DNA of 50,457 bases from a virus: positions 1 to 50,457 of the IMG/VR virus record IMGVR_UViG_3300034072_000174; one strand, written 5' to 3'. Of the stretch, positions 1 through 50,457 are shown piece after piece. Position numbers and translations under genes: made by a program. The notes below the pieces were generated by a model. It had not been told where the DNA came from. It saw nothing but the letters and a program-made list of their open reading frames with translations, and did no database searches. Each line of letters opens with the position of its first letter. The first letter of the stretch is position 1.

Positions 1-1
1 T

Positions 2-604
2 AATGATATAAAAGATTACCTATTGAAGTATCACAATGCTAAGGTTGTGGAAGGTGATGAAGCTGACCAAATGGTTGCACAGCGTATGTGGGATGGTTAC
101 AAATCAGGTGAAATGATTGTTGGGTGTAGCCTAGACAAAGATGCGAGAGGCAATATGGGATGGCTCTATAATCCAGATAAAGATGATTTGATATACATCG
201 ACGGTTTGGGTGAACTCACCAAGGATGGCACTAAAGTTCGTGGTCACGGGCGCTTGTGGCTCTACCATCAACTTTGCATAGGCGATTGGAGTACTGATCA
301 CTTCTGCCCTAGACAGATTGTAAAAGCCGCTACCGGCGCTATGCCAAAGTTTGGTGAAACAGCTTCTTATAATTTACTGAAAGATTGTAAATCGGATAAA
401 GAAGCTTGGGTTGCTGTACATGATTTGTATTTGAAATGGTTTGGTTCAGAGAAGTTCAGTTACACTGCTTGGAATGGCGAGACTGTTACAACAGATTATC
501 TTGGTGCTTTACAGATTATTTGGGATTGTGCTTTTATGAAACGCTTTGATGGTGACAACGTTGATGTTCGCGCAGTGCTGAAGAAATTGGGAGTGATTAA
601 ATGA
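2..604 (+). CDS. 5'-3' exonuclease (FEN/T7 gp6-like), C-terminal part
   Basis: The frame is open to the left edge, so this is the 3' end of a longer gene. The visible 200 residues resemble the metal-binding half of PIN/FEN-type phage exonucleases: an acidic EGDEAD motif, a CSLDKD motif, and a GDWSTDHF stretch followed by a region like the helix-hairpin-helix part (FGETASYNLLKDC). In T7-like phages such enzymes remove primers and degrade host DNA for nucleotide recycling. The next gene starts 4 bases before this stop. The family call rests on motif order, not on a full-length match. Confidence 0.62.
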   Translation, partial: NDIKDYLLKYHNAKVVEGDEADQMVAQRMWDGYKSGEMIVGCSLDKDARGNMGWLYNPDKDDLIYIDGLGELTKDGTKVRGHGRLWLYHQLCIGDWSTDHFCPRQIVKAATGAMPKFGETASYNLLKDCKSDKEAWVAVHDLYLKWFGSEKFSYTAWNGETVTTDYLGALQIIWDCAFMKRFDGDNVDVRAVLKKLGVIK

Positions 605-939
605 GTAGAACAGAAGTACATAAAGGTAAAGCAACTCCTACAGGCAAAACGTCTGTAGAGTTTCTGAGAGAAAACACACATTTAGTTTATGATACTTATT
701 TGGGTAACATTGAAGATGAACCAGACGATGTTCTATATAATGGGTTAAAATGTGGTTATGAGAAGTATGTTTTAATTGGTGGTATGGTATGGGAGTTAGA
801 TAATACGGAATTAGATGAATATGATTTTTCTTTTGCTGAAAAAAATCCAGACGGCAGTTTTAATTACTTTGTGAGTTTCTACAATGGTGGTTGTGGTCTT
901 AATGAAGCTATTGAGTATGCTATGGAGAAAGCAGAATAA
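601..939 (+). CDS. hypothetical protein
   Basis: This 112-residue acidic protein overlaps the exonuclease stop by 4 bases (ATGA), so the two are translationally coupled. It is rich in Asp, Glu and aromatic residues in its second half and has no membrane segment or cysteine motif. I do not recognise the family. Its stop overlaps the next start (TAATG), placing it firmly in the early operon. Confidence 0.8.
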   Translation: MSRTEVHKGKATPTGKTSVEFLRENTHLVYDTYLGNIEDEPDDVLYNGLKCGYEKYVLIGGMVWELDNTELDEYDFSFAEKNPDGSFNYFVSFYNGGCGLNEAIEYAMEKAE

Positions 940-1478
940 TGTCACAGGATAACGATTTTACACCTTGGATTTGGTATCCTGAATTATGGCCCACAAAGAG
1001 CAGTTTCTATACCTACTTACGTGGCTCATTACGCAAGGCTGTTTGGAATACATCTCCGATTAAGATAACGTTTAAGAATCTGAATTGCTCACCACCGCCT
1101 GAAGATTACATAGGTAGAGCTAAGTCTGGTGCTTATTGTGCGTTATCTGGAGATTGGGAAGGAAAAAGTAAGTTACAGGTCGATCATAAAATCGGTAACG
1201 TATCTCTGAACGATGAGTCAGACATTCTTGATTTTATCAAGCACTTAATTCCACCACCAAACAGTTTGCAATTAGTCACTCCAGAGGCACACAAAATCAA
1301 GAGCTACGCAGAGAAGCAGGGCATATCTTATGATGAGGCAGTAATTGAAAAACAAATACTTGAAATCTGCGAGACAAAAAAGGATCGTGAATTTCTTCTT
1401 GAAAAGGGAATCCATCCAGCTTCAAATGCAGCAAAACGTAAAGAACAAATCAGAGAATATCTGAAGGAGAATAAATGA
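939..1478 (+). CDS. HNH-type endonuclease-like protein
   Basis: The 179-residue protein has the core of an HNH nuclease. A CALSGDWEG segment is followed by a QVDHKIG motif around residues 82-88 (the catalytic His is likely within VDH), then an N-rich stretch (NSLQLVTPEAHK) that supplies the second Asn and His. It lacks the zinc cysteine pairs of many HNH proteins. It is coupled to both neighbours by 1- to 4-base overlaps, which looks like a resident operon gene rather than a recent homing insertion. A role in replication or recombination is possible but not shown. Confidence 0.65.
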   Translation: MSQDNDFTPWIWYPELWPTKSSFYTYLRGSLRKAVWNTSPIKITFKNLNCSPPPEDYIGRAKSGAYCALSGDWEGKSKLQVDHKIGNVSLNDESDILDFIKHLIPPPNSLQLVTPEAHKIKSYAEKQGISYDEAVIEKQILEICETKKDREFLLEKGIHPASNAAKRKEQIREYLKENK

Positions 1479-1783
1479 GTATTTACCAACTAACAACACA
1501 TGAGTTTACAGAACTCTTAGAGAATGGAACTCTATACAAACTGTTCCCTGAGCTACAAGGACGTTTATTCAACGTACAGCAATTCAATACATTGAAAGCT
1601 GAATATGAACTGAATGATGCTTTATATAATTTCCTATTTGACATCGTAGAATACACAGGCTGTGACCCTGCTGAGTTCTATGATTTGTTTATTGAACACA
1701 AAGAAGACATTCTAAATATTCTACAACATTCAGATGAATTAAATGTTGAAGGTGTATTAGCTAAATTACGGGAGGATGTATAA
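1475..1783 (+). CDS. hypothetical protein
   Basis: A 102-residue, mostly helical acidic protein overlapping the HNH gene stop by 4 bases. The upstream AAGGAGAATAA gives a good ribosome binding site. No known motif is visible. It is followed directly by a GTG-start gene with no spacer. Confidence 0.8.
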   Translation: MSIYQLTTHEFTELLENGTLYKLFPELQGRLFNVQQFNTLKAEYELNDALYNFLFDIVEYTGCDPAEFYDLFIEHKEDILNILQHSDELNVEGVLAKLREDV

Positions 1784-1996
1784 GTGTATATTCCAATCCG
1801 ACACGTTGAAGATATTGAGCTTGCTGTAAAGATTCTCATTGAAGAAGCTGTTGAGAAGGCTGAAGCGGATTTAGAAGATGAGTACGAAGAAAGGCTTACA
1901 GAGAAAGATGAAGAAATCTTAGAGCTTCGACAGACAGTATTAACATTAGAGAATGAGATTCGTTCTCTACATAAAGAGTTGATGGAAAATGACTAA
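1784..1996 (+). CDS. small coiled-coil protein
   Basis: This 70-residue protein starts at GTG one base after the previous stop; GGAGG lies about 8 bases upstream. Residues 15-67 are almost purely Glu, Lys, Leu and Arg with heptad spacing, which predicts a single long coiled coil. The N-terminus (YIPIRHVED) is the only non-helical part. Function is unknown. It overlaps the following phosphoesterase gene by 8 bases, so a structural or regulatory partnership with that protein is plausible but inferred. Confidence 0.75.
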   Translation: MYIPIRHVEDIELAVKILIEEAVEKAEADLEDEYEERLTEKDEEILELRQTVLTLENEIRSLHKELMEND

Positions 1997-3215
1997 GGAG
2001 AATAGTTTGAATAGTTGGAAAGAGAAAGCATTAGAATTGGCACAGACTGGTGTTAGCTGGAGAAAGATTGCCAAACAATTAGATGTGCCTCGCAGCACTG
2101 TGTCAGATTGGTTACGGGCACAATCTGCCAAGACTACATCTATAGTCGCGCCAGAGAAAGAGTATGATGCCGATTTAGATGTGTTAGTAAATAATCCTGA
2201 CTTCAGTGTATCAAACTTGGCTAAACGTTTACGCGCTGCTCAGAAAGCGAATACACAACTACGTAAAGTGCATCGTGAAGTGTTTGACGAGGAACAATCC
2301 AATAATGCCCTTTTAAACGCTCTAGAATTGGCTGTGGGACGTTTAAACTTGAAACCAGTGGCAGTGGCTACCCCAATACCTACAGGCCGTCAGAAGGCCA
2401 CTGTGGAGCTTCTATTTAGCGATCTACAGATTGGTAAAGTTGGTGAACATTACAATACACCAAAAGCTAAACAAGCGTTAGCTCTTTACGGTGATGAAGT
2501 GTTGAGGTACATTGACCGTCAATCAAATGATTATGATATTGAGCGAATCATTTTTGCTTCATTAGGAGACATCGTAGAAGATCACATGAAGCATGGTGTT
2601 CAGTCTGCTATGGCTACTGATACGGGTTTAGCTGAACAAATGTCAGACGCTATCACAGGCATTTGGCAAAATGTGCTGAATCCGCTGTTCAAGCTGGGGG
2701 TTAAGGTCGATGTTATGTGCATTGCTGGTAACCACGGTAGCAGTCAGCACAAGGGTATGGATATGTTCAAAGCTGGGTTGTTCAGCTACGACTATACTAT
2801 CTACAAAACCTTTGAACTGTTAGCTAAGAACAGTGGTTACAGTCATGTGAGCTTCATTATCCCAGAAGGTGTGTTTGGTTATCTGAATATCTATGGAAAC
2901 TACGCCGTATATGAACATGGTTATTTCAACAGCTCTACGGAGAAGTCGATGTCTGACCAGATGAAAAAGCGTGGGCAACAGATTAAGAAGCACGTAGAAT
3001 ACTTCCGTTGTGGTGACATGCACCACACATGCAGTTATGACAGTCATCGGATTATTCTGAATGGTGCTTTCTTTGGTGTAGACGAAGGTGGTACGGAGTA
3101 TTCTGGCATCCTTGGTTACAACTCTATTCCGAGTCAAGTAGCCATTACTCACGTAGCAGAGGAAAGGTTAGGTAGAACAACAGCTAAGGACTTTTACCTA
3201 ATCCAAGTAGCCTAG
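1989..3215 (+). CDS. helix-turn-helix / calcineurin-like metallophosphoesterase fusion
   Basis: The 408-residue protein has two parts. Residues 14-45 (WRKIAKQLDVPRSTVSDWL) form a clear helix-turn-helix of the small-terminase/transposase type. From about residue 138 the metal ligands of the calcineurin-like phosphoesterase fold appear in order: SDLQIGK (Asp145), GDIVEDH (Gly193-Asp194), GNHG (247-250) and GDMHH near residue 342. This suggests a DNA-targeted phosphodiesterase or nuclease, distantly similar in plan to the Mre11/SbcD class, though no capping domain is recognisable. It closes the first operon; a palindrome and a fresh promoter follow. Confidence 0.8.
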   Translation: MTKENSLNSWKEKALELAQTGVSWRKIAKQLDVPRSTVSDWLRAQSAKTTSIVAPEKEYDADLDVLVNNPDFSVSNLAKRLRAAQKANTQLRKVHREVFDEEQSNNALLNALELAVGRLNLKPVAVATPIPTGRQKATVELLFSDLQIGKVGEHYNTPKAKQALALYGDEVLRYIDRQSNDYDIERIIFASLGDIVEDHMKHGVQSAMATDTGLAEQMSDAITGIWQNVLNPLFKLGVKVDVMCIAGNHGSSQHKGMDMFKAGLFSYDYTIYKTFELLAKNSGYSHVSFIIPEGVFGYLNIYGNYAVYEHGYFNSSTEKSMSDQMKKRGQQIKKHVEYFRCGDMHHTCSYDSHRIILNGAFFGVDEGGTEYSGILGYNSIPSQVAITHVAEERLGRTTAKDFYLIQVA

Positions 3216-3231
3216 TTCATTATTAATGAAC
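3215..3231. repeat. 17-bp palindrome after the phosphoesterase gene
   Basis: GTTCATTA and TAATGAAC are perfect inverted 8-mers around one central base. The motif begins at the last base of the upstream gene. It lacks a T-tract, so it is more likely an operator or mRNA 3'-end hairpin than an intrinsic terminator. The half-site ATGAAC recurs at 3243-3248, just before the promoter at 3255. Confidence 0.45.
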
Positions 3232-3254
3232 ATCCAATAAAAATGAACAAACGC

Positions 3255-3283
3255 TTGACACAGGAATTGAAGTTGTGTAGAAT
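3255..3283 (+). promoter_or_regulatory. sigma-70 promoter
   Basis: A consensus TTGACA (3255-3260) and TAGAAT (3278-3283) are separated by exactly 17 bases. The predicted start lies about 40 bases before the gene at 3330. It would drive the MazG/ThyX/NrdA operon. Confidence 0.75.
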
Positions 3284-3329
3284 TATAGTCCGACAACACG
3301 TTCCTGTGTCAATTGAGAGGAGAGAAATT

Positions 3330-4070
3330 ATGAGTTATAGATTAGCTGATGGTAGTTTGTCTACAGACTATACAGAAGGAGATTTGTTCGTTGGTGGGTT
3401 TGTTGGTGCTGAGGGAGAAACACCGCAATTTTTAAGTGGAAGTATTGTTCGATTAGATCGAGATGATACAACGCACTGTCCTTATTTTGAATTAATAGAG
3501 GGTTTTTTTGAACCAAATACATGCGCTGTAGGGGATTACATTTACGAAGATTGGGCTTGCCTTAAAAAACATACCGTCAAAGAACAAGACCCAGAAGTAA
3601 CAATTCGTCAGTCAGAAGTAGACGCTTATATTGATGAAATCAACATGCTTCGTGAGCTTGTCGCTGAGATTACATTACAATCTGATTTCAATTCATTAGA
3701 ACAGCAAGCAGAGGCTTTCCGTGTCCTTAATGATAAGATGCTTAGTCATCAATCTTACAAACAAGGTGATGGTGGCTCTACACGAATCGGTGAATTGTCG
3801 AAGCAACTGGATGTATTGTTTGCAGCCTACGATAGCTTGGCAGGTAAACAGAAAGAACAAACCTTCAAACCTGTCTCAGAAATGACTCTTGAAGATTGGC
3901 AACAGGCTTTGGAAGAAGGTTGGGAGTTCTTAGATAATTACGGGGATATTAACACGGTTACTGAGATTACGGACCTAGTGTTCTTTAGTGAATATTGTTA
4001 CGGTTTCAGCATTGATGGGAAGCATTCAATTGATTCAGAAAATAACTTTATTGTCAAACGTATTAAATGA
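3330..4070 (+). CDS. hypothetical protein
   Basis: I place the start at the ATG preceded by GAGGAGAG; the frame is open further upstream, but that part contains the promoter. The 246-residue product is acidic. A middle part near residues 100-150 is helical (EINMLRELVAEITLQ), and the C-terminal part is rich in Glu and aromatics. No family is recognised. It is the first gene of the promoter-driven nucleotide-metabolism operon and overlaps the next gene's leader. Confidence 0.7.
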   Translation: MSYRLADGSLSTDYTEGDLFVGGFVGAEGETPQFLSGSIVRLDRDDTTHCPYFELIEGFFEPNTCAVGDYIYEDWACLKKHTVKEQDPEVTIRQSEVDAYIDEINMLRELVAEITLQSDFNSLEQQAEAFRVLNDKMLSHQSYKQGDGGSTRIGELSKQLDVLFAAYDSLAGKQKEQTFKPVSEMTLEDWQQALEEGWEFLDNYGDINTVTEITDLVFFSEYCYGFSIDGKHSIDSENNFIVKRIK

Positions 4071-4081
4071 GGAGAGAATTA

Positions 4082-4618
4082 GTGAAAGATACATTGAAAT
4101 TCTTTGAAATTGCCAAGCCAAACCCAACCATTGCTGATGCACAAACGCAGCTCGGAGTTCACATTGAAGAATTCCAAGAAATGTTCGTAGAAGGTCTAGC
4201 GTTTGGTGCAGAATCAGATATTGCCTTAGCAACTGCTGAAGTTTCAGATTACTATAAAGATAAACAAGACTATAATTTTCTTGTTGACTTAGACCGTATT
4301 GCTATGGCTGATTCATTAGCAGACCAGTACGTGACTTTGATTGGTACAGCACGAGCTTTGGGTATTGATATTGAAGGTGCTGTCAAAGAAGTGGAAGCTT
4401 CTAACTTGAGTAAGTTTATTTATGTTGGTGATCGTGAACTCACTCACGAGGACTTGGGAAGCTTTGCTCAGCAATGTAATGACATTGAATTACAAGGGAG
4501 ATACCAAGGAGTTCATTGGAAACGTGTTGGTGAATACATCGTGTTCTATGACCAGAACGGAAAAATATTAAAGTCACCATCAACCTACTTTGAACCTAAA
4601 TTAGAGGCGTACATCTAA
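4082..4618 (+). CDS. MazG-like nucleotide pyrophosphohydrolase
   Basis: The GTG at 4082 has GAGGAGAG at the right distance; an ATG at 4067 overlaps the previous stop but has no binding site of its own. The 178-residue product has the all-alpha NTP-pyrophosphatase pattern: HIEEFQEM supplies the first acidic metal ligands, and LADQYVTLIGTARALG plus VEASNLSKF give the second helix pair and conserved Asn. A C-terminal KSPSTYFEP tail is common in phage versions. Such enzymes hydrolyse NTPs or dNTPs, for pool cleansing or for altering host nucleotide alarm signals. It sits directly before ThyX and the reductase genes. Confidence 0.65.
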   Translation: MKDTLKFFEIAKPNPTIADAQTQLGVHIEEFQEMFVEGLAFGAESDIALATAEVSDYYKDKQDYNFLVDLDRIAMADSLADQYVTLIGTARALGIDIEGAVKEVEASNLSKFIYVGDRELTHEDLGSFAQQCNDIELQGRYQGVHWKRVGEYIVFYDQNGKILKSPSTYFEPKLEAYI

Positions 4619-4806
4619 TGATTGAACCAAGTATCACTGAATGGAAATTTGAATATGTATCAACAAATCACAGTGTATTTCGTGGAGTGATTAAGGCTGT
4701 TAGTGTTGACAACAGAAATACACAAGCACTGAGCTTGCTTTTTAATAGGTATCGGCGTAAGATTGGTTTAGAGAATGTGAAGTTTGTTGAATTGAATAAG
4801 GAGTAG
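4618..4806 (+). CDS. hypothetical protein
   Basis: A 62-residue protein whose ATG overlaps the MazG-like stop by one base (TAATG). It contains a basic NRYRRKIG patch near its C-terminal third. No family is recognised. Its end carries the AAGGAG binding site for thyX. Confidence 0.75.
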   Translation: MIEPSITEWKFEYVSTNHSVFRGVIKAVSVDNRNTQALSLLFNRYRRKIGLENVKFVELNKE

Positions 4807-4810
4807 TAAT

Positions 4811-5503
4811 TTGAAGGTACAACATTTTAAAGATAAGTACGAAGTAAACGCAATCGGTATTACGGTTCCTTTGGTTGATTATATTCCAGATAGCGAAGGT
4901 CTGATCAGCTACCAAGCTCGTGTGAGCAATCCAAACAATCAGTTAGATTTTGATACAGCAGACAAACTGTTAGCTTACTGCGCTCGTAATGGTCATTGGT
5001 CTGTATTTGATATGGCTAATCTTGTATTAGAGATTAAAGCTCCTCGCGACATTAGCCGTCAAGCGTTACGACACAGCTCAGCAAAGTTTCAAGAGTTTAG
5101 TCAACGGTATGCTGACGTAACAGATGATATGTTCTGCCTGCGAGAGCTACGTAAGCAAGACACGAAGAATCGTCAGAACTCAATCGCTGGAGCATTTACG
5201 TCAGAGGAAGAAGCTGAGTGGTATGCTGACCAAGAAGAAGTCATTCAGTTGGTTCAATCTAAAGTGAAGAAGTGGCGCAGTCGTGATGCTGCAAAAGAAT
5301 GCACTCGTGTATTTATGCCGGAAGGTCTTACTATGTCAGCTATGTATATGAATGGTACAGTTCGCACTTGGATTCACTACACCGGATTACGGACGGAGCG
5401 TGGGGTAACACAAGATGAACATTGTGATGTGGCTGATGCTGCTAAGGAATTCTTACTGAAGTATTTCCCTTCGCTGAGTAAAGTATTAACGGAGCAACAA
5501 TGA
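4811..5503 (+). CDS. thyX: flavin-dependent thymidylate synthase ThyX
   Basis: ThyX makes dTMP from dUMP using methylenetetrahydrofolate and FAD. The 230-residue product carries a variant of the signature RHRxxSxNExSxRY at residues 87-100 (RHSSAKFQEFSQRY), retaining RH, the Glu, the second Ser and RY. A WxHxxxLR-type segment (WIHYTGLRTERG) and the usual C-terminal region follow. Start is a TTG with AAGGAG 7 bases upstream. The neighbours (MazG-like, glutaredoxin, NrdA, NrdB) confirm a dNTP supply operon. Confidence 0.93.
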   Translation: MKVQHFKDKYEVNAIGITVPLVDYIPDSEGLISYQARVSNPNNQLDFDTADKLLAYCARNGHWSVFDMANLVLEIKAPRDISRQALRHSSAKFQEFSQRYADVTDDMFCLRELRKQDTKNRQNSIAGAFTSEEEAEWYADQEEVIQLVQSKVKKWRSRDAAKECTRVFMPEGLTMSAMYMNGTVRTWIHYTGLRTERGVTQDEHCDVADAAKEFLLKYFPSLSKVLTEQQ

Positions 5504-5871
5504 TGCAGTTGAAAGACCTCCCTAAAATTGATGACAAGTATTTTGACTTCAATTACAATGTACCTTTAGTGGATTTAGCCAACACCACTGCATGTCGTGA
5601 AGGTTACTGTAATGCAGAGAATGACCGCTTGATTAAGTCAATGCTTCATATTTTCGGCATGGACGTCAACCGTCCTTATGAGCGCTTAGAGTTAGCTGAT
5701 GGGCAAACGTTTCGTTCTCCTATTACTAACCTTGAACAGACAGGTGGATACATTTACAGCGGTTATGAACGTTCAGATGAAGCATGGAAGAAACGTGGCA
5801 AAGACAATATGGTGAAGTATCTGTTTGGGTACAATGAAGAATTTTTTAAAGCATTAGGATTGAAGGAGTGA
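5500..5871 (+). CDS. hypothetical protein
   Basis: A 123-residue protein starting by ATGA overlap with thyX; GGAG lies 6 bases upstream. It is rich in aromatic residues and contains two cysteines in TACREGYCNAENDR. No family is recognised. Its place between thyX and the glutaredoxin suggests a role linked to nucleotide metabolism, but that is inference from position only. Confidence 0.75.
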   Translation: MMQLKDLPKIDDKYFDFNYNVPLVDLANTTACREGYCNAENDRLIKSMLHIFGMDVNRPYERLELADGQTFRSPITNLEQTGGYIYSGYERSDEAWKKRGKDNMVKYLFGYNEEFFKALGLKE

Positions 5872-5873
5872 AG

Positions 5874-6074
5874 ATGTATTCTGAAGGGCTGGTGGTATTT
5901 AGTAAAAACGTATGTCCTAATTGTGTTACTGTGAAGAATAAGCTTAAAGCTCAGGGGAAAGAGTTCACAGAGATTAAGTTAGAAGAAAACCCAGAAGCAT
6001 TGGTATTTTTGAAAGAACAAGGTTTTCGTTCTGTTCCTGTAGTGATGCAGGATGGTGTAGTGGTGGCAGTATGA
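5874..6074 (+). CDS. glutaredoxin/NrdH-like thiol reductant
   Basis: The 66-residue protein is a minimal thioredoxin-fold glutaredoxin with a CPNC active site near its N-terminus and the cis-Pro motif SVPVVM near residue 54. Start is taken at ATG 5874, six bases after AAGGAG; a GTG at 5868 is too close to that site. It overlaps nrdA by 4 bases, so it is probably the dedicated electron donor for the phage ribonucleotide reductase. Confidence 0.85.
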   Translation: MYSEGLVVFSKNVCPNCVTVKNKLKAQGKEFTEIKLEENPEALVFLKEQGFRSVPVVMQDGVVVAV

Positions 6075-8242
6075 TTAGTTCAGTAACTAAGCGTAATGGT
6101 GAAGTGGTTCCATTCGACACAGACAAATTTAATCGTTGGGCTGAGTATGCAACGGAAGTTGGCGGTAATTGGTCAGACATTGCATTTGAGACATACAAAA
6201 AACTAACAGATAAAATCTCTACAGTGGATATTCACCAAACGATGATTGACGTTTGTATTGATAAAGAGAATCTTGAATATAGTCGTGTAGCAAGTCGTTT
6301 AGAGTTTGCTACGATTCGTAAGAACATGAAGTATGTCTTTGGTGTCGATGATCGAGATAGCTTGAAAGATATTCTGCAAGCGTATGAAGATTTCGGTGTA
6401 TGGGATAGTGACTATATACCTCCATACAATCCAGTCTGGGAGGATTGGTATAATGAGATTAAGCAGACACGTTTGGAGTATTGGCAGGTAAAGCAGTTCA
6501 CAGATAAGTATGCTTGTAAGATTAACGATGTAGTGATTGAAACACCTCACTTAGCGTACTTCGGTATCTCTGTTGCTTTGTTCGGTGACACACAGAAAGC
6601 TTTTGATTTCATGAAAGCTTTAGTGAAAGGTAAGATTAATCTGCCAACACCAGCACTTAACGGTTTACGTAATGGTGATTGGGACACGATTAGTTGCTGT
6701 GTAATTAGTGCTGAGGACTCTACCGAGTCTATTGGCGTAGCTAATCACATCGCTTATCGGATGACAGCGAAGAAAGCAGGTATCGGCATTGAGTACACAT
6801 TACGCACTAAACACTCTCCAGTGAAAGGTGGTCGTGTAGCCCACTTAGGATTGAGTCCTATTTACAAAGCATTAAATGGTGAAGTGAAGGCGTTGACACA
6901 AATCACTCGCGGTGGTAACGCTACAGTGACAGTGCAGTGTATCAATCCAGAAGTGATGGATGTGTTCAACTGGAAATCTCAGTTGACTGACTTCGAAACA
7001 CGTATTGACAAGCTGGATTATTCGTTCGCTTTCAATGACGCATTCTTCAATGCTGTAGTGACTGATACAGACTGGTATATGTTTAGTCTGTCTGATGCGC
7101 CAAAACTGTATGATTTGTTCTATACGGCAGATGCGGATACCTACAACAAAGCTGTAGAGAAGTTGCTGAAGGTTGCTACGAAGCACAAGAAAGTTAAAGC
7201 TCGTGAGATGTTAAAAGCTTTCCTTACAATCAGACAAGAGACAGGGCGTTTCTATGCAATCAATGTGAGCAGAGCAAATAAACATACTCCGTTCTTAGAC
7301 ACAATTAGACAGTCAAACTTGTGTATGGAGATCCAGCTTCCGACAAAAGGTTACAAAGGGATGAAAGAGCTTTATTCGTCCAAAGCTACAGGTGAAACAG
7401 CTTTCTGTTCTTTATCTGGAATCAATGTAGCTGCTGTGACGGATGATGAATACGAGCACATAGCCGATTTGACACTGGAAGCTATTGACATTATGATCGA
7501 GAACGCACCAATGATGACAGACTCAATGAAAGCCGATATTATGTCTCGTCGTTCTGTTGGCGTAGGCATGTTGGGATTAGCTGTTGACTTATACAATAAT
7601 AACCTTGATTATGACGGGTCTATAGAGTCTTTAGAGCGTGTTAGATATTTAGCCGAGCGACACCACTACTATTTACTGAAAGCCTCCCAAAAGCTCTCTG
7701 AGGCTTCAGGCTTCGCTGTGGAAGGTATTGATGTGAACTGGCTACCTATTGACACAGCAATGAAGAAAGACTGTAAGTTCGATTGGGAAGCATTGCGAGG
7801 TAAACCACGGAAACATTCGGTACTTGTTGCTCACATGCCTACCGAGAGCAGCAGTCTTTTGAGTGGTGTACCTAACTCCGTGTACAGTCCTAGAGGGAAG
7901 ATTGTGTATAAGAAGTGTCGTAAAGGTGTGGTTCAGTCTATCTGCAAAGAGTTTGTTGAAGGTAAACATTTAACCGCATGGGATATTGACAATAATGTGA
8001 TGTCGAAGTATTATTCTGAAATACAAGATTTTACTGACCAAGCCACAAGTTGTGATGTGTTCCGCGCCCCTGAGAACTATCCTGATGGTAAGGTTCCGAT
8101 GTCTGTTCTGATGAAGGAGTTTGTCACTCACTTCAAGCTAGGCAACAAGACTTGGTATTACGTCAATACTAAACCCAAACGAGCCACTACGTTACACAAT
8201 ACAGTAGAAGCTGAAGATGGTTGCGAATCTTGTAAGTTGTAA
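6071..8242 (+). CDS. nrdA: ribonucleotide reductase class Ia, alpha subunit
   Basis: The 723-residue protein reduces ribonucleoside diphosphates to deoxy forms. Residues 1-90 look like an ATP-cone allosteric domain (VTKRNGEVVPFD). SCCV at 208-211 gives the first redox Cys, NLCMEI at 416-421 is the radical-site motif with the catalytic Cys418, and the pair CESC in the last six residues is the C-terminal shuttle. This complete motif set argues for an active enzyme. It is coupled to the glutaredoxin gene and followed by a terminator, then nrdB. Confidence 0.96.
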   Translation: MISSVTKRNGEVVPFDTDKFNRWAEYATEVGGNWSDIAFETYKKLTDKISTVDIHQTMIDVCIDKENLEYSRVASRLEFATIRKNMKYVFGVDDRDSLKDILQAYEDFGVWDSDYIPPYNPVWEDWYNEIKQTRLEYWQVKQFTDKYACKINDVVIETPHLAYFGISVALFGDTQKAFDFMKALVKGKINLPTPALNGLRNGDWDTISCCVISAEDSTESIGVANHIAYRMTAKKAGIGIEYTLRTKHSPVKGGRVAHLGLSPIYKALNGEVKALTQITRGGNATVTVQCINPEVMDVFNWKSQLTDFETRIDKLDYSFAFNDAFFNAVVTDTDWYMFSLSDAPKLYDLFYTADADTYNKAVEKLLKVATKHKKVKAREMLKAFLTIRQETGRFYAINVSRANKHTPFLDTIRQSNLCMEIQLPTKGYKGMKELYSSKATGETAFCSLSGINVAAVTDDEYEHIADLTLEAIDIMIENAPMMTDSMKADIMSRRSVGVGMLGLAVDLYNNNLDYDGSIESLERVRYLAERHHYYLLKASQKLSEASGFAVEGIDVNWLPIDTAMKKDCKFDWEALRGKPRKHSVLVAHMPTESSSLLSGVPNSVYSPRGKIVYKKCRKGVVQSICKEFVEGKHLTAWDIDNNVMSKYYSEIQDFTDQATSCDVFRAPENYPDGKVPMSVLMKEFVTHFKLGNKTWYYVNTKPKRATTLHNTVEAEDGCESCKL

Positions 8243-8246
8243 TTTT

Positions 8247-8270
8247 AAGGGAGCGTAATGCTCCCTTTTT
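8247..8270 (+). terminator. intrinsic terminator between nrdA and nrdB
   Basis: GGGAGC and GCTCCC form a perfect 6-bp stem with loop GTAAT, flanked by AA and a run of five T. It lies in the 44-base gap between the two reductase genes and could lower nrdB expression relative to nrdA, or protect the nrdA mRNA 3' end. Confidence 0.8.
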
Positions 8271-8286
8271 CATTTCTGGAGGAAAC

Positions 8287-9363
8287 ATGTTAGAAGTATT
8301 CAACGTAAATAATAAAGGCTATGTCACAGGTAAATATCCATTATTCTTGGGTGAGAAGTTAGGTTTGTATGATTCTGTGAACGTAGCTTATCCTGACATT
8401 GAAGAACTTTACCAGCAACAGTTTGGTCAACGCTGGAGTGAGTTTGAGTATGACCTCACACAAGACAAAATGGATATGCTCACTCTACCTAAAGAAACTA
8501 CAGACTTGATGGTAGAGACAATCATGTGGCAATATACAGCAGATAGTATTGCAGCTAAGTCGTTGGCTGAACTACTACTACCCTATGTCACAAACAGTGA
8601 GCTTGAAGCTATGGTGACTATCCAAAGTTTCTTTGAGATTATTCACAGTAGAACATACGCTCATATTGTTAAGCAGACAATCCCTAACGCTAAGGATTTG
8701 TTGGAGAAGACCTACGGTAATGTAGAAGTGATTAAACGCTCTAAAGTGATCGGAGAAGCTTTTGGTGCGTTGTACAGATTGAAAGAAGACAGTCCACGTA
8801 AAGAAAAGATTCGCGCATTACTTCGTGTTATGTTTGCTTTGATGGCTTTCGAAGGTGTAAGCTTCATGTCATCGTTTGCTGTGACATTCGCTATTGCTGA
8901 GACAGGTGTGTTTCAAGGTATTGCTGGTTTGGTAGGATTGATATGTTTTGATGAGCTACTTCACGCCAAGATGGACTATACTGTGCTGAAGAATTTGTTG
9001 AAAGACCCTGAATGGTATGCTGAGTTCTTAGCTATTAAACCTGAGATTAACGCAATCATCAACGCCGTAGTTGAGCAGGAATATAAGTGGACAGAACATC
9101 TATTTAGTGAAGGTCGTAGAGTGGTTGGCTTGAGTCCTGTATTACTTCGAGAGTTTGTAATGTATATGGCAACTCCGTTGTATAAGAGCTTTGATCTCGT
9201 AGCGGAACAACCGTTTATTGAGAAGAACCCACTACCGTACATGAACAAGTATTTAAAGTCTGGTGTGATTCAAGTGGCTGCTCAAGAAGTACAGTTAAGT
9301 GATTACAATGTGGGTAACATTGTTGATGATACAGATAATTTAGATTTGAACTTTGAGGTGTAA
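8287..9363 (+). CDS. nrdB: ribonucleotide reductase class Ia, beta subunit
   Basis: The 358-residue protein holds the diiron/tyrosyl radical centre. Metal ligand motifs are visible in order: WQYTADSIAAKS, then SFFEIIHSRTYAHI (Glu and His ligands and the region of the radical Tyr), FEGVSFMSSF, and FDELLHAKM with the last Glu/His pair. The C-terminal tail (DDTDNLDLNFEV) is the acidic peptide expected to dock on the alpha subunit. Start has GGAGG 6 bases upstream. An HNH homing-type gene is lodged immediately after the stop. Confidence 0.95.
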   Translation: MLEVFNVNNKGYVTGKYPLFLGEKLGLYDSVNVAYPDIEELYQQQFGQRWSEFEYDLTQDKMDMLTLPKETTDLMVETIMWQYTADSIAAKSLAELLLPYVTNSELEAMVTIQSFFEIIHSRTYAHIVKQTIPNAKDLLEKTYGNVEVIKRSKVIGEAFGALYRLKEDSPRKEKIRALLRVMFALMAFEGVSFMSSFAVTFAIAETGVFQGIAGLVGLICFDELLHAKMDYTVLKNLLKDPEWYAEFLAIKPEINAIINAVVEQEYKWTEHLFSEGRRVVGLSPVLLREFVMYMATPLYKSFDLVAEQPFIEKNPLPYMNKYLKSGVIQVAAQEVQLSDYNVGNIVDDTDNLDLNFEV

Positions 9364-9364
9364 C

Positions 9365-10015
9365 TTGGGAAAATTAATTGATAGAGTAGGTGAGCGCTTC
9401 GGGAAACTTGTTGTTTTGGAGAAGGACTCGCCTCATGTATCACCGAAAGGTCGCTATACGGTAATGTGGAAGTGTCTTTGTGATTGCGGGAATACATGCA
9501 CGGTAAGTGTAAATAACCTACGTAAAGGTGATACCAAGTCTTGCGGTTGTTTGAATTTGGAAAGATTGACGACACACGGAATGTCTGATACACCGACTTA
9601 TACTGTCTGGGAGTCAATGAAACGAAGGTGTGATGATCCAAATCATCCGAGTTATGTGACGTATTCTAAAATTGGTTATGACCCTGCTTGGAAGCACTTT
9701 GAAAACTTTCTTGAAGATATGGGAATAAGACCAGAAGGTTTATCTCTGGATCGTATAGACAATAACAAAGGGTATAGTAAGAGTAATTGCCGATGGGCTA
9801 CTAAAACAGTGCAGGCGCACAACAAAACGGTGGAACATTCTACAGAGTTTACAGGAGTGCATCACTATAAAGCGAACGGCAAATACCAAGCATACGTAGC
9901 TAAAGATGGTGTTATGTACCACCTAGGTTACTTTGACACAGCAGAGTCTGCTGCTGTTGCTAGGGATGCAAAAGCTTTAGAGTTGTACGGCGCTGAAGCC
10001 TCTTTGAACTTCTGA
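9365..10015 (+). CDS. HNH homing-type endonuclease with AP2 DNA-binding domain
   Basis: Start is taken at the TTG two bases after the nrdB stop, with GAGGTG upstream. The 216-residue product begins with GERFGKLVVLE and a zinc-like cysteine set (CLCDCGN, SCGCL), then has an HNH core (LDRIDNNKGYSKSNCRWA, roughly residues 130-147) and ends in an AP2-type domain (GVHHYKANGKYQAY to the C-terminus). This architecture is typical of free-standing phage homing endonucleases. Its placement at the end of the reductase genes, followed by a strong terminator, fits selfish insertion. Confidence 0.88.
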   Translation: MGKLIDRVGERFGKLVVLEKDSPHVSPKGRYTVMWKCLCDCGNTCTVSVNNLRKGDTKSCGCLNLERLTTHGMSDTPTYTVWESMKRRCDDPNHPSYVTYSKIGYDPAWKHFENFLEDMGIRPEGLSLDRIDNNKGYSKSNCRWATKTVQAHNKTVEHSTEFTGVHHYKANGKYQAYVAKDGVMYHLGYFDTAESAAVARDAKALELYGAEASLNF

Positions 10016-10020
10016 ACATT

Positions 10021-10045
10021 AGCCCCGCTCATGCGGGGCTTTTTA
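10021..10045 (+). terminator. intrinsic terminator
   Basis: AGCCCCGC and GCGGGGCT form an 8-bp perfect stem with a TCAT loop and a five-T tail. It ends the nrdB/HNH transcription unit and precedes a new promoter. Confidence 0.9.
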
Positions 10046-10061
10046 TTGTCTAAAATAAATG

Positions 10062-10090
10062 TTGACATTAGATGCGCTTGTGTGTATTCT
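10062..10090 (+). promoter_or_regulatory. sigma-70 promoter
   Basis: TTGACA (10062-10067) and TATTCT (10085-10090) are spaced by 17 bases. The predicted start is about 25 bases before a strong GGGGGAG binding site and the ATG at 10120. Confidence 0.75.
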
Positions 10091-10119
10091 TATCTCAACA
10101 AACAAACAGGGGGAGAATT

Positions 10120-10311
10120 ATGAACTTAAAAACTTTTCGAGTACATTACACTAAACATCAACTGAATCTGGATGGTAGTAAAGTCTACACCACTTCCGGT
10201 GTACATGAAATTGGCGCTATTGATATGTTAAATGCTGCAATGACTTTCGGGCAACAGTTCAGTGATTATCTAAATTATGAGATTTACATTAAATATATTG
10301 AACAAGTTTAA
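10120..10311 (+). CDS. small hypothetical protein
   Basis: A 63-residue protein starting at the ATG after GGGGGAGAATT. It reads as a compact mixed fold (FRVHYTKHQLNLDG at the start, GQQFSDYLNYE near the end). No family is recognised. It is first in a three-gene operon with its own promoter and terminator. Confidence 0.7.
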   Translation: MNLKTFRVHYTKHQLNLDGSKVYTTSGVHEIGAIDMLNAAMTFGQQFSDYLNYEIYIKYIEQV

Positions 10312-10324
10312 GGAGAACTTCAGC

Positions 10325-10540
10325 ATGACTAAACAACAAATTCTAGCACAAGCTTGGGACTTATACCACGAACATAGTCAGCTTATTACATTAGGTGCTT
10401 GTATTCGTACTGTGTGCAGTCAGATGGCTACAAAAGAACATAAATGTTTAAGCACTCTTGACGGTAATCCAGCTTTGTGTTATTTTAATGAACATTATGA
10501 TGATAAGTTTGAACAACAATATTTATTGGAGGGAATTTAA
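10325..10540 (+). CDS. small hypothetical protein
   Basis: A 71-residue protein with AAGGAGAACTTCAGC upstream of its ATG. It contains four cysteines (GACIRTVCSQ, HKCLS, ALCYF), suggesting metal binding or disulfides. No family is recognised. It is the second gene of the small early-type operon. Confidence 0.7.
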   Translation: MTKQQILAQAWDLYHEHSQLITLGACIRTVCSQMATKEHKCLSTLDGNPALCYFNEHYDDKFEQQYLLEGI

Positions 10541-10541
10541 T

Positions 10542-10730
10542 ATGTTTATCCCTATTGTAATCTTAGCTCTGATGTTATACACTGTACCATCTGAAGCATC
10601 ACAGAAAGATGTTACTGTGAAAGGTAAACCTGTTAAGACCGTTGTAATGAAGGATAAAGCTGGAAGGAAGAAAGTGTGTCAGATTATTATTGACAAGAAG
10701 ACTAAACAAAAAGTTACTATTTGTAAATAA
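10542..10730 (+). CDS. small secreted/periplasmic protein
   Basis: The 62-residue product starts after GGAGGGAATTTAAT. Residues 1-19 form a signal peptide or anchor (MFIPIVILALMLYTVPSEAS) with a plausible signal-peptidase site after SEA. The remaining 43 residues are strongly basic, with two cysteines near the end (KVCQII, TICK). Export of a tiny basic protein suggests a host-envelope target, for example superinfection exclusion or interference with a periplasmic enzyme; that is inference only. Confidence 0.65.
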   Translation: MFIPIVILALMLYTVPSEASQKDVTVKGKPVKTVVMKDKAGRKKVCQIIIDKKTKQKVTICK

Positions 10731-10738
10731 CACAAAGG

Positions 10739-10767
10739 AAAAAGCCCGCTTATAGCGGGCTTTGTTT
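10739..10767. terminator. bidirectional terminator at strand switch
   Basis: AAAGCCCGC and GCGGGCTTT form a 9-bp stem with a TTATA loop; A-rich and T-rich flanks make it work in both directions. It separates the plus-strand early block from the convergent minus-strand structural block. Confidence 0.9.
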
Positions 10768-10997
10768 TATCTATAGATTGTACGTAAGAACCCGTGTCTA
10801 TAATACTGAACTTGGTCGATGTCTTTCGACATCAAGTATTCAGTAAGTTCTCTCCAACATTTGATAGTGAATGTGCCAGAGAGTCCTTGGATGAATGCTG
10901 TTCTTCCGAAATATGAGATTGTTACCGCTGAGACAAAGAAGTGTTCATCACGACGTTCTTGTGTCCTATAAATCTCTACAATAACTTCTGCTGACAT
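10767..10997 (-). CDS. hypothetical protein, last gene of structural block
   Basis: A 76-residue protein; the ATG at 10997 has AGGA 7 bases upstream and is preferred over an upstream TTG at 11021. No motif is recognised. It is the terminal gene of the minus-strand late region and runs into the bidirectional terminator. Confidence 0.65.
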   Translation of the reverse strand: MSAEVIVEIYRTQERRDEHFFVSAVTISYFGRTAFIQGLSGTFTIKCWRELTEYLMSKDIDQVQYYRHGFLRTIYR

Positions 10998-11014
10998 AAC
11001 AATATCCTGTTGGG

Positions 11015-11323
11015 TTAACAACCGTTGTTAATTCTAAACTGAATATCTTCTTCCAGAATACGTCCAGCTACAGTTGTATATTGTAATGTCAGTGTCTCCG
11101 TAGTACCTACAGAGCCACCTTGTACCCACAATACAACAGCCCTACCTGCTGGATACTCATTACCATCAGAGTCAGTCACTACGTTTGTATTGGTAGCACA
11201 ACTAACAACTGTTATAGTGCTACCAACAGATTGAGTGTATGTTACAGCAGAGATATTATCTTCTACAGCACGAATGAATACGTAGTCTAACTTTTCACTC
11301 GCGTCTTTCGTAATGTAGATCAT
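11015..11323 (-). CDS. hypothetical structural protein, beta-rich
   Basis: The 102-residue product is rich in Val, Thr and Ser with alternating hydrophobic residues, as in small immunoglobulin-like or fibre-associated domains. A GNEYPAGRAVVLWV segment lies centrally. It belongs with the tail/adsorption genes by position; no precise family is recognised. The plus-strand HNH gene separates it from the rest of the block. Confidence 0.65.
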   Translation of the reverse strand: MIYITKDASEKLDYVFIRAVEDNISAVTYTQSVGSTITVVSCATNTNVVTDSDGNEYPAGRAVVLWVQGGSVGTTETLTLQYTTVAGRILEEDIQFRINNGC

Positions 11324-11335
11324 TATAAAAGTTCC

Positions 11336-11363
11336 TTGACAAATTTAAATTTTAAGATAGAAT
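11336..11363 (+). promoter_or_regulatory. sigma-70 promoter of inserted HNH gene
   Basis: TTGACA (11336-11341) and TAGAAT (11358-11363) are 16 bases apart on the plus strand, 31 bases before the HNH gene at 11395. This gives the insert its own transcription against the surrounding minus-strand operon. Confidence 0.72.
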
Positions 11364-11394
11364 ACATGTTTAATCACAATAAAGGTAATCATTT

Positions 11395-11970
11395 ATGAAA
11401 AAGTTGGTTTTTGGTGCTGGAATTAACGATGCTCTATATCACACTCAAGGGGTCGTGAACGGAGTAAAGGTAACTTGCCCGTTTTACGCTAAGTGGTATG
11501 AAATGATCAGGCGTTGTTATTCTGAAAGATACCAAGCCAAACAGCCTAGTTATATTACAGCTTCTGTATGTGACGACTGGCTACTATTTTCCAATTTCAG
11601 GGTTTGGATGGAAACTCAAGACTGGGAAGGTAAACAATTAGACAAGGATTTGCTTGTAGAGGGTAACAGAGTATATTCACCAGAAACCTGTTGTTTTATT
11701 TCTCAAAAACTTAACTGTTTCATAAAAGATACTTACCACAACCTAGAAGGGCGTTACAGAGGAGTCACTTTCCATCAGAGGATATGTAAGTACCATGCTC
11801 AGTGTAGTAACCCCTTCACCGGTAAACGTGGTAGTTGCGGATATTTCGATGATCCTTTTCTGGCACATCTGGCTTGGAAGGAGAGGAAACAACAACATGC
11901 AAGAGAATTAGCAGAGTTAGAAACTGATGAAAGGATTATCCAAGCTCTGCTAACTAAGTTCGATAATTAA
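11395..11970 (+). CDS. HNH/AP2-like homing-type protein inserted antiparallel
   Basis: The 191-residue product matches a common phage pattern: a WYEMIRRCY start, VCDDWLLFSNFRVWM, then LDKDLLVEGNRVYSPETC, which occupies the place of the HNH core. A C-terminal AP2-like stretch (YRGVTFHQRICKYHAQ, GYFDDPFLAHLAWK) follows. The first catalytic His is not obvious (LDKD instead of VDH), so nuclease activity is uncertain. It lies on the opposite strand to all flanking genes, has its own promoter, and ends 4 bases inside the 3' end of the next minus-strand gene. Confidence 0.75.
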   Translation: MKKLVFGAGINDALYHTQGVVNGVKVTCPFYAKWYEMIRRCYSERYQAKQPSYITASVCDDWLLFSNFRVWMETQDWEGKQLDKDLLVEGNRVYSPETCCFISQKLNCFIKDTYHNLEGRYRGVTFHQRICKYHAQCSNPFTGKRGSCGYFDDPFLAHLAWKERKQQHARELAELETDERIIQALLTKFDN

Positions 11971-12413
11971 ATATCGAATAAACCCGAAGTGGTATTCACT
12001 TGGAATGTAGAGTTAGTAGAACTAACGGTAGCTGAGGTGTTGGTATCATTCAAGTCACCATAGCCGATGTATTGGTCAGTACCAGTCAATGAACCACCAG
12101 CACGTTTGAAGAAAGCTACGTACTTGGCAGTGAGCGATACGTTAGTACCGAAACTAATGTCAGCACAATCCCACAGAATCTTACCTGCTGACAATACTGA
12201 AGTCTTACCTGTCAGGACAACAGGAGCATAACCAGCATCAGCAATGACGTTAGCTGATACATCAGAATATTGCGTATGTGCTAAAGAAGGGGTGTAACCA
12301 GCGCCGAGCAATACAGCAACAATTGTGTCTGAAGCCCAGTTGATTTGGTTAGCGTTATCTGTCAACAGAGCTTCTTTACCTGTGTTGACTAAAGTGAAAT
12401 TGCCTACGGCCAT
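11967..12413 (-). CDS. putative tail/virion-associated protein
   Basis: This 148-residue Ala, Thr, Ser and Gly-rich protein has the look of a phage virion component (FTLVNTGKEALL start, many short beta stretches). The last residues (STFQVNTTSGLFDI) resemble structural domains that assemble through strands. AAGGAA precedes the ATG. It is next to the LamG/repeat protein and likely decorates the tail or fibre; the precise role is unknown. Confidence 0.65.
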   Translation of the reverse strand: MAVGNFTLVNTGKEALLTDNANQINWASDTIVAVLLGAGYTPSLAHTQYSDVSANVIADAGYAPVVLTGKTSVLSAGKILWDCADISFGTNVSLTAKYVAFFKRAGGSLTGTDQYIGYGDLNDTNTSATVSSTNSTFQVNTTSGLFDI

Positions 12414-12422
12414 GTTAATTCC

Positions 12423-13907
12423 TTAATTGTTCATTACATAAATGTTGGTTGTTTGTTTGAACACGTATGTTCTGTTATTTTTATCTGTAAAAGTGAATAC
12501 TCGCTCAACCGGAACTACAGGATATATGGTATCACCCATACTAAGCTGCTTAGAAACGATTTGCAACGCTTGTTTCTGCAGAGTTAATACAGTACCAGCT
12601 ACGTTACTTAAAGTCTTTCCAGATAAGTTGTAGCTCGTTTTAGCGAGTGTCCCACTAAATGCTTGAGAGGTTCCTGTTATAATTCCTAGCTGCTTAGGTG
12701 TAAGAATCAGAGAAGATTTATTTAAGGTAACTTCTAGAGGTACTGCTGTCCCAGCTAACACCCCAAGCTGTTTAGGTGATACATTCAGAGCGGTTTTGTT
12801 AAGCTCACCTAAAAACGATACAGAAGTTCCTGTAACAAGTTGCAATTGCTTACTCTGTATGGTAAGATGCTGTTCATTGATTGACAACAAGTGACCAATA
12901 GAAATACCTTCTTGTTTGCCTGTCAAGGTAAGCGACTGTTTCTGAACACCGGCATTCCAACCGGCACTAACAGTAAGTGGTTTAGGTAATAAACCTAGGC
13001 TCTGTTTTCCTGTGGAAATAGAAGCTCCAGCGTTTACAGATAAAGCTTTGCTTGATACGGTGTATGCGTTTTTACCAAGTAATCCGGTAAACGAGACATT
13101 TGCTCCAACCGTAACCGACAGTTGTTTCCGTGTAGTATCGTAGGCATTTTTAGATAGGGTGTTTACATAGCCTAAAGTTAGCGCTAATTGTTTCAAAGAA
13201 ACCACATAATTAGACTTAACAATGTCACTCTGCCAACCCGCAGAAACAGCCAATGCTTTTGCTGTAGATGTTAAACTTGTTTTACCTAATGTGCCTTCAA
13301 AAGCGATGCCAGTGGAGTCGAATATCCAACAATCGGGCACCGTGAAATTAGTCAATGTGCCTTGATTATTACCACTGACTGTTGGCAGTGTTGAGCCAGT
13401 ACCGCCTGATAGGTTGGCGTCCCACTTTTCAGAGTTGGCAAGCCCTGTTACTTCGATGAACTCGATATCACCTTGCAGGTATGTAGTTAGATTGCTGGAA
13501 CCTCTCCCGAATTGATTTAGCGTGGCGAAAGCCGTGTTAGTTGAAAAGGTGCCGCTGCTAACAGTTGTGCTAGTTAAATTGTCGAAAATATCCCAAGTGC
13601 CATCCGCGTTATGCGTCAGTGTAAAATCAAAGGGAACGCCTGACACAATTTGGCCATTCGCGCCACCATATCGAAGCGTTGACCCTGTATAAATCATTAC
13701 CCTGCCGGCATTATTTATTACAAGGCCACTAATATTGGTATTGGCGTTAGTCCCTATAAACGCTGCAAGTCCTGAAGCTGGCCTTGTAACGCCAGCAGGG
13801 CCTGACTTTACCCGCATTGTATATAGCGACGTTCCGGCATTGCCGGTCATGCCGCTGGCAATGCTCACAATGTCGTTTACACCATCAAATCTTAAAGTGT
13901 ATGGCAT
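12423..13907 (-). CDS. LamG-like adhesin with 11 short tandem repeats
   Basis: The 494-residue protein starts with about 190 residues of a concanavalin/LamG-like beta sandwich (YTLRFDGVNDIVSIASG, then WDIFDN and GDIEFIEVTG). Residues 209-460 are eleven degenerate repeats of 22 or 26 residues with the plan K-x-[SA]-[LY]-x(4)-K-x-L-x(4)-G. A short non-repeated tail (PVERVFTFTDKNNRTYV) closes the protein. LamG domains bind sugars; the repeat part is probably a fibrous or Ig-like stalk. It is likely a virion adhesin. It follows a tail gene with one base of spacing. Confidence 0.72.
   Translation of the reverse strand: MPYTLRFDGVNDIVSIASGMTGNAGTSLYTMRVKSGPAGVTRPASGLAAFIGTNANTNISGLVINNAGRVMIYTGSTLRYGGANGQIVSGVPFDFTLTHNADGTWDIFDNLTSTTVSSGTFSTNTAFATLNQFGRGSSNLTTYLQGDIEFIEVTGLANSEKWDANLSGGTGSTLPTVSGNNQGTLTNFTVPDCWIFDSTGIAFEGTLGKTSLTSTAKALAVSAGWQSDIVKSNYVVSLKQLALTLGYVNTLSKNAYDTTRKQLSVTVGANVSFTGLLGKNAYTVSSKALSVNAGASISTGKQSLGLLPKPLTVSAGWNAGVQKQSLTLTGKQEGISIGHLLSINEQHLTIQSKQLQLVTGTSVSFLGELNKTALNVSPKQLGVLAGTAVPLEVTLNKSSLILTPKQLGIITGTSQAFSGTLAKTSYNLSGKTLSNVAGTVLTLQKQALQIVSKQLSMGDTIYPVVPVERVFTFTDKNNRTYVFKQTTNIYVMNN
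12528..13283 (-). repeat. eleven degenerate 22/26-codon repeats
   Basis: Repeat units begin at residues 209, 231, 253, 279, 301, 323, 345, 371, 397, 423 and 445 of the LamG-like protein. The invariant positions are two Lys eight residues apart and a Gly about seven residues after the second Lys. Four units carry a four-residue insertion after that Gly. Nucleotide identity is low, so the repeats are old or kept only at the protein level. Confidence 0.75.
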
Positions 13908-13908
13908 G

Positions 13909-14598
13909 TCACACCGCCTGAGCGGTAGCGCTCATGTTAAATGTTTCGTTCTTCATTCTCATTTCAACATAAGGTAAGTACGACCCTTGCCATTGGCAAT
14001 GATACAACCCTACATCTTTTACGTTGTAGATATGATTTACACGTTGCCAGTTAGTCCATAATACGCCATCATAAGATTCTCTTACTTCTATACGTACTGA
14101 AGATTCGGTAGGTAGTGGTTGTGTTACATTAACTAACACCGTCCTACCTTTACCTGCAATCGGAGTATATGATCCATCAGAAAGTAATTCAGGATTGCGA
14201 ATTTTAATCACATCAATTAGCGTTACATCAGGGAACGTGTAATACTCTTTTGTGGCAAGCTGAATAATAAAGTCATACTCGGCTTGAGTACAAATATTAT
14301 TAGCTTTACCTTGATCTAACATATATTTAATTTCAGGTAGAGAAACATTGATCGAATACGATGGTGAAGAAAGATATTCCGGTCTCAAAGCCTCAACCCA
14401 AGCAGCTTTAAGTGTTGGTATCAGACAAGCGTTAATTCTATCACGTAATCCACGAGCAAGCATTGAAACTAAGTGTAAAGTTTCACCATAGGCAATTTTG
14501 GTAAGTTGTGTGTATTTTTTATTCTTTACAATCTCAAATACTTGCTCATTAGTGAGACCATTATAATCTGACTTAGAAAGTTCTTCAGTTAACGTCAT
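13909..14598 (-). CDS. putative tail protein
   Basis: The 229-residue product has a helical N-terminal half and a beta-rich C-terminal half with a fibronectin-like look (VRIEVRESYDGVLWTNWQRV). It starts at TAATG overlap with the small membrane protein upstream and ends one base before the LamG gene start. It is probably a fibre or tail accessory protein; no family is recognised with certainty. Confidence 0.65.
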   Translation of the reverse strand: MTLTEELSKSDYNGLTNEQVFEIVKNKKYTQLTKIAYGETLHLVSMLARGLRDRINACLIPTLKAAWVEALRPEYLSSPSYSINVSLPEIKYMLDQGKANNICTQAEYDFIIQLATKEYYTFPDVTLIDVIKIRNPELLSDGSYTPIAGKGRTVLVNVTQPLPTESSVRIEVRESYDGVLWTNWQRVNHIYNVKDVGLYHCQWQGSYLPYVEMRMKNETFNMSATAQAV

Positions 14599-14813
14599 TA
14601 CTTGTCCTCAATAGAATCTGTTGTTATCATCCTTAACCAAGCTCCAATCGTCGCAATCACAACAAATACAATCCCATAATGCTCTCCAAGAACGTCATAA
14701 AATAAGTGTAAGTTGTATTCCAAGATACCCATGAAGGCTAAAAGCATGTTGAATAAAATCGTCTTACTCTTTTTAAGCTTAGTAAGGAAGCTTTTAGTGA
14801 ATATTTTTCCCAT
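14598..14813 (-). CDS. small membrane protein, holin candidate
   Basis: The 71-residue protein has a basic N-terminus (KSFLTKLKKSKTI) followed by two hydrophobic segments near residues 19-37 and 47-60, and a charged C-terminus (TTDSIEDK). This size and topology, and its closeness to the lysozyme gene, fit a class II holin or antiholin. AGGAAC precedes the ATG. Which membrane protein in this cassette is the true holin cannot be decided from sequence alone. Confidence 0.55.
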   Translation of the reverse strand: MGKIFTKSFLTKLKKSKTILFNMLLAFMGILEYNLHLFYDVLGEHYGIVFVVIATIGAWLRMITTDSIEDK

Positions 14814-14939
14814 AGGAATGTTCCTATTTCAAATAGCGGATATAACGCTCTAGGAAGCGCTACAATGAATTATCTTGTAGAGGGAATATGAATGTATAGG
14901 CAGGTTATTAAGATGGCTTAGGATGCGTTATAGAGCGTT
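14814..14939. other. non-coding region with inverted ACGCTCTA repeats
   Basis: AACGCTCTA at 14844-14852 and its exact complement TAGAGCGTT at 14931-14939 face each other across about 78 bases. Between and beside them lie small hairpins: CTATTT/AAATAG near 14825-14837 and CTACAA/TTGTAG near 14860-14881. No gene is visible. A related ACGCTCTAGGAA site is at 49651. The region separates the lysozyme from the downstream holin candidate. Confidence 0.5.
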
Positions 14940-15410
14940 TTACGGAATCTCTCCGTTAGTGAGATAATAGCGAATTACATCACCACGTTCCATTTGTTCG
15001 GCATGACGCTTAGCACGATTAGGGGTTTGCCTAGCCCACTTACTATTTAACATCTCTTTAGCCGCCAAGCTGAAGTCTCCATTACTCAGAGCCATCCACA
15101 TCTTTTGAAATTGTGATACGCCAGATAAACCAAGCTGATATGCCATAGAAATAAGAATTGCTTGTCTGGCTTGATTGCATTTAGACCAAGCACTTGGATA
15201 ACGTGACATAAGGGCGTAGGATAGCTCACGGATCTTTTCTTTGACGAAGATAATTTCTTTTTCTTTTGTTGTAACTTCGTTTGTTAAAGGACCACCCTTC
15301 TTACCGATAGCTCTACCATAGCCGATGGTAGGGACGCCTTCAGTACATCGGTAAACGTGTTGGTGAAACCCTTCTTCGATAGTAATTACATTCTCTGCTG
15401 TCTTAGACAT
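14940..15410 (-). CDS. endolysin, T4-type lysozyme (glycoside hydrolase family 24)
   Basis: The 156-residue enzyme cleaves the MurNAc-GlcNAc bond of peptidoglycan at the end of infection. The catalytic pattern E-8aa-[DC]-5aa-T is present as Glu13, Cys22 and Thr28 (IEEGF, YRCTEGVPTIGYG). A QARQAILISMAYQLG segment forms the usual C-terminal core. No signal peptide or SAR helix is seen, so it depends on a holin. I chose the ATG at 15410 over a GTG at 15422. It overlaps the upstream membrane protein gene by 25 bases. Confidence 0.92.
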   Translation of the reverse strand: MSKTAENVITIEEGFHQHVYRCTEGVPTIGYGRAIGKKGGPLTNEVTTKEKEIIFVKEKIRELSYALMSRYPSAWSKCNQARQAILISMAYQLGLSGVSQFQKMWMALSNGDFSLAAKEMLNSKWARQTPNRAKRHAEQMERGDVIRYYLTNGEIP

Positions 15411-15778
15411 GGTAATTTCCACTCACTTTTGTATGTGAGAGCAAGTAAATATAATTGCATCATCACGATTTGTATTGTTGGGATATAATGATATATTGGA
15501 GATTTGTATTCATGAAAGAATTCAAAAAGAAAAACAGAAGAATACATCAAACAAATAATACCCGCCCACCTAAAATCTGTACGATTAAATTTAAAACAAA
15601 CAATAGCCAGTAATACATTCAGTACAATATGTCTAAAATAATAAAACTGGCTACCGGATAACCAAAACAAATATTCAGAGAAGAACATGCAACCACTAAT
15701 CAGCATCATTAGCTTAACATCATCGTCTTTAGTCAACAAAAAGATGACGCAAATAAACAATAAAGTAATTAGTGACAT
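15386..15778 (-). CDS. multi-pass membrane protein of the lysis cassette
   Basis: The 130-residue protein has about four hydrophobic segments: the N-terminus (MSLITLLFICVIFLL), MMLISGCMFFSEYLFWL, IVLNVLLAIVCF and IICLMYSSVFLF, with a final one near IQIVMMQLYLLAL. AAGGAG precedes the start. It is the first gene after a strong promoter and overlaps the endolysin start, so it is a holin or lysis-timing candidate. Confidence 0.65.
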   Translation of the reverse strand: MSLITLLFICVIFLLTKDDDVKLMMLISGCMFFSEYLFWLSGSQFYYFRHIVLNVLLAIVCFKFNRTDFRWAGIICLMYSSVFLFEFFHEYKSPIYHYIPTIQIVMMQLYLLALTYKSEWKLPCLRQQRM

Positions 15779-15863
15779 ACTATCTCCTTAAGTTTCTTGT
15801 TTTGGTGGATCTTCTTTTTCTGGCGGTTCTTCTTCACCGGGCATAAAACAATATTTATCTTTG

Positions 15864-15892
15864 AGTATACACACTTCCTTTTTCGTTGTCAA
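15864..15892 (-). promoter_or_regulatory. sigma-70 promoter for lysis cassette
   Basis: On the minus strand TTGACA (15887-15892) and TATACT (15864-15869) are spaced by 17 bases, a near-perfect consensus. It lies in the 118-base gap before the membrane protein and endolysin genes. Confidence 0.8.
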
Positions 15893-15896
15893 CAAA

Positions 15897-16196
15897 TTAT
15901 TTAGATTGAGTTCTTTCTTTCTGTAGAGCTGTCTGTACCGCCATCTCTTTTTGGATCTCTAAGACGGCGGCAAGAACGTGTTTTAAGTCTACTTTCAACT
16001 CCTTCTGTTCAGCTCTAATTGGTTCAATAATTTCTTGTACCATTTTCTTAGCCTCCTCAGAAGTAATAAACTCTTTGTGAGCTGTCTCTAGATCTTTAAT
16101 CTTGCTATCTTGTTTGTTCCAGATGTAGCCGACTAAAGCAACAGCTCCATACCACCCCCACTGTCCAAACTTCACCATAAATACTTCAAAACTCAC
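15897..16196 (-). CDS. membrane-anchored coiled-coil protein (spanin- or holin-like)
   Basis: The 99-residue protein starts at GTG with AAGGAG 7 bases upstream. One hydrophobic segment (residues 12-26, GWYGAVALVGYIW) is followed by a long charged helix (residues 28-95) with coiled-coil character. That layout matches i-spanin/Rz-type or small holin-associated proteins. It overlaps the amidase-like gene by 11 bases. Confidence 0.6.
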   Translation of the reverse strand: MSFEVFMVKFGQWGWYGAVALVGYIWNKQDSKIKDLETAHKEFITSEEAKKMVQEIIEPIRAEQKELKVDLKHVLAAVLEIQKEMAVQTALQKERTQSK

Positions 16197-16635
16197 CCTT
16201 AGCTCCTTTAATTACTGTTTTACCGAGATATAACCAAATCCCTTCTGGGGTGGCTTTGTAACATTTATCTAATCTGATACCCAAACATTCTGCAATGTAT
16301 TCCGCACACTGATAACGCTTATCTACTGAAAGATTGAGTCGGAAAGCTAAACCAAAAACACCAAAGTAGTCATATCCACAACCAAGCAATGATTTAGCTG
16401 TTGTGTACACTCTATCAGCATCAACAACAGTTACTTCGATAATTTCCCAATCACTTCTGTAACGCTTTTTGAATTCAGCAATAGGGGTTTTAACAACCCC
16501 TTTGAACGCAGCAGACTCATACACATAATCGCCAGCAACTAATCCAATGTGACTCCAGCGACTGTCAGTAACTGCTTTGATTGCATAACTGAATGGGTTC
16601 TTTCCTTTACCGACAATCAATCTAACAGTTTGCAT
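16186..16635 (-). CDS. permuted papain-like (NlpC/P60 superfamily, YiiX-type) hydrolase
   Basis: The 149-residue protein has the circularly permuted papain-like arrangement: the catalytic His29 in RWSHIGLV comes first, and the nucleophile Cys110 in KRYQCAEYIAE comes later. YESAAFKGVV and YDYFGVFG segments are typical of the family. Such proteins cleave amide or thioester bonds and in phages may act on peptidoglycan or in virion processing. It lies among lysis and tail genes. Confidence 0.75.
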   Translation of the reverse strand: MQTVRLIVGKGKNPFSYAIKAVTDSRWSHIGLVAGDYVYESAAFKGVVKTPIAEFKKRYRSDWEIIEVTVVDADRVYTTAKSLLGCGYDYFGVFGLAFRLNLSVDKRYQCAEYIAECLGIRLDKCYKATPEGIWLYLGKTVIKGAKGEF

Positions 16636-16638
16636 ATT

Positions 16639-17025
16639 TTATCCTTGATGAAACACTTCAAACGTATCAGGACGAAAAGCCAGCTTGTAGCGAACATGCC
16701 AGTACAGCTTGCCGATAACATCTGTTGGAATTTCTGGTAGAGTGCCGCCTGTCATTTTCTTTAATGTTGGTGCTGCTTCTTTACCGAAGGCATCAAACAT
16801 TGCTTTAAAGTCACCTTTGTATTTTTCAACAATCAAGCGTTGTGCATCAGACCAAACGTAAACTAACTCCCAGTCTTGATAAGTTTCTGTAGCTCCGCCT
16901 GCCGACTTTTGCTTGGTCATGTAGATATGCCATTCGTCATCTGTATCTGCGTTGATACCGACGGCGCATTTAAAGCCGCCACTTATAAAGTTAAAGTCTG
17001 CACCATCTGGTTTATAGCCTTTCAT
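16639..17025 (-). CDS. hypothetical protein
   Basis: A 128-residue protein with GAGGTG upstream of ATG. Its first half is beta-rich (EWHIYMTKQKSAGG, YQDWELVYVWSD) and its second half helical. It sits 3 bases from the papain-like gene and overlaps the next gene upstream by 4 bases. No family is recognised. Confidence 0.7.
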   Translation of the reverse strand: MKGYKPDGADFNFISGGFKCAVGINADTDDEWHIYMTKQKSAGGATETYQDWELVYVWSDAQRLIVEKYKGDFKAMFDAFGKEAAPTLKKMTGGTLPEIPTDVIGKLYWHVRYKLAFRPDTFEVFHQG

Positions 17026-17324
17026 AAAGCACCTCTATAAATTTCTGTTTCTAATATCGGAGAATTTAGTATTTGGTTTACGCGGTCTTCTGTTAGAATT
17101 CCGGCACCACGTAGGAAAAATAAACCATTCTTAAAATCATCACGATTCAAGTCAACATGATAACCGGTATTAAGTAGGTCTATAAAGTCTTCAGCATAAC
17201 GATTAGTTTCCGCCAGAATTCTTATGGCTATACGTTCTTCTGCTGTAAATCTTAACTTTGCAGCTAAAGGGGTTATTTTACGTTCTAGGGTGTTTAACAC
17301 CAGTTGTGAAGTATTCAAAATCAT
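17022..17324 (-). CDS. hypothetical protein
   Basis: A 100-residue, largely helical protein (LERKITPLAAKLRFTAEERI) with AAGGTG before the ATG. It overlaps both neighbours by 4 bases. No motif is recognised. By position it belongs with the fibre genes. Confidence 0.7.
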   Translation of the reverse strand: MILNTSQLVLNTLERKITPLAAKLRFTAEERIAIRILAETNRYAEDFIDLLNTGYHVDLNRDDFKNGLFFLRGAGILTEDRVNQILNSPILETEIYRGAL

Positions 17325-18490
17325 ACTTTCACCTTACTGTAATATACAAAAGTTGCAGGAGAACTACCGTTAGTTAGTGCTATTGGTGTACCAGCAAATA
17401 AGTAATTATTTCCTTCTTGAACCAACGCTTGATTACCAACATTAGAACCATATAGCCAATATTTTGACCCAATCTTAGTTAGTGTAATTGCGCCAACTGC
17501 ATTACCTGCACCAGTATACACGGGATGTGCCTGCCATTTCTGCCCATCTACTGATCTAGTTGTACCACCAAAGAAATACACACCATCAAAATATTCAACG
17601 AACCCTGATGGGTTTATGTTAGTTAAATTTAACGCATCTAACCTTGTCCAAGTAGACCCGCCAGTAGACTCAAAAAGTTGTCCGCTTGTAGGATTAGAAT
17701 AAAATTTCCCGTTGGCAAAAGAAACAATATTATTGAGTGGAATATTGCTGGTTACTGTTGCAGGGGTAAAAGTTGTAAAGTCCGTAGTTGTTAATACATG
17801 ATTAGTTGAAGGGTTGTTATTGCTAACACCTAGTACGTACACTGTGCCGTTAGACGCTACAGAACGTATTCCTATATTTGGTGACAATGTTCTTGCTGTG
17901 TAAGAAGTGCCGTTTGTGGAGGTAGTGCAAATACCACCACTGGAAGCTAAACCAACGGCTACGACAATTGACCCAAAAGCTTTTATTTGGAGATACCTTG
18001 TTTGTGTAATATCGTAGTTAGGGTGTTGGTATCTTTGTGTCCAACTGGTTAAGTCAGTAGAAGAATATATTCTACCACCAGTTGTTGCCGCTACCCAAAT
18101 AGAGCCAGACGAGAAGTATTCAATACCTGCAATTCGGTCTCCTGCTTCACAAGGAAATAATTGCTCCGCCGACCAAGATGTGCCAGCATTAGTGGACACT
18201 CGATATTTTACTGCGGGTGTTCCATAAACACCTATCAGGGTGTTTCCGTTACCGTAAAGGGCTGAAGCCAAATCAGAACCGCCAAAATTGATATTCAATT
18301 CAAAAATAGTAGCTCTAGTATTTGAGTAAAAATTGTTATCGAATTTGGCTGTATCGGTTTCAATGTAACCAGTTCTTAAGTATCTAACACCTTCTACGGT
18401 AATGTCTGCTTGTGTAGTAAATGGGAATGGTACTAATGAGCCACCTACGACACTACCACCACCAGAAGCTGCTTTTAAACTAATAGGCAT
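17321..18490 (-). CDS. tail fibre/receptor-binding protein with beta-propeller-like repeats
   Basis: The 389-residue protein has repeated Asp-box-like units of the type S-x-(N/D)-G-x-x-W or T-x-T (NAGTSWSAEQ, SSTDLTSWTQR, TSTNGTSYTAR, TTTDFTTFTPA, STGGSTWTRL, RSVDGQKWQAH), spaced about 45-50 residues apart. This is the signature of a BNR/sialidase-type propeller. The N-terminus (ADITVEGVRYLRTGYIET) is a virion attachment motif also seen in other phage fibres. It probably binds a surface sugar. Confidence 0.7.
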   Translation of the reverse strand: MPISLKAASGGGSVVGGSLVPFPFTTQADITVEGVRYLRTGYIETDTAKFDNNFYSNTRATIFELNINFGGSDLASALYGNGNTLIGVYGTPAVKYRVSTNAGTSWSAEQLFPCEAGDRIAGIEYFSSGSIWVAATTGGRIYSSTDLTSWTQRYQHPNYDITQTRYLQIKAFGSIVVAVGLASSGGICTTSTNGTSYTARTLSPNIGIRSVASNGTVYVLGVSNNNPSTNHVLTTTDFTTFTPATVTSNIPLNNIVSFANGKFYSNPTSGQLFESTGGSTWTRLDALNLTNINPSGFVEYFDGVYFFGGTTRSVDGQKWQAHPVYTGAGNAVGAITLTKIGSKYWLYGSNVGNQALVQEGNNYLFAGTPIALTNGSSPATFVYYSKVKV

Positions 18491-18796
18491 TTATACCTCC
18501 CACTCCGTACCATTCCATACAAAAATAATTTCAGCCTCAATGTCAAATAAAACACTAGAGTCTGTCCCCAGACTTGTTTTAATTACCACGGTACTACCGA
18601 AACGTTGAATCGTAGGAACAACACCTAATTTCTTTGTGAATGTTACTTTGTCACCAACAGACAATGTTGCTGTGTCTGGTAACGTAATTGTTGAAGCTGT
18701 TGTGATATGATATGTCCAACCAGCAACAGTATTTGAGTTAGCGGATAATACTTTATATTTATCTCTAACTAATGAAGCCTTACCTTGACCAGCCAT
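18491..18796 (-). CDS. short fibre-associated protein
   Basis: The 101-residue product repeats the plan of the C-terminal third of the upstream 270-residue fibre protein: T-x-TLP-x-T, GxKV-x(3)-K, and a terminal F-x-W-x-GT-x-WE. It is likely a small beta-rich tip or stabilising domain that arose by duplication. It abuts both neighbours. Confidence 0.65.
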   Translation of the reverse strand: MAGQGKASLVRDKYKVLSANSNTVAGWTYHITTASTITLPDTATLSVGDKVTFTKKLGVVPTIQRFGSTVVIKTSLGTDSSVLFDIEAEIIFVWNGTEWEV

Positions 18797-19608
18797 TAGA
18801 AATTACACTCCCATACAGTCCCTGTCCATGTAAATACAAAACGGGAATTTGTGTCTAATACAAATGAATCATAATCCGCCACATCAGCGGCATTATTGCC
18901 CACTCTAATTTGTTCCGTAGAAATGTTATTACACTGAACTGTTACCACATTACCGGATGCTTTGTATACTTCTACTTTACTGCCAGCAGCTAAGCCAGAA
19001 GTGGAAGGCAATGTCTGAGTAGTGTTACCGGTAACAATATTGTTCTCACCAACAATCAATGTGCCTGAGGTAGACAGTACTTTAGCTAGACTAAACATCT
19101 GCTGAACTGTTCTACCACCAGTAGTGTCGATAGACGACGCTGGGTGAGCATTAGCTGCTGTACGGAAGGTCAAACCTCTGTGGTCAAATGCAGCAGCATC
19201 TGAGTTAATCACAGTGACCATTGTTGTGTTGTCTAACTTCACACGGAAGGTAGCTGTGTAGGTATAACCATATTCTGTTACAGGAGCAGGCAATACTTCA
19301 TTGTTAATACTTCCGTATGCAATCAAAGCGCCTGTGTTATCAAACAAACCTACTTCACGTAATGTAGCACCACCAAATGTACGTGGGATTGAACCGCTCA
19401 CCATAATTACTGTTGGGTCTGCTGTGTCAACAACAGGGAAACTACATCCAACTCTCAATACTTCATTTACTAATGCAGTGCGTGTAGCAATAACACTAGG
19501 AATGCTACCACCACCATCACCAAACGCAATATGAGAAAGCGTTACAGGAACCATCGGCGTAGCCGCTAGTAACTTAGTTCTCCCTGTATTGGTTAAAATT
19601 GTTGCCAT
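18796..19608 (-). CDS. tail fibre protein (P2 gpH N-terminal / tail-collar type)
   Basis: The 270-residue protein begins like P2 gpH-family fibres: TNTGRTKLLAAT, then HIAFGDGGG and NEVLRVG. It continues with the collar-type segment FGGATLREVGLFDNTGALIA. This N-terminal region attaches fibres to baseplate gpI/gpJ. The C-terminal module from about residue 175 is shared with the next gene. It lies directly after the gpI-like baseplate gene, as in P2/Mu-like gene order. Confidence 0.8.
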   Translation of the reverse strand: MATILTNTGRTKLLAATPMVPVTLSHIAFGDGGGSIPSVIATRTALVNEVLRVGCSFPVVDTADPTVIMVSGSIPRTFGGATLREVGLFDNTGALIAYGSINNEVLPAPVTEYGYTYTATFRVKLDNTTMVTVINSDAAAFDHRGLTFRTAANAHPASSIDTTGGRTVQQMFSLAKVLSTSGTLIVGENNIVTGNTTQTLPSTSGLAAGSKVEVYKASGNVVTVQCNNISTEQIRVGNNAADVADYDSFVLDTNSRFVFTWTGTVWECNF

Positions 19609-19619
19609 CTATATTTCCT

Positions 19620-20165
19620 TTACACAGGGTTAGATTCAATATTCTTTATGAATGAGTAAGCCACGCCAGCATAACCCATTGTATCGTTACCTAAGTCGAG
19701 TTTCTTTTCAAATACTAAGTCAACAGCAGCAGGGACAGTCTTGCGAATTGTAGGAGCTTTTGATACATACTCGGCACCAAGGATTTCTAATACAACTGCG
19801 GCTGGATATTGTTCTGAATACTTGATTGTAGTAGCACCAGTAATTTGTTTAGCTGCTGCTAACACTTCTTCCGGCGTACCTGATGAGTTATTGATGAAGA
19901 TTTTAGTAATGATAGCACTACGATAATCTTCATCATTTCTACCTTGACGAAACTCTTGAACTTCTTTACCAATTACATCCAGAGCATAGCCAAAAGCAGT
20001 ATCAATCCCCAATGATTCAAGCAGAGTGAAATATTCATTCTCCACTTCCTGAATCTGTGTATGGAATATCTCAACTACTTTCTGAATGTTTGGGCTATTT
20101 CTGAATTGATATAAGAGTAAGTTTTTGGCTTGTTCTACATGATTTGTTATTTTTACTGGGTACAT
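19620..20165 (-). CDS. baseplate wedge protein (gpI-like, DUF2612 type)
   Basis: The 181-residue protein has the pattern of DUF2612 baseplate proteins: a helical N-terminus with FRNSPNIQ, then ALDVIGKEVQEFRQGRNDEDYRS, then IFINNSSGTPEEVLAAAKQITGA. In Mu/P2-like phages this protein joins gpJ at the wedge and connects to fibres. The order gpW/gp25, gpJ, gpI, gpH found here is the classical baseplate order. Confidence 0.85.
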   Translation of the reverse strand: MYPVKITNHVEQAKNLLLYQFRNSPNIQKVVEIFHTQIQEVENEYFTLLESLGIDTAFGYALDVIGKEVQEFRQGRNDEDYRSAIITKIFINNSSGTPEEVLAAAKQITGATTIKYSEQYPAAVVLEILGAEYVSKAPTIRKTVPAAVDLVFEKKLDLGNDTMGYAGVAYSFIKNIESNPV

Positions 20166-20170
20166 AATAT

Positions 20171-21586
20171 TTACCCTGCAATTACTGTGATGCGACTAAC
20201 ATCAAATACCGCTTCATCTTTTCTACCGATAGTTGTAATACCGCTAGATAATACTGGAGTATCAGTAGGTGCTGATGTTTTACCAGCAGTGACAATCAAA
20301 TTACCGATACCACTTACTTTAGCGTAGATAGCACCCATGATACGCTGAGGGATAACATCTTCATTAAGTCCGAGAGCATCACCATATTCTTTAACTGCAA
20401 GAGCGATTTGTGCTGCACCATCAGCAGGGAATAATTCTTCACTGTATAACTGATACTCTACTCGAACATGAATATATTGATCTACAGGTCGAGAATAGAA
20501 TATAGTTTGTGTTTGATTCTGTGAGTCAGTAATAGCTGTTGAGGTATTACCAAACAACTGAATACCTGCGGGCTTTGTATTCCATACAGTGTTAGCAACA
20601 GCTAAGTCGCTGCCACCTTTAACAGTGCATTCAATACTCTTAGCTGGTAATCCATTAGCGTTTGTGGTATTAGTCCAGTTTTCTTCTACTACTGCGCTTA
20701 CAACACCTTCGGTAGATGTTAGTGCTGCGAAAATAGCGTTGACTGTAGCCTTACCTTGACCACCCACAGAACCATAGAATCTAGTACGCAACTCTGCGTC
20801 GGTCTCTTGCGCCCTACCTGTTACCCATTTTTGATTGTTTGTAACTGTAATAGACGGTAGCGTGGTAACTAAATAATTCAGTGTGTTCGCTTCATAATCT
20901 TCTGTATTAGCAACTAAAGCTTCAGCAGCAACAGAGCCTGTAACATTGAAGATTGAGAGATTGGTAGAAACAGCAATAGAAAAATCTGATTGACTTGTTA
21001 ACTGTAGTCGGTTAGAATTATTACTAACGACAATGTTGGTCAGCGAAGATAACGCTGTTTGAAACAATGTAATAATTTCAGCAGCAGTAGCCGTACCATC
21101 AGATACAACTGAATACACTACACCATTTACAGATAAGGAATATGTAAAGTTATTGGCAACAGTAATGTTGATATTAACATTTTTTACAGCAGAGCTTGTC
21201 AAGGTTAATGCAGATAAAGTTTGAACAACATTGCCTGCTAAATCTTTTACTTGTGTGCCGGAATTGATATTAGCACCTAATGCACCGGTGAATTCTAATG
21301 TTCCGTAAGCCTTCACAGCTTGTAGTCGAGTGAGTCTTGCTCTGCGTACAATACGTTCTAACGCTACGCCAGTTGCCGTATCTGGATCACCAGCACTCCA
21401 TTGCGCTGCTGCCAGTTCATAAAGTTCCGATACTTTCAAGCACCAGATTCTATTTAAAATACCAATGAGTGAGTCATCACTCATATCAAAATTAGGATTA
21501 CCTGTTGCTGTAATGAAATCACTTTGAACATCAGCTATGATGTCTTGATAACGCTTCAGGTCATACCCAGTTGTTGTAATTGACAA
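20171..21586 (-). CDS. baseplate J-like wedge protein
   Basis: The 471-residue protein matches baseplate J/Mu gp47: an N-terminal region with GNPNFDMSDDSLIGILNRI, SAGDPDTATGVALERIVRRA and RLTRLQAVKAYG, a variable beta-rich insert, then GRAQETDAELRTRFYGSVGG and ALTSTEGVVSAVV. It starts at TTG after GAGGAT. It polymerises around the hub as the main wedge component. Confidence 0.93.
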   Translation of the reverse strand: MSITTTGYDLKRYQDIIADVQSDFITATGNPNFDMSDDSLIGILNRIWCLKVSELYELAAAQWSAGDPDTATGVALERIVRRARLTRLQAVKAYGTLEFTGALGANINSGTQVKDLAGNVVQTLSALTLTSSAVKNVNINITVANNFTYSLSVNGVVYSVVSDGTATAAEIITLFQTALSSLTNIVVSNNSNRLQLTSQSDFSIAVSTNLSIFNVTGSVAAEALVANTEDYEANTLNYLVTTLPSITVTNNQKWVTGRAQETDAELRTRFYGSVGGQGKATVNAIFAALTSTEGVVSAVVEENWTNTTNANGLPAKSIECTVKGGSDLAVANTVWNTKPAGIQLFGNTSTAITDSQNQTQTIFYSRPVDQYIHVRVEYQLYSEELFPADGAAQIALAVKEYGDALGLNEDVIPQRIMGAIYAKVSGIGNLIVTAGKTSAPTDTPVLSSGITTIGRKDEAVFDVSRITVIAG

Positions 21587-21596
21587 TCTCTTATCC

Positions 21597-21956
21597 TCAC
21601 AGTAATTCTATTGGCTGGATATTGAATTGGAATGTAACACCCTCGGTAGTGGTTGCTACAAAAGAAGCCGTATATACACCGGTGCTATCCAGAATAGATT
21701 CATAAGCATCTAGTGTTGACACACCAACGGTGTCTGTGATTTCATCAATGAATACTGTATCAACCACTTCTTTCTGTGTCTTACCTAGAACAGTGCCGAA
21801 GTAATCAATACCTAATGTTGTATCTTTGAAGTATTCACCACGATAACGCAACAACCGGATCTTAATCTTCTGGGCGACGCTCATAGCATTGTCTGTTGTC
21901 AATACAAAATCATTGAAATCTATATCGTGCGCTGATGTTAGTTTGATGTCTGCCAT
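21597..21956 (-). CDS. baseplate wedge protein, gp25/gpW-like (DUF2634 type)
   Basis: The 119-residue protein has the short-wedge pattern: a DFNDFVLTT start, then QKIKIRLLRYRGEYFKDTTLG and DYFGTVLGKTQ. The conserved RGEYF with a following G-I/V-D-Y is typical of Mu gp46/DUF2634 relatives of T4 gp25. It lies between the spike and the J-like gene, as expected. Confidence 0.85.
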   Translation of the reverse strand: MADIKLTSAHDIDFNDFVLTTDNAMSVAQKIKIRLLRYRGEYFKDTTLGIDYFGTVLGKTQKEVVDTVFIDEITDTVGVSTLDAYESILDSTGVYTASFVATTTEGVTFQFNIQPIELL

Positions 21957-21965
21957 TATAGACCC

Positions 21966-22157
21966 TTAGATGATGGGCCATTGCCCTGCTGAGCTACCAG
22001 AACCAACGTTTGCTTTGGCGTTATCTTTGATGTGATTGACAATAGCTTGTGCTATTGCATCAATTGCTGCGTTATTTGTTATTTCTCCATTGTCTACGTC
22101 AATAGCGTCAACGGCGGATTTAATTGCAGCGGCAAGAGAGGAAGCATTCATTGCCAT
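21966..22157 (-). CDS. small helical protein among baseplate genes
   Basis: A 63-residue Ala-rich helical protein (MNASSLAAAIKSAVDAID, then IDAIAQAIVNHIKDN) ending with a Gly/Ser tail (GSGSSAGQWPII). AGGAGA precedes the ATG. Small proteins of this type often lie beside the spike gene; the role is unknown. Confidence 0.65.
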   Translation of the reverse strand: MAMNASSLAAAIKSAVDAIDVDNGEITNNAAIDAIAQAIVNHIKDNAKANVGSGSSAGQWPII

Positions 22158-22204
22158 TCTAAGTCTCCTAATATATTAAAGCCATTGGCTTATTTTGTCA
22201 ACAG

Positions 22205-22849
22205 CTATTTTTTGAATGAGTCAAGCTTAGCTTTTAAAGCTAAAATGTCTGGTTTTGCGTTGAGTGGTGATAACCCATAATATGTATTGACTGTGGTATT
22301 TGCTATCGTATTGACAATATCACTCAACAAAGCAATCAGTTCTTCTTGGTCATTGTACACTGAATACTTAGACTTCGTATGTATCTCTACATTACCGTCT
22401 TCTTTCAGTACCAATTTATTGTCTTTGAACTTCAGAACAACATCTTTTGGGTCTGGTTGTAAATGACTATTTTTTGTGTACAATCCAACAACAGCAACAG
22501 CATCGCTCATGTCGTGCATACGTTGCGTTGGTTCTGTTACTGAACTACCATCACCCTCTAACCATTCTTCAATGTTACGCATCGAGAATTCAAGCCAAAC
22601 TGTATCACCAACTTGAATTGGGAATGATAACAACCCTCCACCAGCAGAAGGGTTAATCACAGGAACATTGAATATCTCAGGACACTCACTCACTTGTCCA
22701 TCAGAATGCTGCATATCAATTGTAGGACGAACAGAAATAATATTCTTACTTTCGTATTCAGAATTGTCAGTTACAATAGCTGGAAGTCCAGTGAAGATTT
22801 GTGACTGCAATGATTCCAAATGACTTTTCATAAAAGCTTTTAAGCTCAT
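22205..22849 (-). CDS. membrane-puncturing baseplate spike (Gp138/gpV-type)
   Basis: The 214-residue protein has the N-terminal OB-fold signature of Gp138-type spikes: SECPEIFNVPVINPSAGGG, then GDTVWLEFSMRNIEEWL and MHDMSDAVAVVGLY. A beta-helix-like stretch with repeated short strands follows (KLVLKEDGNVEIHTK). The spike trimer pierces the outer membrane, which supports a Gram-negative host. Its start overlaps the hub gene stop by ATGA. Confidence 0.83.
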   Translation of the reverse strand: MSLKAFMKSHLESLQSQIFTGLPAIVTDNSEYESKNIISVRPTIDMQHSDGQVSECPEIFNVPVINPSAGGGLLSFPIQVGDTVWLEFSMRNIEEWLEGDGSSVTEPTQRMHDMSDAVAVVGLYTKNSHLQPDPKDVVLKFKDNKLVLKEDGNVEIHTKSKYSVYNDQEELIALLSDIVNTIANTTVNTYYGLSPLNAKPDILALKAKLDSFKK

Positions 22850-23928
22850 GCGATCTCCAATACTATTTCACTGTCCCATCCACCACCGTCTAAATAAGAC
22901 AATCGTGTATCAACTGAAATTACTTTATACAAACCTTTGTATTGACCTTGTGTGATTCTGATAAGCTGACCTATCTTAATACGATGGTCTAAGAATGTTA
23001 CCAACTTGAATCTTGCAGGAGTTTCAACTGAAGGAACTTCTTGCTTTGATTCTTGTTCTGGTTCCATTGACTTCATCAGGTCAGCATTAATGTCATACTG
23101 CACAGTGAATTTATTGAATGTACGAGGATGAATGTATAACTCGTTTAATGTGATGTACCAAGAATAATTAAATTGCTCACATACTTTATCTAACAACTGA
23201 GAAGACAATCCTTGGAAACTATAACCACCCTTAGCCACAGTTTCTGCTGGAGATGGTAACGAATCTAAGTTCTTAGCTTTTGTTTCCAGAAAGCCAGTGG
23301 CAATCCCTTGCTCTTTCATTGCGCCAGCAATATCCGTAAGGATTTGAGAATACTTTGTATTTGGGGGCCAAGCAAAAGATACTCTCGAAGTCTTTAATTG
23401 AACGTTACTATCTACACACTGTATCTCTGTAACAATATCCGTACCTTGTTTTCTACTAAAAGCTTTCTGAGATGTTCCAGTGAATACTATACCAACATCA
23501 TTACCATACCCAGCTTCAAGGATTACGTAAGCATTCTTTCTTTCAAGTTTAGCTCTTGTTTCTTTTGAAGCGTTGAACACTCTGATGACTGATGTAGCTA
23601 CATCACCTTCTTTAGCTGCGCTGTTAATCTCAGCAGTCATGTGTAAGTTGGTGATCATTACGCTATCACCACCGGAGGTGGTTTTGGTCTGATTGGCAGT
23701 GTCTGTAGAAACGCCTACAAGGTTCCCTGTTGCATTATCTTGTTGTAGGAATACGGTAGGGTGGTATGTCTGCTGTAAAGCGCTCAGGGGGCTTCCTGAA
23801 GCGTTTGGTGAGGCTTTCCATGCCGTAGAATAGCCTTGTTTAATATTCGCTGGTGCAGACCCACCCGTATACGTGACTTTCTGTTCAATTACACTCAATC
23901 GGTAACTGCGGTCAAACACCAGTGACAT
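22846..23928 (-). CDS. baseplate hub protein (gpD/gp44-like)
   Basis: The 360-residue protein begins with a beta-rich domain, then has TAEINSAAKEGDVATSVIRVFN and AYVILEAGYGNDVGIVFTG segments typical of gpD/T4 gp27-type hubs. A later part (FQGLSSQLLDKVCEQFNYSW) forms the second tower domain, and IGQLIRITQGQYKGLYKVI lies near the end. It is the platform for the spike encoded just downstream. Confidence 0.82.
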   Translation of the reverse strand: MSLVFDRSYRLSVIEQKVTYTGGSAPANIKQGYSTAWKASPNASGSPLSALQQTYHPTVFLQQDNATGNLVGVSTDTANQTKTTSGGDSVMITNLHMTAEINSAAKEGDVATSVIRVFNASKETRAKLERKNAYVILEAGYGNDVGIVFTGTSQKAFSRKQGTDIVTEIQCVDSNVQLKTSRVSFAWPPNTKYSQILTDIAGAMKEQGIATGFLETKAKNLDSLPSPAETVAKGGYSFQGLSSQLLDKVCEQFNYSWYITLNELYIHPRTFNKFTVQYDINADLMKSMEPEQESKQEVPSVETPARFKLVTFLDHRIKIGQLIRITQGQYKGLYKVISVDTRLSYLDGGGWDSEIVLEIA

Positions 23929-24263
23929 TAGAACACTCCCGCTTCTTCTGTGTTAGTGAGATAAACAAACTCATACTTCAAACCCTGTCCAAAGTTATTA
24001 CGTCCAAGGTCTTCAACACTATCTGTACTATTCACAATATAGATATTACCACCCAGAGGGTTATTAGATAATTGCTTTGTTGCGCATACACCGAAGCAAA
24101 GCTTAACACCATCCATCAACGTATTCTTGTTTACATCAAGTAAACTGAAATACCAAGAGGATTCTCTTGTGTTCCATTTCATTACGGAGTAGAATATCTG
24201 ATTGTTTAAGCTGATACGTGTTTCAGAATAAGCATCTGTCGGAACAAATATAGATAAAGCCAT
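23928..24263 (-). CDS. baseplate plug-type protein (DUF6983-like)
   Basis: The 111-residue protein has the pattern of small baseplate plug proteins: FYSVMKWNTRESSWYFSLLD, then LMDGVKLCFG and a C-terminal KYEFVYLT. It overlaps its neighbours by one base on each side and lies between the hub and the Dit-like protein. Confidence 0.7.
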   Translation of the reverse strand: MALSIFVPTDAYSETRISLNNQIFYSVMKWNTRESSWYFSLLDVNKNTLMDGVKLCFGVCATKQLSNNPLGGNIYIVNSTDSVEDLGRNNFGQGLKYEFVYLTNTEEAGVF

Positions 24264-24916
24264 TACGTTGCTCCTGCTACAGCGTCAGGAGGTGTTGCAC
24301 CACCAAGTAACTCAGCAGCTTTCTTCTTTGCAGCATCTACATCACCTACTTGTTCACCGATTGCGCGCCACATACTATCATCTCTAGTTTTAGTGCTGGA
24401 CTTGCTCCCACTATCTTTCTTTTCAGCAAGTCCATCAGCTTTCGCTTTTTCTGCATTCACGGTATCATCAGAAGATTCACCAGCCACCTCAACTAGAGAT
24501 GCTTTAGCTTTATCAACAATCCTGACTTGTTCAATTGATATATTAATGCGCCAAGAACCTAGTCCTTCAACAACACCCTTAGTGCCACTAAAGTCTGTAA
24601 ACAAACAGTTCTTGTATGGAGATAAACGATTGTCTAAGAATACAGTGAATAGTTCACGAGATTTACGTAAAGCATCTAAGCCTTGGATATAGTCTTTAAT
24701 ACCTTTTTGTGGAGAGTTCTTAGTGAGATTGACAACCTCGGTGATTACACCAGATAATGTAAAAGTAGAATTTTCAACAACGGAATGATCTGTAATAGAA
24801 GCCCCCGATTCAACGGGGAACTTCGTATTAGTGTTTCTATGTTGAAATCCTACATCAGTAGTAGCGGTTAGCTCAAAGACATCACCAGCTTTTGTTTTGA
24901 TGTAGAATACAGCCAT
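24263..24916 (-). CDS. tail tip/Dit-like baseplate protein
   Basis: The 217-residue protein begins with a beta-rich domain containing NTKFPVESGASITDHSVVE and STFTLSGVITEVV, the pattern of Dit-like or Mu gp43-type inner baseplate proteins that cap the tube. The C-terminal 70 residues are charged and low complexity (EKKDSGSKSSTKTRDD), with an Ala-rich end. It follows the tape measure gene by one base overlap. Confidence 0.72.
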   Translation of the reverse strand: MAVFYIKTKAGDVFELTATTDVGFQHRNTNTKFPVESGASITDHSVVENSTFTLSGVITEVVNLTKNSPQKGIKDYIQGLDALRKSRELFTVFLDNRLSPYKNCLFTDFSGTKGVVEGLGSWRINISIEQVRIVDKAKASLVEVAGESSDDTVNAEKAKADGLAEKKDSGSKSSTKTRDDSMWRAIGEQVGDVDAAKKKAAELLGGATPPDAVAGAT

Positions 24917-27453
24917 TATCTAGCTCCCACTGCTTGTAAATCAGTCATTCGCTCTAATTCCTTCTTCACACTCTCTCCGGCTTTCTCTGGGTCAGGTGAA
25001 TTGATCGTAATACTAATTTGACCACCAATAGTATTTTTAGAATACCAAGAAGTATAGTCTTTCAAAGCCGATATAGATAAGTCCCACGAAGTCTTAGCGA
25101 AACCTTCGAGGACAGCCAACACTGTTGAACCATGTTCTGTTTGAGAGGCATGTGGTGTGTTTACACCGAGCTGTTCACCGAAACGGTAGAATGGGTTGTT
25201 CGTCAGAATACTGTCGCCTGTGGCAAGTTTAGCATCTTCAGCACTACCCATACCAAACATTAACCTACGTTGTGCGTGTTTCTTTTTACTCTGTTCATCT
25301 GTCCAACCTTTATCGTCAAACAAACCAACAACGTCATCATCAAAGTATGCCCTGATTTCATCTAAAGCACCAATGATTAAAGTAAGAATCATTAGCGGAG
25401 TCTTGAATGCAGCACCCATTACTTTAGCTAACAGACTCATGTTTTTAGCAATCAATGGAATACCAACCAGAAGACCAGCAAGAGGGTTGTCAACAAACCA
25501 TCCGATAGTTTGACCTACTGACTCTACCGCTCTTAGGAATGTAGCAAACCACTGTGTAGCTACTTTAACAACAACGGATAAACCATCAAACACTTTCTTG
25601 TATATTCTACCAAGACGTTCTAGTGTGGCTGTGTTATCTTCTACAAGTTTAGTGATAGTCTTGTAGAAGTTCTTCAGACCTTCAGTGAAACCACCTTTGT
25701 CTAAGTTCTCAGCAGTAATTACTGAGAAAGCGGCTTTCATACTGTCTTCGACGTTACCTAGTTTATCTAATGATTTAATGTAAGCACCGTTAACGTCTAA
25801 CAGGTCTTCCATAGCCTTAGTAAATGGTAGTATGTATTTCATACCCACTTTACCTTGAGCCATCATTTCAAACAATTCTTTAGATGTTTTACCTGTAGCT
25901 TTTTGTAATGCTTGCATAGCTATCGGCAGGTGATCACCTAACTGGCCAGTAAGTTCCTCTGCTCGAATGCCTTCTTTACCGAACATTTGAGTTATTGCTT
26001 TAGTTGTTAAAGCTAATTCACTCTGAGACATTTGTAAAATCTTGCCTGATTTGGTGATTGACTCAAACGCTTGTCTGGTTTGATCTAAATTGAATTCACC
26101 TTTCATCGCAGCACGTAACTTAACAAAGTCTTTGGTAGTATCTTTAAGAGACAAGCCGTTCTTAATAATAATACCTTTCAAGTATTCAATGTTTGATGCT
26201 GTTTCTTCTGAGCTGGATGATACAGCAGATAAGCCCGCACCCATAGCATCTAACGCCTTCACTTGCTCTTTGAAATACGTAGTGCCAGCAAACAAAGCAT
26301 ACAGACTAGCATACTCTCGCACCATGTTGCGTGTAGAGTCCTGTAAGCTACTCATTGCAGCAGCAGCACCTATGCTATGTCTACGCTGTTTCTCAAGCTC
26401 ATGGTTCATCCTAGACAGTTCTTTTGTCACTGTTCTAAGCTGATCAATATTGCCCGATGCAATAGCTGCGTCAATCTTAGCACCACCAAGAGGACGATAA
26501 CGTTCTACATCTCTTGCAGCACGAATGAATGCATCAGCACCTTTCTGTGTAGTTTGTTTCTGAGCGCCTTGAAGTAATGAAGCTTGTTGCTGAGAGGTGT
26601 AATTCTGAAAACCACCACCCTTCTTGATTGCATTGAATGTATTGTTTGTGGCAGAACCTGTTGGGCCAGTCATCAGCGTAGCTACACGGACATTAGATTC
26701 TTTTAAATCCCTGTTCAGTTTAATTACACTGGCACGAATAGCTTTAATCTTTTCTAATGAACCACCACGAGCCGCTTGTCTTGCTGACAATAAAGCTTGT
26801 AATGCTTGTTGTCTACCTTCTGGGCCGCTAGACTTCAAATCACGAAAAGCTTGCAGGTTAGTAAGAGTACCTAACGACCTACGTTTACGTAAGCGCTCAT
26901 TGGCAATACCAAGAGCAGACTGGTCGGACTGCATCTTACGATAGTAATTCCCCATCGCTTTGAGCTGCGGGTTTTGTTCATTGTTTAGTAAAGCTCTTAC
27001 CGCTTGTTGCCGCTTAGCGGATTCAATAAAAGACTGTGAAGGATTTTGTGAAGGCGCAGATTTATTGTTTAAGCGATATAAAGCTTCTTGTCGTTCAAGA
27101 GCTTTCTTTTGTGTTTTCTGTAAAGCTTTCTCAACAAGGTTGAAGTCTTTAGCTTTTTGCTTAGCGAGCTTCTCTTGAAGTTTAATTTGTGCTTTAACAT
27201 GACCATCCTGTAATGCAATAGATTGTTTTACAGTTTTCTTCTCAATGTCTTCTTTCTTCTTAGCTGTTGTTTCAGCAACCTTCACAGCGTTATCGGATAT
27301 TTGCTTCTCAGCCTTCAATCCGTTCTTAACACGTTTAGCGTCTACTCCAACAGCCAGCTTTTCTAACGATTTATGTAAATCTTGAATTTGAGATTTAATC
27401 TTTGTTGTATCAAATCCCAAGCTGACAATAAAATCTTCAATTGGGCTGGACAT
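24916..27453 (-). CDS. tape measure protein
   Basis: The 845-residue protein sets tail length. Residues 15-360 are a long, Lys/Gln/Ala-rich helical region with coiled-coil character. Residues about 375-620 contain the tape measure core (MVREYASLYALFAG, KALDAMGAGLSAVSSSSEE, ELTGQLGDHLPIAMQALQ, KVGMKYILPFTKAM). A hydrophobic block follows near 650-710 (NPLAGLLVGIPLIAKNMSLL). It is preceded by the frameshifting chaperone genes, the invariant arrangement in long-tailed phages. Confidence 0.95.
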   Translation of the reverse strand: MSSPIEDFIVSLGFDTTKIKSQIQDLHKSLEKLAVGVDAKRVKNGLKAEKQISDNAVKVAETTAKKKEDIEKKTVKQSIALQDGHVKAQIKLQEKLAKQKAKDFNLVEKALQKTQKKALERQEALYRLNNKSAPSQNPSQSFIESAKRQQAVRALLNNEQNPQLKAMGNYYRKMQSDQSALGIANERLRKRRSLGTLTNLQAFRDLKSSGPEGRQQALQALLSARQAARGGSLEKIKAIRASVIKLNRDLKESNVRVATLMTGPTGSATNNTFNAIKKGGGFQNYTSQQQASLLQGAQKQTTQKGADAFIRAARDVERYRPLGGAKIDAAIASGNIDQLRTVTKELSRMNHELEKQRRHSIGAAAAMSSLQDSTRNMVREYASLYALFAGTTYFKEQVKALDAMGAGLSAVSSSSEETASNIEYLKGIIIKNGLSLKDTTKDFVKLRAAMKGEFNLDQTRQAFESITKSGKILQMSQSELALTTKAITQMFGKEGIRAEELTGQLGDHLPIAMQALQKATGKTSKELFEMMAQGKVGMKYILPFTKAMEDLLDVNGAYIKSLDKLGNVEDSMKAAFSVITAENLDKGGFTEGLKNFYKTITKLVEDNTATLERLGRIYKKVFDGLSVVVKVATQWFATFLRAVESVGQTIGWFVDNPLAGLLVGIPLIAKNMSLLAKVMGAAFKTPLMILTLIIGALDEIRAYFDDDVVGLFDDKGWTDEQSKKKHAQRRLMFGMGSAEDAKLATGDSILTNNPFYRFGEQLGVNTPHASQTEHGSTVLAVLEGFAKTSWDLSISALKDYTSWYSKNTIGGQISITINSPDPEKAGESVKKELERMTDLQAVGAR

Positions 27454-28111
27454 TATTTCTCCCGCAATTTAGCATCCTTACGATATGCTTCTTCTTTTGT
27501 ATATTTGATTGTCAGATATTCTCGTAGTTTCAAGCATTCAATATAAGTGTATGTGTGCATTAAATCCCACGCACTCACTTTGAATTCAGTCATTTCAGAT
27601 ATTTGATAAAAGAACCAATCTTCATCATCAAGAAGGGTTCCTTTATTTATTTCAGCCAATACTTTGTTTAAGTAGGGCTGGTCATGCTCTGAAACTTCTC
27701 TTGAAAACGAGAAATTAAACCCTTTCCCTTGAATAGACTCCCGTAGTTCTGTTCAATAGCAAAGGCTACTAATTCAATCAAGATTTCGTATTGACCTACA
27801 ATAATGTCAGCCAGTTTAACTTGAACACCATCTTTCAATAACTCACCTAATAGGCGATTGAAGATCATATCTTCTAAATTAATCTGGTCAATTTGTTGTA
27901 GTAACAACAAAGCCATTTCACGGAACGTTTTAGGTGCTCCGTGAAATACATCATCATGTCGTGAAGCATCAAATGATTCACCCACTAATGGTAACAACAC
28001 TTTAGTTAATTCCATCTGAGTTCTGAAACCACTCAGACCGTCTAACATTTTAATGTGATACTTACTTCCGTTAATATCAATACTACGTAAATTACTTGCT
28101 GGCATTTGCAT
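27453..28111 (-). CDS. tail assembly chaperone, -1 frameshift product
   Basis: If ribosomes slip back one base at 27716-27728, translation leaves the 147-residue frame and continues in the -1 frame through FNFSFSREVSEHDQPYLNKV into the downstream reading frame that ends at 27453. The predicted fusion has 219 residues and shares its N-terminal part with the short form. Lambda gpG/gpGT and P2 gpE/gpE' behave this way and help load tube subunits on the tape measure. The downstream frame also has an internal ORF from 27659 without a clear binding site. Confidence 0.82.
27668..28111 (-). CDS. tail assembly chaperone, short form
   Basis: The 147-residue helical acidic protein is read without frameshift and stops at 27668. 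It starts after AAAGGAG with a 9-base spacer; a second in-frame ATG lies 6 bases downstream. The position between the tube/sheath genes and the tape measure gene, and the slippery site near its 3' end, identify it as the gpG/gpE-type chaperone even though its sequence is not one I recognise. Confidence 0.85.
   Translation of the reverse strand: MQMPASNLRSIDINGSKYHIKMLDGLSGFRTQMELTKVLLPLVGESFDASRHDDVFHGAPKTFREMALLLLQQIDQINLEDMIFNRLLGELLKDGVQVKLADIIVGQYEILIELVAFAIEQNYGSLFKGKGLISRFQEKFQSMTSPT
27716..27728 (-). promoter_or_regulatory. programmed -1 frameshift site (two overlapping slippery heptamers)
   Basis: In the zero frame the mRNA reads AAG GGA AAG GGT TTA. This contains G-GGA-AAG (27722-27728), the same heptamer used by lambda G-GT, and G-GGT-TTA (27716-27722), another X-XXY-YYZ heptamer; they share one G. 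Slippage at either leads to the same -1 frame. Confidence 0.85.
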
Positions 28112-28132
28112 TTGAAAGTTCTCCTTTGTTCA

Positions 28133-28702
28133 TTACGAGAATACTGATGTAATCTGTTTTCCAACAGACTTCACAGCTTCACCTACTTTACGGAATAGGA
28201 TTTGCTCATTCGTCAGTAATGAATCATCTAGTTTAATGTTCTGGTTAGGTTGCATATCTATACAATAGATAGACCATGTTGTAGCACCAGCCATGTTCGT
28301 ATAGGATTGGTCTGGGTGCTTTTGAATGAATGATGATGTTGACTTCCAACTCACCATTAAGTTATAATCTGTGAACACTAATTGAGGAAGCTCAATAGGT
28401 TTTCTAGGGTCTTGCATATTACGCTGAATATCTAACAACCATTTGTTGTTCTGACTCATTTGAAGCAGAGTGAATGTTACAACAGCATCTTTGTTTGTTT
28501 GTCTCTGTAACGCGGTGTTACCATCAATACCTTTAACCACACCAATGTTATCAGCAGCGTAAGAGATGTTCACCATTTGGTCTGGAGCAAATTCAGTTAT
28601 CGGCTGATTACCTAAAACTAAAGAAACTAATTGAGGGTTGTAGGTAGTTACAGATCTGTCTTTGAATAGTGACCATCCACTACCGCCAAAATTAAACATC
28701 AT
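28133..28702 (-). CDS. second tail-tube-like protein (DUF3277-related)
   Basis: The 189-residue protein resembles the tube protein encoded upstream in overall plan: an early beta hairpin region, ADNIGVVKGIDGNTAL in place of the tube's TDEVVGAQGD, then VTFTLLQMSQNNKWLLDIQ, matching TITLLQNAETNLYLSNI of the tube. It may form a special ring of the tail or baseplate end. It is separated from the tube gene by a terminator, which would lower its expression. Confidence 0.68.
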   Translation of the reverse strand: MMFNFGGSGWSLFKDRSVTTYNPQLVSLVLGNQPITEFAPDQMVNISYAADNIGVVKGIDGNTALQRQTNKDAVVTFTLLQMSQNNKWLLDIQRNMQDPRKPIELPQLVFTDYNLMVSWKSTSSFIQKHPDQSYTNMAGATTWSIYCIDMQPNQNIKLDDSLLTNEQILFRKVGEAVKSVGKQITSVFS

Positions 28703-28711
28703 TTACCTCTT

Positions 28712-28739
28712 AAACAAGAAAGCCCCGACAAGCGGGGCT
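28712..28739 (-). terminator. intrinsic terminator after tail tube gene
   Basis: On the minus strand AGCCCCG and CGGGGCT form a 7-bp stem with loop CTTGT and a TTCTTGTTT tail. It would make the tube mRNA more abundant than the downstream chaperone and tape measure messages. Confidence 0.8.
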
Positions 28740-28747
28740 AATTATTC

Positions 28748-29242
28748 TTAGCCTACACCGAGTAAATCAGCAGCGGCAGCTACTTGTGAAGCAATGCCCA
28801 AGGCTTGAGTGATTTCACTGTTAGAAGATACAGGAATCATGTTAGACACGAAGAATGTCCATGTTTTAGCGTTCTGACCATCTGACAAGGTTACAGGTGC
28901 GGCAGTTTTTAAATGTGCATCTCGACATTCGTACAATGTGGAACCTGAAGGATCAACAATTGTCATATTCTCACGAACAATATCATCGTCGCGTTGCTGT
29001 GCAGAGTAAATGTTTGATAAGTACAGATTAGTTTCTGCATTCTGCAACAAAGTGATCGTGACCATTGCGGTATAGTTAGCAATCTTGGTCAGAGCCACAT
29101 CACCTTGTGCGCCTACAACTTCATCAGTTAAATCAGAATTAGGTGTGATTGTTACAAACTCACCATCTGCAAAACCGTAGAAAGGTACACCACCCCAAGC
29201 AATACGTACAGCCTGTGGGCTGTAAGTTTTAATATAAGCCAT
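28748..29242 (-). CDS. tail tube protein (DUF3277 type)
   Basis: The 164-residue protein has the DUF3277 pattern: YSPQAVRIAWGG, FYGFADGEFVTITPNSD, VVGAQGDVALT, and VTITLLQNAETNLYLSNI. It is placed directly after the sheath gene, the standard order in contractile phages. GGAG precedes the start. Strong expression is suggested by the terminator directly after it. Confidence 0.88.
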   Translation of the reverse strand: MAYIKTYSPQAVRIAWGGVPFYGFADGEFVTITPNSDLTDEVVGAQGDVALTKIANYTAMVTITLLQNAETNLYLSNIYSAQQRDDDIVRENMTIVDPSGSTLYECRDAHLKTAAPVTLSDGQNAKTWTFFVSNMIPVSSNSEITQALGIASQVAAAADLLGVG

Positions 29243-29255
29243 TATTTACTCCAAA

Positions 29256-30602
29256 TTAAGCGTTAAAAGAAATTGCCAGTGTGCCTGTAATGTCAATCAA
29301 TTCGATTGAACCAGACAGCTCAGCTTTGAAGTAACCTTCATCCAACAGACCTAGGCCTTTCTTAGCAGCGGATACGTCACGCTCATCTGGTAAAGTGATT
29401 AAGTAGTTGTCATTGATGAAGCCACGGCGAACAAACAGGTCTAATGTTTTAGCAATAGTAGAACGAACAGCGTTGATGCCGTTGTTGTTGTATGGCAGCT
29501 TACCACCTTTCTGAGACAGCAACAGAGCAGTCAGGTTAGCTTTCATTTCGTTCTCTAAAGCATCACGACCACGGATGTTGTCAATGCGCTCACCACCAGC
29601 AACCAGACCACCACGAGTAGCATTCTGACCACCTTCTAAACGAATGAATGTGGCATTACGAGCAGACAGGTTATTCTGTTGTGTTTGTGTCAGGACATTA
29701 CCATCTACGTTTTGTGATGGAGACAAAGCTACTACGTTGTTAGTCCAAATTACTGAACCAGCATCGAATGGAGCGTTGTGACCCACGTAGTTTAATTCCA
29801 CGAAGTCTTCATCAGCACGTTGATGATATAAACCGAATGTACGGAAGTAACCAGCATCTGACAGCTTACCTAAGATGTCACCTGATACAGCAGCACCTTT
29901 AACGTAAGTACCGTAGTTAGCAGCACCTTCAACTGCAACAGCATATAACTTAGCACGGGCTTCCACATCAGCAGCCATAGCCAATACCCAAGCTTCCGAG
30001 TGGTCTTCTGAAGCAATGAAGTAGCAATCTGAGTCTGCGTCCAGAACACGTTGTAACGCAGCAGAAGCTGTTGCTGTAGATGTGTAAGAGTCAGTCAGAT
30101 TTAACAGCGCTGTTACGGCAAATTTGTTAGTGCCAGTAGGGGCGATTGTCACAACACTTGTTGCTGAAGTAGCAGCAACTAATGCACCTACAGCAGATGC
30201 TTCAACGGCAGCGGCGATTGCAGTGGCAATTGTAGTTGTTGTATCTGAACCGGTAGCAGTAACAGAAATATTAGCTGATACCGCACCTGATGCGATTGTG
30301 AAACTAAATACTTTGCCGTTTGCTACAGAATCAACTGTAAGTTTTAAATCAGCTTCAATCTGACCAACTTTGAATGACTTACCAACTGGAGTGTTAGCGA
30401 AGAACTGTGTTGCTGCTTTGTATACACTGTGAGTGGTAGGGAATACTTGACCAACAGATAAAAGATTAGAATAAGCGGTAACTACTTCTTGTGTGAAGCG
30501 GTGTTTCGCTAAGAATACCGGAGTACCATAACCCTGACGGCTAACAGTAACACCTTGTAAAGAGATGGTGACATTTGCAATGTCGTTAATAGCACCAGCC
30601 AT
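29256..30602 (-). CDS. tail sheath protein (DUF3383 type)
   Basis: The 448-residue protein forms the contractile sheath. The N-terminus (INDIANVTISLQGVTVSRQG) and the C-terminal part (NNGINAVRSTIAKTLDLFVRRG, GFINDNYLITLPDERDVSA) match DUF3383 sheath proteins. An Ala/Thr-rich insertion at about residues 85-180 is a likely surface domain. The next gene downstream is the tube. Confidence 0.92.
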   Translation of the reverse strand: MAGAINDIANVTISLQGVTVSRQGYGTPVFLAKHRFTQEVVTAYSNLLSVGQVFPTTHSVYKAATQFFANTPVGKSFKVGQIEADLKLTVDSVANGKVFSFTIASGAVSANISVTATGSDTTTTIATAIAAAVEASAVGALVAATSATSVVTIAPTGTNKFAVTALLNLTDSYTSTATASAALQRVLDADSDCYFIASEDHSEAWVLAMAADVEARAKLYAVAVEGAANYGTYVKGAAVSGDILGKLSDAGYFRTFGLYHQRADEDFVELNYVGHNAPFDAGSVIWTNNVVALSPSQNVDGNVLTQTQQNNLSARNATFIRLEGGQNATRGGLVAGGERIDNIRGRDALENEMKANLTALLLSQKGGKLPYNNNGINAVRSTIAKTLDLFVRRGFINDNYLITLPDERDVSAAKKGLGLLDEGYFKAELSGSIELIDITGTLAISFNA

Positions 30603-30604
30603 TA

Positions 30605-31246
30605 TTAAACCTCGTTAGTGTTTATGTTTATTAAAATAGGATCAGGGTCAATGAAGTGATCATGTAGTTCCCCGTTGAGAATGATTTGTACGATATTACC
30701 TTCAGAATCAATTTCGAGAACATCTCTGAATGTAATGTCAATAACTATTGTGGATAAATCAACCCACTCTGTTTGACGCTGTATCATCCCTCGTTTTACT
30801 TCATTAGAAATCTTGAACAATCTACCTCCTGTGAGGTCAGATACTTTATTTCTGAAGTAAGATGTTGTGAGGGCTTTATGAAGACTTAACGCTATACTGT
30901 GAACATCGTCTGTCTGTCTTCCGACAAAATCTATTACGAACTTGACAATGTAATCAGTCTCGTATAATCTGTTACCATTGTCTGCGTACTTTTCATTGAC
31001 CAGCTCAGCACCACCCCAGAAGGAAGCATTGAGGAAATCAACTAAGCAATAAGGGTAAGGTAAATCAACGGCTGGTTGATTTGTAGATGCTCTATCTGTA
31101 GAACGTTTCTTTATTACTGCTGGAACTAGTTGTCCAACATTAGAAGATGATTTGATTTGAGCTAATCGTGGACCAACAACTTGTTTTACTAAGTTGATGA
31201 TACCATTTTGTTGTGTGTTGATATTAAGACTGTTCGTATAACTCAT
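30605..31246 (-). CDS. tail terminator/neck protein candidate
   Basis: The 213-residue protein has a PYPYCLVDFLNASFWGG segment and IVKFVIDFVGRQTDDVHSIALSLHKAL, the pattern of tail-completion proteins (the LIC-type tail terminator family). It lies between the connector genes and the sheath gene, where the terminator is expected. Confidence 0.65.
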   Translation of the reverse strand: MSYTNSLNINTQQNGIINLVKQVVGPRLAQIKSSSNVGQLVPAVIKKRSTDRASTNQPAVDLPYPYCLVDFLNASFWGGAELVNEKYADNGNRLYETDYIVKFVIDFVGRQTDDVHSIALSLHKALTTSYFRNKVSDLTGGRLFKISNEVKRGMIQRQTEWVDLSTIVIDITFRDVLEIDSEGNIVQIILNGELHDHFIDPDPILININTNEV

Positions 31247-31608
31247 AACTTAGTCTTCCTTACCAACAAGAATTCTCTGTGTCGAATGCGTGGAAGTTGC
31301 ACTGACCAATTACGCTCTTGAATTACTTTGTATCGCCAACCGTCTAGCTCTACTTCATCACCAGTAAAACCAGTCTTTTCGTTATCTGGCTTTAGCTCTG
31401 ATTTAGTGAAGAACACTAATACGTCTTCAATCTTAACACCTTCAGGTAATACTTTAGCTACTTCACCTTTCTGTACGTTAGGGACTGGTTGCCAATTACC
31501 TGTAACACTGAATGATTGTTTCTGTGTCACTACAACGTTACCATTGTCATCAAGAGCTTGTTCGCCATAACGTGTAACTTTAACAGAGCTTGTATTAAGT
31601 AGTCTCAT
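31243..31608 (-). CDS. head-tail connector/neck protein
   Basis: The 121-residue protein starts at an ATG that overlaps the upstream stop as ATGA; a longer TTG form is possible. It is beta-rich, with KVLPEGVKIEDVLVFFTKSEL and VELDGWRYKVIQERNW, similar to stopper/adaptor-type small barrel proteins. Its place in the connector cluster supports that role. Confidence 0.62.
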   Translation of the reverse strand: MRLLNTSSVKVTRYGEQALDDNGNVVVTQKQSFSVTGNWQPVPNVQKGEVAKVLPEGVKIEDVLVFFTKSELKPDNEKTGFTGDEVELDGWRYKVIQERNWSVQLPRIRHREFLLVRKTKL

Positions 31609-32093
31609 AGTGTATGCACCGTCCCTCTCCAACTAACTTTCCAAGCGAAGTTATCAGCTAACTCAGATGTATCAATCAATGGTGTTTCATTAGTAGTTAC
31701 CCAGAGAACATCTGGATTACCGAAGATTTCGTTAGCGGAATGAACAGCCCACATACCGAACTTGTCGGCTAGGTGGTCATTAGTGAAATTAGGATTCTTC
31801 ACATAATCACACAACCAACCTTTTAATAATTTTTTGAAGCTTCCTGCTTCCATTTGACCTACGATTGTGTCTGAGTAGTTATATGATTTCTCAGAACCAA
31901 GTACAGGTCTAACGTACACACCAACACCATGTTCGTGTATACGCATTAATTCTGTGTAATGTAATTTAGCTGAAGTGTGTATTCCTTGTGATTGGAAATA
32001 ACCTACTTCAATCTTCTGTCTGTTCAGTTTCTGGAGTTTTGCTACCAGCTTTGCGAGGTTTCCGTTTCTCTTGAACGTTACTTTGCTCGTCAT
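31605..32093 (-). CDS. head-tail completion protein (gp10/gpG-like)
   Basis: The 162-residue protein has LHYTELMRIHEHGVGVYVRPV near residues 44-64, the hallmark of HK97 gp10/virion morphogenesis proteins (an A-x-I/M-H-E-x-G motif followed by P-R-P). The C-terminal part (NETPLIDTSELADNF) is also typical. GGAG sits five bases before the ATG, inside the overlapping 47-codon gene. Confidence 0.78.
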   Translation of the reverse strand: MTSKVTFKRNGNLAKLVAKLQKLNRQKIEVGYFQSQGIHTSAKLHYTELMRIHEHGVGVYVRPVLGSEKSYNYSDTIVGQMEAGSFKKLLKGWLCDYVKNPNFTNDHLADKFGMWAVHSANEIFGNPDVLWVTTNETPLIDTSELADNFAWKVSWRGTVHTL

Positions 32094-32151
32094 CGGTACT
32101 CCATTCTTTCACTTCACCAGTAGTGTTATCCACCACTTTAATAATAGCCAT
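32008..32151 (-). CDS. small charged protein overlapping the connector gene
   Basis: This 47-codon frame starts at TAATG overlap with the upstream adaptor gene and overlaps the next gene by 86 bases in another frame. The product starts MAIIKVVDNTTGEVKEW and continues with a Lys/Glu/Pro-rich tail. The tight coupling argues that it is translated; function is unknown. Confidence 0.6.
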   Translation of the reverse strand: MAIIKVVDNTTGEVKEWSTDDEQSNVQEKRKPRKAGSKTPETEQTED

Positions 32152-32576
32152 TACTTAATCTCCACCAGACCTCTGCGAGATTGCATAATGTCTGTCCAAT
32201 CTTGTTGGTCATATCCTGTGAATACATCTTGGTCTTCGTATACGCGATTACGCTCACTGAGAGACACGCCACCGATATAAATACCAGCACTGTATCGTGA
32301 GGTATTAGCTTTAACGAAGTCGTCTAGTAATTGCTTGTAGCGCTCATATAGACGTTTGTATTCGATTTCCACTTCACCAACCTTCTCTCTGTCAGCAAGT
32401 GTACTGAAATGTGCCTTGATTGCTTCCATACAAAGAATGGATGCTTTAACTACATCGTTATTGTATTTAACCAAAGCAGAAGAAATTGCATTGTCGGTGA
32501 TATGTTCACCAGAAGGGTCGCCTATGTTAACCCTGACTTGAGCTAACTCACAGTTAAAGTCTAAATCAATTGCCAT
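32151..32576 (-). CDS. head-tail adaptor protein (DUF4054-like)
   Basis: The 141-residue, mostly helical protein has the adaptor plan: an N-terminal VRVNIGDPSGEHITDNAISSAL segment, then helices, then a short C-terminal tail. It is immediately downstream of the capsid gene and its terminator, as expected for the first connector. AGGAAC precedes the start. Confidence 0.75.
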   Translation of the reverse strand: MAIDLDFNCELAQVRVNIGDPSGEHITDNAISSALVKYNNDVVKASILCMEAIKAHFSTLADREKVGEVEIEYKRLYERYKQLLDDFVKANTSRYSAGIYIGGVSLSERNRVYEDQDVFTGYDQQDWTDIMQSRRGLVEIK

Positions 32577-32591
32577 CTAATATTGTTCCTG

Positions 32592-32620
32592 TGAGAAAGA
32601 AGGGAGGGACAAGCCCTCCC
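32592..32620 (-). terminator. intrinsic terminator after major capsid gene
   Basis: GGGAGGG and CCCTCCC form a 7-bp all-GC-rich stem with a CTTGT loop and a TTCTTTCTC tail on the minus strand. It would keep capsid expression above that of the connector genes. Confidence 0.8.
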
Positions 32621-32627
32621 GCCCCAA

Positions 32628-33704
32628 TTAAGACTTGGTAGCCTTGATGATTGTCAATGGAGACAACAGGTAATCACCAAAGTTACTTTCGTACATGATG
32701 TGAGTACCGTTGAATTCATTGTCTGAACGCCATGCGTATTCTGGCAGAGCTACAGTGTTTGTGTACTGCATTGTTTCTGCTGGAGCGAAACGACGAGCGA
32801 ACATACCTTCAACACCTGCTGGCATGATGTATGCTACGTCATCAGCGATCAGTGGAGTACCACCAATCTTGGCATCGTACTGAACGTAAACGATGTCATC
32901 AGCACCAACGTACATACGGTACTGTTTAGAGAAGTTAGCCAGACGTTTCAGCAGTGGATCTTGACCCCACATATCAGTACGGTCTACACGAGCTTGTTCT
33001 TCTTTCGGGTGATGTACACGGTCTTTGAAGAAGTTACGACCACACAGAGCAACATAACCAGAAACGGTTTGACCGTCTAACAGGTTTTCGTTGATTAATG
33101 CACGAGCATCTTCACCAACTTCTGCTGGGTACTTAGTAGCATCAGACAGAACGAAGTTTACTGTTGGACGAGAAGCAGCAGAAGTACCTGCATATTCAGT
33201 GTAGAAGTCATACACTGGAGCTGAGCCGTTAGGGACGTATGAAGTACCAGTGGTGATCAGGTGAGCCAGAGCTTTCTCTTGTAACAGAGCGAATGAGCGG
33301 CGAATGTCACGAATGTCATTTGCTACCAGACGGTCCATTGAGTCCAGAGTGTCTTTAGTGCCGGGCACTCGGCTACGCAGGGCGTCTTGTGGACGAATGT
33401 GTGTTTGAATACCGAATGAAGGGATTTTGAACAAATGAGTTTTTGAACTCTCACGAGCGTCAAAGTTATCACCGCGCTCAGAGTATGATTTATCTGATGG
33501 CAGAGCGACACGCATGATTTTAGAATCATGTTCCCATTTGTCAGTATTCATGTACTCTACGTCCAGAGGAATTAACTCAGTCAGCAGAGAAGGGATGTTA
33601 GGGCTGTTCTCTAACAGGGTGCTAGAAAAGTCATGCAGACTGTTCATGTTACCCAGATCACGAGTTACAGATTTTTGAATTTGGAAACGACCGAATTGAG
33701 CCAT
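32628..33704 (-). CDS. major capsid protein (lambda gpE family)
   Basis: The 358-residue protein matches the phage capsid E family with the HK97 fold: TELIPLDVEYMNTDKWE near the start, IQTHIRPQDALRSRVPG, then the helical spine LVANDIRDIRRSFALLQEK. GYVALCGRNFFKDRVHH and a C-terminal WRSDNEFNGTHIMYESNF follow. The neighbours are decoration protein upstream and connectors downstream. Confidence 0.92.
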   Translation of the reverse strand: MAQFGRFQIQKSVTRDLGNMNSLHDFSSTLLENSPNIPSLLTELIPLDVEYMNTDKWEHDSKIMRVALPSDKSYSERGDNFDARESSKTHLFKIPSFGIQTHIRPQDALRSRVPGTKDTLDSMDRLVANDIRDIRRSFALLQEKALAHLITTGTSYVPNGSAPVYDFYTEYAGTSAASRPTVNFVLSDATKYPAEVGEDARALINENLLDGQTVSGYVALCGRNFFKDRVHHPKEEQARVDRTDMWGQDPLLKRLANFSKQYRMYVGADDIVYVQYDAKIGGTPLIADDVAYIMPAGVEGMFARRFAPAETMQYTNTVALPEYAWRSDNEFNGTHIMYESNFGDYLLSPLTIIKATKS

Positions 33705-33732
33705 TATTTAGAATCCTTATTGAGAAATAATA

Positions 33733-33750
33733 ACGGCTATTAAACGCCGT
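33733..33750 (-). terminator. weak terminator-like hairpin after decoration gene
   Basis: ACGGC and GCCGT pair across an 8-base loop that contains the decoration gene stop codon, followed by TATTATTTCTC on the minus strand. The 5-bp stem is short, so the effect may be partial. Confidence 0.4.
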
Positions 33751-34234
33751 AGTAAGTAGAAGTAACAGCGCCCAGAACGTTCTTAACAGCGATGTCTTGT
33801 TTTTCGAGTTGTTTGATAACAGAAGCTTTCTTAGCATCGTTCAAACCAGCATCCCACAGTAAGCCAGATTTCTTAACAGAAGCGGCACCACGGAATAACA
33901 GAACTACTTTGTCACCAGCAGTGGTAACAGATACGTCACCTTTAACATCACCCAGAGCATCGAAGCCTACAACAACACCAAATTTAGCGCCGTTAGCTAC
34001 AGAGCCATCGTTAGCTGGAACGTTAACTGCATCAGCAGTAAAGTCACCGGCAACTGGTTGACGATAAGCGACCAGAGTGTTGTCCCAAATAACTACTTGA
34101 CCAACACGATAAGTTTTGGTAGAAGCTTCATCAACAGATACGCCATGTTGGTAGTTGATGTTTTCTACGATTGGAAAGCTGTCCTGCATCAGAACATCTG
34201 ACAGAACTGGGCTAGAAGTTGCAATAACAGTCAT
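33740..34234 (-). CDS. head decoration protein
   Basis: The 164-residue beta-rich Val/Ala/Gly protein has YRVGQVVIWDNTLVAYR and KFGVVVGFDALGDVKGD segments, typical of lambda gpD-type decoration or stabilisation proteins. It lies between the scaffold and the major capsid gene, in the classical order. AAAGGAT precedes the start. Confidence 0.75.
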   Translation of the reverse strand: MTVIATSSPVLSDVLMQDSFPIVENINYQHGVSVDEASTKTYRVGQVVIWDNTLVAYRQPVAGDFTADAVNVPANDGSVANGAKFGVVVGFDALGDVKGDVSVTTAGDKVVLLFRGAASVKKSGLLWDAGLNDAKKASVIKQLEKQDIAVKNVLGAVTSTYYGV

Positions 34235-34253
34235 TATTGTTTATCCTTTATAA

Positions 34254-35198
34254 TTAGTAAGGTTTGTTTAATTCTGCTGCGAATGCAGCTTTCTTAATTT
34301 GTTCTGGGTCAACTTGTACGTCTTCACCAGTGGTGGTTTCTTGGAACAGGTCAGATTTTTCTACCAGTTCTTTTTTAGCTTGCAGAGATTTAATCACTAC
34401 GTCAGCAGCTTCTGGGCTAGTAGCTTTCATTACGAATAATGATTTAGCAACAGCAGTCAGTTCTTCAGCAGATACTAAGTCTTTCAGAGATGCTTCGAAT
34501 GCTGCGAATTCAACAGCTTCTTGTTCTTCTTTAGCTTTCTGTACTTGTGTACGAAGTTCAGCAACTTCCACTTCCAGAGCAGATTTCTCAACTTTGAGTT
34601 GAGTAGCTTCTGCTACGGCAGCTTCGTGAGCTTGCTCGACTTTTTCTAATTGCTCGTAGCGAGCTTTTTCTACTTGGATTTTCAAGGGGTCTTCCTCGTT
34701 TTGTTGTTGTAAAGATTTCTCGATTTGAGACTGGATAGTAGTGATAGCAATAAAGTCTTCATCACTAATTGTTTGGTTCGGGTTCTCGCTGAGAGACTTC
34801 ATAAGGGTGAACTGAGAGATACGTTCTTCTAACCACTTACTGTGTGACCAGACTTCCATACCGTCTTGCATCTTGGCTGCTTCTTCACGCTGGTACGCTT
34901 CATACTCGGTTTCATAACCAAGTAATTTTGTCAGCATTTCAGCATCTTCATACCACATGCCGAACCACTTACGTAAGAATTCTTCCATTGACATTGTTAC
35001 AGTAATCTGTTCTAATGCTTTCTGTACTTTCACTACGTCAGTTGGTTGGATACCGGAGTTAGTAGATTTTGTTACTAATACAGAATATCCGCAGGCACTT
35101 CCGCCTTGGTCTTTAGATACCAGAGCTACATGAGCGCCATTAGTATCAAAGTCGAAATTGAAAAGCTTACGCTTTGCTTTTTGTTTGCTAATTGTCAT
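34254..35198 (-). CDS. capsid scaffolding protein
   Basis: The 314-residue protein has a compact N-terminal part (GGSACGYSVLVTKS) and a long helical coiled coil at about residues 145-230, rich in Glu, Lys, Gln and Ala. The C-terminus (PEQIKKAAFAAELNKPY) is typical of scaffolds that bind the capsid. It overlaps the protease gene by ATGA, and the two act together in prohead assembly. Confidence 0.78.
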   Translation of the reverse strand: MTISKQKAKRKLFNFDFDTNGAHVALVSKDQGGSACGYSVLVTKSTNSGIQPTDVVKVQKALEQITVTMSMEEFLRKWFGMWYEDAEMLTKLLGYETEYEAYQREEAAKMQDGMEVWSHSKWLEERISQFTLMKSLSENPNQTISDEDFIAITTIQSQIEKSLQQQNEEDPLKIQVEKARYEQLEKVEQAHEAAVAEATQLKVEKSALEVEVAELRTQVQKAKEEQEAVEFAAFEASLKDLVSAEELTAVAKSLFVMKATSPEAADVVIKSLQAKKELVEKSDLFQETTTGEDVQVDPEQIKKAAFAAELNKPY

Positions 35199-35719
35199 TT
35201 AATATCCTGCCCGTAAGCTTCACAATAAACGCTCAAGCCTGTGAACGTACCATCCTTCACTTTAGGCCAAATTACATCTTCAGCTAATTCATCTGGTTCA
35301 GGGAAGTACCACTCTTGCAACCAAGTGTTCTTGCGAATAGTCACTTGCTCACCTTCTGGATTCTCGATAACGAATTCAACAGGAGAAGTGTAAGATTGCT
35401 CAATCACAGCTAAATCAGAATCGAGCATTACGCTGTGCATCAGATTAGCCTTCATGCAATGCACGTTAAACGACCTACATGCTTCGATAACGTCTTGGTC
35501 TGAGTAAGTATCACCGTGTAAGTCTTCAGTCTCCGTAGTGTCTTGTGGGGCTAATACAACCATCAATGCTCTACGTTCTTCTACATCTACAGACTTACGT
35601 AATTGGACACCTTCCGGTGTAGTGACATCACTCTCAATAACTTGCTTATGGTTTTCACTATCACCGATAGCCATGTCCAACAAGTCAAGGAACATCTTCT
35701 TTAATTTTTCTTTGTTCAT
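35195..35719 (-). CDS. prohead serine protease (XkdF-like)
   Basis: The 174-residue protein matches the XkdF/S78-type protease plan: LHGDTYSDQDVIEACRSFNV, then HCMKANLMHSVML and AVIEQSYTSPVEFVI, ending VKDGTFTGLSVYCE. His in LMHS and Ser in QSYTSP or GLSV are candidate catalytic residues. It lies between portal and scaffold as usual. The ATG overlaps the portal stop; the binding site is weak, so translation is probably coupled. Confidence 0.8.
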   Translation of the reverse strand: MNKEKLKKMFLDLLDMAIGDSENHKQVIESDVTTPEGVQLRKSVDVEERRALMVVLAPQDTTETEDLHGDTYSDQDVIEACRSFNVHCMKANLMHSVMLDSDLAVIEQSYTSPVEFVIENPEGEQVTIRKNTWLQEWYFPEPDELAEDVIWPKVKDGTFTGLSVYCEAYGQDIK

Positions 35720-37496
35720 CTACGCTTTGTTATCCATGTTAAGACTGCTATTATTACCGGATGCTGAGCCAGTCCCTGAAGGGAGACCACTTGTCATGCC
35801 GTCACCGCTACGAGTAGTCATGTCACTAAGCTTCTCGATGATCTCGTCTTCAGTAAGTTTCTCAACCTCTGTAGTATCGTAACCACACTTACGCCATAGT
35901 TGGACAAGCATTGCTTTGTCTCGTGGGAATAAGCCTGTAGCACCTAATCGTTGACCAGCTTTAGACGCTTCTTCAGCATCAGCTTCATCCAGCTCACCGA
36001 ACGTCATCACTGGCATATCATCTTCTTCAAGCTTCAGCTCATTAATGTCTGCAAGAGACTTAACAAACTCACGCTCAAATACTGTTTTGATATACATCAG
36101 CATACGTTCCATGTAGAAAGCATGGACACTGCGACTACTATCTGATAGGCTATGTGAACCTGTGTCACCCTGACCAACCAGAAGGAAGGAAGCGCCTAGT
36201 ACATTAAGAATATCTTTCTTACGAGCTTCAATCAGTTCAGATGTTTTATAGGCTTTACTACCACCATCGACACCCTTCAGTTCAACATCGTAAACGTATT
36301 TACCGTTACCTGTTTCACCGTGTGTGTCTGAACCTAAGAGGATATATGTTTGATCGCCAGCATGAATAGCGGCAGCATTCTTTTGTAATGCTCGGAGGGT
36401 TTGTGCTTCTAAACTATCAGCATCTTCAGCAGCTTTGTTGATGTGGTCATTCGGGACACGTAATACAAGGACACCCATTTGTTCAAAGTGATTCGTTAAT
36501 TCACTCCAGCGACATTATTCGCTTCTCTATGTTTCCATAAAGTTCAGACTATATCTTCATCCTTATAGGATGCTTTCCATTTCGAGCTACTTAGCCCTAC
36601 GCCTCTCGGCTAGTCGTTACACGTTCTCATTACTGAGCTTCGCTCGGTATTGTCTCCAACATTACTTGGTAAGAGTTTCACCGAATTAGAAAAGTTATTC
36701 AATGTGTATTGCTACACAAGGGGGCAGTTCTACCCAAGTCCTTGCTCACCCCAACAACCTCATAGCTTGTAATCATTTCAAGCTCTTTCCAAGATTTAAA
36801 GCAGTCGTATAGATCTGATTTACCTTGAGGATTGTTGCCTGTACTATTCCAACTAAACAACATAAACTTTTCTCTACGAACAAATTTATCTGTTAAGTTT
36901 TGTACAGTGAAAGGGTTGATATTACTTTGTCCAATAACTGTAGCTGGCATCCATTGATGTAAACCAACCAAATCTCGCTTCAATACAGCATCATCAAACA
37001 CCCACTCACGAACACTCTTTTGAGCGCGAGGAGCAAGCTTTGCATATTTATATTTGTATTTACCAGACCACTTAATACTATCATTCTTTGCAAACACTTT
37101 CTCAAGCCAAGCAAATCCGTATTTACGGAATGTGATAATATTTGTGATAGCGTCATACCAACTATTACCAACGAAGTTCTTGATGTTCCAATTAAGGAAG
37201 GCAGCGAAGTCTTTCGATTGTTCGCTTCCAGATACACCAGCAATGAACTTAGTGGCTAGGAGGGATTTAGTAAGGAATACTTCCCCAGCAGTTAAGCCTT
37301 GGCTAACGGCAGAGGTAGAAGCCATCTTATCGTATGTGGCTAAGCTATGAGGAAACTGTAATTCTTTCTTAGCAGATTCTTCAATGTAGCCGCCGATGGC
37401 CTTTAGATATGGATTGCCGATCTCCCCTAAGCGAAGACGACTGTCTGAGCTAGAGGGATTAGATTCAGCTTTCTCAATTTGAATTGTTTCTGACAT
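35720..37496 (-). CDS. portal protein, gene split by a group I intron
   Basis: Exon 1 is 36732-37496 and exon 2 is 35720-36493. Joining them gives 513 codons (512 residues) with the junction SKDLG/NHFEQMGVLVLRV. The product resembles the DUF935/Mu gp29 portal class: a helical N-terminus, DAITNIITFRKYGFAWLEKVF, FVRREKFMLFSWNSTGNNPQG, KSWKELEMITSYEV, and a long C-terminal helical region. The gene adjoins terL upstream and the protease downstream. Without splicing exon 1 stops after eight intron codons. Confidence 0.85.
36494..36731 (-). ncRNA. group I intron in the portal gene (238 bases, ORF-less)
   Basis: The intron starts after a T (exon end CTTGGGT pairs with GCCC downstream to form P1 with a G-U pair) and ends in G. 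The core has TCTAATTCGGTGAAA, AATACCGAGC, and the P7 halves GACTA (in GTAACGACTAGCC) and TAGTC (in AAGATATAGTC), hallmarks of phage IA introns. No ORF is inside. It shares core words with the first terL intron. Confidence 0.92.
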
Positions 37497-37508
37497 TATC
37501 CCCTCAGA

Positions 37509-39555
37509 TTATGAATTAAGGTCATATTGCGCTTTGATTGTGGGATCGTTGAGAGCGGTTAGTTTTGGGACTGTGTAGGTTTTGATTGTATTCAATGCGT
37601 TAAATGCTGACGCCACACAGTCAGGTATGTCATCCTTGTACGTTTTTGTGCTGCGCTCTCCTGAAAACTTCTCAAGAGATAGCAAATAAAACTCTAATGT
37701 AGCTGCGTCAAAGGTACTGGATACAATTTTAACTAATCCATTTTCCGCAGCCGAGGCAAACGGCGCAAACTTTGTCATCTTGGATTTGTTACTTGGCATA
37801 GGGTCTGCTTTAACAACATAACCTTTACCTATTAACTTCTTAGATGATTCAATGAATTCGTATTTACCGGAAGCTGATGGATCTTTTGGAAAGATGATAG
37901 TCATATCTGAGCCATCTTGTTTAGCCTGAAGCTCTATAAGATTGTCTCGCTCACCTACAGTCTTTCTAACTACTCCAAGGACTTTGCTATCTGGATCTTT
38001 GAAACTGGGATGGAAGTCACCGAAAATATAGTAGTAACCTTCTTTGTCTTTAGCCATACCTACTTGTGATGTGTAATCAGGACTCGGTTCTTTATCAGAA
38101 GGGGCAGTACCAGCTTTATCGTAAGCTCTGACGCACTTAGCACCTAGAGGGATCTTATCTGCCACCGCACACCACTTTCTGTCGAAGTACAAGCTATTAG
38201 ATGGACGAACTTTCCAGTTACCATCTAATAATCTCGCTCTGTCAATGGGGTTCAAACCTTCAAGCCAAGCAAGATAATCACTATTTTGCTCCAACATTCG
38301 GGGGTTGTCCCTGATTGTGCTACCAATAAAGCTGAAGCTAATTGGTTTCACATTATCACCGTATGTGGCTTTTAATTCTTCTGGTGTATCACCCCAAAGA
38401 TATTGCCCACCTTGTAAAATGAACCAGCGTATTACACCAGCTCTTTCTTCGATAGGGAAACCGTCTTCATCTAACCACCAAGAAATCATCTCTGCTATCT
38501 TGTGGTCTGGATCGGGATTGCAACTTATGACCATTCGTGAAGGATACTTACTCTCAGAGCGCATTCGTGACATCAAATATTCTATTTGAGACCAGTCAAA
38601 TTGCGTTCCTTCGTCAAAAGCTATGAACGTATCGTTTTGTTAAGTATACTTCGCTAAAGTATACCCTGCCTTGGCAGCTATATGTTTCCATATAGACCCG
38701 ACTATATCTTCACCGTTAACTAAATAATACGGTGTCCCCCATTTCCACCCGCTTGGGTGTACGGCTTTCGCCTAGTCTGTGAACCTTCTTACTTTCGTAA
38801 GCTTGGCTGCTGATTGTCCAATCTCAAACATTGTTACACGTAGTAGTTTAAGCTCTAAGGAGTTTCCAGCAATTAAAGGGATTATTCACTGTAATATTAC
38901 TACTACAGGCAGCGTAATTGTCACTGTAAACCTTGGTGATTGTACTTGTCTTTCTCTGTCTCCATGTGAGACCATTTCATTTTAAAACCAGTAGGAAACT
39001 TAGCTTCTAATGAATGCTCTGACATACGAGGACGGAGTTCTGTGGGTAGCTGCATGTACATATTACGTGCAGTATCGAATACACCACCAAGACCTTTGAT
39101 TTGAACTGTTGTTCTGCGGAATACAATTGCATTTGCTTTTGGGTCATCTACATAAAGCAAAGGGAGCATTTGTAATAGGAAACTTTTGCCGGAACCGGCT
39201 GCCAAATATTATGTAGTCGCTACGCTACTCTGCCTTTTCAAGCAGGATCGGGTCATATCTTCATCCCAGAGGGAGTCTACCGTTTCGGATAATCAATCGC
39301 TTATTACCCTACGCCCTGACTAGGGCTGACCTCCACACACGCCATTACGCTTGGCTCGGTATTAGCATAGAGCTTAGCCCCTTAGCTTTCACCGAATTAG
39401 ATAGATTCTTAGATACACATTACTGTGTTCTGTGGCGCAAGTTCACCACCCATGATTAAAATTTGAGCCTTACAGTCAACAATCATTTGTTGTTTTTTAG
39501 ATGTAGGTCCAAAAGGTAATCTTATCTCGCGGGGTTGTTTTTGTTTAGTTGTCAT
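37509..39555 (-). CDS. terminase large subunit, gene split by two group I introns
   Basis: Exons are 39445-39555, 38923-39202 and 37509-38632; joined they give 505 codons (504 residues) in frame. The product packages DNA. The Walker A motif GGAAGSGKS is created across intron 1. HQGLQYDTFIAFDE, with Walker B, is created across intron 2. The C-terminal nuclease has RAYDKAGT and a late Asp in IPDCVASAFNAL. GAGGAG precedes the ATG. It is followed by the portal gene 12 bases later. Confidence 0.95.
38633..38922 (-). ncRNA. group I intron 2 of terL (290 bases, ORF-less)
   Basis: Exon 2 ends CAGT and pairs with GCTG of the intron to form P1; the intron ends in G, giving HQGLQ-Y-DTFIAFDE. The P7 halves are GACTA (CACAGACTAGGCG) and TAGTC (AAGATATAGTC). 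The core (TTTAATTGCTGGAAA, CAATCAGCAGCCAAGC) differs from the other two introns, so it is a separate acquisition. A GTATACTT/AAGTATAC hairpin lies near its 3' end. Confidence 0.92.
39203..39444 (-). ncRNA. group I intron 1 of terL (242 bases, ORF-less)
   Basis: The exon end GTGGT pairs with GCCAC of the intron as P1 (five pairs with terminal G-U), and the intron ends in G before GCAGCCGG. The core words TCTAATTCGGTGAAA and AATACCGAGC match the portal intron. P7 is GGTCA with TGACC (in AAGATATGACC), a compensatory change from the GACTA/TAGTC of the other two introns, which supports the fold. Confidence 0.92.
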
Positions 39556-39609
39556 AAAACTCCTCTTAGTTATAAATACTCAGGGGAATACTTATAAATA
39601 AGAGCCAGA

Positions 39610-40761
39610 CTAATCTGGCGTAATATACTTTAACAATATGTCTAATACAAGACTGAAGTCTTTACGGTGGAATGTCTCTGTATAACCAGAACCCATTTCT
39701 TGTTTTGTAATTATACCTCTTTCGATACCAGAAGATATAATCTCACTCTCAAGTTTGCGTATAACGTACCCATCAGGGTTCTCAAGGTAGTATATTACAG
39801 ACACTGGGTACTTACATTTCTGTTGTATCTGCTTTAATCTTTTATCTAAATTATTCGTTATACCAAATTTCAGCACATCGTCAGTAACTTTCAATAAATA
39901 AAAAGTACCTCCCATAGTGCTTCTATAACCAACCCTTTGATTCGAGCATCTAGGGCAACCAGCGGCATAAAGATGACTGTTAGGTGCTTGAGAAAACACA
40001 CCATGATCTCTACATATGATGTCTATCTTAGTATGTTGATTTTTGTAATCAACTAATGAATAGTCATATTTATCACCATGCACTTTCTTAGCTAACGCTA
40101 TGTATTCTTCTGTTGTGAACTTAAACATCTCTGCTTTAGCTAGTGAAGCACACTTAGTACAACCAATTGTAGTTAGATGGTGATCAGCCCTTTGAGTGAC
40201 TACTCCGTGTAACTTACATTCATATGTAATATACTTACTCTTACCAACATACTCAGTAATAGAGTAGTCGTATTTGTCACCATGAATTTGTTTTGCCTTT
40301 TCTACATATTGTTCTTTACTGAACATTTGACGTTTGGAACTATTACTTGCTGCACAAAGTTTACACCCAACCTTACCTGATGTGTGATCATGTAAACTTT
40401 GTTTAAACACTCCGTGCTCTGGGCAAACAATCTCTATAATATCTTTAGATTTTACTTTGTCTGGCACTAGACTATAATCATATTTACCGTCGTGTGCAGA
40501 GGTTGCTTTGTCAATATAATACTGTCTAGGTTTGCTTGTAGCTTCAGCAATTCGGTCTATTGCACAAAGTTTACATCCATGTCTAGCGGATGTATGACTA
40601 TTTGGTGTAACTTCAAATATAAAATCATGCTGAATACACCGAACTTTTACCTTATTACAAGCTTTAGTGTAAACAGACAAAGAATAATCATACTTATCTC
40701 CGTGAACACTTCTAGCTTTAATAATAAACGTTTCTAAATCTTCTATTTCGTGCTTTGCCAA
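39610..40761 (-). CDS. GIY-YIG homing-type endonuclease with four DNA-binding repeats
   Basis: The 383-residue protein starts at TTG. It has four repeats of about 60 residues (A-x(2)-VHGDKYDYS ... C-x(2)-HG-x-F ... H ... GC-x(2)-CA), starting near residues 15, 75, 135 and 190. This is the zinc-like repeat family seen in phage mobile genes. The C-terminal 100 residues begin GTFYLLKVTDDVLKFGITNN and resemble a GIY-YIG nuclease of the T5orf172 class. It lies next to the intron-bearing terL gene, which suggests a role in intron mobility. Confidence 0.8.
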   Translation of the reverse strand: MAKHEIEDLETFIIKARSVHGDKYDYSLSVYTKACNKVKVRCIQHDFIFEVTPNSHTSARHGCKLCAIDRIAEATSKPRQYYIDKATSAHDGKYDYSLVPDKVKSKDIIEIVCPEHGVFKQSLHDHTSGKVGCKLCAASNSSKRQMFSKEQYVEKAKQIHGDKYDYSITEYVGKSKYITYECKLHGVVTQRADHHLTTIGCTKCASLAKAEMFKFTTEEYIALAKKVHGDKYDYSLVDYKNQHTKIDIICRDHGVFSQAPNSHLYAAGCPRCSNQRVGYRSTMGGTFYLLKVTDDVLKFGITNNLDKRLKQIQQKCKYPVSVIYYLENPDGYVIRKLESEIISSGIERGIITKQEMGSGYTETFHRKDFSLVLDILLKYITPD

Positions 40762-41134
40762 TTAATTAAACCTTAATAATTATCACCCTACTCTTAGCCG
40801 TTGGCGTAAGAAAGAGATGTGTTTCTTAGACTAATGTAAGATGATAATTATTAAAATCTTACATCTCGAATTGCGAACAATTATTTTTCAACGATTTCTC
40901 GTTACGGACACGCCAATACCCGTTTAAAACAATATTTGAACAAACAGCCCCTAACGGGGCTGCTCATCCTCCCAGACATTCCAAATCGCAATGCTTGGAT
41001 ACGTGTAGGGGTGGAACATAAATGTTCTGTAAACTTTATTAATTCGCTAACGGGGTTAATATCCAACCAGCTTCACGCTGTTCCGCGCTCTATAACTCCA
41101 GCAAACCACATCCCATGTGAGGATGCTGAATTCT
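40762..41134. other. 373-base non-coding region
   Basis: No convincing gene is present. The region holds a terminator for the gene to the right (40940-40962), an inverted repeat TGTAAGAT/ATCTTACA near 40836-40864, and CGCTCTATAAC at 41086-41096, a motif shared with the intergenic region at 14927-14937 (opposite orientation). The part next to the GIY-YIG gene shows no clear promoter. Confidence 0.5.
40940..40962 (-). terminator. intrinsic terminator
   Basis: On the minus strand CAGCCCC and GGGGCTG form a 7-bp stem with loop GTTA and a TTTGTT tail. It follows the 142-residue gene and isolates it from the GIY-YIG gene. Confidence 0.75.
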
Positions 41135-41563
41135 TTATTTCTTAGCTTTAGTGGCAGCCTTCTTTACAACCGGCTTAGCTTCTACTGCTGTTTCAACAAC
41201 CACTTCCGTAGCCTGTTCTACTTCAATTGTAGCTGCTTCCGCTACATCTGTCAAATCTTTTTCAATAACAGACATCATAAATACATACTTTCTATCGAAG
41301 ATGAATGTCACTCGAAGCAACGTACCTACAATACTACGAATATCATCTTCTGTCAAATCTTTTGCATTGTTTACAACGTAGTCAATCACTTCGTGTAACT
41401 GAGCAAATCGAATAGTATTACCACCAACACTGTAATCGGTGCTAACATTGGTAAACATTTTTCCATTAATTTCTTTCCAGAAATCAGCATATGTTCCATT
41501 CTTCACTGCTTCATAAATTGCTGGCAAGAAGCTACTCACGCCATGATAAGTTAAATTCTTCAT
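41135..41563 (-). CDS. hypothetical protein with Ala/Lys-rich tail
   Basis: I place the start at the ATG after AGGAAATACA, giving 142 residues. The frame is open further upstream through the leader hairpin, but that part has no binding site. Residues 1-95 are a compact domain (TYHGVSSFLPAIYEAVKNG, LHEVIDYVVNNAKDLTEDD). The last 40 residues are low complexity with Ala, Val and Lys (KPVVKKAATKAKK), like histone-type DNA-binding tails. Function is unknown. Confidence 0.72.
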   Translation of the reverse strand: MKNLTYHGVSSFLPAIYEAVKNGTYADFWKEINGKMFTNVSTDYSVGGNTIRFAQLHEVIDYVVNNAKDLTEDDIRSIVGTLLRVTFIFDRKYVFMMSVIEKDLTDVAEAATIEVEQATEVVVETAVEAKPVVKKAATKAKK

Positions 41564-41601
41564 TGTATTTCCTGTATAAATTACATTCTCTAAAATAAAA
41601 G

Positions 41602-41654
41602 CCCCGTTACGACGAGGAGAGGTGTGCAGAGGAGGATGCACCATCGTAACGGGG
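41602..41654 (-). promoter_or_regulatory. structured leader hairpin, attenuator candidate
   Basis: CCCCGTTACGA and TCGTAACGGGG form an 11-bp perfect stem. Inside it GGTG-T-GCA can pair with TGCACC. On the minus strand the outer stem is followed by CTTTTATTTT, giving a terminator-like end 40 bases before the gene at 41563. An upstream segment (41728-41737) is complementary to the loop for ten bases (41618-41627). Confidence 0.6.
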
Positions 41655-41862
41655 AAGGAGGGAACACATCACTGTGTTTTATTTTAATCGCTATCTTATG
41701 GTGATAGCTGGAGGAGAGAAGAAAGTGGCACACCTCTGCCAAGGTTTACACTTTGAGGGATTATAAGTGTATTGTACCATCACTACGCTAGTTTTGCCCT
41801 ATGCGTTTTGAAATCTTTATAGAATGTAATTGAAATTGATTACTTATTGGAATGTAATTGAA
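41655..41862. other. non-coding leader downstream of terS
   Basis: No gene is visible. It holds AACACA/TGTGTT and CTATC/GATAG hairpins near 41671-41708, the loop-complementary segment 41728-41737, and two exact copies of GAATGTAATTGAA at 41822-41834 and 41850-41862, the second ending at the terS stop codon. Confidence 0.5.
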
Positions 41863-42225
41863 TTAGCCAACAGAGCCAAATTTAACAACTACACCTTCAT
41901 ATGTTTCTTCTTGTGTGTCAGCCATGTCTTCGACATCTGATTGTTTAGCTCGTTGAAGCTCCACTTTTTCGTTGTGGATAAGAAGCTCAAACCATTTACC
42001 GCTAAGGTAAACGTGAATCTTAATAGCTGCTCCAACATCACCACGTTCTTCTAACGTAGCTGCAAGCTCTTGTAATTTCTTTAGAGAGGCAGGACCAGCT
42101 AATGACAGCATAGACTCTAACTTTGCTTTAGAGTGTTTACCTTTAGCCCCCGGCCTGCGTCCTGATGGGTTCCCAGACTTGCCCTTGGAAAAGCGGCCTT
42201 TGTCGTCACGAATTTCGTCTGTCAT
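41863..42225 (-). CDS. terminase small subunit candidate (DUF5681-like)
   Basis: The 120-residue protein has the N-terminal GRFSKGKSGNPSGRRPGAK motif, typical of a family found as small terminase or terminase-linked DNA-binding proteins, followed by helices (KLESMLSLAGPASLKKLQEL, GAAIKIHVYLSGKWFELL). It is upstream of terL in the same direction, with a GIY-YIG gene and one hypothetical gene between them. AGAGGAA precedes the start and a good promoter lies before it. Confidence 0.7.
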   Translation of the reverse strand: MTDEIRDDKGRFSKGKSGNPSGRRPGAKGKHSKAKLESMLSLAGPASLKKLQELAATLEERGDVGAAIKIHVYLSGKWFELLIHNEKVELQRAKQSDVEDMADTQEETYEGVVVKFGSVG

Positions 42226-42248
42226 ATTATATTCCTCTTACATCCACT

Positions 42249-42277
42249 AATGTATCATTGACTTCTTGATTTGTCAA
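42249..42277 (-). promoter_or_regulatory. sigma-70 promoter for the terminase/structural block
   Basis: On the minus strand TTGACA (42272-42277) and TACATT (42249-42254) are 17 bases apart, 24 bases before terS. It may start the long late transcript. Confidence 0.7.
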
Positions 42278-42289
42278 GAGATATTTAAT

Positions 42290-42541
42290 TTAATTATCAA
42301 AATATGAATAATAGAAGTCGGAATGACTTTCGGAATGTAATGATGGGCTTGCTCCTTCAGAGCAATTTTCTAATGTAAATACTGGAGAGTATTGCTTCTC
42401 TTTTGAAGCGTTGATACAGCTATTACAAAGCCCTACAAGCTCATCTGAATTGGGGTATGTACGTTTTTGTTCGCCTGTATCTAATAAGCGATTACAAGCC
42501 ATACAGCGGCTTATAAAACCTGTGATTGATCTGTTTGTCAT
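42290..42541 (-). CDS. small zinc-ribbon-like protein
   Basis: The 83-residue protein has two CxxC pairs (RCMACNR at residues 13-18 and LCNSCIN near residue 40), a spacing typical of zinc ribbons or treble clefs. The C-terminal half is Ser/Glu-rich and probably flexible. The ribosome binding site is weak. It may be a transcription or host-interaction factor; not recognised. Confidence 0.65.
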   Translation of the reverse strand: MTNRSITGFISRCMACNRLLDTGEQKRTYPNSDELVGLCNSCINASKEKQYSPVFTLENCSEGASPSLHSESHSDFYYSYFDN

Positions 42542-42553
42542 ATTGTTATTCTT

Positions 42554-42811
42554 TTAGCAAGTGATTTGTGGTGGACTTAACCAAGGTTTTATATAGTCAG
42601 GTAATTGTTTACCTACCTCGATCTGGTCTGGAGTTATCTTGAATTTCTTAAGAACTGGTGCATCTGATTTAAGCCAATCAGATAACGTTTCTTTCTTTAC
42701 CACTAAATTCAAATGTTCTTTAATTATTTCTACTTGTTCTGAATCAAGTTCAGAAGGATCACCAATTTCTAATAACCCTTGTAACCAATAACAGAAATTT
42801 TCTGGAGTCAT
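42554..42811 (-). CDS. hypothetical protein
   Basis: An 85-residue helical protein; the ATG at 42811 follows AAAGGAAACATT. The pattern FCYWLQGLLEIGDPSELDSEQVEIIKEHL near the N-terminus is common in phage small proteins of unknown role. It is immediately downstream of the structured RNA/tRNA region and may be co-transcribed with it. Confidence 0.7.
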   Translation of the reverse strand: MTPENFCYWLQGLLEIGDPSELDSEQVEIIKEHLNLVVKKETLSDWLKSDAPVLKKFKITPDQIEVGKQLPDYIKPWLSPPQITC

Positions 42812-42871
42812 AATGTTTCCTTTTGTTAATTTATAATGAGCTGGCCTCTGGTGTGTTTGTGAGGCTTTGAT

Positions 42872-42947
42872 ACCCAAGAGCGTTCATGAACGCTCAAGGT
42901 TAAGTGCCATCTTCAGTTTGGCACAAGTACTTTCTCTCTTCTTGGGT
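42872..42947 (-). ncRNA. structured RNA with closing stem (76 bases)
   Basis: ACCCAAGA and TCTTGGGT close a 76-base segment on the minus strand. Inside are a 6-bp hairpin GTGCCA/TGGCAC whose 9-base loop contains CTGAAGA, and the perfect 18-base palindrome GAGCGTTCATGAACGCTC (42878-42895), which overlaps the closing stem. Size and the three-stem layout recall a degraded tRNA, but D-arm and T-loop rules are not met. A further hairpin GCGCAA/TTGCGC lies at 42960-42978. Confidence 0.45.
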
Positions 42948-42994
42948 CGCTAAACCCTAGCGCAATCACCACTTGCGCATTCAGCTCATTGGTT

Positions 42995-43127
42995 TGGTGT
43001 TTGTCACGGATTCGAACCGTATACACTTCTGCGATAGAAGTCGGGATCAGCGCACTATCCGAATTACTCACCTAGTATTTTCTTTCGGTAGCTATACCCT
43101 AGCAAGCCATTTTGCTATTCAAACACC
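42995..43127 (-). ncRNA. tRNA-like RNA of unusual length (133 bases)
   Basis: The ends pair as GGTGTTTG with CAAACACC and the 3' end reads ACACCA. A D-arm-like hairpin TAGCAA/TTGCTA with an AATGGC loop follows the 5' end, and a textbook T-arm ACGG-TTCGAAT-CCGT precedes the 3' end. Between them are GGTA/TACC, TTCGGAT/ATCCCGA and CTTCT/AGAAG hairpins and about 45 bases more than a class II tRNA allows. No anticodon loop with T33 can be assigned. Confidence 0.5.
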
Positions 43128-43216
43128 AAAACAATAAACTAAATCTTGGTTCTTCGGCCAGAACTACTTCCAACCCTCAAAGTCTTCCCCATTGACTTAC
43201 CACTACTAGGTTCTTT

Positions 43217-43291
43217 TGGCGCACCATAATTGATTCGAACAATTTCTACAAATTTAGAAGAATTGTGTGCTATCCATTACACTAATGGTGC
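43217..43291 (-). tRNA. tRNA-Arg (TCT)
   Basis: A full cloverleaf is visible on the minus strand: acceptor GCACCAT/ATGGTGC, D-loop with AATGGATA, anticodon loop CTTCTAA (anticodon TCT), T-arm AATTG-TTCGAAT-CAATT, discriminator G and an encoded CCA. One mismatch (T-T) lies in the anticodon stem. It would read AGA codons. Confidence 0.93.
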
Positions 43292-43302
43292 TTAAATAAC
43301 TC

Positions 43303-43379
43303 TGGTAGCCCCAGTAGGACTTGCATCTAACTACCTACCGATTATGAGTCGGTTGCTCATCTATATGAGCTTTGAGGCC
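43303..43379 (-). tRNA. tRNA with CAT anticodon (Met, or Ile if lysidine-modified)
   Basis: Acceptor GGCCTCA pairs with TGGGGCT (two G-U pairs), the D-arm is GCTC/GAGC, the anticodon arm ACCGA-CTCATAA-TCGGT is perfect, and A73-CCA is encoded. The T-arm is atypical: the loop lacks TTC and only three or four pairs form (TAG/CTA). Whether it is elongator Met or Ile cannot be decided here. Confidence 0.82.
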
Positions 43380-43415
43380 ATTTATTTAATCAAACCGACT
43401 AATGTCGGGGGGACG

Positions 43416-43643
43416 TCAGTCCCATTTCACATTCCAATAGCTACCACACTGGTTACGATAGTGTAAATTAAGCACCTCACGTAATTGTTCATAATTGAGA
43501 GAACAAACACGAGCGATCATTTCGTTATGTTCAATCCCCCAATTATGTTCATTGTAGCGTTGGTACGCTGGATGCGTCAACAACATTCGTATTTTATTTG
43601 CAAGCTTACGAATCTGTGTCTTGCTTAGCTTTTTAATGTTCAT
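43416..43643 (-). CDS. small basic protein
   Basis: The 75-residue protein starts at the ATG after AAAGGAATACAT; the open frame upstream covers the promoter and is not used. It is basic and helical at the N-terminus (NIKKLSKTQIRKLANKIRML), followed by a His/Tyr/Asn-rich part. It has its own promoter, and the tRNA genes lie just downstream on the same strand, so they may be co-transcribed and processed from its message. Confidence 0.7.
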   Translation of the reverse strand: MNIKKLSKTQIRKLANKIRMLLTHPAYQRYNEHNWGIEHNEMIARVCSLNYEQLREVLNLHYRNQCGSYWNVKWD

Positions 43644-43672
43644 ATGTATTCCTTTATTTGCGGTATAAACAA

Positions 43673-43700
43673 AGAATAACACATGATTCTTATTTGTCAA
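43673..43700 (-). promoter_or_regulatory. sigma-70 promoter
   Basis: On the minus strand TTGACA (43695-43700) and TATTCT (43673-43678) are spaced by 16 bases. It lies before the 75-residue gene and the tRNA genes. Confidence 0.75.
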
Positions 43701-43723
43701 TAGGTAATTTGAAATTATTTTAA

Positions 43724-43903
43724 TTAATATTTTGACCATTCATAGTATTTTATTACGTCAAAACTGACTAATGGATGACCAGAATATTTATTGCAAATAC
43801 ATACACCGTAGTCCACAGCCTCATCCTCGTTTGTGAAGCCATCACTATTCATATTAGATAAGTAGCTATCCATAAAAGCTACACGAAAATACATTTTAAT
43901 CAT
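43724..43903 (-). CDS. small hypothetical protein
   Basis: A 59-codon frame starting by TAATG overlap with the TM2 gene and preceded by GGAG. The product is rich in Tyr, Asp and Ser with two cysteines (VCICNKY). The overlap and binding site argue for translation. Family unknown. Confidence 0.65.
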   Translation of the reverse strand: MIKMYFRVAFMDSYLSNMNSDGFTNEDEAVDYGVCICNKYSGHPLVSFDVIKYYEWSKY

Positions 43904-44178
43904 TATTCATCTCCATAAATTTCTAACATCTTACGATTATATTCCTCGGCAACGTAATATGTGTAGAATCCGTCAAATATAAATACACATACACTTACCA
44001 TCATGACTGGTGGAATTACCAGACTAATTACGAACAGCATAAATCGAATAATGGCTTGATCTGTCTTCTTCAGATAAAATAAGTGTAATCCCCATAGGCC
44101 GAAAAATAATCCTAACAGATACGCCAGTGGCGTAGACTTCTTGTTTAATTCATATAAAGCTAATTGTTTTGTGTTCAT
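43903..44178 (-). CDS. TM2-domain membrane protein
   Basis: The 91-residue protein has two transmembrane helices (residues 18-35 and 44-70) linked by a short turn. The motif GLFFGLWGLHLFYLKKTDQA matches the TM2 domain (G-x-x-G-x-H-x-F-Y-L). GGAGGT precedes the ATG, which overlaps the polymerase-like gene stop by ATGA. TM2 proteins are small inner-membrane proteins of largely unknown role. Confidence 0.8.
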   Translation of the reverse strand: MNTKQLALYELNKKSTPLAYLLGLFFGLWGLHLFYLKKTDQAIIRFMLFVISLVIPPVMMVSVCVFIFDGFYTYYVAEEYNRKMLEIYGDE

Positions 44179-45476
44179 TGTTTTACCTCCAACTTACAAT
44201 TATTATCACTGCCAAGAATTTGCTTGTATGCGATCCTCATAGATGTTTCACCAAACTCTTTCAGTCTTTCCTGCACGATAATAGAGTCATGCACAGGAAG
44301 AACAAATTCGTCAATATCCATGAACTGCTGTATAATCAAATCCATAATCTGTGAGTCAATATATTGCAGGTTGACACCCTTACCGCTGAACATCCAATCA
44401 GCGGCATACATATTGTGTTCAGCCAACCTGTGCAATATCTGTTTCACTTCGATTACAGGGGGAACTTTACCCTCTGCTTTCCACTGAGTAGGTAAATGCT
44501 TCTCCGTTTCTTCATCTTTCAAACTACGCAGTTCGTGAGTAACAGCAGCTAATGCTTGGTTAAAATCCTTAGCGTTGAACATACACAAGAAAGCAATCTT
44601 ACATATCTTACACATAGCATTCTGATCATAACCATCCATCGTAATACCATACGGATCAAAACCATCAGGTAATGTAACATCACAAATCTCAGCAATCAGG
44701 CTGGGATGTAAAGATTTAAAATCAATCTCAACCGTGTCCTCACCATCGATCTTAATCTTCTTACGGAATGTTCTTGCCATGATTGTAGTACCCTCCCCAA
44801 TAACATAACTTCTACCACCATTCACAAAAGAAGAATTATTATAAACCTTCCTTAGCTGAATGTCAAAAGAATCTTCCAACACAGAGATAATAAACTGTCT
44901 CGAATACTTGTTATACTTGTTAAGCATAGCAACGAGCTTCTTTTGCTGATGACCTAAAGGTTTCTCGATTAAATTCTTATCCTTGTCTCTTACTTGGATT
45001 ACATCGGGTATTGTTGGTAATTCAATCAGATTAGGGTAACACGCTCTGATCTTGTCCTCTAAGAATTTAGACATAGACAGAAATGTTGGTTCTACCTTGT
45101 CAGGCATTAGTTTACCACCATAACCTCTGGTGTTCTCTTTCCATGTCTTAACACCACCAAGTTCAAGTGTAGTTAACCCTGTTTCACATAACCACTGCAA
45201 CACTTCCTTAAAAGCTGAATAGCTTACCTTTCTTCCTGTATCGACTCCGTTATAGATGGTCGATTTAGAGAAACTACACTTGTCTAGTGTTATGCTCACC
45301 TTAGCCCTATTTGACTTAACACTGAAGCTTAGGTTGTAAATAATGCAAGCGATAGCATTACGAATCTTAGTTCGCTTAACACCTTTAAGTTGAACATTAT
45401 ACCAACTCTCATACTCAACAACCAATTCGTCAACTAAACTATTTATATACTTATCTAATTTATATTCAATCCACAT
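44175..45476 (-). CDS. divergent DNA polymerase-like protein (family A palm motifs)
   Basis: The 433-residue protein has, in order, motifs like those of a family A palm: TVEIDFKSLHPSLIAE at 248-263 (motif A, Asp252), KICKIAFLCMFNA near 290-302 (O-helix-like motif B), GVNLQYIDSQIMD near 367-379, and VLPVHDSIIV at 392-401 (motif C with His396-Asp397). The N-terminal 130 residues are a helical region without exonuclease motifs. It resembles an uncharacterised group found on plasmids and phages. A replicative, repair or primase-like function is inferred, not shown. It is preceded by a small HTH regulator gene. Confidence 0.6.
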   Translation of the reverse strand: MWIEYKLDKYINSLVDELVVEYESWYNVQLKGVKRTKIRNAIACIIYNLSFSVKSNRAKVSITLDKCSFSKSTIYNGVDTGRKVSYSAFKEVLQWLCETGLTTLELGGVKTWKENTRGYGGKLMPDKVEPTFLSMSKFLEDKIRACYPNLIELPTIPDVIQVRDKDKNLIEKPLGHQQKKLVAMLNKYNKYSRQFIISVLEDSFDIQLRKVYNNSSFVNGGRSYVIGEGTTIMARTFRKKIKIDGEDTVEIDFKSLHPSLIAEICDVTLPDGFDPYGITMDGYDQNAMCKICKIAFLCMFNAKDFNQALAAVTHELRSLKDEETEKHLPTQWKAEGKVPPVIEVKQILHRLAEHNMYAADWMFSGKGVNLQYIDSQIMDLIIQQFMDIDEFVLPVHDSIIVQERLKEFGETSMRIAYKQILGSDNNCKLEVKQ

Positions 45477-45562
45477 TCATATAAACTCCATACTCCATTA
45501 CAATACCAAATGCTCTACAACCCTCGATATTACTGTATTCTTATAGTTTTTGGGTACACGTT

Positions 45563-45766
45563 TTATTCCTCCACAGTAAGGGTAAACGTGATCCCTAAAG
45601 CAACCAACAATTCAAAGAGTTTATCCATACTCACGCAATCTGTTTTAAGCCACTTGTGAATAGCCTGTCTCGATACACCAAGCTGTTTGGCTAAAGCTGT
45701 CATGGTAATCTTATTACGTGTCATATGTACAGCCAGAATCGTTTGTAACTGTTCTTTACTTGTCAT
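45563..45766 (-). CDS. small helix-turn-helix regulator (Cro/repressor-like)
   Basis: The 67-residue protein has the XRE-type helix-turn-helix TALAKQLGVSRQAIHKWLK at residues 23-41. There is no C-terminal oligomerisation domain, as in Cro-type proteins. AGGAGGATATT precedes the ATG, and a promoter lies about 20 bases further. It faces a divergent promoter with repeated AAAACGCAA half-sites, probably its operators. Confidence 0.85.
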   Translation of the reverse strand: MTSKEQLQTILAVHMTRNKITMTALAKQLGVSRQAIHKWLKTDCVSMDKLFELLVALGITFTLTVEE

Positions 45767-45785
45767 AATATCCTCCTACTCCATA

Positions 45786-45813
45786 AGTATAACATGGATT
45801 GTTATATTGTCAA
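45786..45813 (-). promoter_or_regulatory. sigma-70 promoter of the HTH/polymerase-like operon
   Basis: On the minus strand TTGACA (45808-45813) and TATACT (45786-45791) are 16 bases apart, directly before the HTH gene. Confidence 0.78.
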
Positions 45814-45836
45814 CCATTAAGTTGCATACACAAGAC

Positions 45837-45864
45837 AAAACGCAAATCTCTAAAATTGCGTTTT
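45837..45864. promoter_or_regulatory. operator-like inverted repeat
   Basis: AAAACGCAA (45837-45845) and TTGCGTTTT (45856-45864) are perfect inverted 9-mers separated by 10 bases. They lie between the two divergent promoters. A third copy (45924-45932) lies inside the plus-strand promoter spacer. Confidence 0.6.
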
Positions 45865-45918
45865 CCTCAACAGATACACACACTACCACATCAAATCTCC
45901 GATGTCAACTTATTTCGA

Positions 45919-45947
45919 TTGACAAAACGCAATATTTATGTTACTCT
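45919..45947 (+). promoter_or_regulatory. sigma-70 promoter with embedded operator half-site
   Basis: TTGACA (45919-45924) and TACTCT (45942-45947) are spaced by 17 bases. AAAACGCAA occupies 45924-45932, so a protein bound there would block the promoter. GACAAAACGCAA is shared with 45834-45845. Confidence 0.7.
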
Positions 45948-45987
45948 TGTGGATGTTAAATGTATTAACAATTAAGAGAATATCACA

Positions 45988-46182
45988 ATGAGAGATATCA
46001 CAATGAGAGATATTGTACAAGTAAGTATCACTATCTATAACCCTTACAGTGGGATTGTTAGTGGTGGAAGTAAGATTGAGCCTATCGTGCCTGTAGAGGA
46101 CACAGACGGGTTTTTAGATATTAATGGCTATCTGTTCGATGATAGTGAATTATGGGATGGTGCAGAGTTATGGAGTGTTTAA
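45988..46182 (+). CDS. small hypothetical protein before the tailspike
   Basis: A 64-residue protein starting MRDITMRDIV. The first 15 bases around the start are tandemly duplicated (45980-45994 and 45995-46009), so two starts (45988, 46003) are possible. The second half is acidic (FDDSELWDGAELWSV). It ends one base before the tailspike start, so the two are expressed together; it could be a chaperone or attachment adaptor for the spike, inferred only from position. Confidence 0.65.
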   Translation: MRDITMRDIVQVSITIYNPYSGIVSGGSKIEPIVPVEDTDGFLDINGYLFDDSELWDGAELWSV

Positions 46183-48063
46183 ATGACAATTAAGAAGTTA
46201 GTGTCGGAATATAAAGGAAGTCCAAATAATAGTAAAGGTGGGGATATTGCTGATACAGTAAATGCTATTCAGTTATGGCTTGATGCTGGTACTTCTTTCG
46301 CAGAGAGCAACCATACTCAAATTACGTCTGCGTTATCAGAATTTAAATCAGTAGTTATTAACTCGCTGTCAAGTGAAGTTTATGTAGATGACACTATAGT
46401 TGTACCGTCAGGTAAAAGTCTAAAAACAGTACATGGTATAAAAATAAAAATGTTACCATCTGCAAACAAGATGGTCATTTGCAATGAAGGATTGTTAAGA
46501 GCTTTTTCAACTGCAACAATGTCTTGGTCTGCTGCAAATGGGCGTAGATTTACCATCACATGGACTAATCATGGATTGTCTATTGGTGATGTATTTTGCA
46601 TCCAAGGTGCAACACCGGTTGAATTCAACACATGCTTTACAGTGGCATCAGTAACCAACAGTAGCACATTTGATGCTTACGCCAACGAAACTCCGTCTGC
46701 CGCCATATCTGGATCATTCAACGTCAAGAAGTGTGACATGAACACTTTCGTTGATGTTTCCGGTGACTATAATAAGGTTGGCGGCAATAATGGTACTGGT
46801 ATTAATACGATGGGCGCTGTTTTTTCATTTATCGCAAAAAGCAGTATTAGAACCCGAATCGACAATACGGCTAAATACGCATTTCAAATTTCAGCCGCCT
46901 TAGATTGCGATGTGGATGTTGGTGGTATCTCTGAATCTGATTGCGCTAAGTTTTATGGTGCGATTAGAGATATAAGAGCAACTGTTCACGGTACGAGCTG
47001 GGATGACTGCATCAGCGTTCATTGTGCAGAATATGGTGTTTATACGGTATATCAACCAGCTGTCGGCCCCATTGAAAATATCTTTATTACTGACTTCTCA
47101 GTTCAGCAAACAAAAGCCGCTCAGTCTTATAGTGGTAACATCGTTATTTATAGTGATGACATTTACAAGATTGATAACGTCTATATTGGAAATGGAAGCG
47201 CGACAGGTCAAGGTGTTGGGCTTACAATCAAAGATGCCAGCGCATCACCACCAGCAGTAGCTACAGTGGGCAACGTGGTTGTGGAAAACGTTACTCTCGC
47301 CGGAGGCGCTGGTGTTGTTTGTGCTAGGGTTCAAACAAAGGTGAAACGCCTTGAATTGAGAAACCCTAACTTTGTAAATTCTGACATATCTGCTCGCATC
47401 ATGGATATAGAAGCTGCTGGCATTGTTGATGTGTTTTTAGTAAATGGTATTGTCTTTGATGCGACTAAATACACCGGTTCAACTGTTAACATGTTCAACA
47501 TTGTAGGTTCTGTTGATAAAGTGACAATTACTGGCGCACAGATTAAAGGTGACGCAACTGGGAAATTCCTCAAGTTGCTTCAGTTAGGTACTAATGCCGT
47601 GCGTAGTGTTGTATTGAACGGATCTTTCAGTTATCTGAACGTATTGGTTGATACTCAAGCAGGCGCATCATTAAAGCACTCCATTACTTATGATAGCTGC
47701 GTTGTGGATAACTGTGAAAGCGGTGTGCTTGCTCGGTCTCCAGCTAACGTTTACCTGAACACAAGCAGATTCACATCCGTTGCGAACGGAGCTGCCCGCT
47801 CTGCTGCGTCTGGGAATCTTATTCAGGTTTATGACTACGGTAGCCAATATTCATCAGCTAACGCGTTATCTGCAGTGGCTGGCGGACTTGTTCAGCCGAT
47901 GACGCCAACAACAAATGCGAATATCACCAACGCAATAGTGAACAAAGCTGCGGGAGCTTTTGCATTTAGCACCACTGCCGCTGGCACAATTCCTGCCAAC
48001 AGACCCGTTGTTTGCGATGGCACGAACTGGAAAGATATGACAAACTTGAGTAATGTGTTTTAA
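46183..48063 (+). CDS. tailspike with right-handed beta-helix (likely polysaccharide depolymerase)
   Basis: The 626-residue protein has a short N-terminal part, then from about residue 65 a pectate-lyase-like beta-helix start (VYVDDTIVVPSGKSLKTVHG), and a long series of short strands rich in Val, Ile, Asn, Gly and Asp to about residue 540. The end (RPVVCDGTNWKDMTNL) resembles trimerisation tips of tailspikes. Such proteins cleave capsule or O-antigen. It is on the opposite strand and far from the tail cluster, with its own promoter and terminator, consistent with acquisition as a module. Confidence 0.82.
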   Translation: MTIKKLVSEYKGSPNNSKGGDIADTVNAIQLWLDAGTSFAESNHTQITSALSEFKSVVINSLSSEVYVDDTIVVPSGKSLKTVHGIKIKMLPSANKMVICNEGLLRAFSTATMSWSAANGRRFTITWTNHGLSIGDVFCIQGATPVEFNTCFTVASVTNSSTFDAYANETPSAAISGSFNVKKCDMNTFVDVSGDYNKVGGNNGTGINTMGAVFSFIAKSSIRTRIDNTAKYAFQISAALDCDVDVGGISESDCAKFYGAIRDIRATVHGTSWDDCISVHCAEYGVYTVYQPAVGPIENIFITDFSVQQTKAAQSYSGNIVIYSDDIYKIDNVYIGNGSATGQGVGLTIKDASASPPAVATVGNVVVENVTLAGGAGVVCARVQTKVKRLELRNPNFVNSDISARIMDIEAAGIVDVFLVNGIVFDATKYTGSTVNMFNIVGSVDKVTITGAQIKGDATGKFLKLLQLGTNAVRSVVLNGSFSYLNVLVDTQAGASLKHSITYDSCVVDNCESGVLARSPANVYLNTSRFTSVANGAARSAASGNLIQVYDYGSQYSSANALSAVAGGLVQPMTPTTNANITNAIVNKAAGAFAFSTTAAGTIPANRPVVCDGTNWKDMTNLSNVF

Positions 48064-48074
48064 TTAAACCAAAC

Positions 48075-48099
48075 AAGCCCGCCTTCGTGCGGGCTTTTT
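48075..48099 (+). terminator. intrinsic terminator after tailspike
   Basis: AGCCCGC and GCGGGCT form a 7-bp stem with a CTTCGT loop and a five-T tail just after the stop codon. Confidence 0.9.
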
Positions 48100-48128
48100 C
48101 ATTTCTACAATTTACCCTCATTTCCCTA

Positions 48129-48157
48129 TTGACAACCAATCAACACCAATGTAAGCT
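48129..48157 (+). promoter_or_regulatory. sigma-70 promoter
   Basis: TTGACA (48129-48134) and TAAGCT (48152-48157) have a 17-base spacer. The -10 is weak. It would drive the 48191-49633 operon. Confidence 0.6.
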
Positions 48158-48190
48158 ATGTAGACATTAACAAATTTGAGGAGAAGACTA

Positions 48191-48772
48191 ATGTTTAAAT
48201 CAATTATTTCGTGGTGGAAAAATCAATTCTTAGCTGAAGGTGAAAGTCAGGTCAAGTATCAGGAAGATGTGAAGCCAGATAAACCAGAACTTCCAGAGAA
48301 AGTTCTTAGAGAATTAGACTATATTACAGACTATTATGCTAGCTACACAACGCACAATAAACAATTTGGTCTTGATACGTTTACTATTTACACAAAAGAT
48401 AACGAAGTCCACCAGAAGCAACTAGCTTCTCCAGTTGTTACGTTCCTGAAAGTGATTAAGAAGGGTTTTGATGAAGGCAAGATTAACTTCCCATCACGAG
48501 ATATGGATGAGTGTACTGTTCGGGTAAACTTTGATGATAAACTCTTATTCTGGTTAAAGTTCAACACTGAAGAAAACGTATTAGATTTCTACGAAAGATT
48601 TAAATTGTCAGGTATTCGTCTTGAATTTCCTTCGAGCATGAATTATCTTACAGGCAATGAACATTATTGGATTAGTCGATACGTCGTTTATCGTTTAGCA
48701 CTTGTGTCTCAAGCAGAGGAAGAAAAACGTCGAGCAGCAACAGAGTTAGAACTACAGGAGTTATTGAAATGA
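48191..48772 (+). CDS. hypothetical protein
   Basis: The 193-residue protein starts at the ATG after GAGGAGAAGACTA. The N-terminus has an amphipathic FKSIISWWKNQFL stretch, which may be membrane-associated. The middle is mixed (TFTIYTKDNEVH, DECTVRVNFDDKLLFWLKF) and the end is a charged helix (AEEEKRRAATELELQELL). Family unknown. First gene of a three-gene operon. Confidence 0.75.
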   Translation: MFKSIISWWKNQFLAEGESQVKYQEDVKPDKPELPEKVLRELDYITDYYASYTTHNKQFGLDTFTIYTKDNEVHQKQLASPVVTFLKVIKKGFDEGKINFPSRDMDECTVRVNFDDKLLFWLKFNTEENVLDFYERFKLSGIRLEFPSSMNYLTGNEHYWISRYVVYRLALVSQAEEEKRRAATELELQELLK

Positions 48773-48999
48773 AAATCTCAGAAGAATTAATCCATGAGCT
48801 ATTGGAATTGACTCGTTTATTCGCTCACTTACCATATAACGCCATATTCATGTTTGTGGCTTATGAGGATAAAAGAACGTTTGACTTCTTTAATGAGAAA
48901 ATTTATATTCCTATGACTGAGGGAATGCGGGAATACGGAAGTAACGTGGTTGCGTTGCTAAATGAAATCAAAAGTGAATTGGGGGTGGAGAATGGTTAA
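48769..48999 (+). CDS. hypothetical protein
   Basis: A 76-residue helical protein overlapping the previous stop by ATGA and the next gene by 8 bases. It contains ELLELTRLFAHLPYNAIFMFVAY and an acidic C-terminus. No family is recognised. Confidence 0.72.
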   Translation: MKISEELIHELLELTRLFAHLPYNAIFMFVAYEDKRTFDFFNEKIYIPMTEGMREYGSNVVALLNEIKSELGVENG

Positions 49000-49633
49000 A
49001 ATTGATGGAGATATCTTAGCGACAATTGAGAGTATTGCTGAGAATACGATTGGATATGAGGTGTATCTGGGTGGTGGAATTTTGAGGGATGTGTATCTTG
49101 GTGTAAAGCCAAAGGACATTGATTTGTTCTTTGTCCCAGTGGAGAATGCACCACAATATCTGTTACATGACACACATCGTAACTTACAGTTTAGTTATCG
49201 AATGGAAACAAATGAGACACAATCACTGTATCAACGAGGTGTTGAACAACTGATTGGTTTTAAAACTCCATCTTTAGTGGTTCCTGAGCTTCAATTTATC
49301 GTGTACGGCACAACGCTGACAGCAGAAGAACTCACGGAAGACATGGATATAGGTATTTGTCAAATCATGTATCACATTTTCTCTGGTAAATTCTACGTGT
49401 CTGAGAATTTTAAGAAAGATGTTGCAGCTAAAGAGATCCGTTGCTATCATAAATACGACAAATATCGCATGATTGAACGATTTGACAGGATGCAACGTAA
49501 GTTTCCTGATTTTAAGTGTGTTGGTAAACCTACGGTTGGGTTTAATGACTTCATTGACTCGCCAATTGAAGCTATCAGTAGTGTTTATCGTAAGATTAAA
49601 CCGCGTAAAGTGAGTTGTAGCAGCGGATACTAA
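48992..49633 (+). CDS. nucleotidyltransferase-like protein (CCA-enzyme head domain type)
   Basis: The 213-residue protein starts at the ATG after GGGGTGGAG. Residues 22-46 contain YLGGGILRDVYLG and KPKDIDLFF, the GG-x(3)-RD and D-x-D motifs of the pol beta/class II CCA-adding superfamily. A later basic part (KYDKYRMIERFDRMQRKF) may bind RNA or DNA. It is much shorter than a true CCA enzyme and lacks recognisable neck, body and tail domains. It could modify or repair tRNA ends, or act as another nucleotidyltransferase. The active-site residues appear intact. Confidence 0.72.
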   Translation: MVKIDGDILATIESIAENTIGYEVYLGGGILRDVYLGVKPKDIDLFFVPVENAPQYLLHDTHRNLQFSYRMETNETQSLYQRGVEQLIGFKTPSLVVPELQFIVYGTTLTAEELTEDMDIGICQIMYHIFSGKFYVSENFKKDVAAKEIRCYHKYDKYRMIERFDRMQRKFPDFKCVGKPTVGFNDFIDSPIEAISSVYRKIKPRKVSCSSGY

Positions 49634-49774
49634 CCAAGGTTAGCTCTAAAACGCTCTAGGAACTATTATAAGCGATTATTTTATTTAGGGCTACGTGTGT
49701 ATCACTTTATGAATATAATTGATTGTAGGCGATTCTAGGGCGGTTATAATTGATTTTTAAATAGGAGGACTGAG
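49634..49774. other. non-coding region with ACGCTCTA element and repeated TATAATTGAT
   Basis: ACGCTCTAGGAA lies at 49651-49662, the same 12 bases as 14845-14856. TATAATTGAT occurs twice, at 49714-49723 and 49745-49754. No gene is visible. The second copy is the -10 of the promoter described separately. Confidence 0.5.
49723..49750 (+). promoter_or_regulatory. sigma-70 promoter
   Basis: TTGTAG (49723-49728) and TATAAT (49745-49750) have a 16-base spacer, 25 bases before the gene at 49775. Confidence 0.65.
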
Positions 49775-50107
49775 ATGAAACCAATTAATCGTAAATTTAC
49801 CCCAGAAGTGGGTATGGCTTTAGCAACTAAAGACGGTCAACGTTGTGGAAATGCTTTTATCATTAAAGAGGAAGATGAGAATTACGGTGGTGTAGAAACA
49901 TTTCATCTGTTCCATGTGTTGACTGATTTCGGCAATGTAATGCGGCTGACTGAGAACGAAGTCATTGAATTATTTGATATTGCTGATTGGTGGTGCGAGG
50001 AAGTAACATTTAGAGGGTTCTCTGCTGTAGCTGATCCTAAGTGTCCTGTAGAGAGAATTAAACGTCAGATGGAATTGTTGACAAATTTGTTAGAGGAATT
50101 GGAATGA
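49775..50107 (+). CDS. hypothetical protein
   Basis: A 110-residue acidic protein after ATAGGAGGACTGAG. It begins with a small beta domain (EVGMALATKDGQRCGNAFII, VLTDFGNVMRLTENEVIELF) and ends in a helix (IKRQMELLTNLLEELE). Family unknown. It overlaps the next gene by ATGA. Confidence 0.75.
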   Translation: MKPINRKFTPEVGMALATKDGQRCGNAFIIKEEDENYGGVETFHLFHVLTDFGNVMRLTENEVIELFDIADWWCEEVTFRGFSAVADPKCPVERIKRQMELLTNLLEELE

Positions 50108-50340
50108 AATACAGAGTGTTGAAAATTGATGATGAGTATTTCCCGCAATACAAAAGTTGGTGGACATTTGGTTGGAGGAACTTCTATATAGATTATGTCT
50201 TTGGTAACAGAAACCCTATTTCGTTCTTTAGAGAAAGACATGCAATCGAATATTGCCAGAGTAAAGTTAAGGTAAAAGAACCTGAGAAAGTTGTATGGGA
50301 ATCAAAACGAGCCTATCGTAGTGATACTGGACCAGAATAA
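50104..50340 (+). CDS. hypothetical protein
   Basis: A 78-residue protein rich in aromatic and basic residues (YKSWWTFGWRNFYIDYVFGN). The end (RAYRSDTGPE) is polar. No family is recognised. Coupled to the previous gene. Confidence 0.72.
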   Translation: MKYRVLKIDDEYFPQYKSWWTFGWRNFYIDYVFGNRNPISFFRERHAIEYCQSKVKVKEPEKVVWESKRAYRSDTGPE

Positions 50341-50354
50341 GGAGACACAATAGC

Positions 50355-50457
50355 ATGCATGATAACATGTATTCCTATGACAGACGTAATGGATTTGAAT
50401 TGGTAGTAGAAACTATGCCATGCGAAGATAAAGCTTATGTAGGTATGGTGTACTATC
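50355..50457 (+). CDS. hypothetical protein, truncated by window end
   Basis: An ATG after AAGGAGACACAATAGC opens a frame (MHDNMYSYDRRNGFELVVET) that runs off the right edge. Only 34 codons are visible. It is probably the next gene of the same operon. Confidence 0.65.
   Translation, partial: MHDNMYSYDRRNGFELVVETMPCEDKAYVGMVYY

Follow-up and report, generated by a model that had tools for sequence, protein, structure and literature searches.

Group I introns in the terminase and portal genes of a viral genome and a putative homing-assisted terminase cassette

Described introns and endonuclease genes at phage terminase loci

The closest described system is that of vibriophage ICP1, for which RNA-seq and RT-PCR demonstrated terL splicing and a collaborative homing model was put forward (Barth, Dunham and Seed 2023, PMC10448857). 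According to the same account, cleavage at the intron site was shown for the collaborative homing systems of T3/T7-like phages and of cyanophage psbA (Bonocora and Shub 2009; Zeng et al. 2009). The terL intron of Certrevirus CB7, which is shared with PhiTE, was found to splice by RT-PCR (PMC7344957), and mycobacteriophage TerL inteins occur at the P-loop and at Walker B, with two P-loop sites one residue apart (PMC5050341).

The window, which is the whole 50,457-nt stretch of viral DNA that was analyzed, resembles ICP1 in carrying, in this order, a T5orf172-type endonuclease gene (tcgB in ICP1), a short terL exon 1, an ORF-less P-loop intron and exon 2 (Table 1). The ICP1 intron forms one supported clade with I1, the first terL intron of the window, and lies one codon further on (GGA/AGGGKS; slashes mark insertion sites throughout); the model search found one intron in the ICP1 locus. 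As in the T3/T7-like and psbA systems, a free-standing endonuclease gene is paired with a nearby intron, in different genes and, for the window, where the intron is ORF-less, as known from sequence only. CB7 likewise has a terL intron, one that carries an HNH gene, whereas those of the window are ORF-less; inteins differ in being spliced from protein rather than RNA and in holding their endonuclease within the element, and a literature search on TerL inteins with Walker A returned no paper. The locus also recalls HEG islands, in which essential phage genes are thought to be mobile with neighboring homing endonuclease genes (PMC10448857). There, similar islands, bounded on each side by endonuclease genes, occur in dissimilar genomes; here, dissimilar terL blocks lie in similar genomes, and one endonuclease gene and an intron were seen. 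The combination of a terL P-loop intron with a T5orf172 gene is already known from ICP1; terL replacement between near-identical genomes, as it appears here, is not described in the sections of that account on which we draw.

Table 1. Coordinates of the features of the terL and portal region, in window positions
Feature	Coordinates	Strand	Basis
Endonuclease-type gene, free-standing, 383 aa	39610..40761	-	Pfam MUG113; T5orf172; ICP1 tcgB homology
terL exon 1, 37 codons, P-loop end ...IMGG/	39445..39555	-	Spliced frame; P-loop codons
Intron I1, 242 nt, ORF-less	39203..39444	-	Rfam 39.5 bits; structure; Barba21A site; P-loop clade
terL exon 2	38923..39202	-	Spliced frame
Intron I2, 290 nt, ORF-less	38633..38922	-	Rfam 96.7 bits; empty sites L005, L009
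terL exon 3	37509..38632	-	Spliced frame
Portal exon 1	36732..37496	-	Spliced frame
Intron I3, 256 nt, ORF-less	36476..36731	-	Rfam 82.9 bits; empty sites L005, L009; 3' motif
Portal exon 2	35720..36475	-	Spliced portal 506 aa
Replaced terL block, upstream edge, 37-nt identical stretch	41099..41135	-	Sequence comparison with relatives
Replaced terL block, downstream edge, last 21 terL codons and stop	37509..37574	-	Sequence comparison

Group I introns in terL and portal

Comparative sequence analysis confirmed that terL (two) and portal (one) carry three real ORF-less group I introns, as the first-pass annotation had claimed. In a covariance search with Rfam RF00028, I2 (38678-38926) and I3 (36525-36745) passed the gathering score of 50, below which I1 remained (E 1e-8); we attribute the weak score of I1 to its P7, a compensated GGUCA/UGACC in place of the GACUA/UAGUC of I2 and I3. 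With a covariance model built here from a core alignment of ten introns, I1 among them, I1 scored 111 bits. In this alignment, which displays the group I core helices P3-P8 with the P3/P7 pseudoknot, 95.1% of the cells of the named helices, including the P7 pseudoknot, were paired, compared with 72.3% in shuffles and 36-41% when the sequences were slid. Both-side changes were found in 23 of 31 pairs, with at least one such compensatory pair in each of the seven named helices. A U precedes each intron and a G is its last base; P1 is GUGGU/GCCAC in I1 and was read by eye as 4 bp in each of I2 and I3. Subgroup IA introns, the type suggested in the first pass, have extra P7.1/P7.2 helices. The motif AAGATAT, taken there as a phage IA-type signature, stands ahead of the second P7 strand in each intron, and no long ORF was found inside any of them, in agreement with the earlier statement that none encodes its own nuclease. 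Removal of the introns leaves open frames of 504 aa for terL and 506 aa for portal.

I1 lies inside the Walker A (P-loop) codons (GG/AAGSGKS), I2 six codons before the Walker B Asp (HQGLQ/YTFIAFDE), and I3 in portal at KDLG/GVLVLR, giving predicted exon joins of ATGGGTGGT/GCAGCCGG, TTACAGT/ATACGTTC and GACTTGGGT/GGTGTCC, respectively. The empty I2 site reads CAGT/ATACATTC in L005 and CAAT/ATACATTC in L009, and the empty I3 site in both has the same sequence as the predicted join. The boundaries first given for I1 and I2 agree with the relatives, as does the I3 start at 36731; the I3 end had been placed at 36494, and the empty sites move it to 36476. An end at 36494 (join ...GGGT/AATCACTTT) would add six residues that have no counterpart in the intron-less L004, L005 and L009; the frame is kept there because the extra stretch happens to be 18 nt long. 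Co-conversion, considered as the source of an 18-nt mismatch with L005 and L009 after portal exon 1, was dropped, since the corrected end explains the mismatch. The 3' end of I3, TTGAACAAATG/, is similar to the intron 3' ends of L005, L040 and L041.

The endonuclease-type gene and replacement of the terL block

The stop codon of the upstream gene lies 54 nt before the terL start. Its product combines treble-clef-like repeats with a C-terminal GIY-YIG-like domain (MUG113/T5orf172), with Pfam matches to MUG113 (E 4.9e-6) and, below the Pfam cut-off, to T5orf172 (E 0.0065). From its 25% identity to the tcgB product over 325 aa (pairwise E 3e-19), we judge the gene to be homologous to tcgB of ICP1.

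Outside the terL block, the window is 84-95% identical to L006/L008/L010 and L004. Alignment with these genomes breaks from ~37586 (37624 for L004) to 41098; the C-terminal parts of TerL are 37-39% identical, whereas portal exon 1 is 95-100% identical. A viral contig scan with the endonuclease-type protein as query returned three relatives, all of them already identified. A single TerL clade for the six phages compared was rejected (lnL difference 268, AU p 1.7e-77, quick tree), so that the block has a history different from that of the genome, as in HEG islands; the scan, which covered the upstream side, found one endonuclease-type gene there, and portal directly follows terL. The 37-nt upstream edge is identical in the window, L004, L005, L006, L008, L010 and L012 and absent from L009. 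At the other edge, the last 21 TerL residues are the same in 9 of the 10 loci tested, across types that share 37-39% (L011 has one change). In other phages, the C-terminal tail of TerL is believed to contact the portal. L073 and L089 form a second pair that differs in terL; they agree at 17 of the final 23 residues. Neither the endonuclease gene nor the wholesale replacement of the terL block had been noticed in the first-pass annotation.

On balance, we favor the interpretation that the endonuclease gene, intron 1 and terL form a homing-assisted terminase cassette. On strong sequence evidence, each intron would be a small group I ribozyme that excises itself from the mRNA to give whole terL and portal messages; I1 would be one half of a two-part homing unit. 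The upstream GIY-YIG-type endonuclease would most likely cut intron-less P-loop DNA in co-infecting phages, and repair from this genome would copy the endonuclease gene, the intron and flanking terL together, as in collaborative homing. With the 5' part of an essential gene lying inside the unit, repair or recombination in the flanking homology could carry the whole of terL along, co-converting it as far as the C-terminal tail. The comparison demonstrates replacement of terminases between these phage lineages with the resident tail kept, and homing would be the cause; I2 and I3 would be separate polymorphic introns.

A doubtful but credible alternative is passive hitch-hiking, in which ordinary homologous recombination between co-infecting phages swaps terL, perhaps under selection from satellites or for DNA-end specificity, and the introns and endonuclease gene are selfish riders within the block. 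Mosaicism between window-type and L008-type relatives is genome-wide: in a comparison of two long relatives, 43.2 of 94.3 kb could be aligned, and 41 stretches of at least 150 nt could not. Replaced blocks are therefore no peculiarity of terL, and the idea that it is the only one had to be abandoned. The identical flanks at both block edges could be plain crossover homology, and the kept tail is the outcome expected from selection for portal fit. Against this, all three allele types with the 5' region covered (window, L006 and L004) combine a P-loop intron with an endonuclease gene upstream, and the association of the two holds across distant phages.

Of 16 loci with a P-loop intron, 11 have an endonuclease-type gene no more than 700 nt upstream of terL, against 7 of 53 with an intact P-loop (L019, L030, L053, L055, L058, L066 and L089; Fisher p 4e-5); after dereplication at 80% the counts are 11/15 and 6/39 (p 1e-4). 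These counts leave out contig-redundant loci, loci with less than ~900 nt upstream, and L027 and L110, both of which were rejected as intact controls when intein-like inserts were found in them, as was L064, whose P-loop is interrupted; they supersede a first test (11/15 versus 8/56). The Pfam scan was applied to upstream ORFs of 180 codons or more within 700 nt; this covered 12 intron loci of the 16 and 25 of the other 53 (L110, a 26th, was discarded). A locus lacking such an ORF was scored as having no endonuclease-type gene, and so were L062 and L108, near-copies of scanned loci. Any endonuclease-associated domain at E ≤ 0.01 was counted, including matches below the Pfam cut-off, those of L047 (HNH_3, E 0.0016) and L058 (AP2, E 0.009), and the GIY-YIG profile was built from five of the loci that it later matched. 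The intron loci L095, L106 and L064 have no candidate upstream ORF; that of L094 was judged endonuclease-like on inspection, gave no Pfam match and was scored as absent. Among independent pairs on the TerL tree of an earlier set of 71 loci, 3.9 agreed with the association and 1.0 opposed it (median p 0.375), and by this comparison the association is partly due to shared ancestry.

The upstream endonuclease could instead be a packaging helper that acts with TerL in DNA-end processing, its proximity to the intron being incidental. This is improbable: in HK97 an HNH nuclease whose gene immediately precedes that of the terminase does act with it in cos cleavage (PMC10448857), and 18 of the 69 loci counted have an endonuclease-type gene upstream of terL, but no such gene was detected in 46 of the 53 loci with an intact P-loop, and the gene class differs from locus to locus (GIY-YIG-like, HNH, NUMOD4, AP2 and LAGLIDADG overall; GIY-YIG-like, HNH_3, NUMOD4-HNH and AP2 in the count above).

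Under the cassette interpretation, such loci would offer a natural data set for asking whether homing elements drive the exchange of essential genes beyond their own spread. The terL gene is widely used as a phage marker, and its history differs from that of the neighboring portal gene in the closely related genomes compared here, which bears on taxonomy.

Origins and distribution of the introns

I1, I2 and I3 fall into three different supported sets of the core tree, and I2 and I3 are each separately absent from close relatives; three acquisitions are therefore the simpler reading, which upholds the earlier view that more than one event is needed. I1 belongs to a clade of 14 P-loop introns of 210-262 nt (support 98/93), which occupy five registers within the Walker A codons. 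Under strict homing the insertion position would stay fixed, and the five registers therefore call for something further, for instance reverse splicing or repair misaligned within the glycine codons. More tentatively than for the cassette itself, we suggest that this ORF-less clade may specialize on the 27-bp terminase P-loop, hopping between neighboring glycine codons and persisting through pairing with any upstream free-standing endonuclease gene, and that terL would be a mobile gene through which phages repeatedly swap the packaging motor except for the C-terminal portal-contact tail.

The intron load of these genes had been called unusual. In L064, terL has three introns supported by the model, and inspection by eye shows a fourth interruption, at the P-loop; the model search found two introns each in L040, L072 and L082, and two or three introns have also been published for terL genes of Bacillus phages (PMC11878797). 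The load is thus equaled or exceeded by terL genes of other loci and is not exceptional.

Regulation of the packaging genes by the introns, through RNA folding, GTP level or stress, is very improbable. Phage introns in general have been proposed to be 'molecular on-switches' (PMC11878797), and two of the introns here split or adjoin catalytic motifs of the motor. However, the absence of I2 and I3 from close relatives disfavors a conserved role for these two, and homing also predicts conserved-motif positions, TerL inteins being similarly biased (PMC5050341). The first-pass suggestion that packaging is coupled to RNA folding or host physiology accordingly found nothing in its support here. That the introns are degenerate or assembly artefacts, leaving the genes broken and unspliced, is hardly believable, as I1 is below the Rfam cut-off but compensatory pairs occur in every named helix, the spliced frames are open, and the same intron sites recur in other contigs and a Barba phage.

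One recurrent site, at the Walker B codons (D/EG), is common to L041, L005, L009 and L040, and the 3' end motif of the L041 intron resembles that of I3. Short terL introns are easily missed: 112 records of Rheinheimera Barba phages match I1, with 75.2% identity over 84% of I1 among the matches listed, and a literature search on Barba phage introns returned no paper. Barba21A has an intron at the same P-loop position as I1 (NC_048191.1, one record); no endonuclease gene was found beside terL in this record, and its terL locus is annotated in fragments, as separate hypothetical proteins and a shortened terminase rather than as a spliced gene.

The three introns and their sites

The window is a single virus record of 50,457 bases. 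Its three introns, I1 and I2 in terL and I3 in portal, are real and ordinary in kind, with Rfam matches, a paired core with compensation and open spliced frames. In the group I covariance search, I2 and I3 passed Rfam, bearing out the first-pass annotation for those two, while I1 (39.5 bits, E 1e-8) fell under the curated cut-off of 50 bits. We modelled the core of ten introns as seven named helices, P3 to P8, including the P7 pseudoknot; 95.1% of 306 cells were paired, compared with 72.3% in shuffles and 36–41% in slid versions, and both sides changed at 23 of the 31 core pairs. Because P7 is GGUCA with UGACC in I1 and GACUA with UAGUC in I2 and I3, we attribute the weak Rfam score of I1 to a compensated helix. 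The TerL (504 aa) and portal frames are open once the terL introns (I1, 39203–39444; I2, 38633–38922) and the portal intron are taken out, and all three introns lack a long reading frame, in agreement with their earlier description as ORF-less. Three introns are no record, however, and do not amount to the unusual load proposed in that description.

Features of the window in and around the packaging genes
Feature	Positions	Strand	Evidence or remark
I3, group I match	36525–36745	minus	Rfam match, 82.9 bits
I2, group I match	38678–38926	minus	Rfam match, 96.7 bits
Endonuclease-type gene, 383 aa	39610–40761		Ends 54 nt before terL; Pfam MUG113, E 4.9e-6
Further endonuclease-like ORFs	939–1478; 9353–10015; 11395–11970		By eye; no Pfam match at E 0.01; one directly follows an nrdB-like gene
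Two tRNA genes	43220–43379	minus	Rfam

I1 interrupts the Walker A (P-loop) codons (GG/AAGSGKS, the slash marking the intron site), and I2 lies six codons ahead of the Walker B Asp. Among close relatives of the window, L005 (empty site CAGT/ATACATTC) and L009 (CAAT/ATACATTC) lack I2 and carry a different intron 20 nt downstream of the empty site, which separates the Asp codon from the Glu codon. The window shares the portal intron with L006, L007, L008, L010 and L011, but L004, L005 and L009 lack it, so that sites 2 and 3 are variable among close relatives. In L005 and L009 the empty portal site reads GACTTGGGT/GGTGTCC. The window has 18 extra nt ahead of GGTGTCC, and I3 therefore ends at 36476, giving a portal of 506 aa, and not at 36494 as first annotated. 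The P10 pairing of the 3' exon GGU with ACU just 5' of the internal guide, judged by eye, agrees with the corrected end. The I3 ending, TTGAACAAATG, resembles the ends of Walker B-codon introns in L005 (TTGAACACTTCG), L040 (TTGAACATAATTG) and L041 (TTGAACAAAAATG). The CB7 terL intron, listed as common to PhiTE, is reported to splice by RT-PCR (PMC7344957).

A terminase block replaced as a unit

What is unusual is the context of the introns: a clade of ORF-less P-loop introns, often preceded by an endonuclease gene of varying class, lies within a terminase block replaced as a whole. L006, L008 and L010 match the window at 92–95% identity over most of 30722–37585, show zero alignment from there to 41098, and align again from 41099 at 84–100% identity; L004 shares the upstream edge, and its downstream edge falls at 37623. 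Within the unaligned block lie the endonuclease gene, the P-loop intron and almost the whole of terL. The C-terminal parts of TerL are 39% (window–L006), 38% (window–L004) and 37% (L006–L004) identical, and portal exon 1 is 95–100% identical among phages of these three terL types.

In quick trees, the L004/L007 terL type joins L072, L067, L082 and, more weakly (87), Alteromonas phage PT11-V22, a grouping that the portal tree matches, and the window type groups with the Rheinheimera phages Barba (support 83), near Vequintavirinae-type terminases (90). One TerL clade for all six phages was rejected (lnL difference 268, AU p 1.7e-77), as were a grouping of the window and L004 terL types (231, p 6e-6) and a window–Barba portal clade (231, p 1e-32).

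Both block edges are conserved. Nine of the ten loci tested, spanning all types, end TerL with the same 21 residues (TVPKLTALNDPTIKAQYDLNS), and L011, whose contig begins inside terL, has one change; in another phage group, terL differs between L073 and L089, yet 17 of the 23 last residues are the same. The C-terminal arm of the large terminase is thought to contact portal (PMC5727402), which offers a plausible reason for retention of the tail. At the upstream edge, seven of the eight loci tested carry an identical 37-nt stretch, which is missing from L009. This stretch (41099–41135) lies past the stop of the 41135–41644 gene, holds a CATCC...GGATG hairpin, and is identical across alleles while that gene varies by ~8–14%; it may be a terminator, a packaging site or a recombination site.

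Block replacement is general in these genomes. Between the contigs of L005 (G001, 94.3 kb) and L008 (G002, 93.4 kb), 43.2 kb of G001 aligned, leaving 41 unaligned stretches of at least 150 nt, of which the terL block, at 3,527 nt, is one; that homing is linked to terL replacement is therefore our inference. Weaker intron core-model matches (41–51 bits) occur in both contigs (G001:C1:1158–1369 and 20861–20966; G002:C1:11410–11621 and 84476–84577).

P-loop introns and upstream endonuclease genes

The 383-aa gene also has Pfam matches under cut-off to DUF723, DUF4379 and T5orf172. It has a relative in vibriophage ICP1, tcgB (25% identity across 325 aa, pairwise E 3e-19), which is followed there by terL exon 1, the intron and terL exon 2. 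Barth, Dunham and Seed report ICP1 terL splicing by RNA-seq and RT-PCR, and discuss collaborative homing, with endonuclease turnover as an alternative (PMC10448857). P-loop clade introns often have an upstream endonuclease gene, its class varying between loci (GIY-YIG-like, HNH_3, NUMOD4-HNH, AP2). Among the loci we gathered, an ORF with an endonuclease-associated domain occurs no more than 700 nt upstream of terL at 11 of 16 that have a P-loop intron and at 7 of 53 whose P-loop is intact (Fisher p 4e-5); 80% dereplication gives 11 of 15 versus 6 of 39 (p 1e-4). Independent pairs on the TerL tree of an earlier 71 loci were too few (3.9 in the same direction and 1.0 in the opposite one, median p 0.375), and the one Barba phage examined has no adjacent endonuclease gene.

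A search of 100 sources with the core covariance model gave 54 matches at E ≤ 0.05, counting the ten sequences from which the model was built. A tree was made from 43 cores, 42 of the rows being distinct (E ≤ 1e-5, 32 chosen sources). In it, 14 of the 19 P-loop-labelled rows form one supported set (98/93), outside which fall L024, L073, L094, L095 and L106; I2 belongs to a 13-row set (98/96) and I3 to a 7-row set (100/97). The 14 introns, 210–262 nt long, occupy five registers inside GGAAGSGKS: after residue 2 (window, L005, L009, Barba, L040, L004, L076, L097), 3 (ICP1, L023, L047), 4 (L072), 5 (L006) and 6 (L082). Of two splice solutions for L006 we took the one ranked second, because no standard P-loop results from the other. 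The L004 and L072 cores are only ~0.04 changes per site apart, yet their registers differ, and GGCGGT is matched by the L004 guide at the first glycine pair and by the L082 guide at the second. Strict homing does not account for this local register shifting. In the literature searched, which included PMC10448857, PMC7344957, PMC11878797, PMC5727402 and PMC5050341, we found neither the P-loop register clade nor reciprocal terL replacement described.

Barba records matching the window P-loop intron number 112, and in Rheinheimera phage Barba21A (NC_048191.1, L003 3938–4343) terL is annotated as two hypothetical proteins and a truncated terminase because the intron is unannotated. By eye, intein-like P-loop inserts are present in TerL of Vibrio phage PWH3a-P1 (GGSAG/C..., L031 1913–3883) and Escherichia phage phAPEC8 (GGAAG/C..., L027 3347–5422), and L110 TerL looks similar. 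In L064 (4250–6000), terL is split into at least four pieces: the core model detects three introns, and one more break, at the P-loop, was seen by eye.
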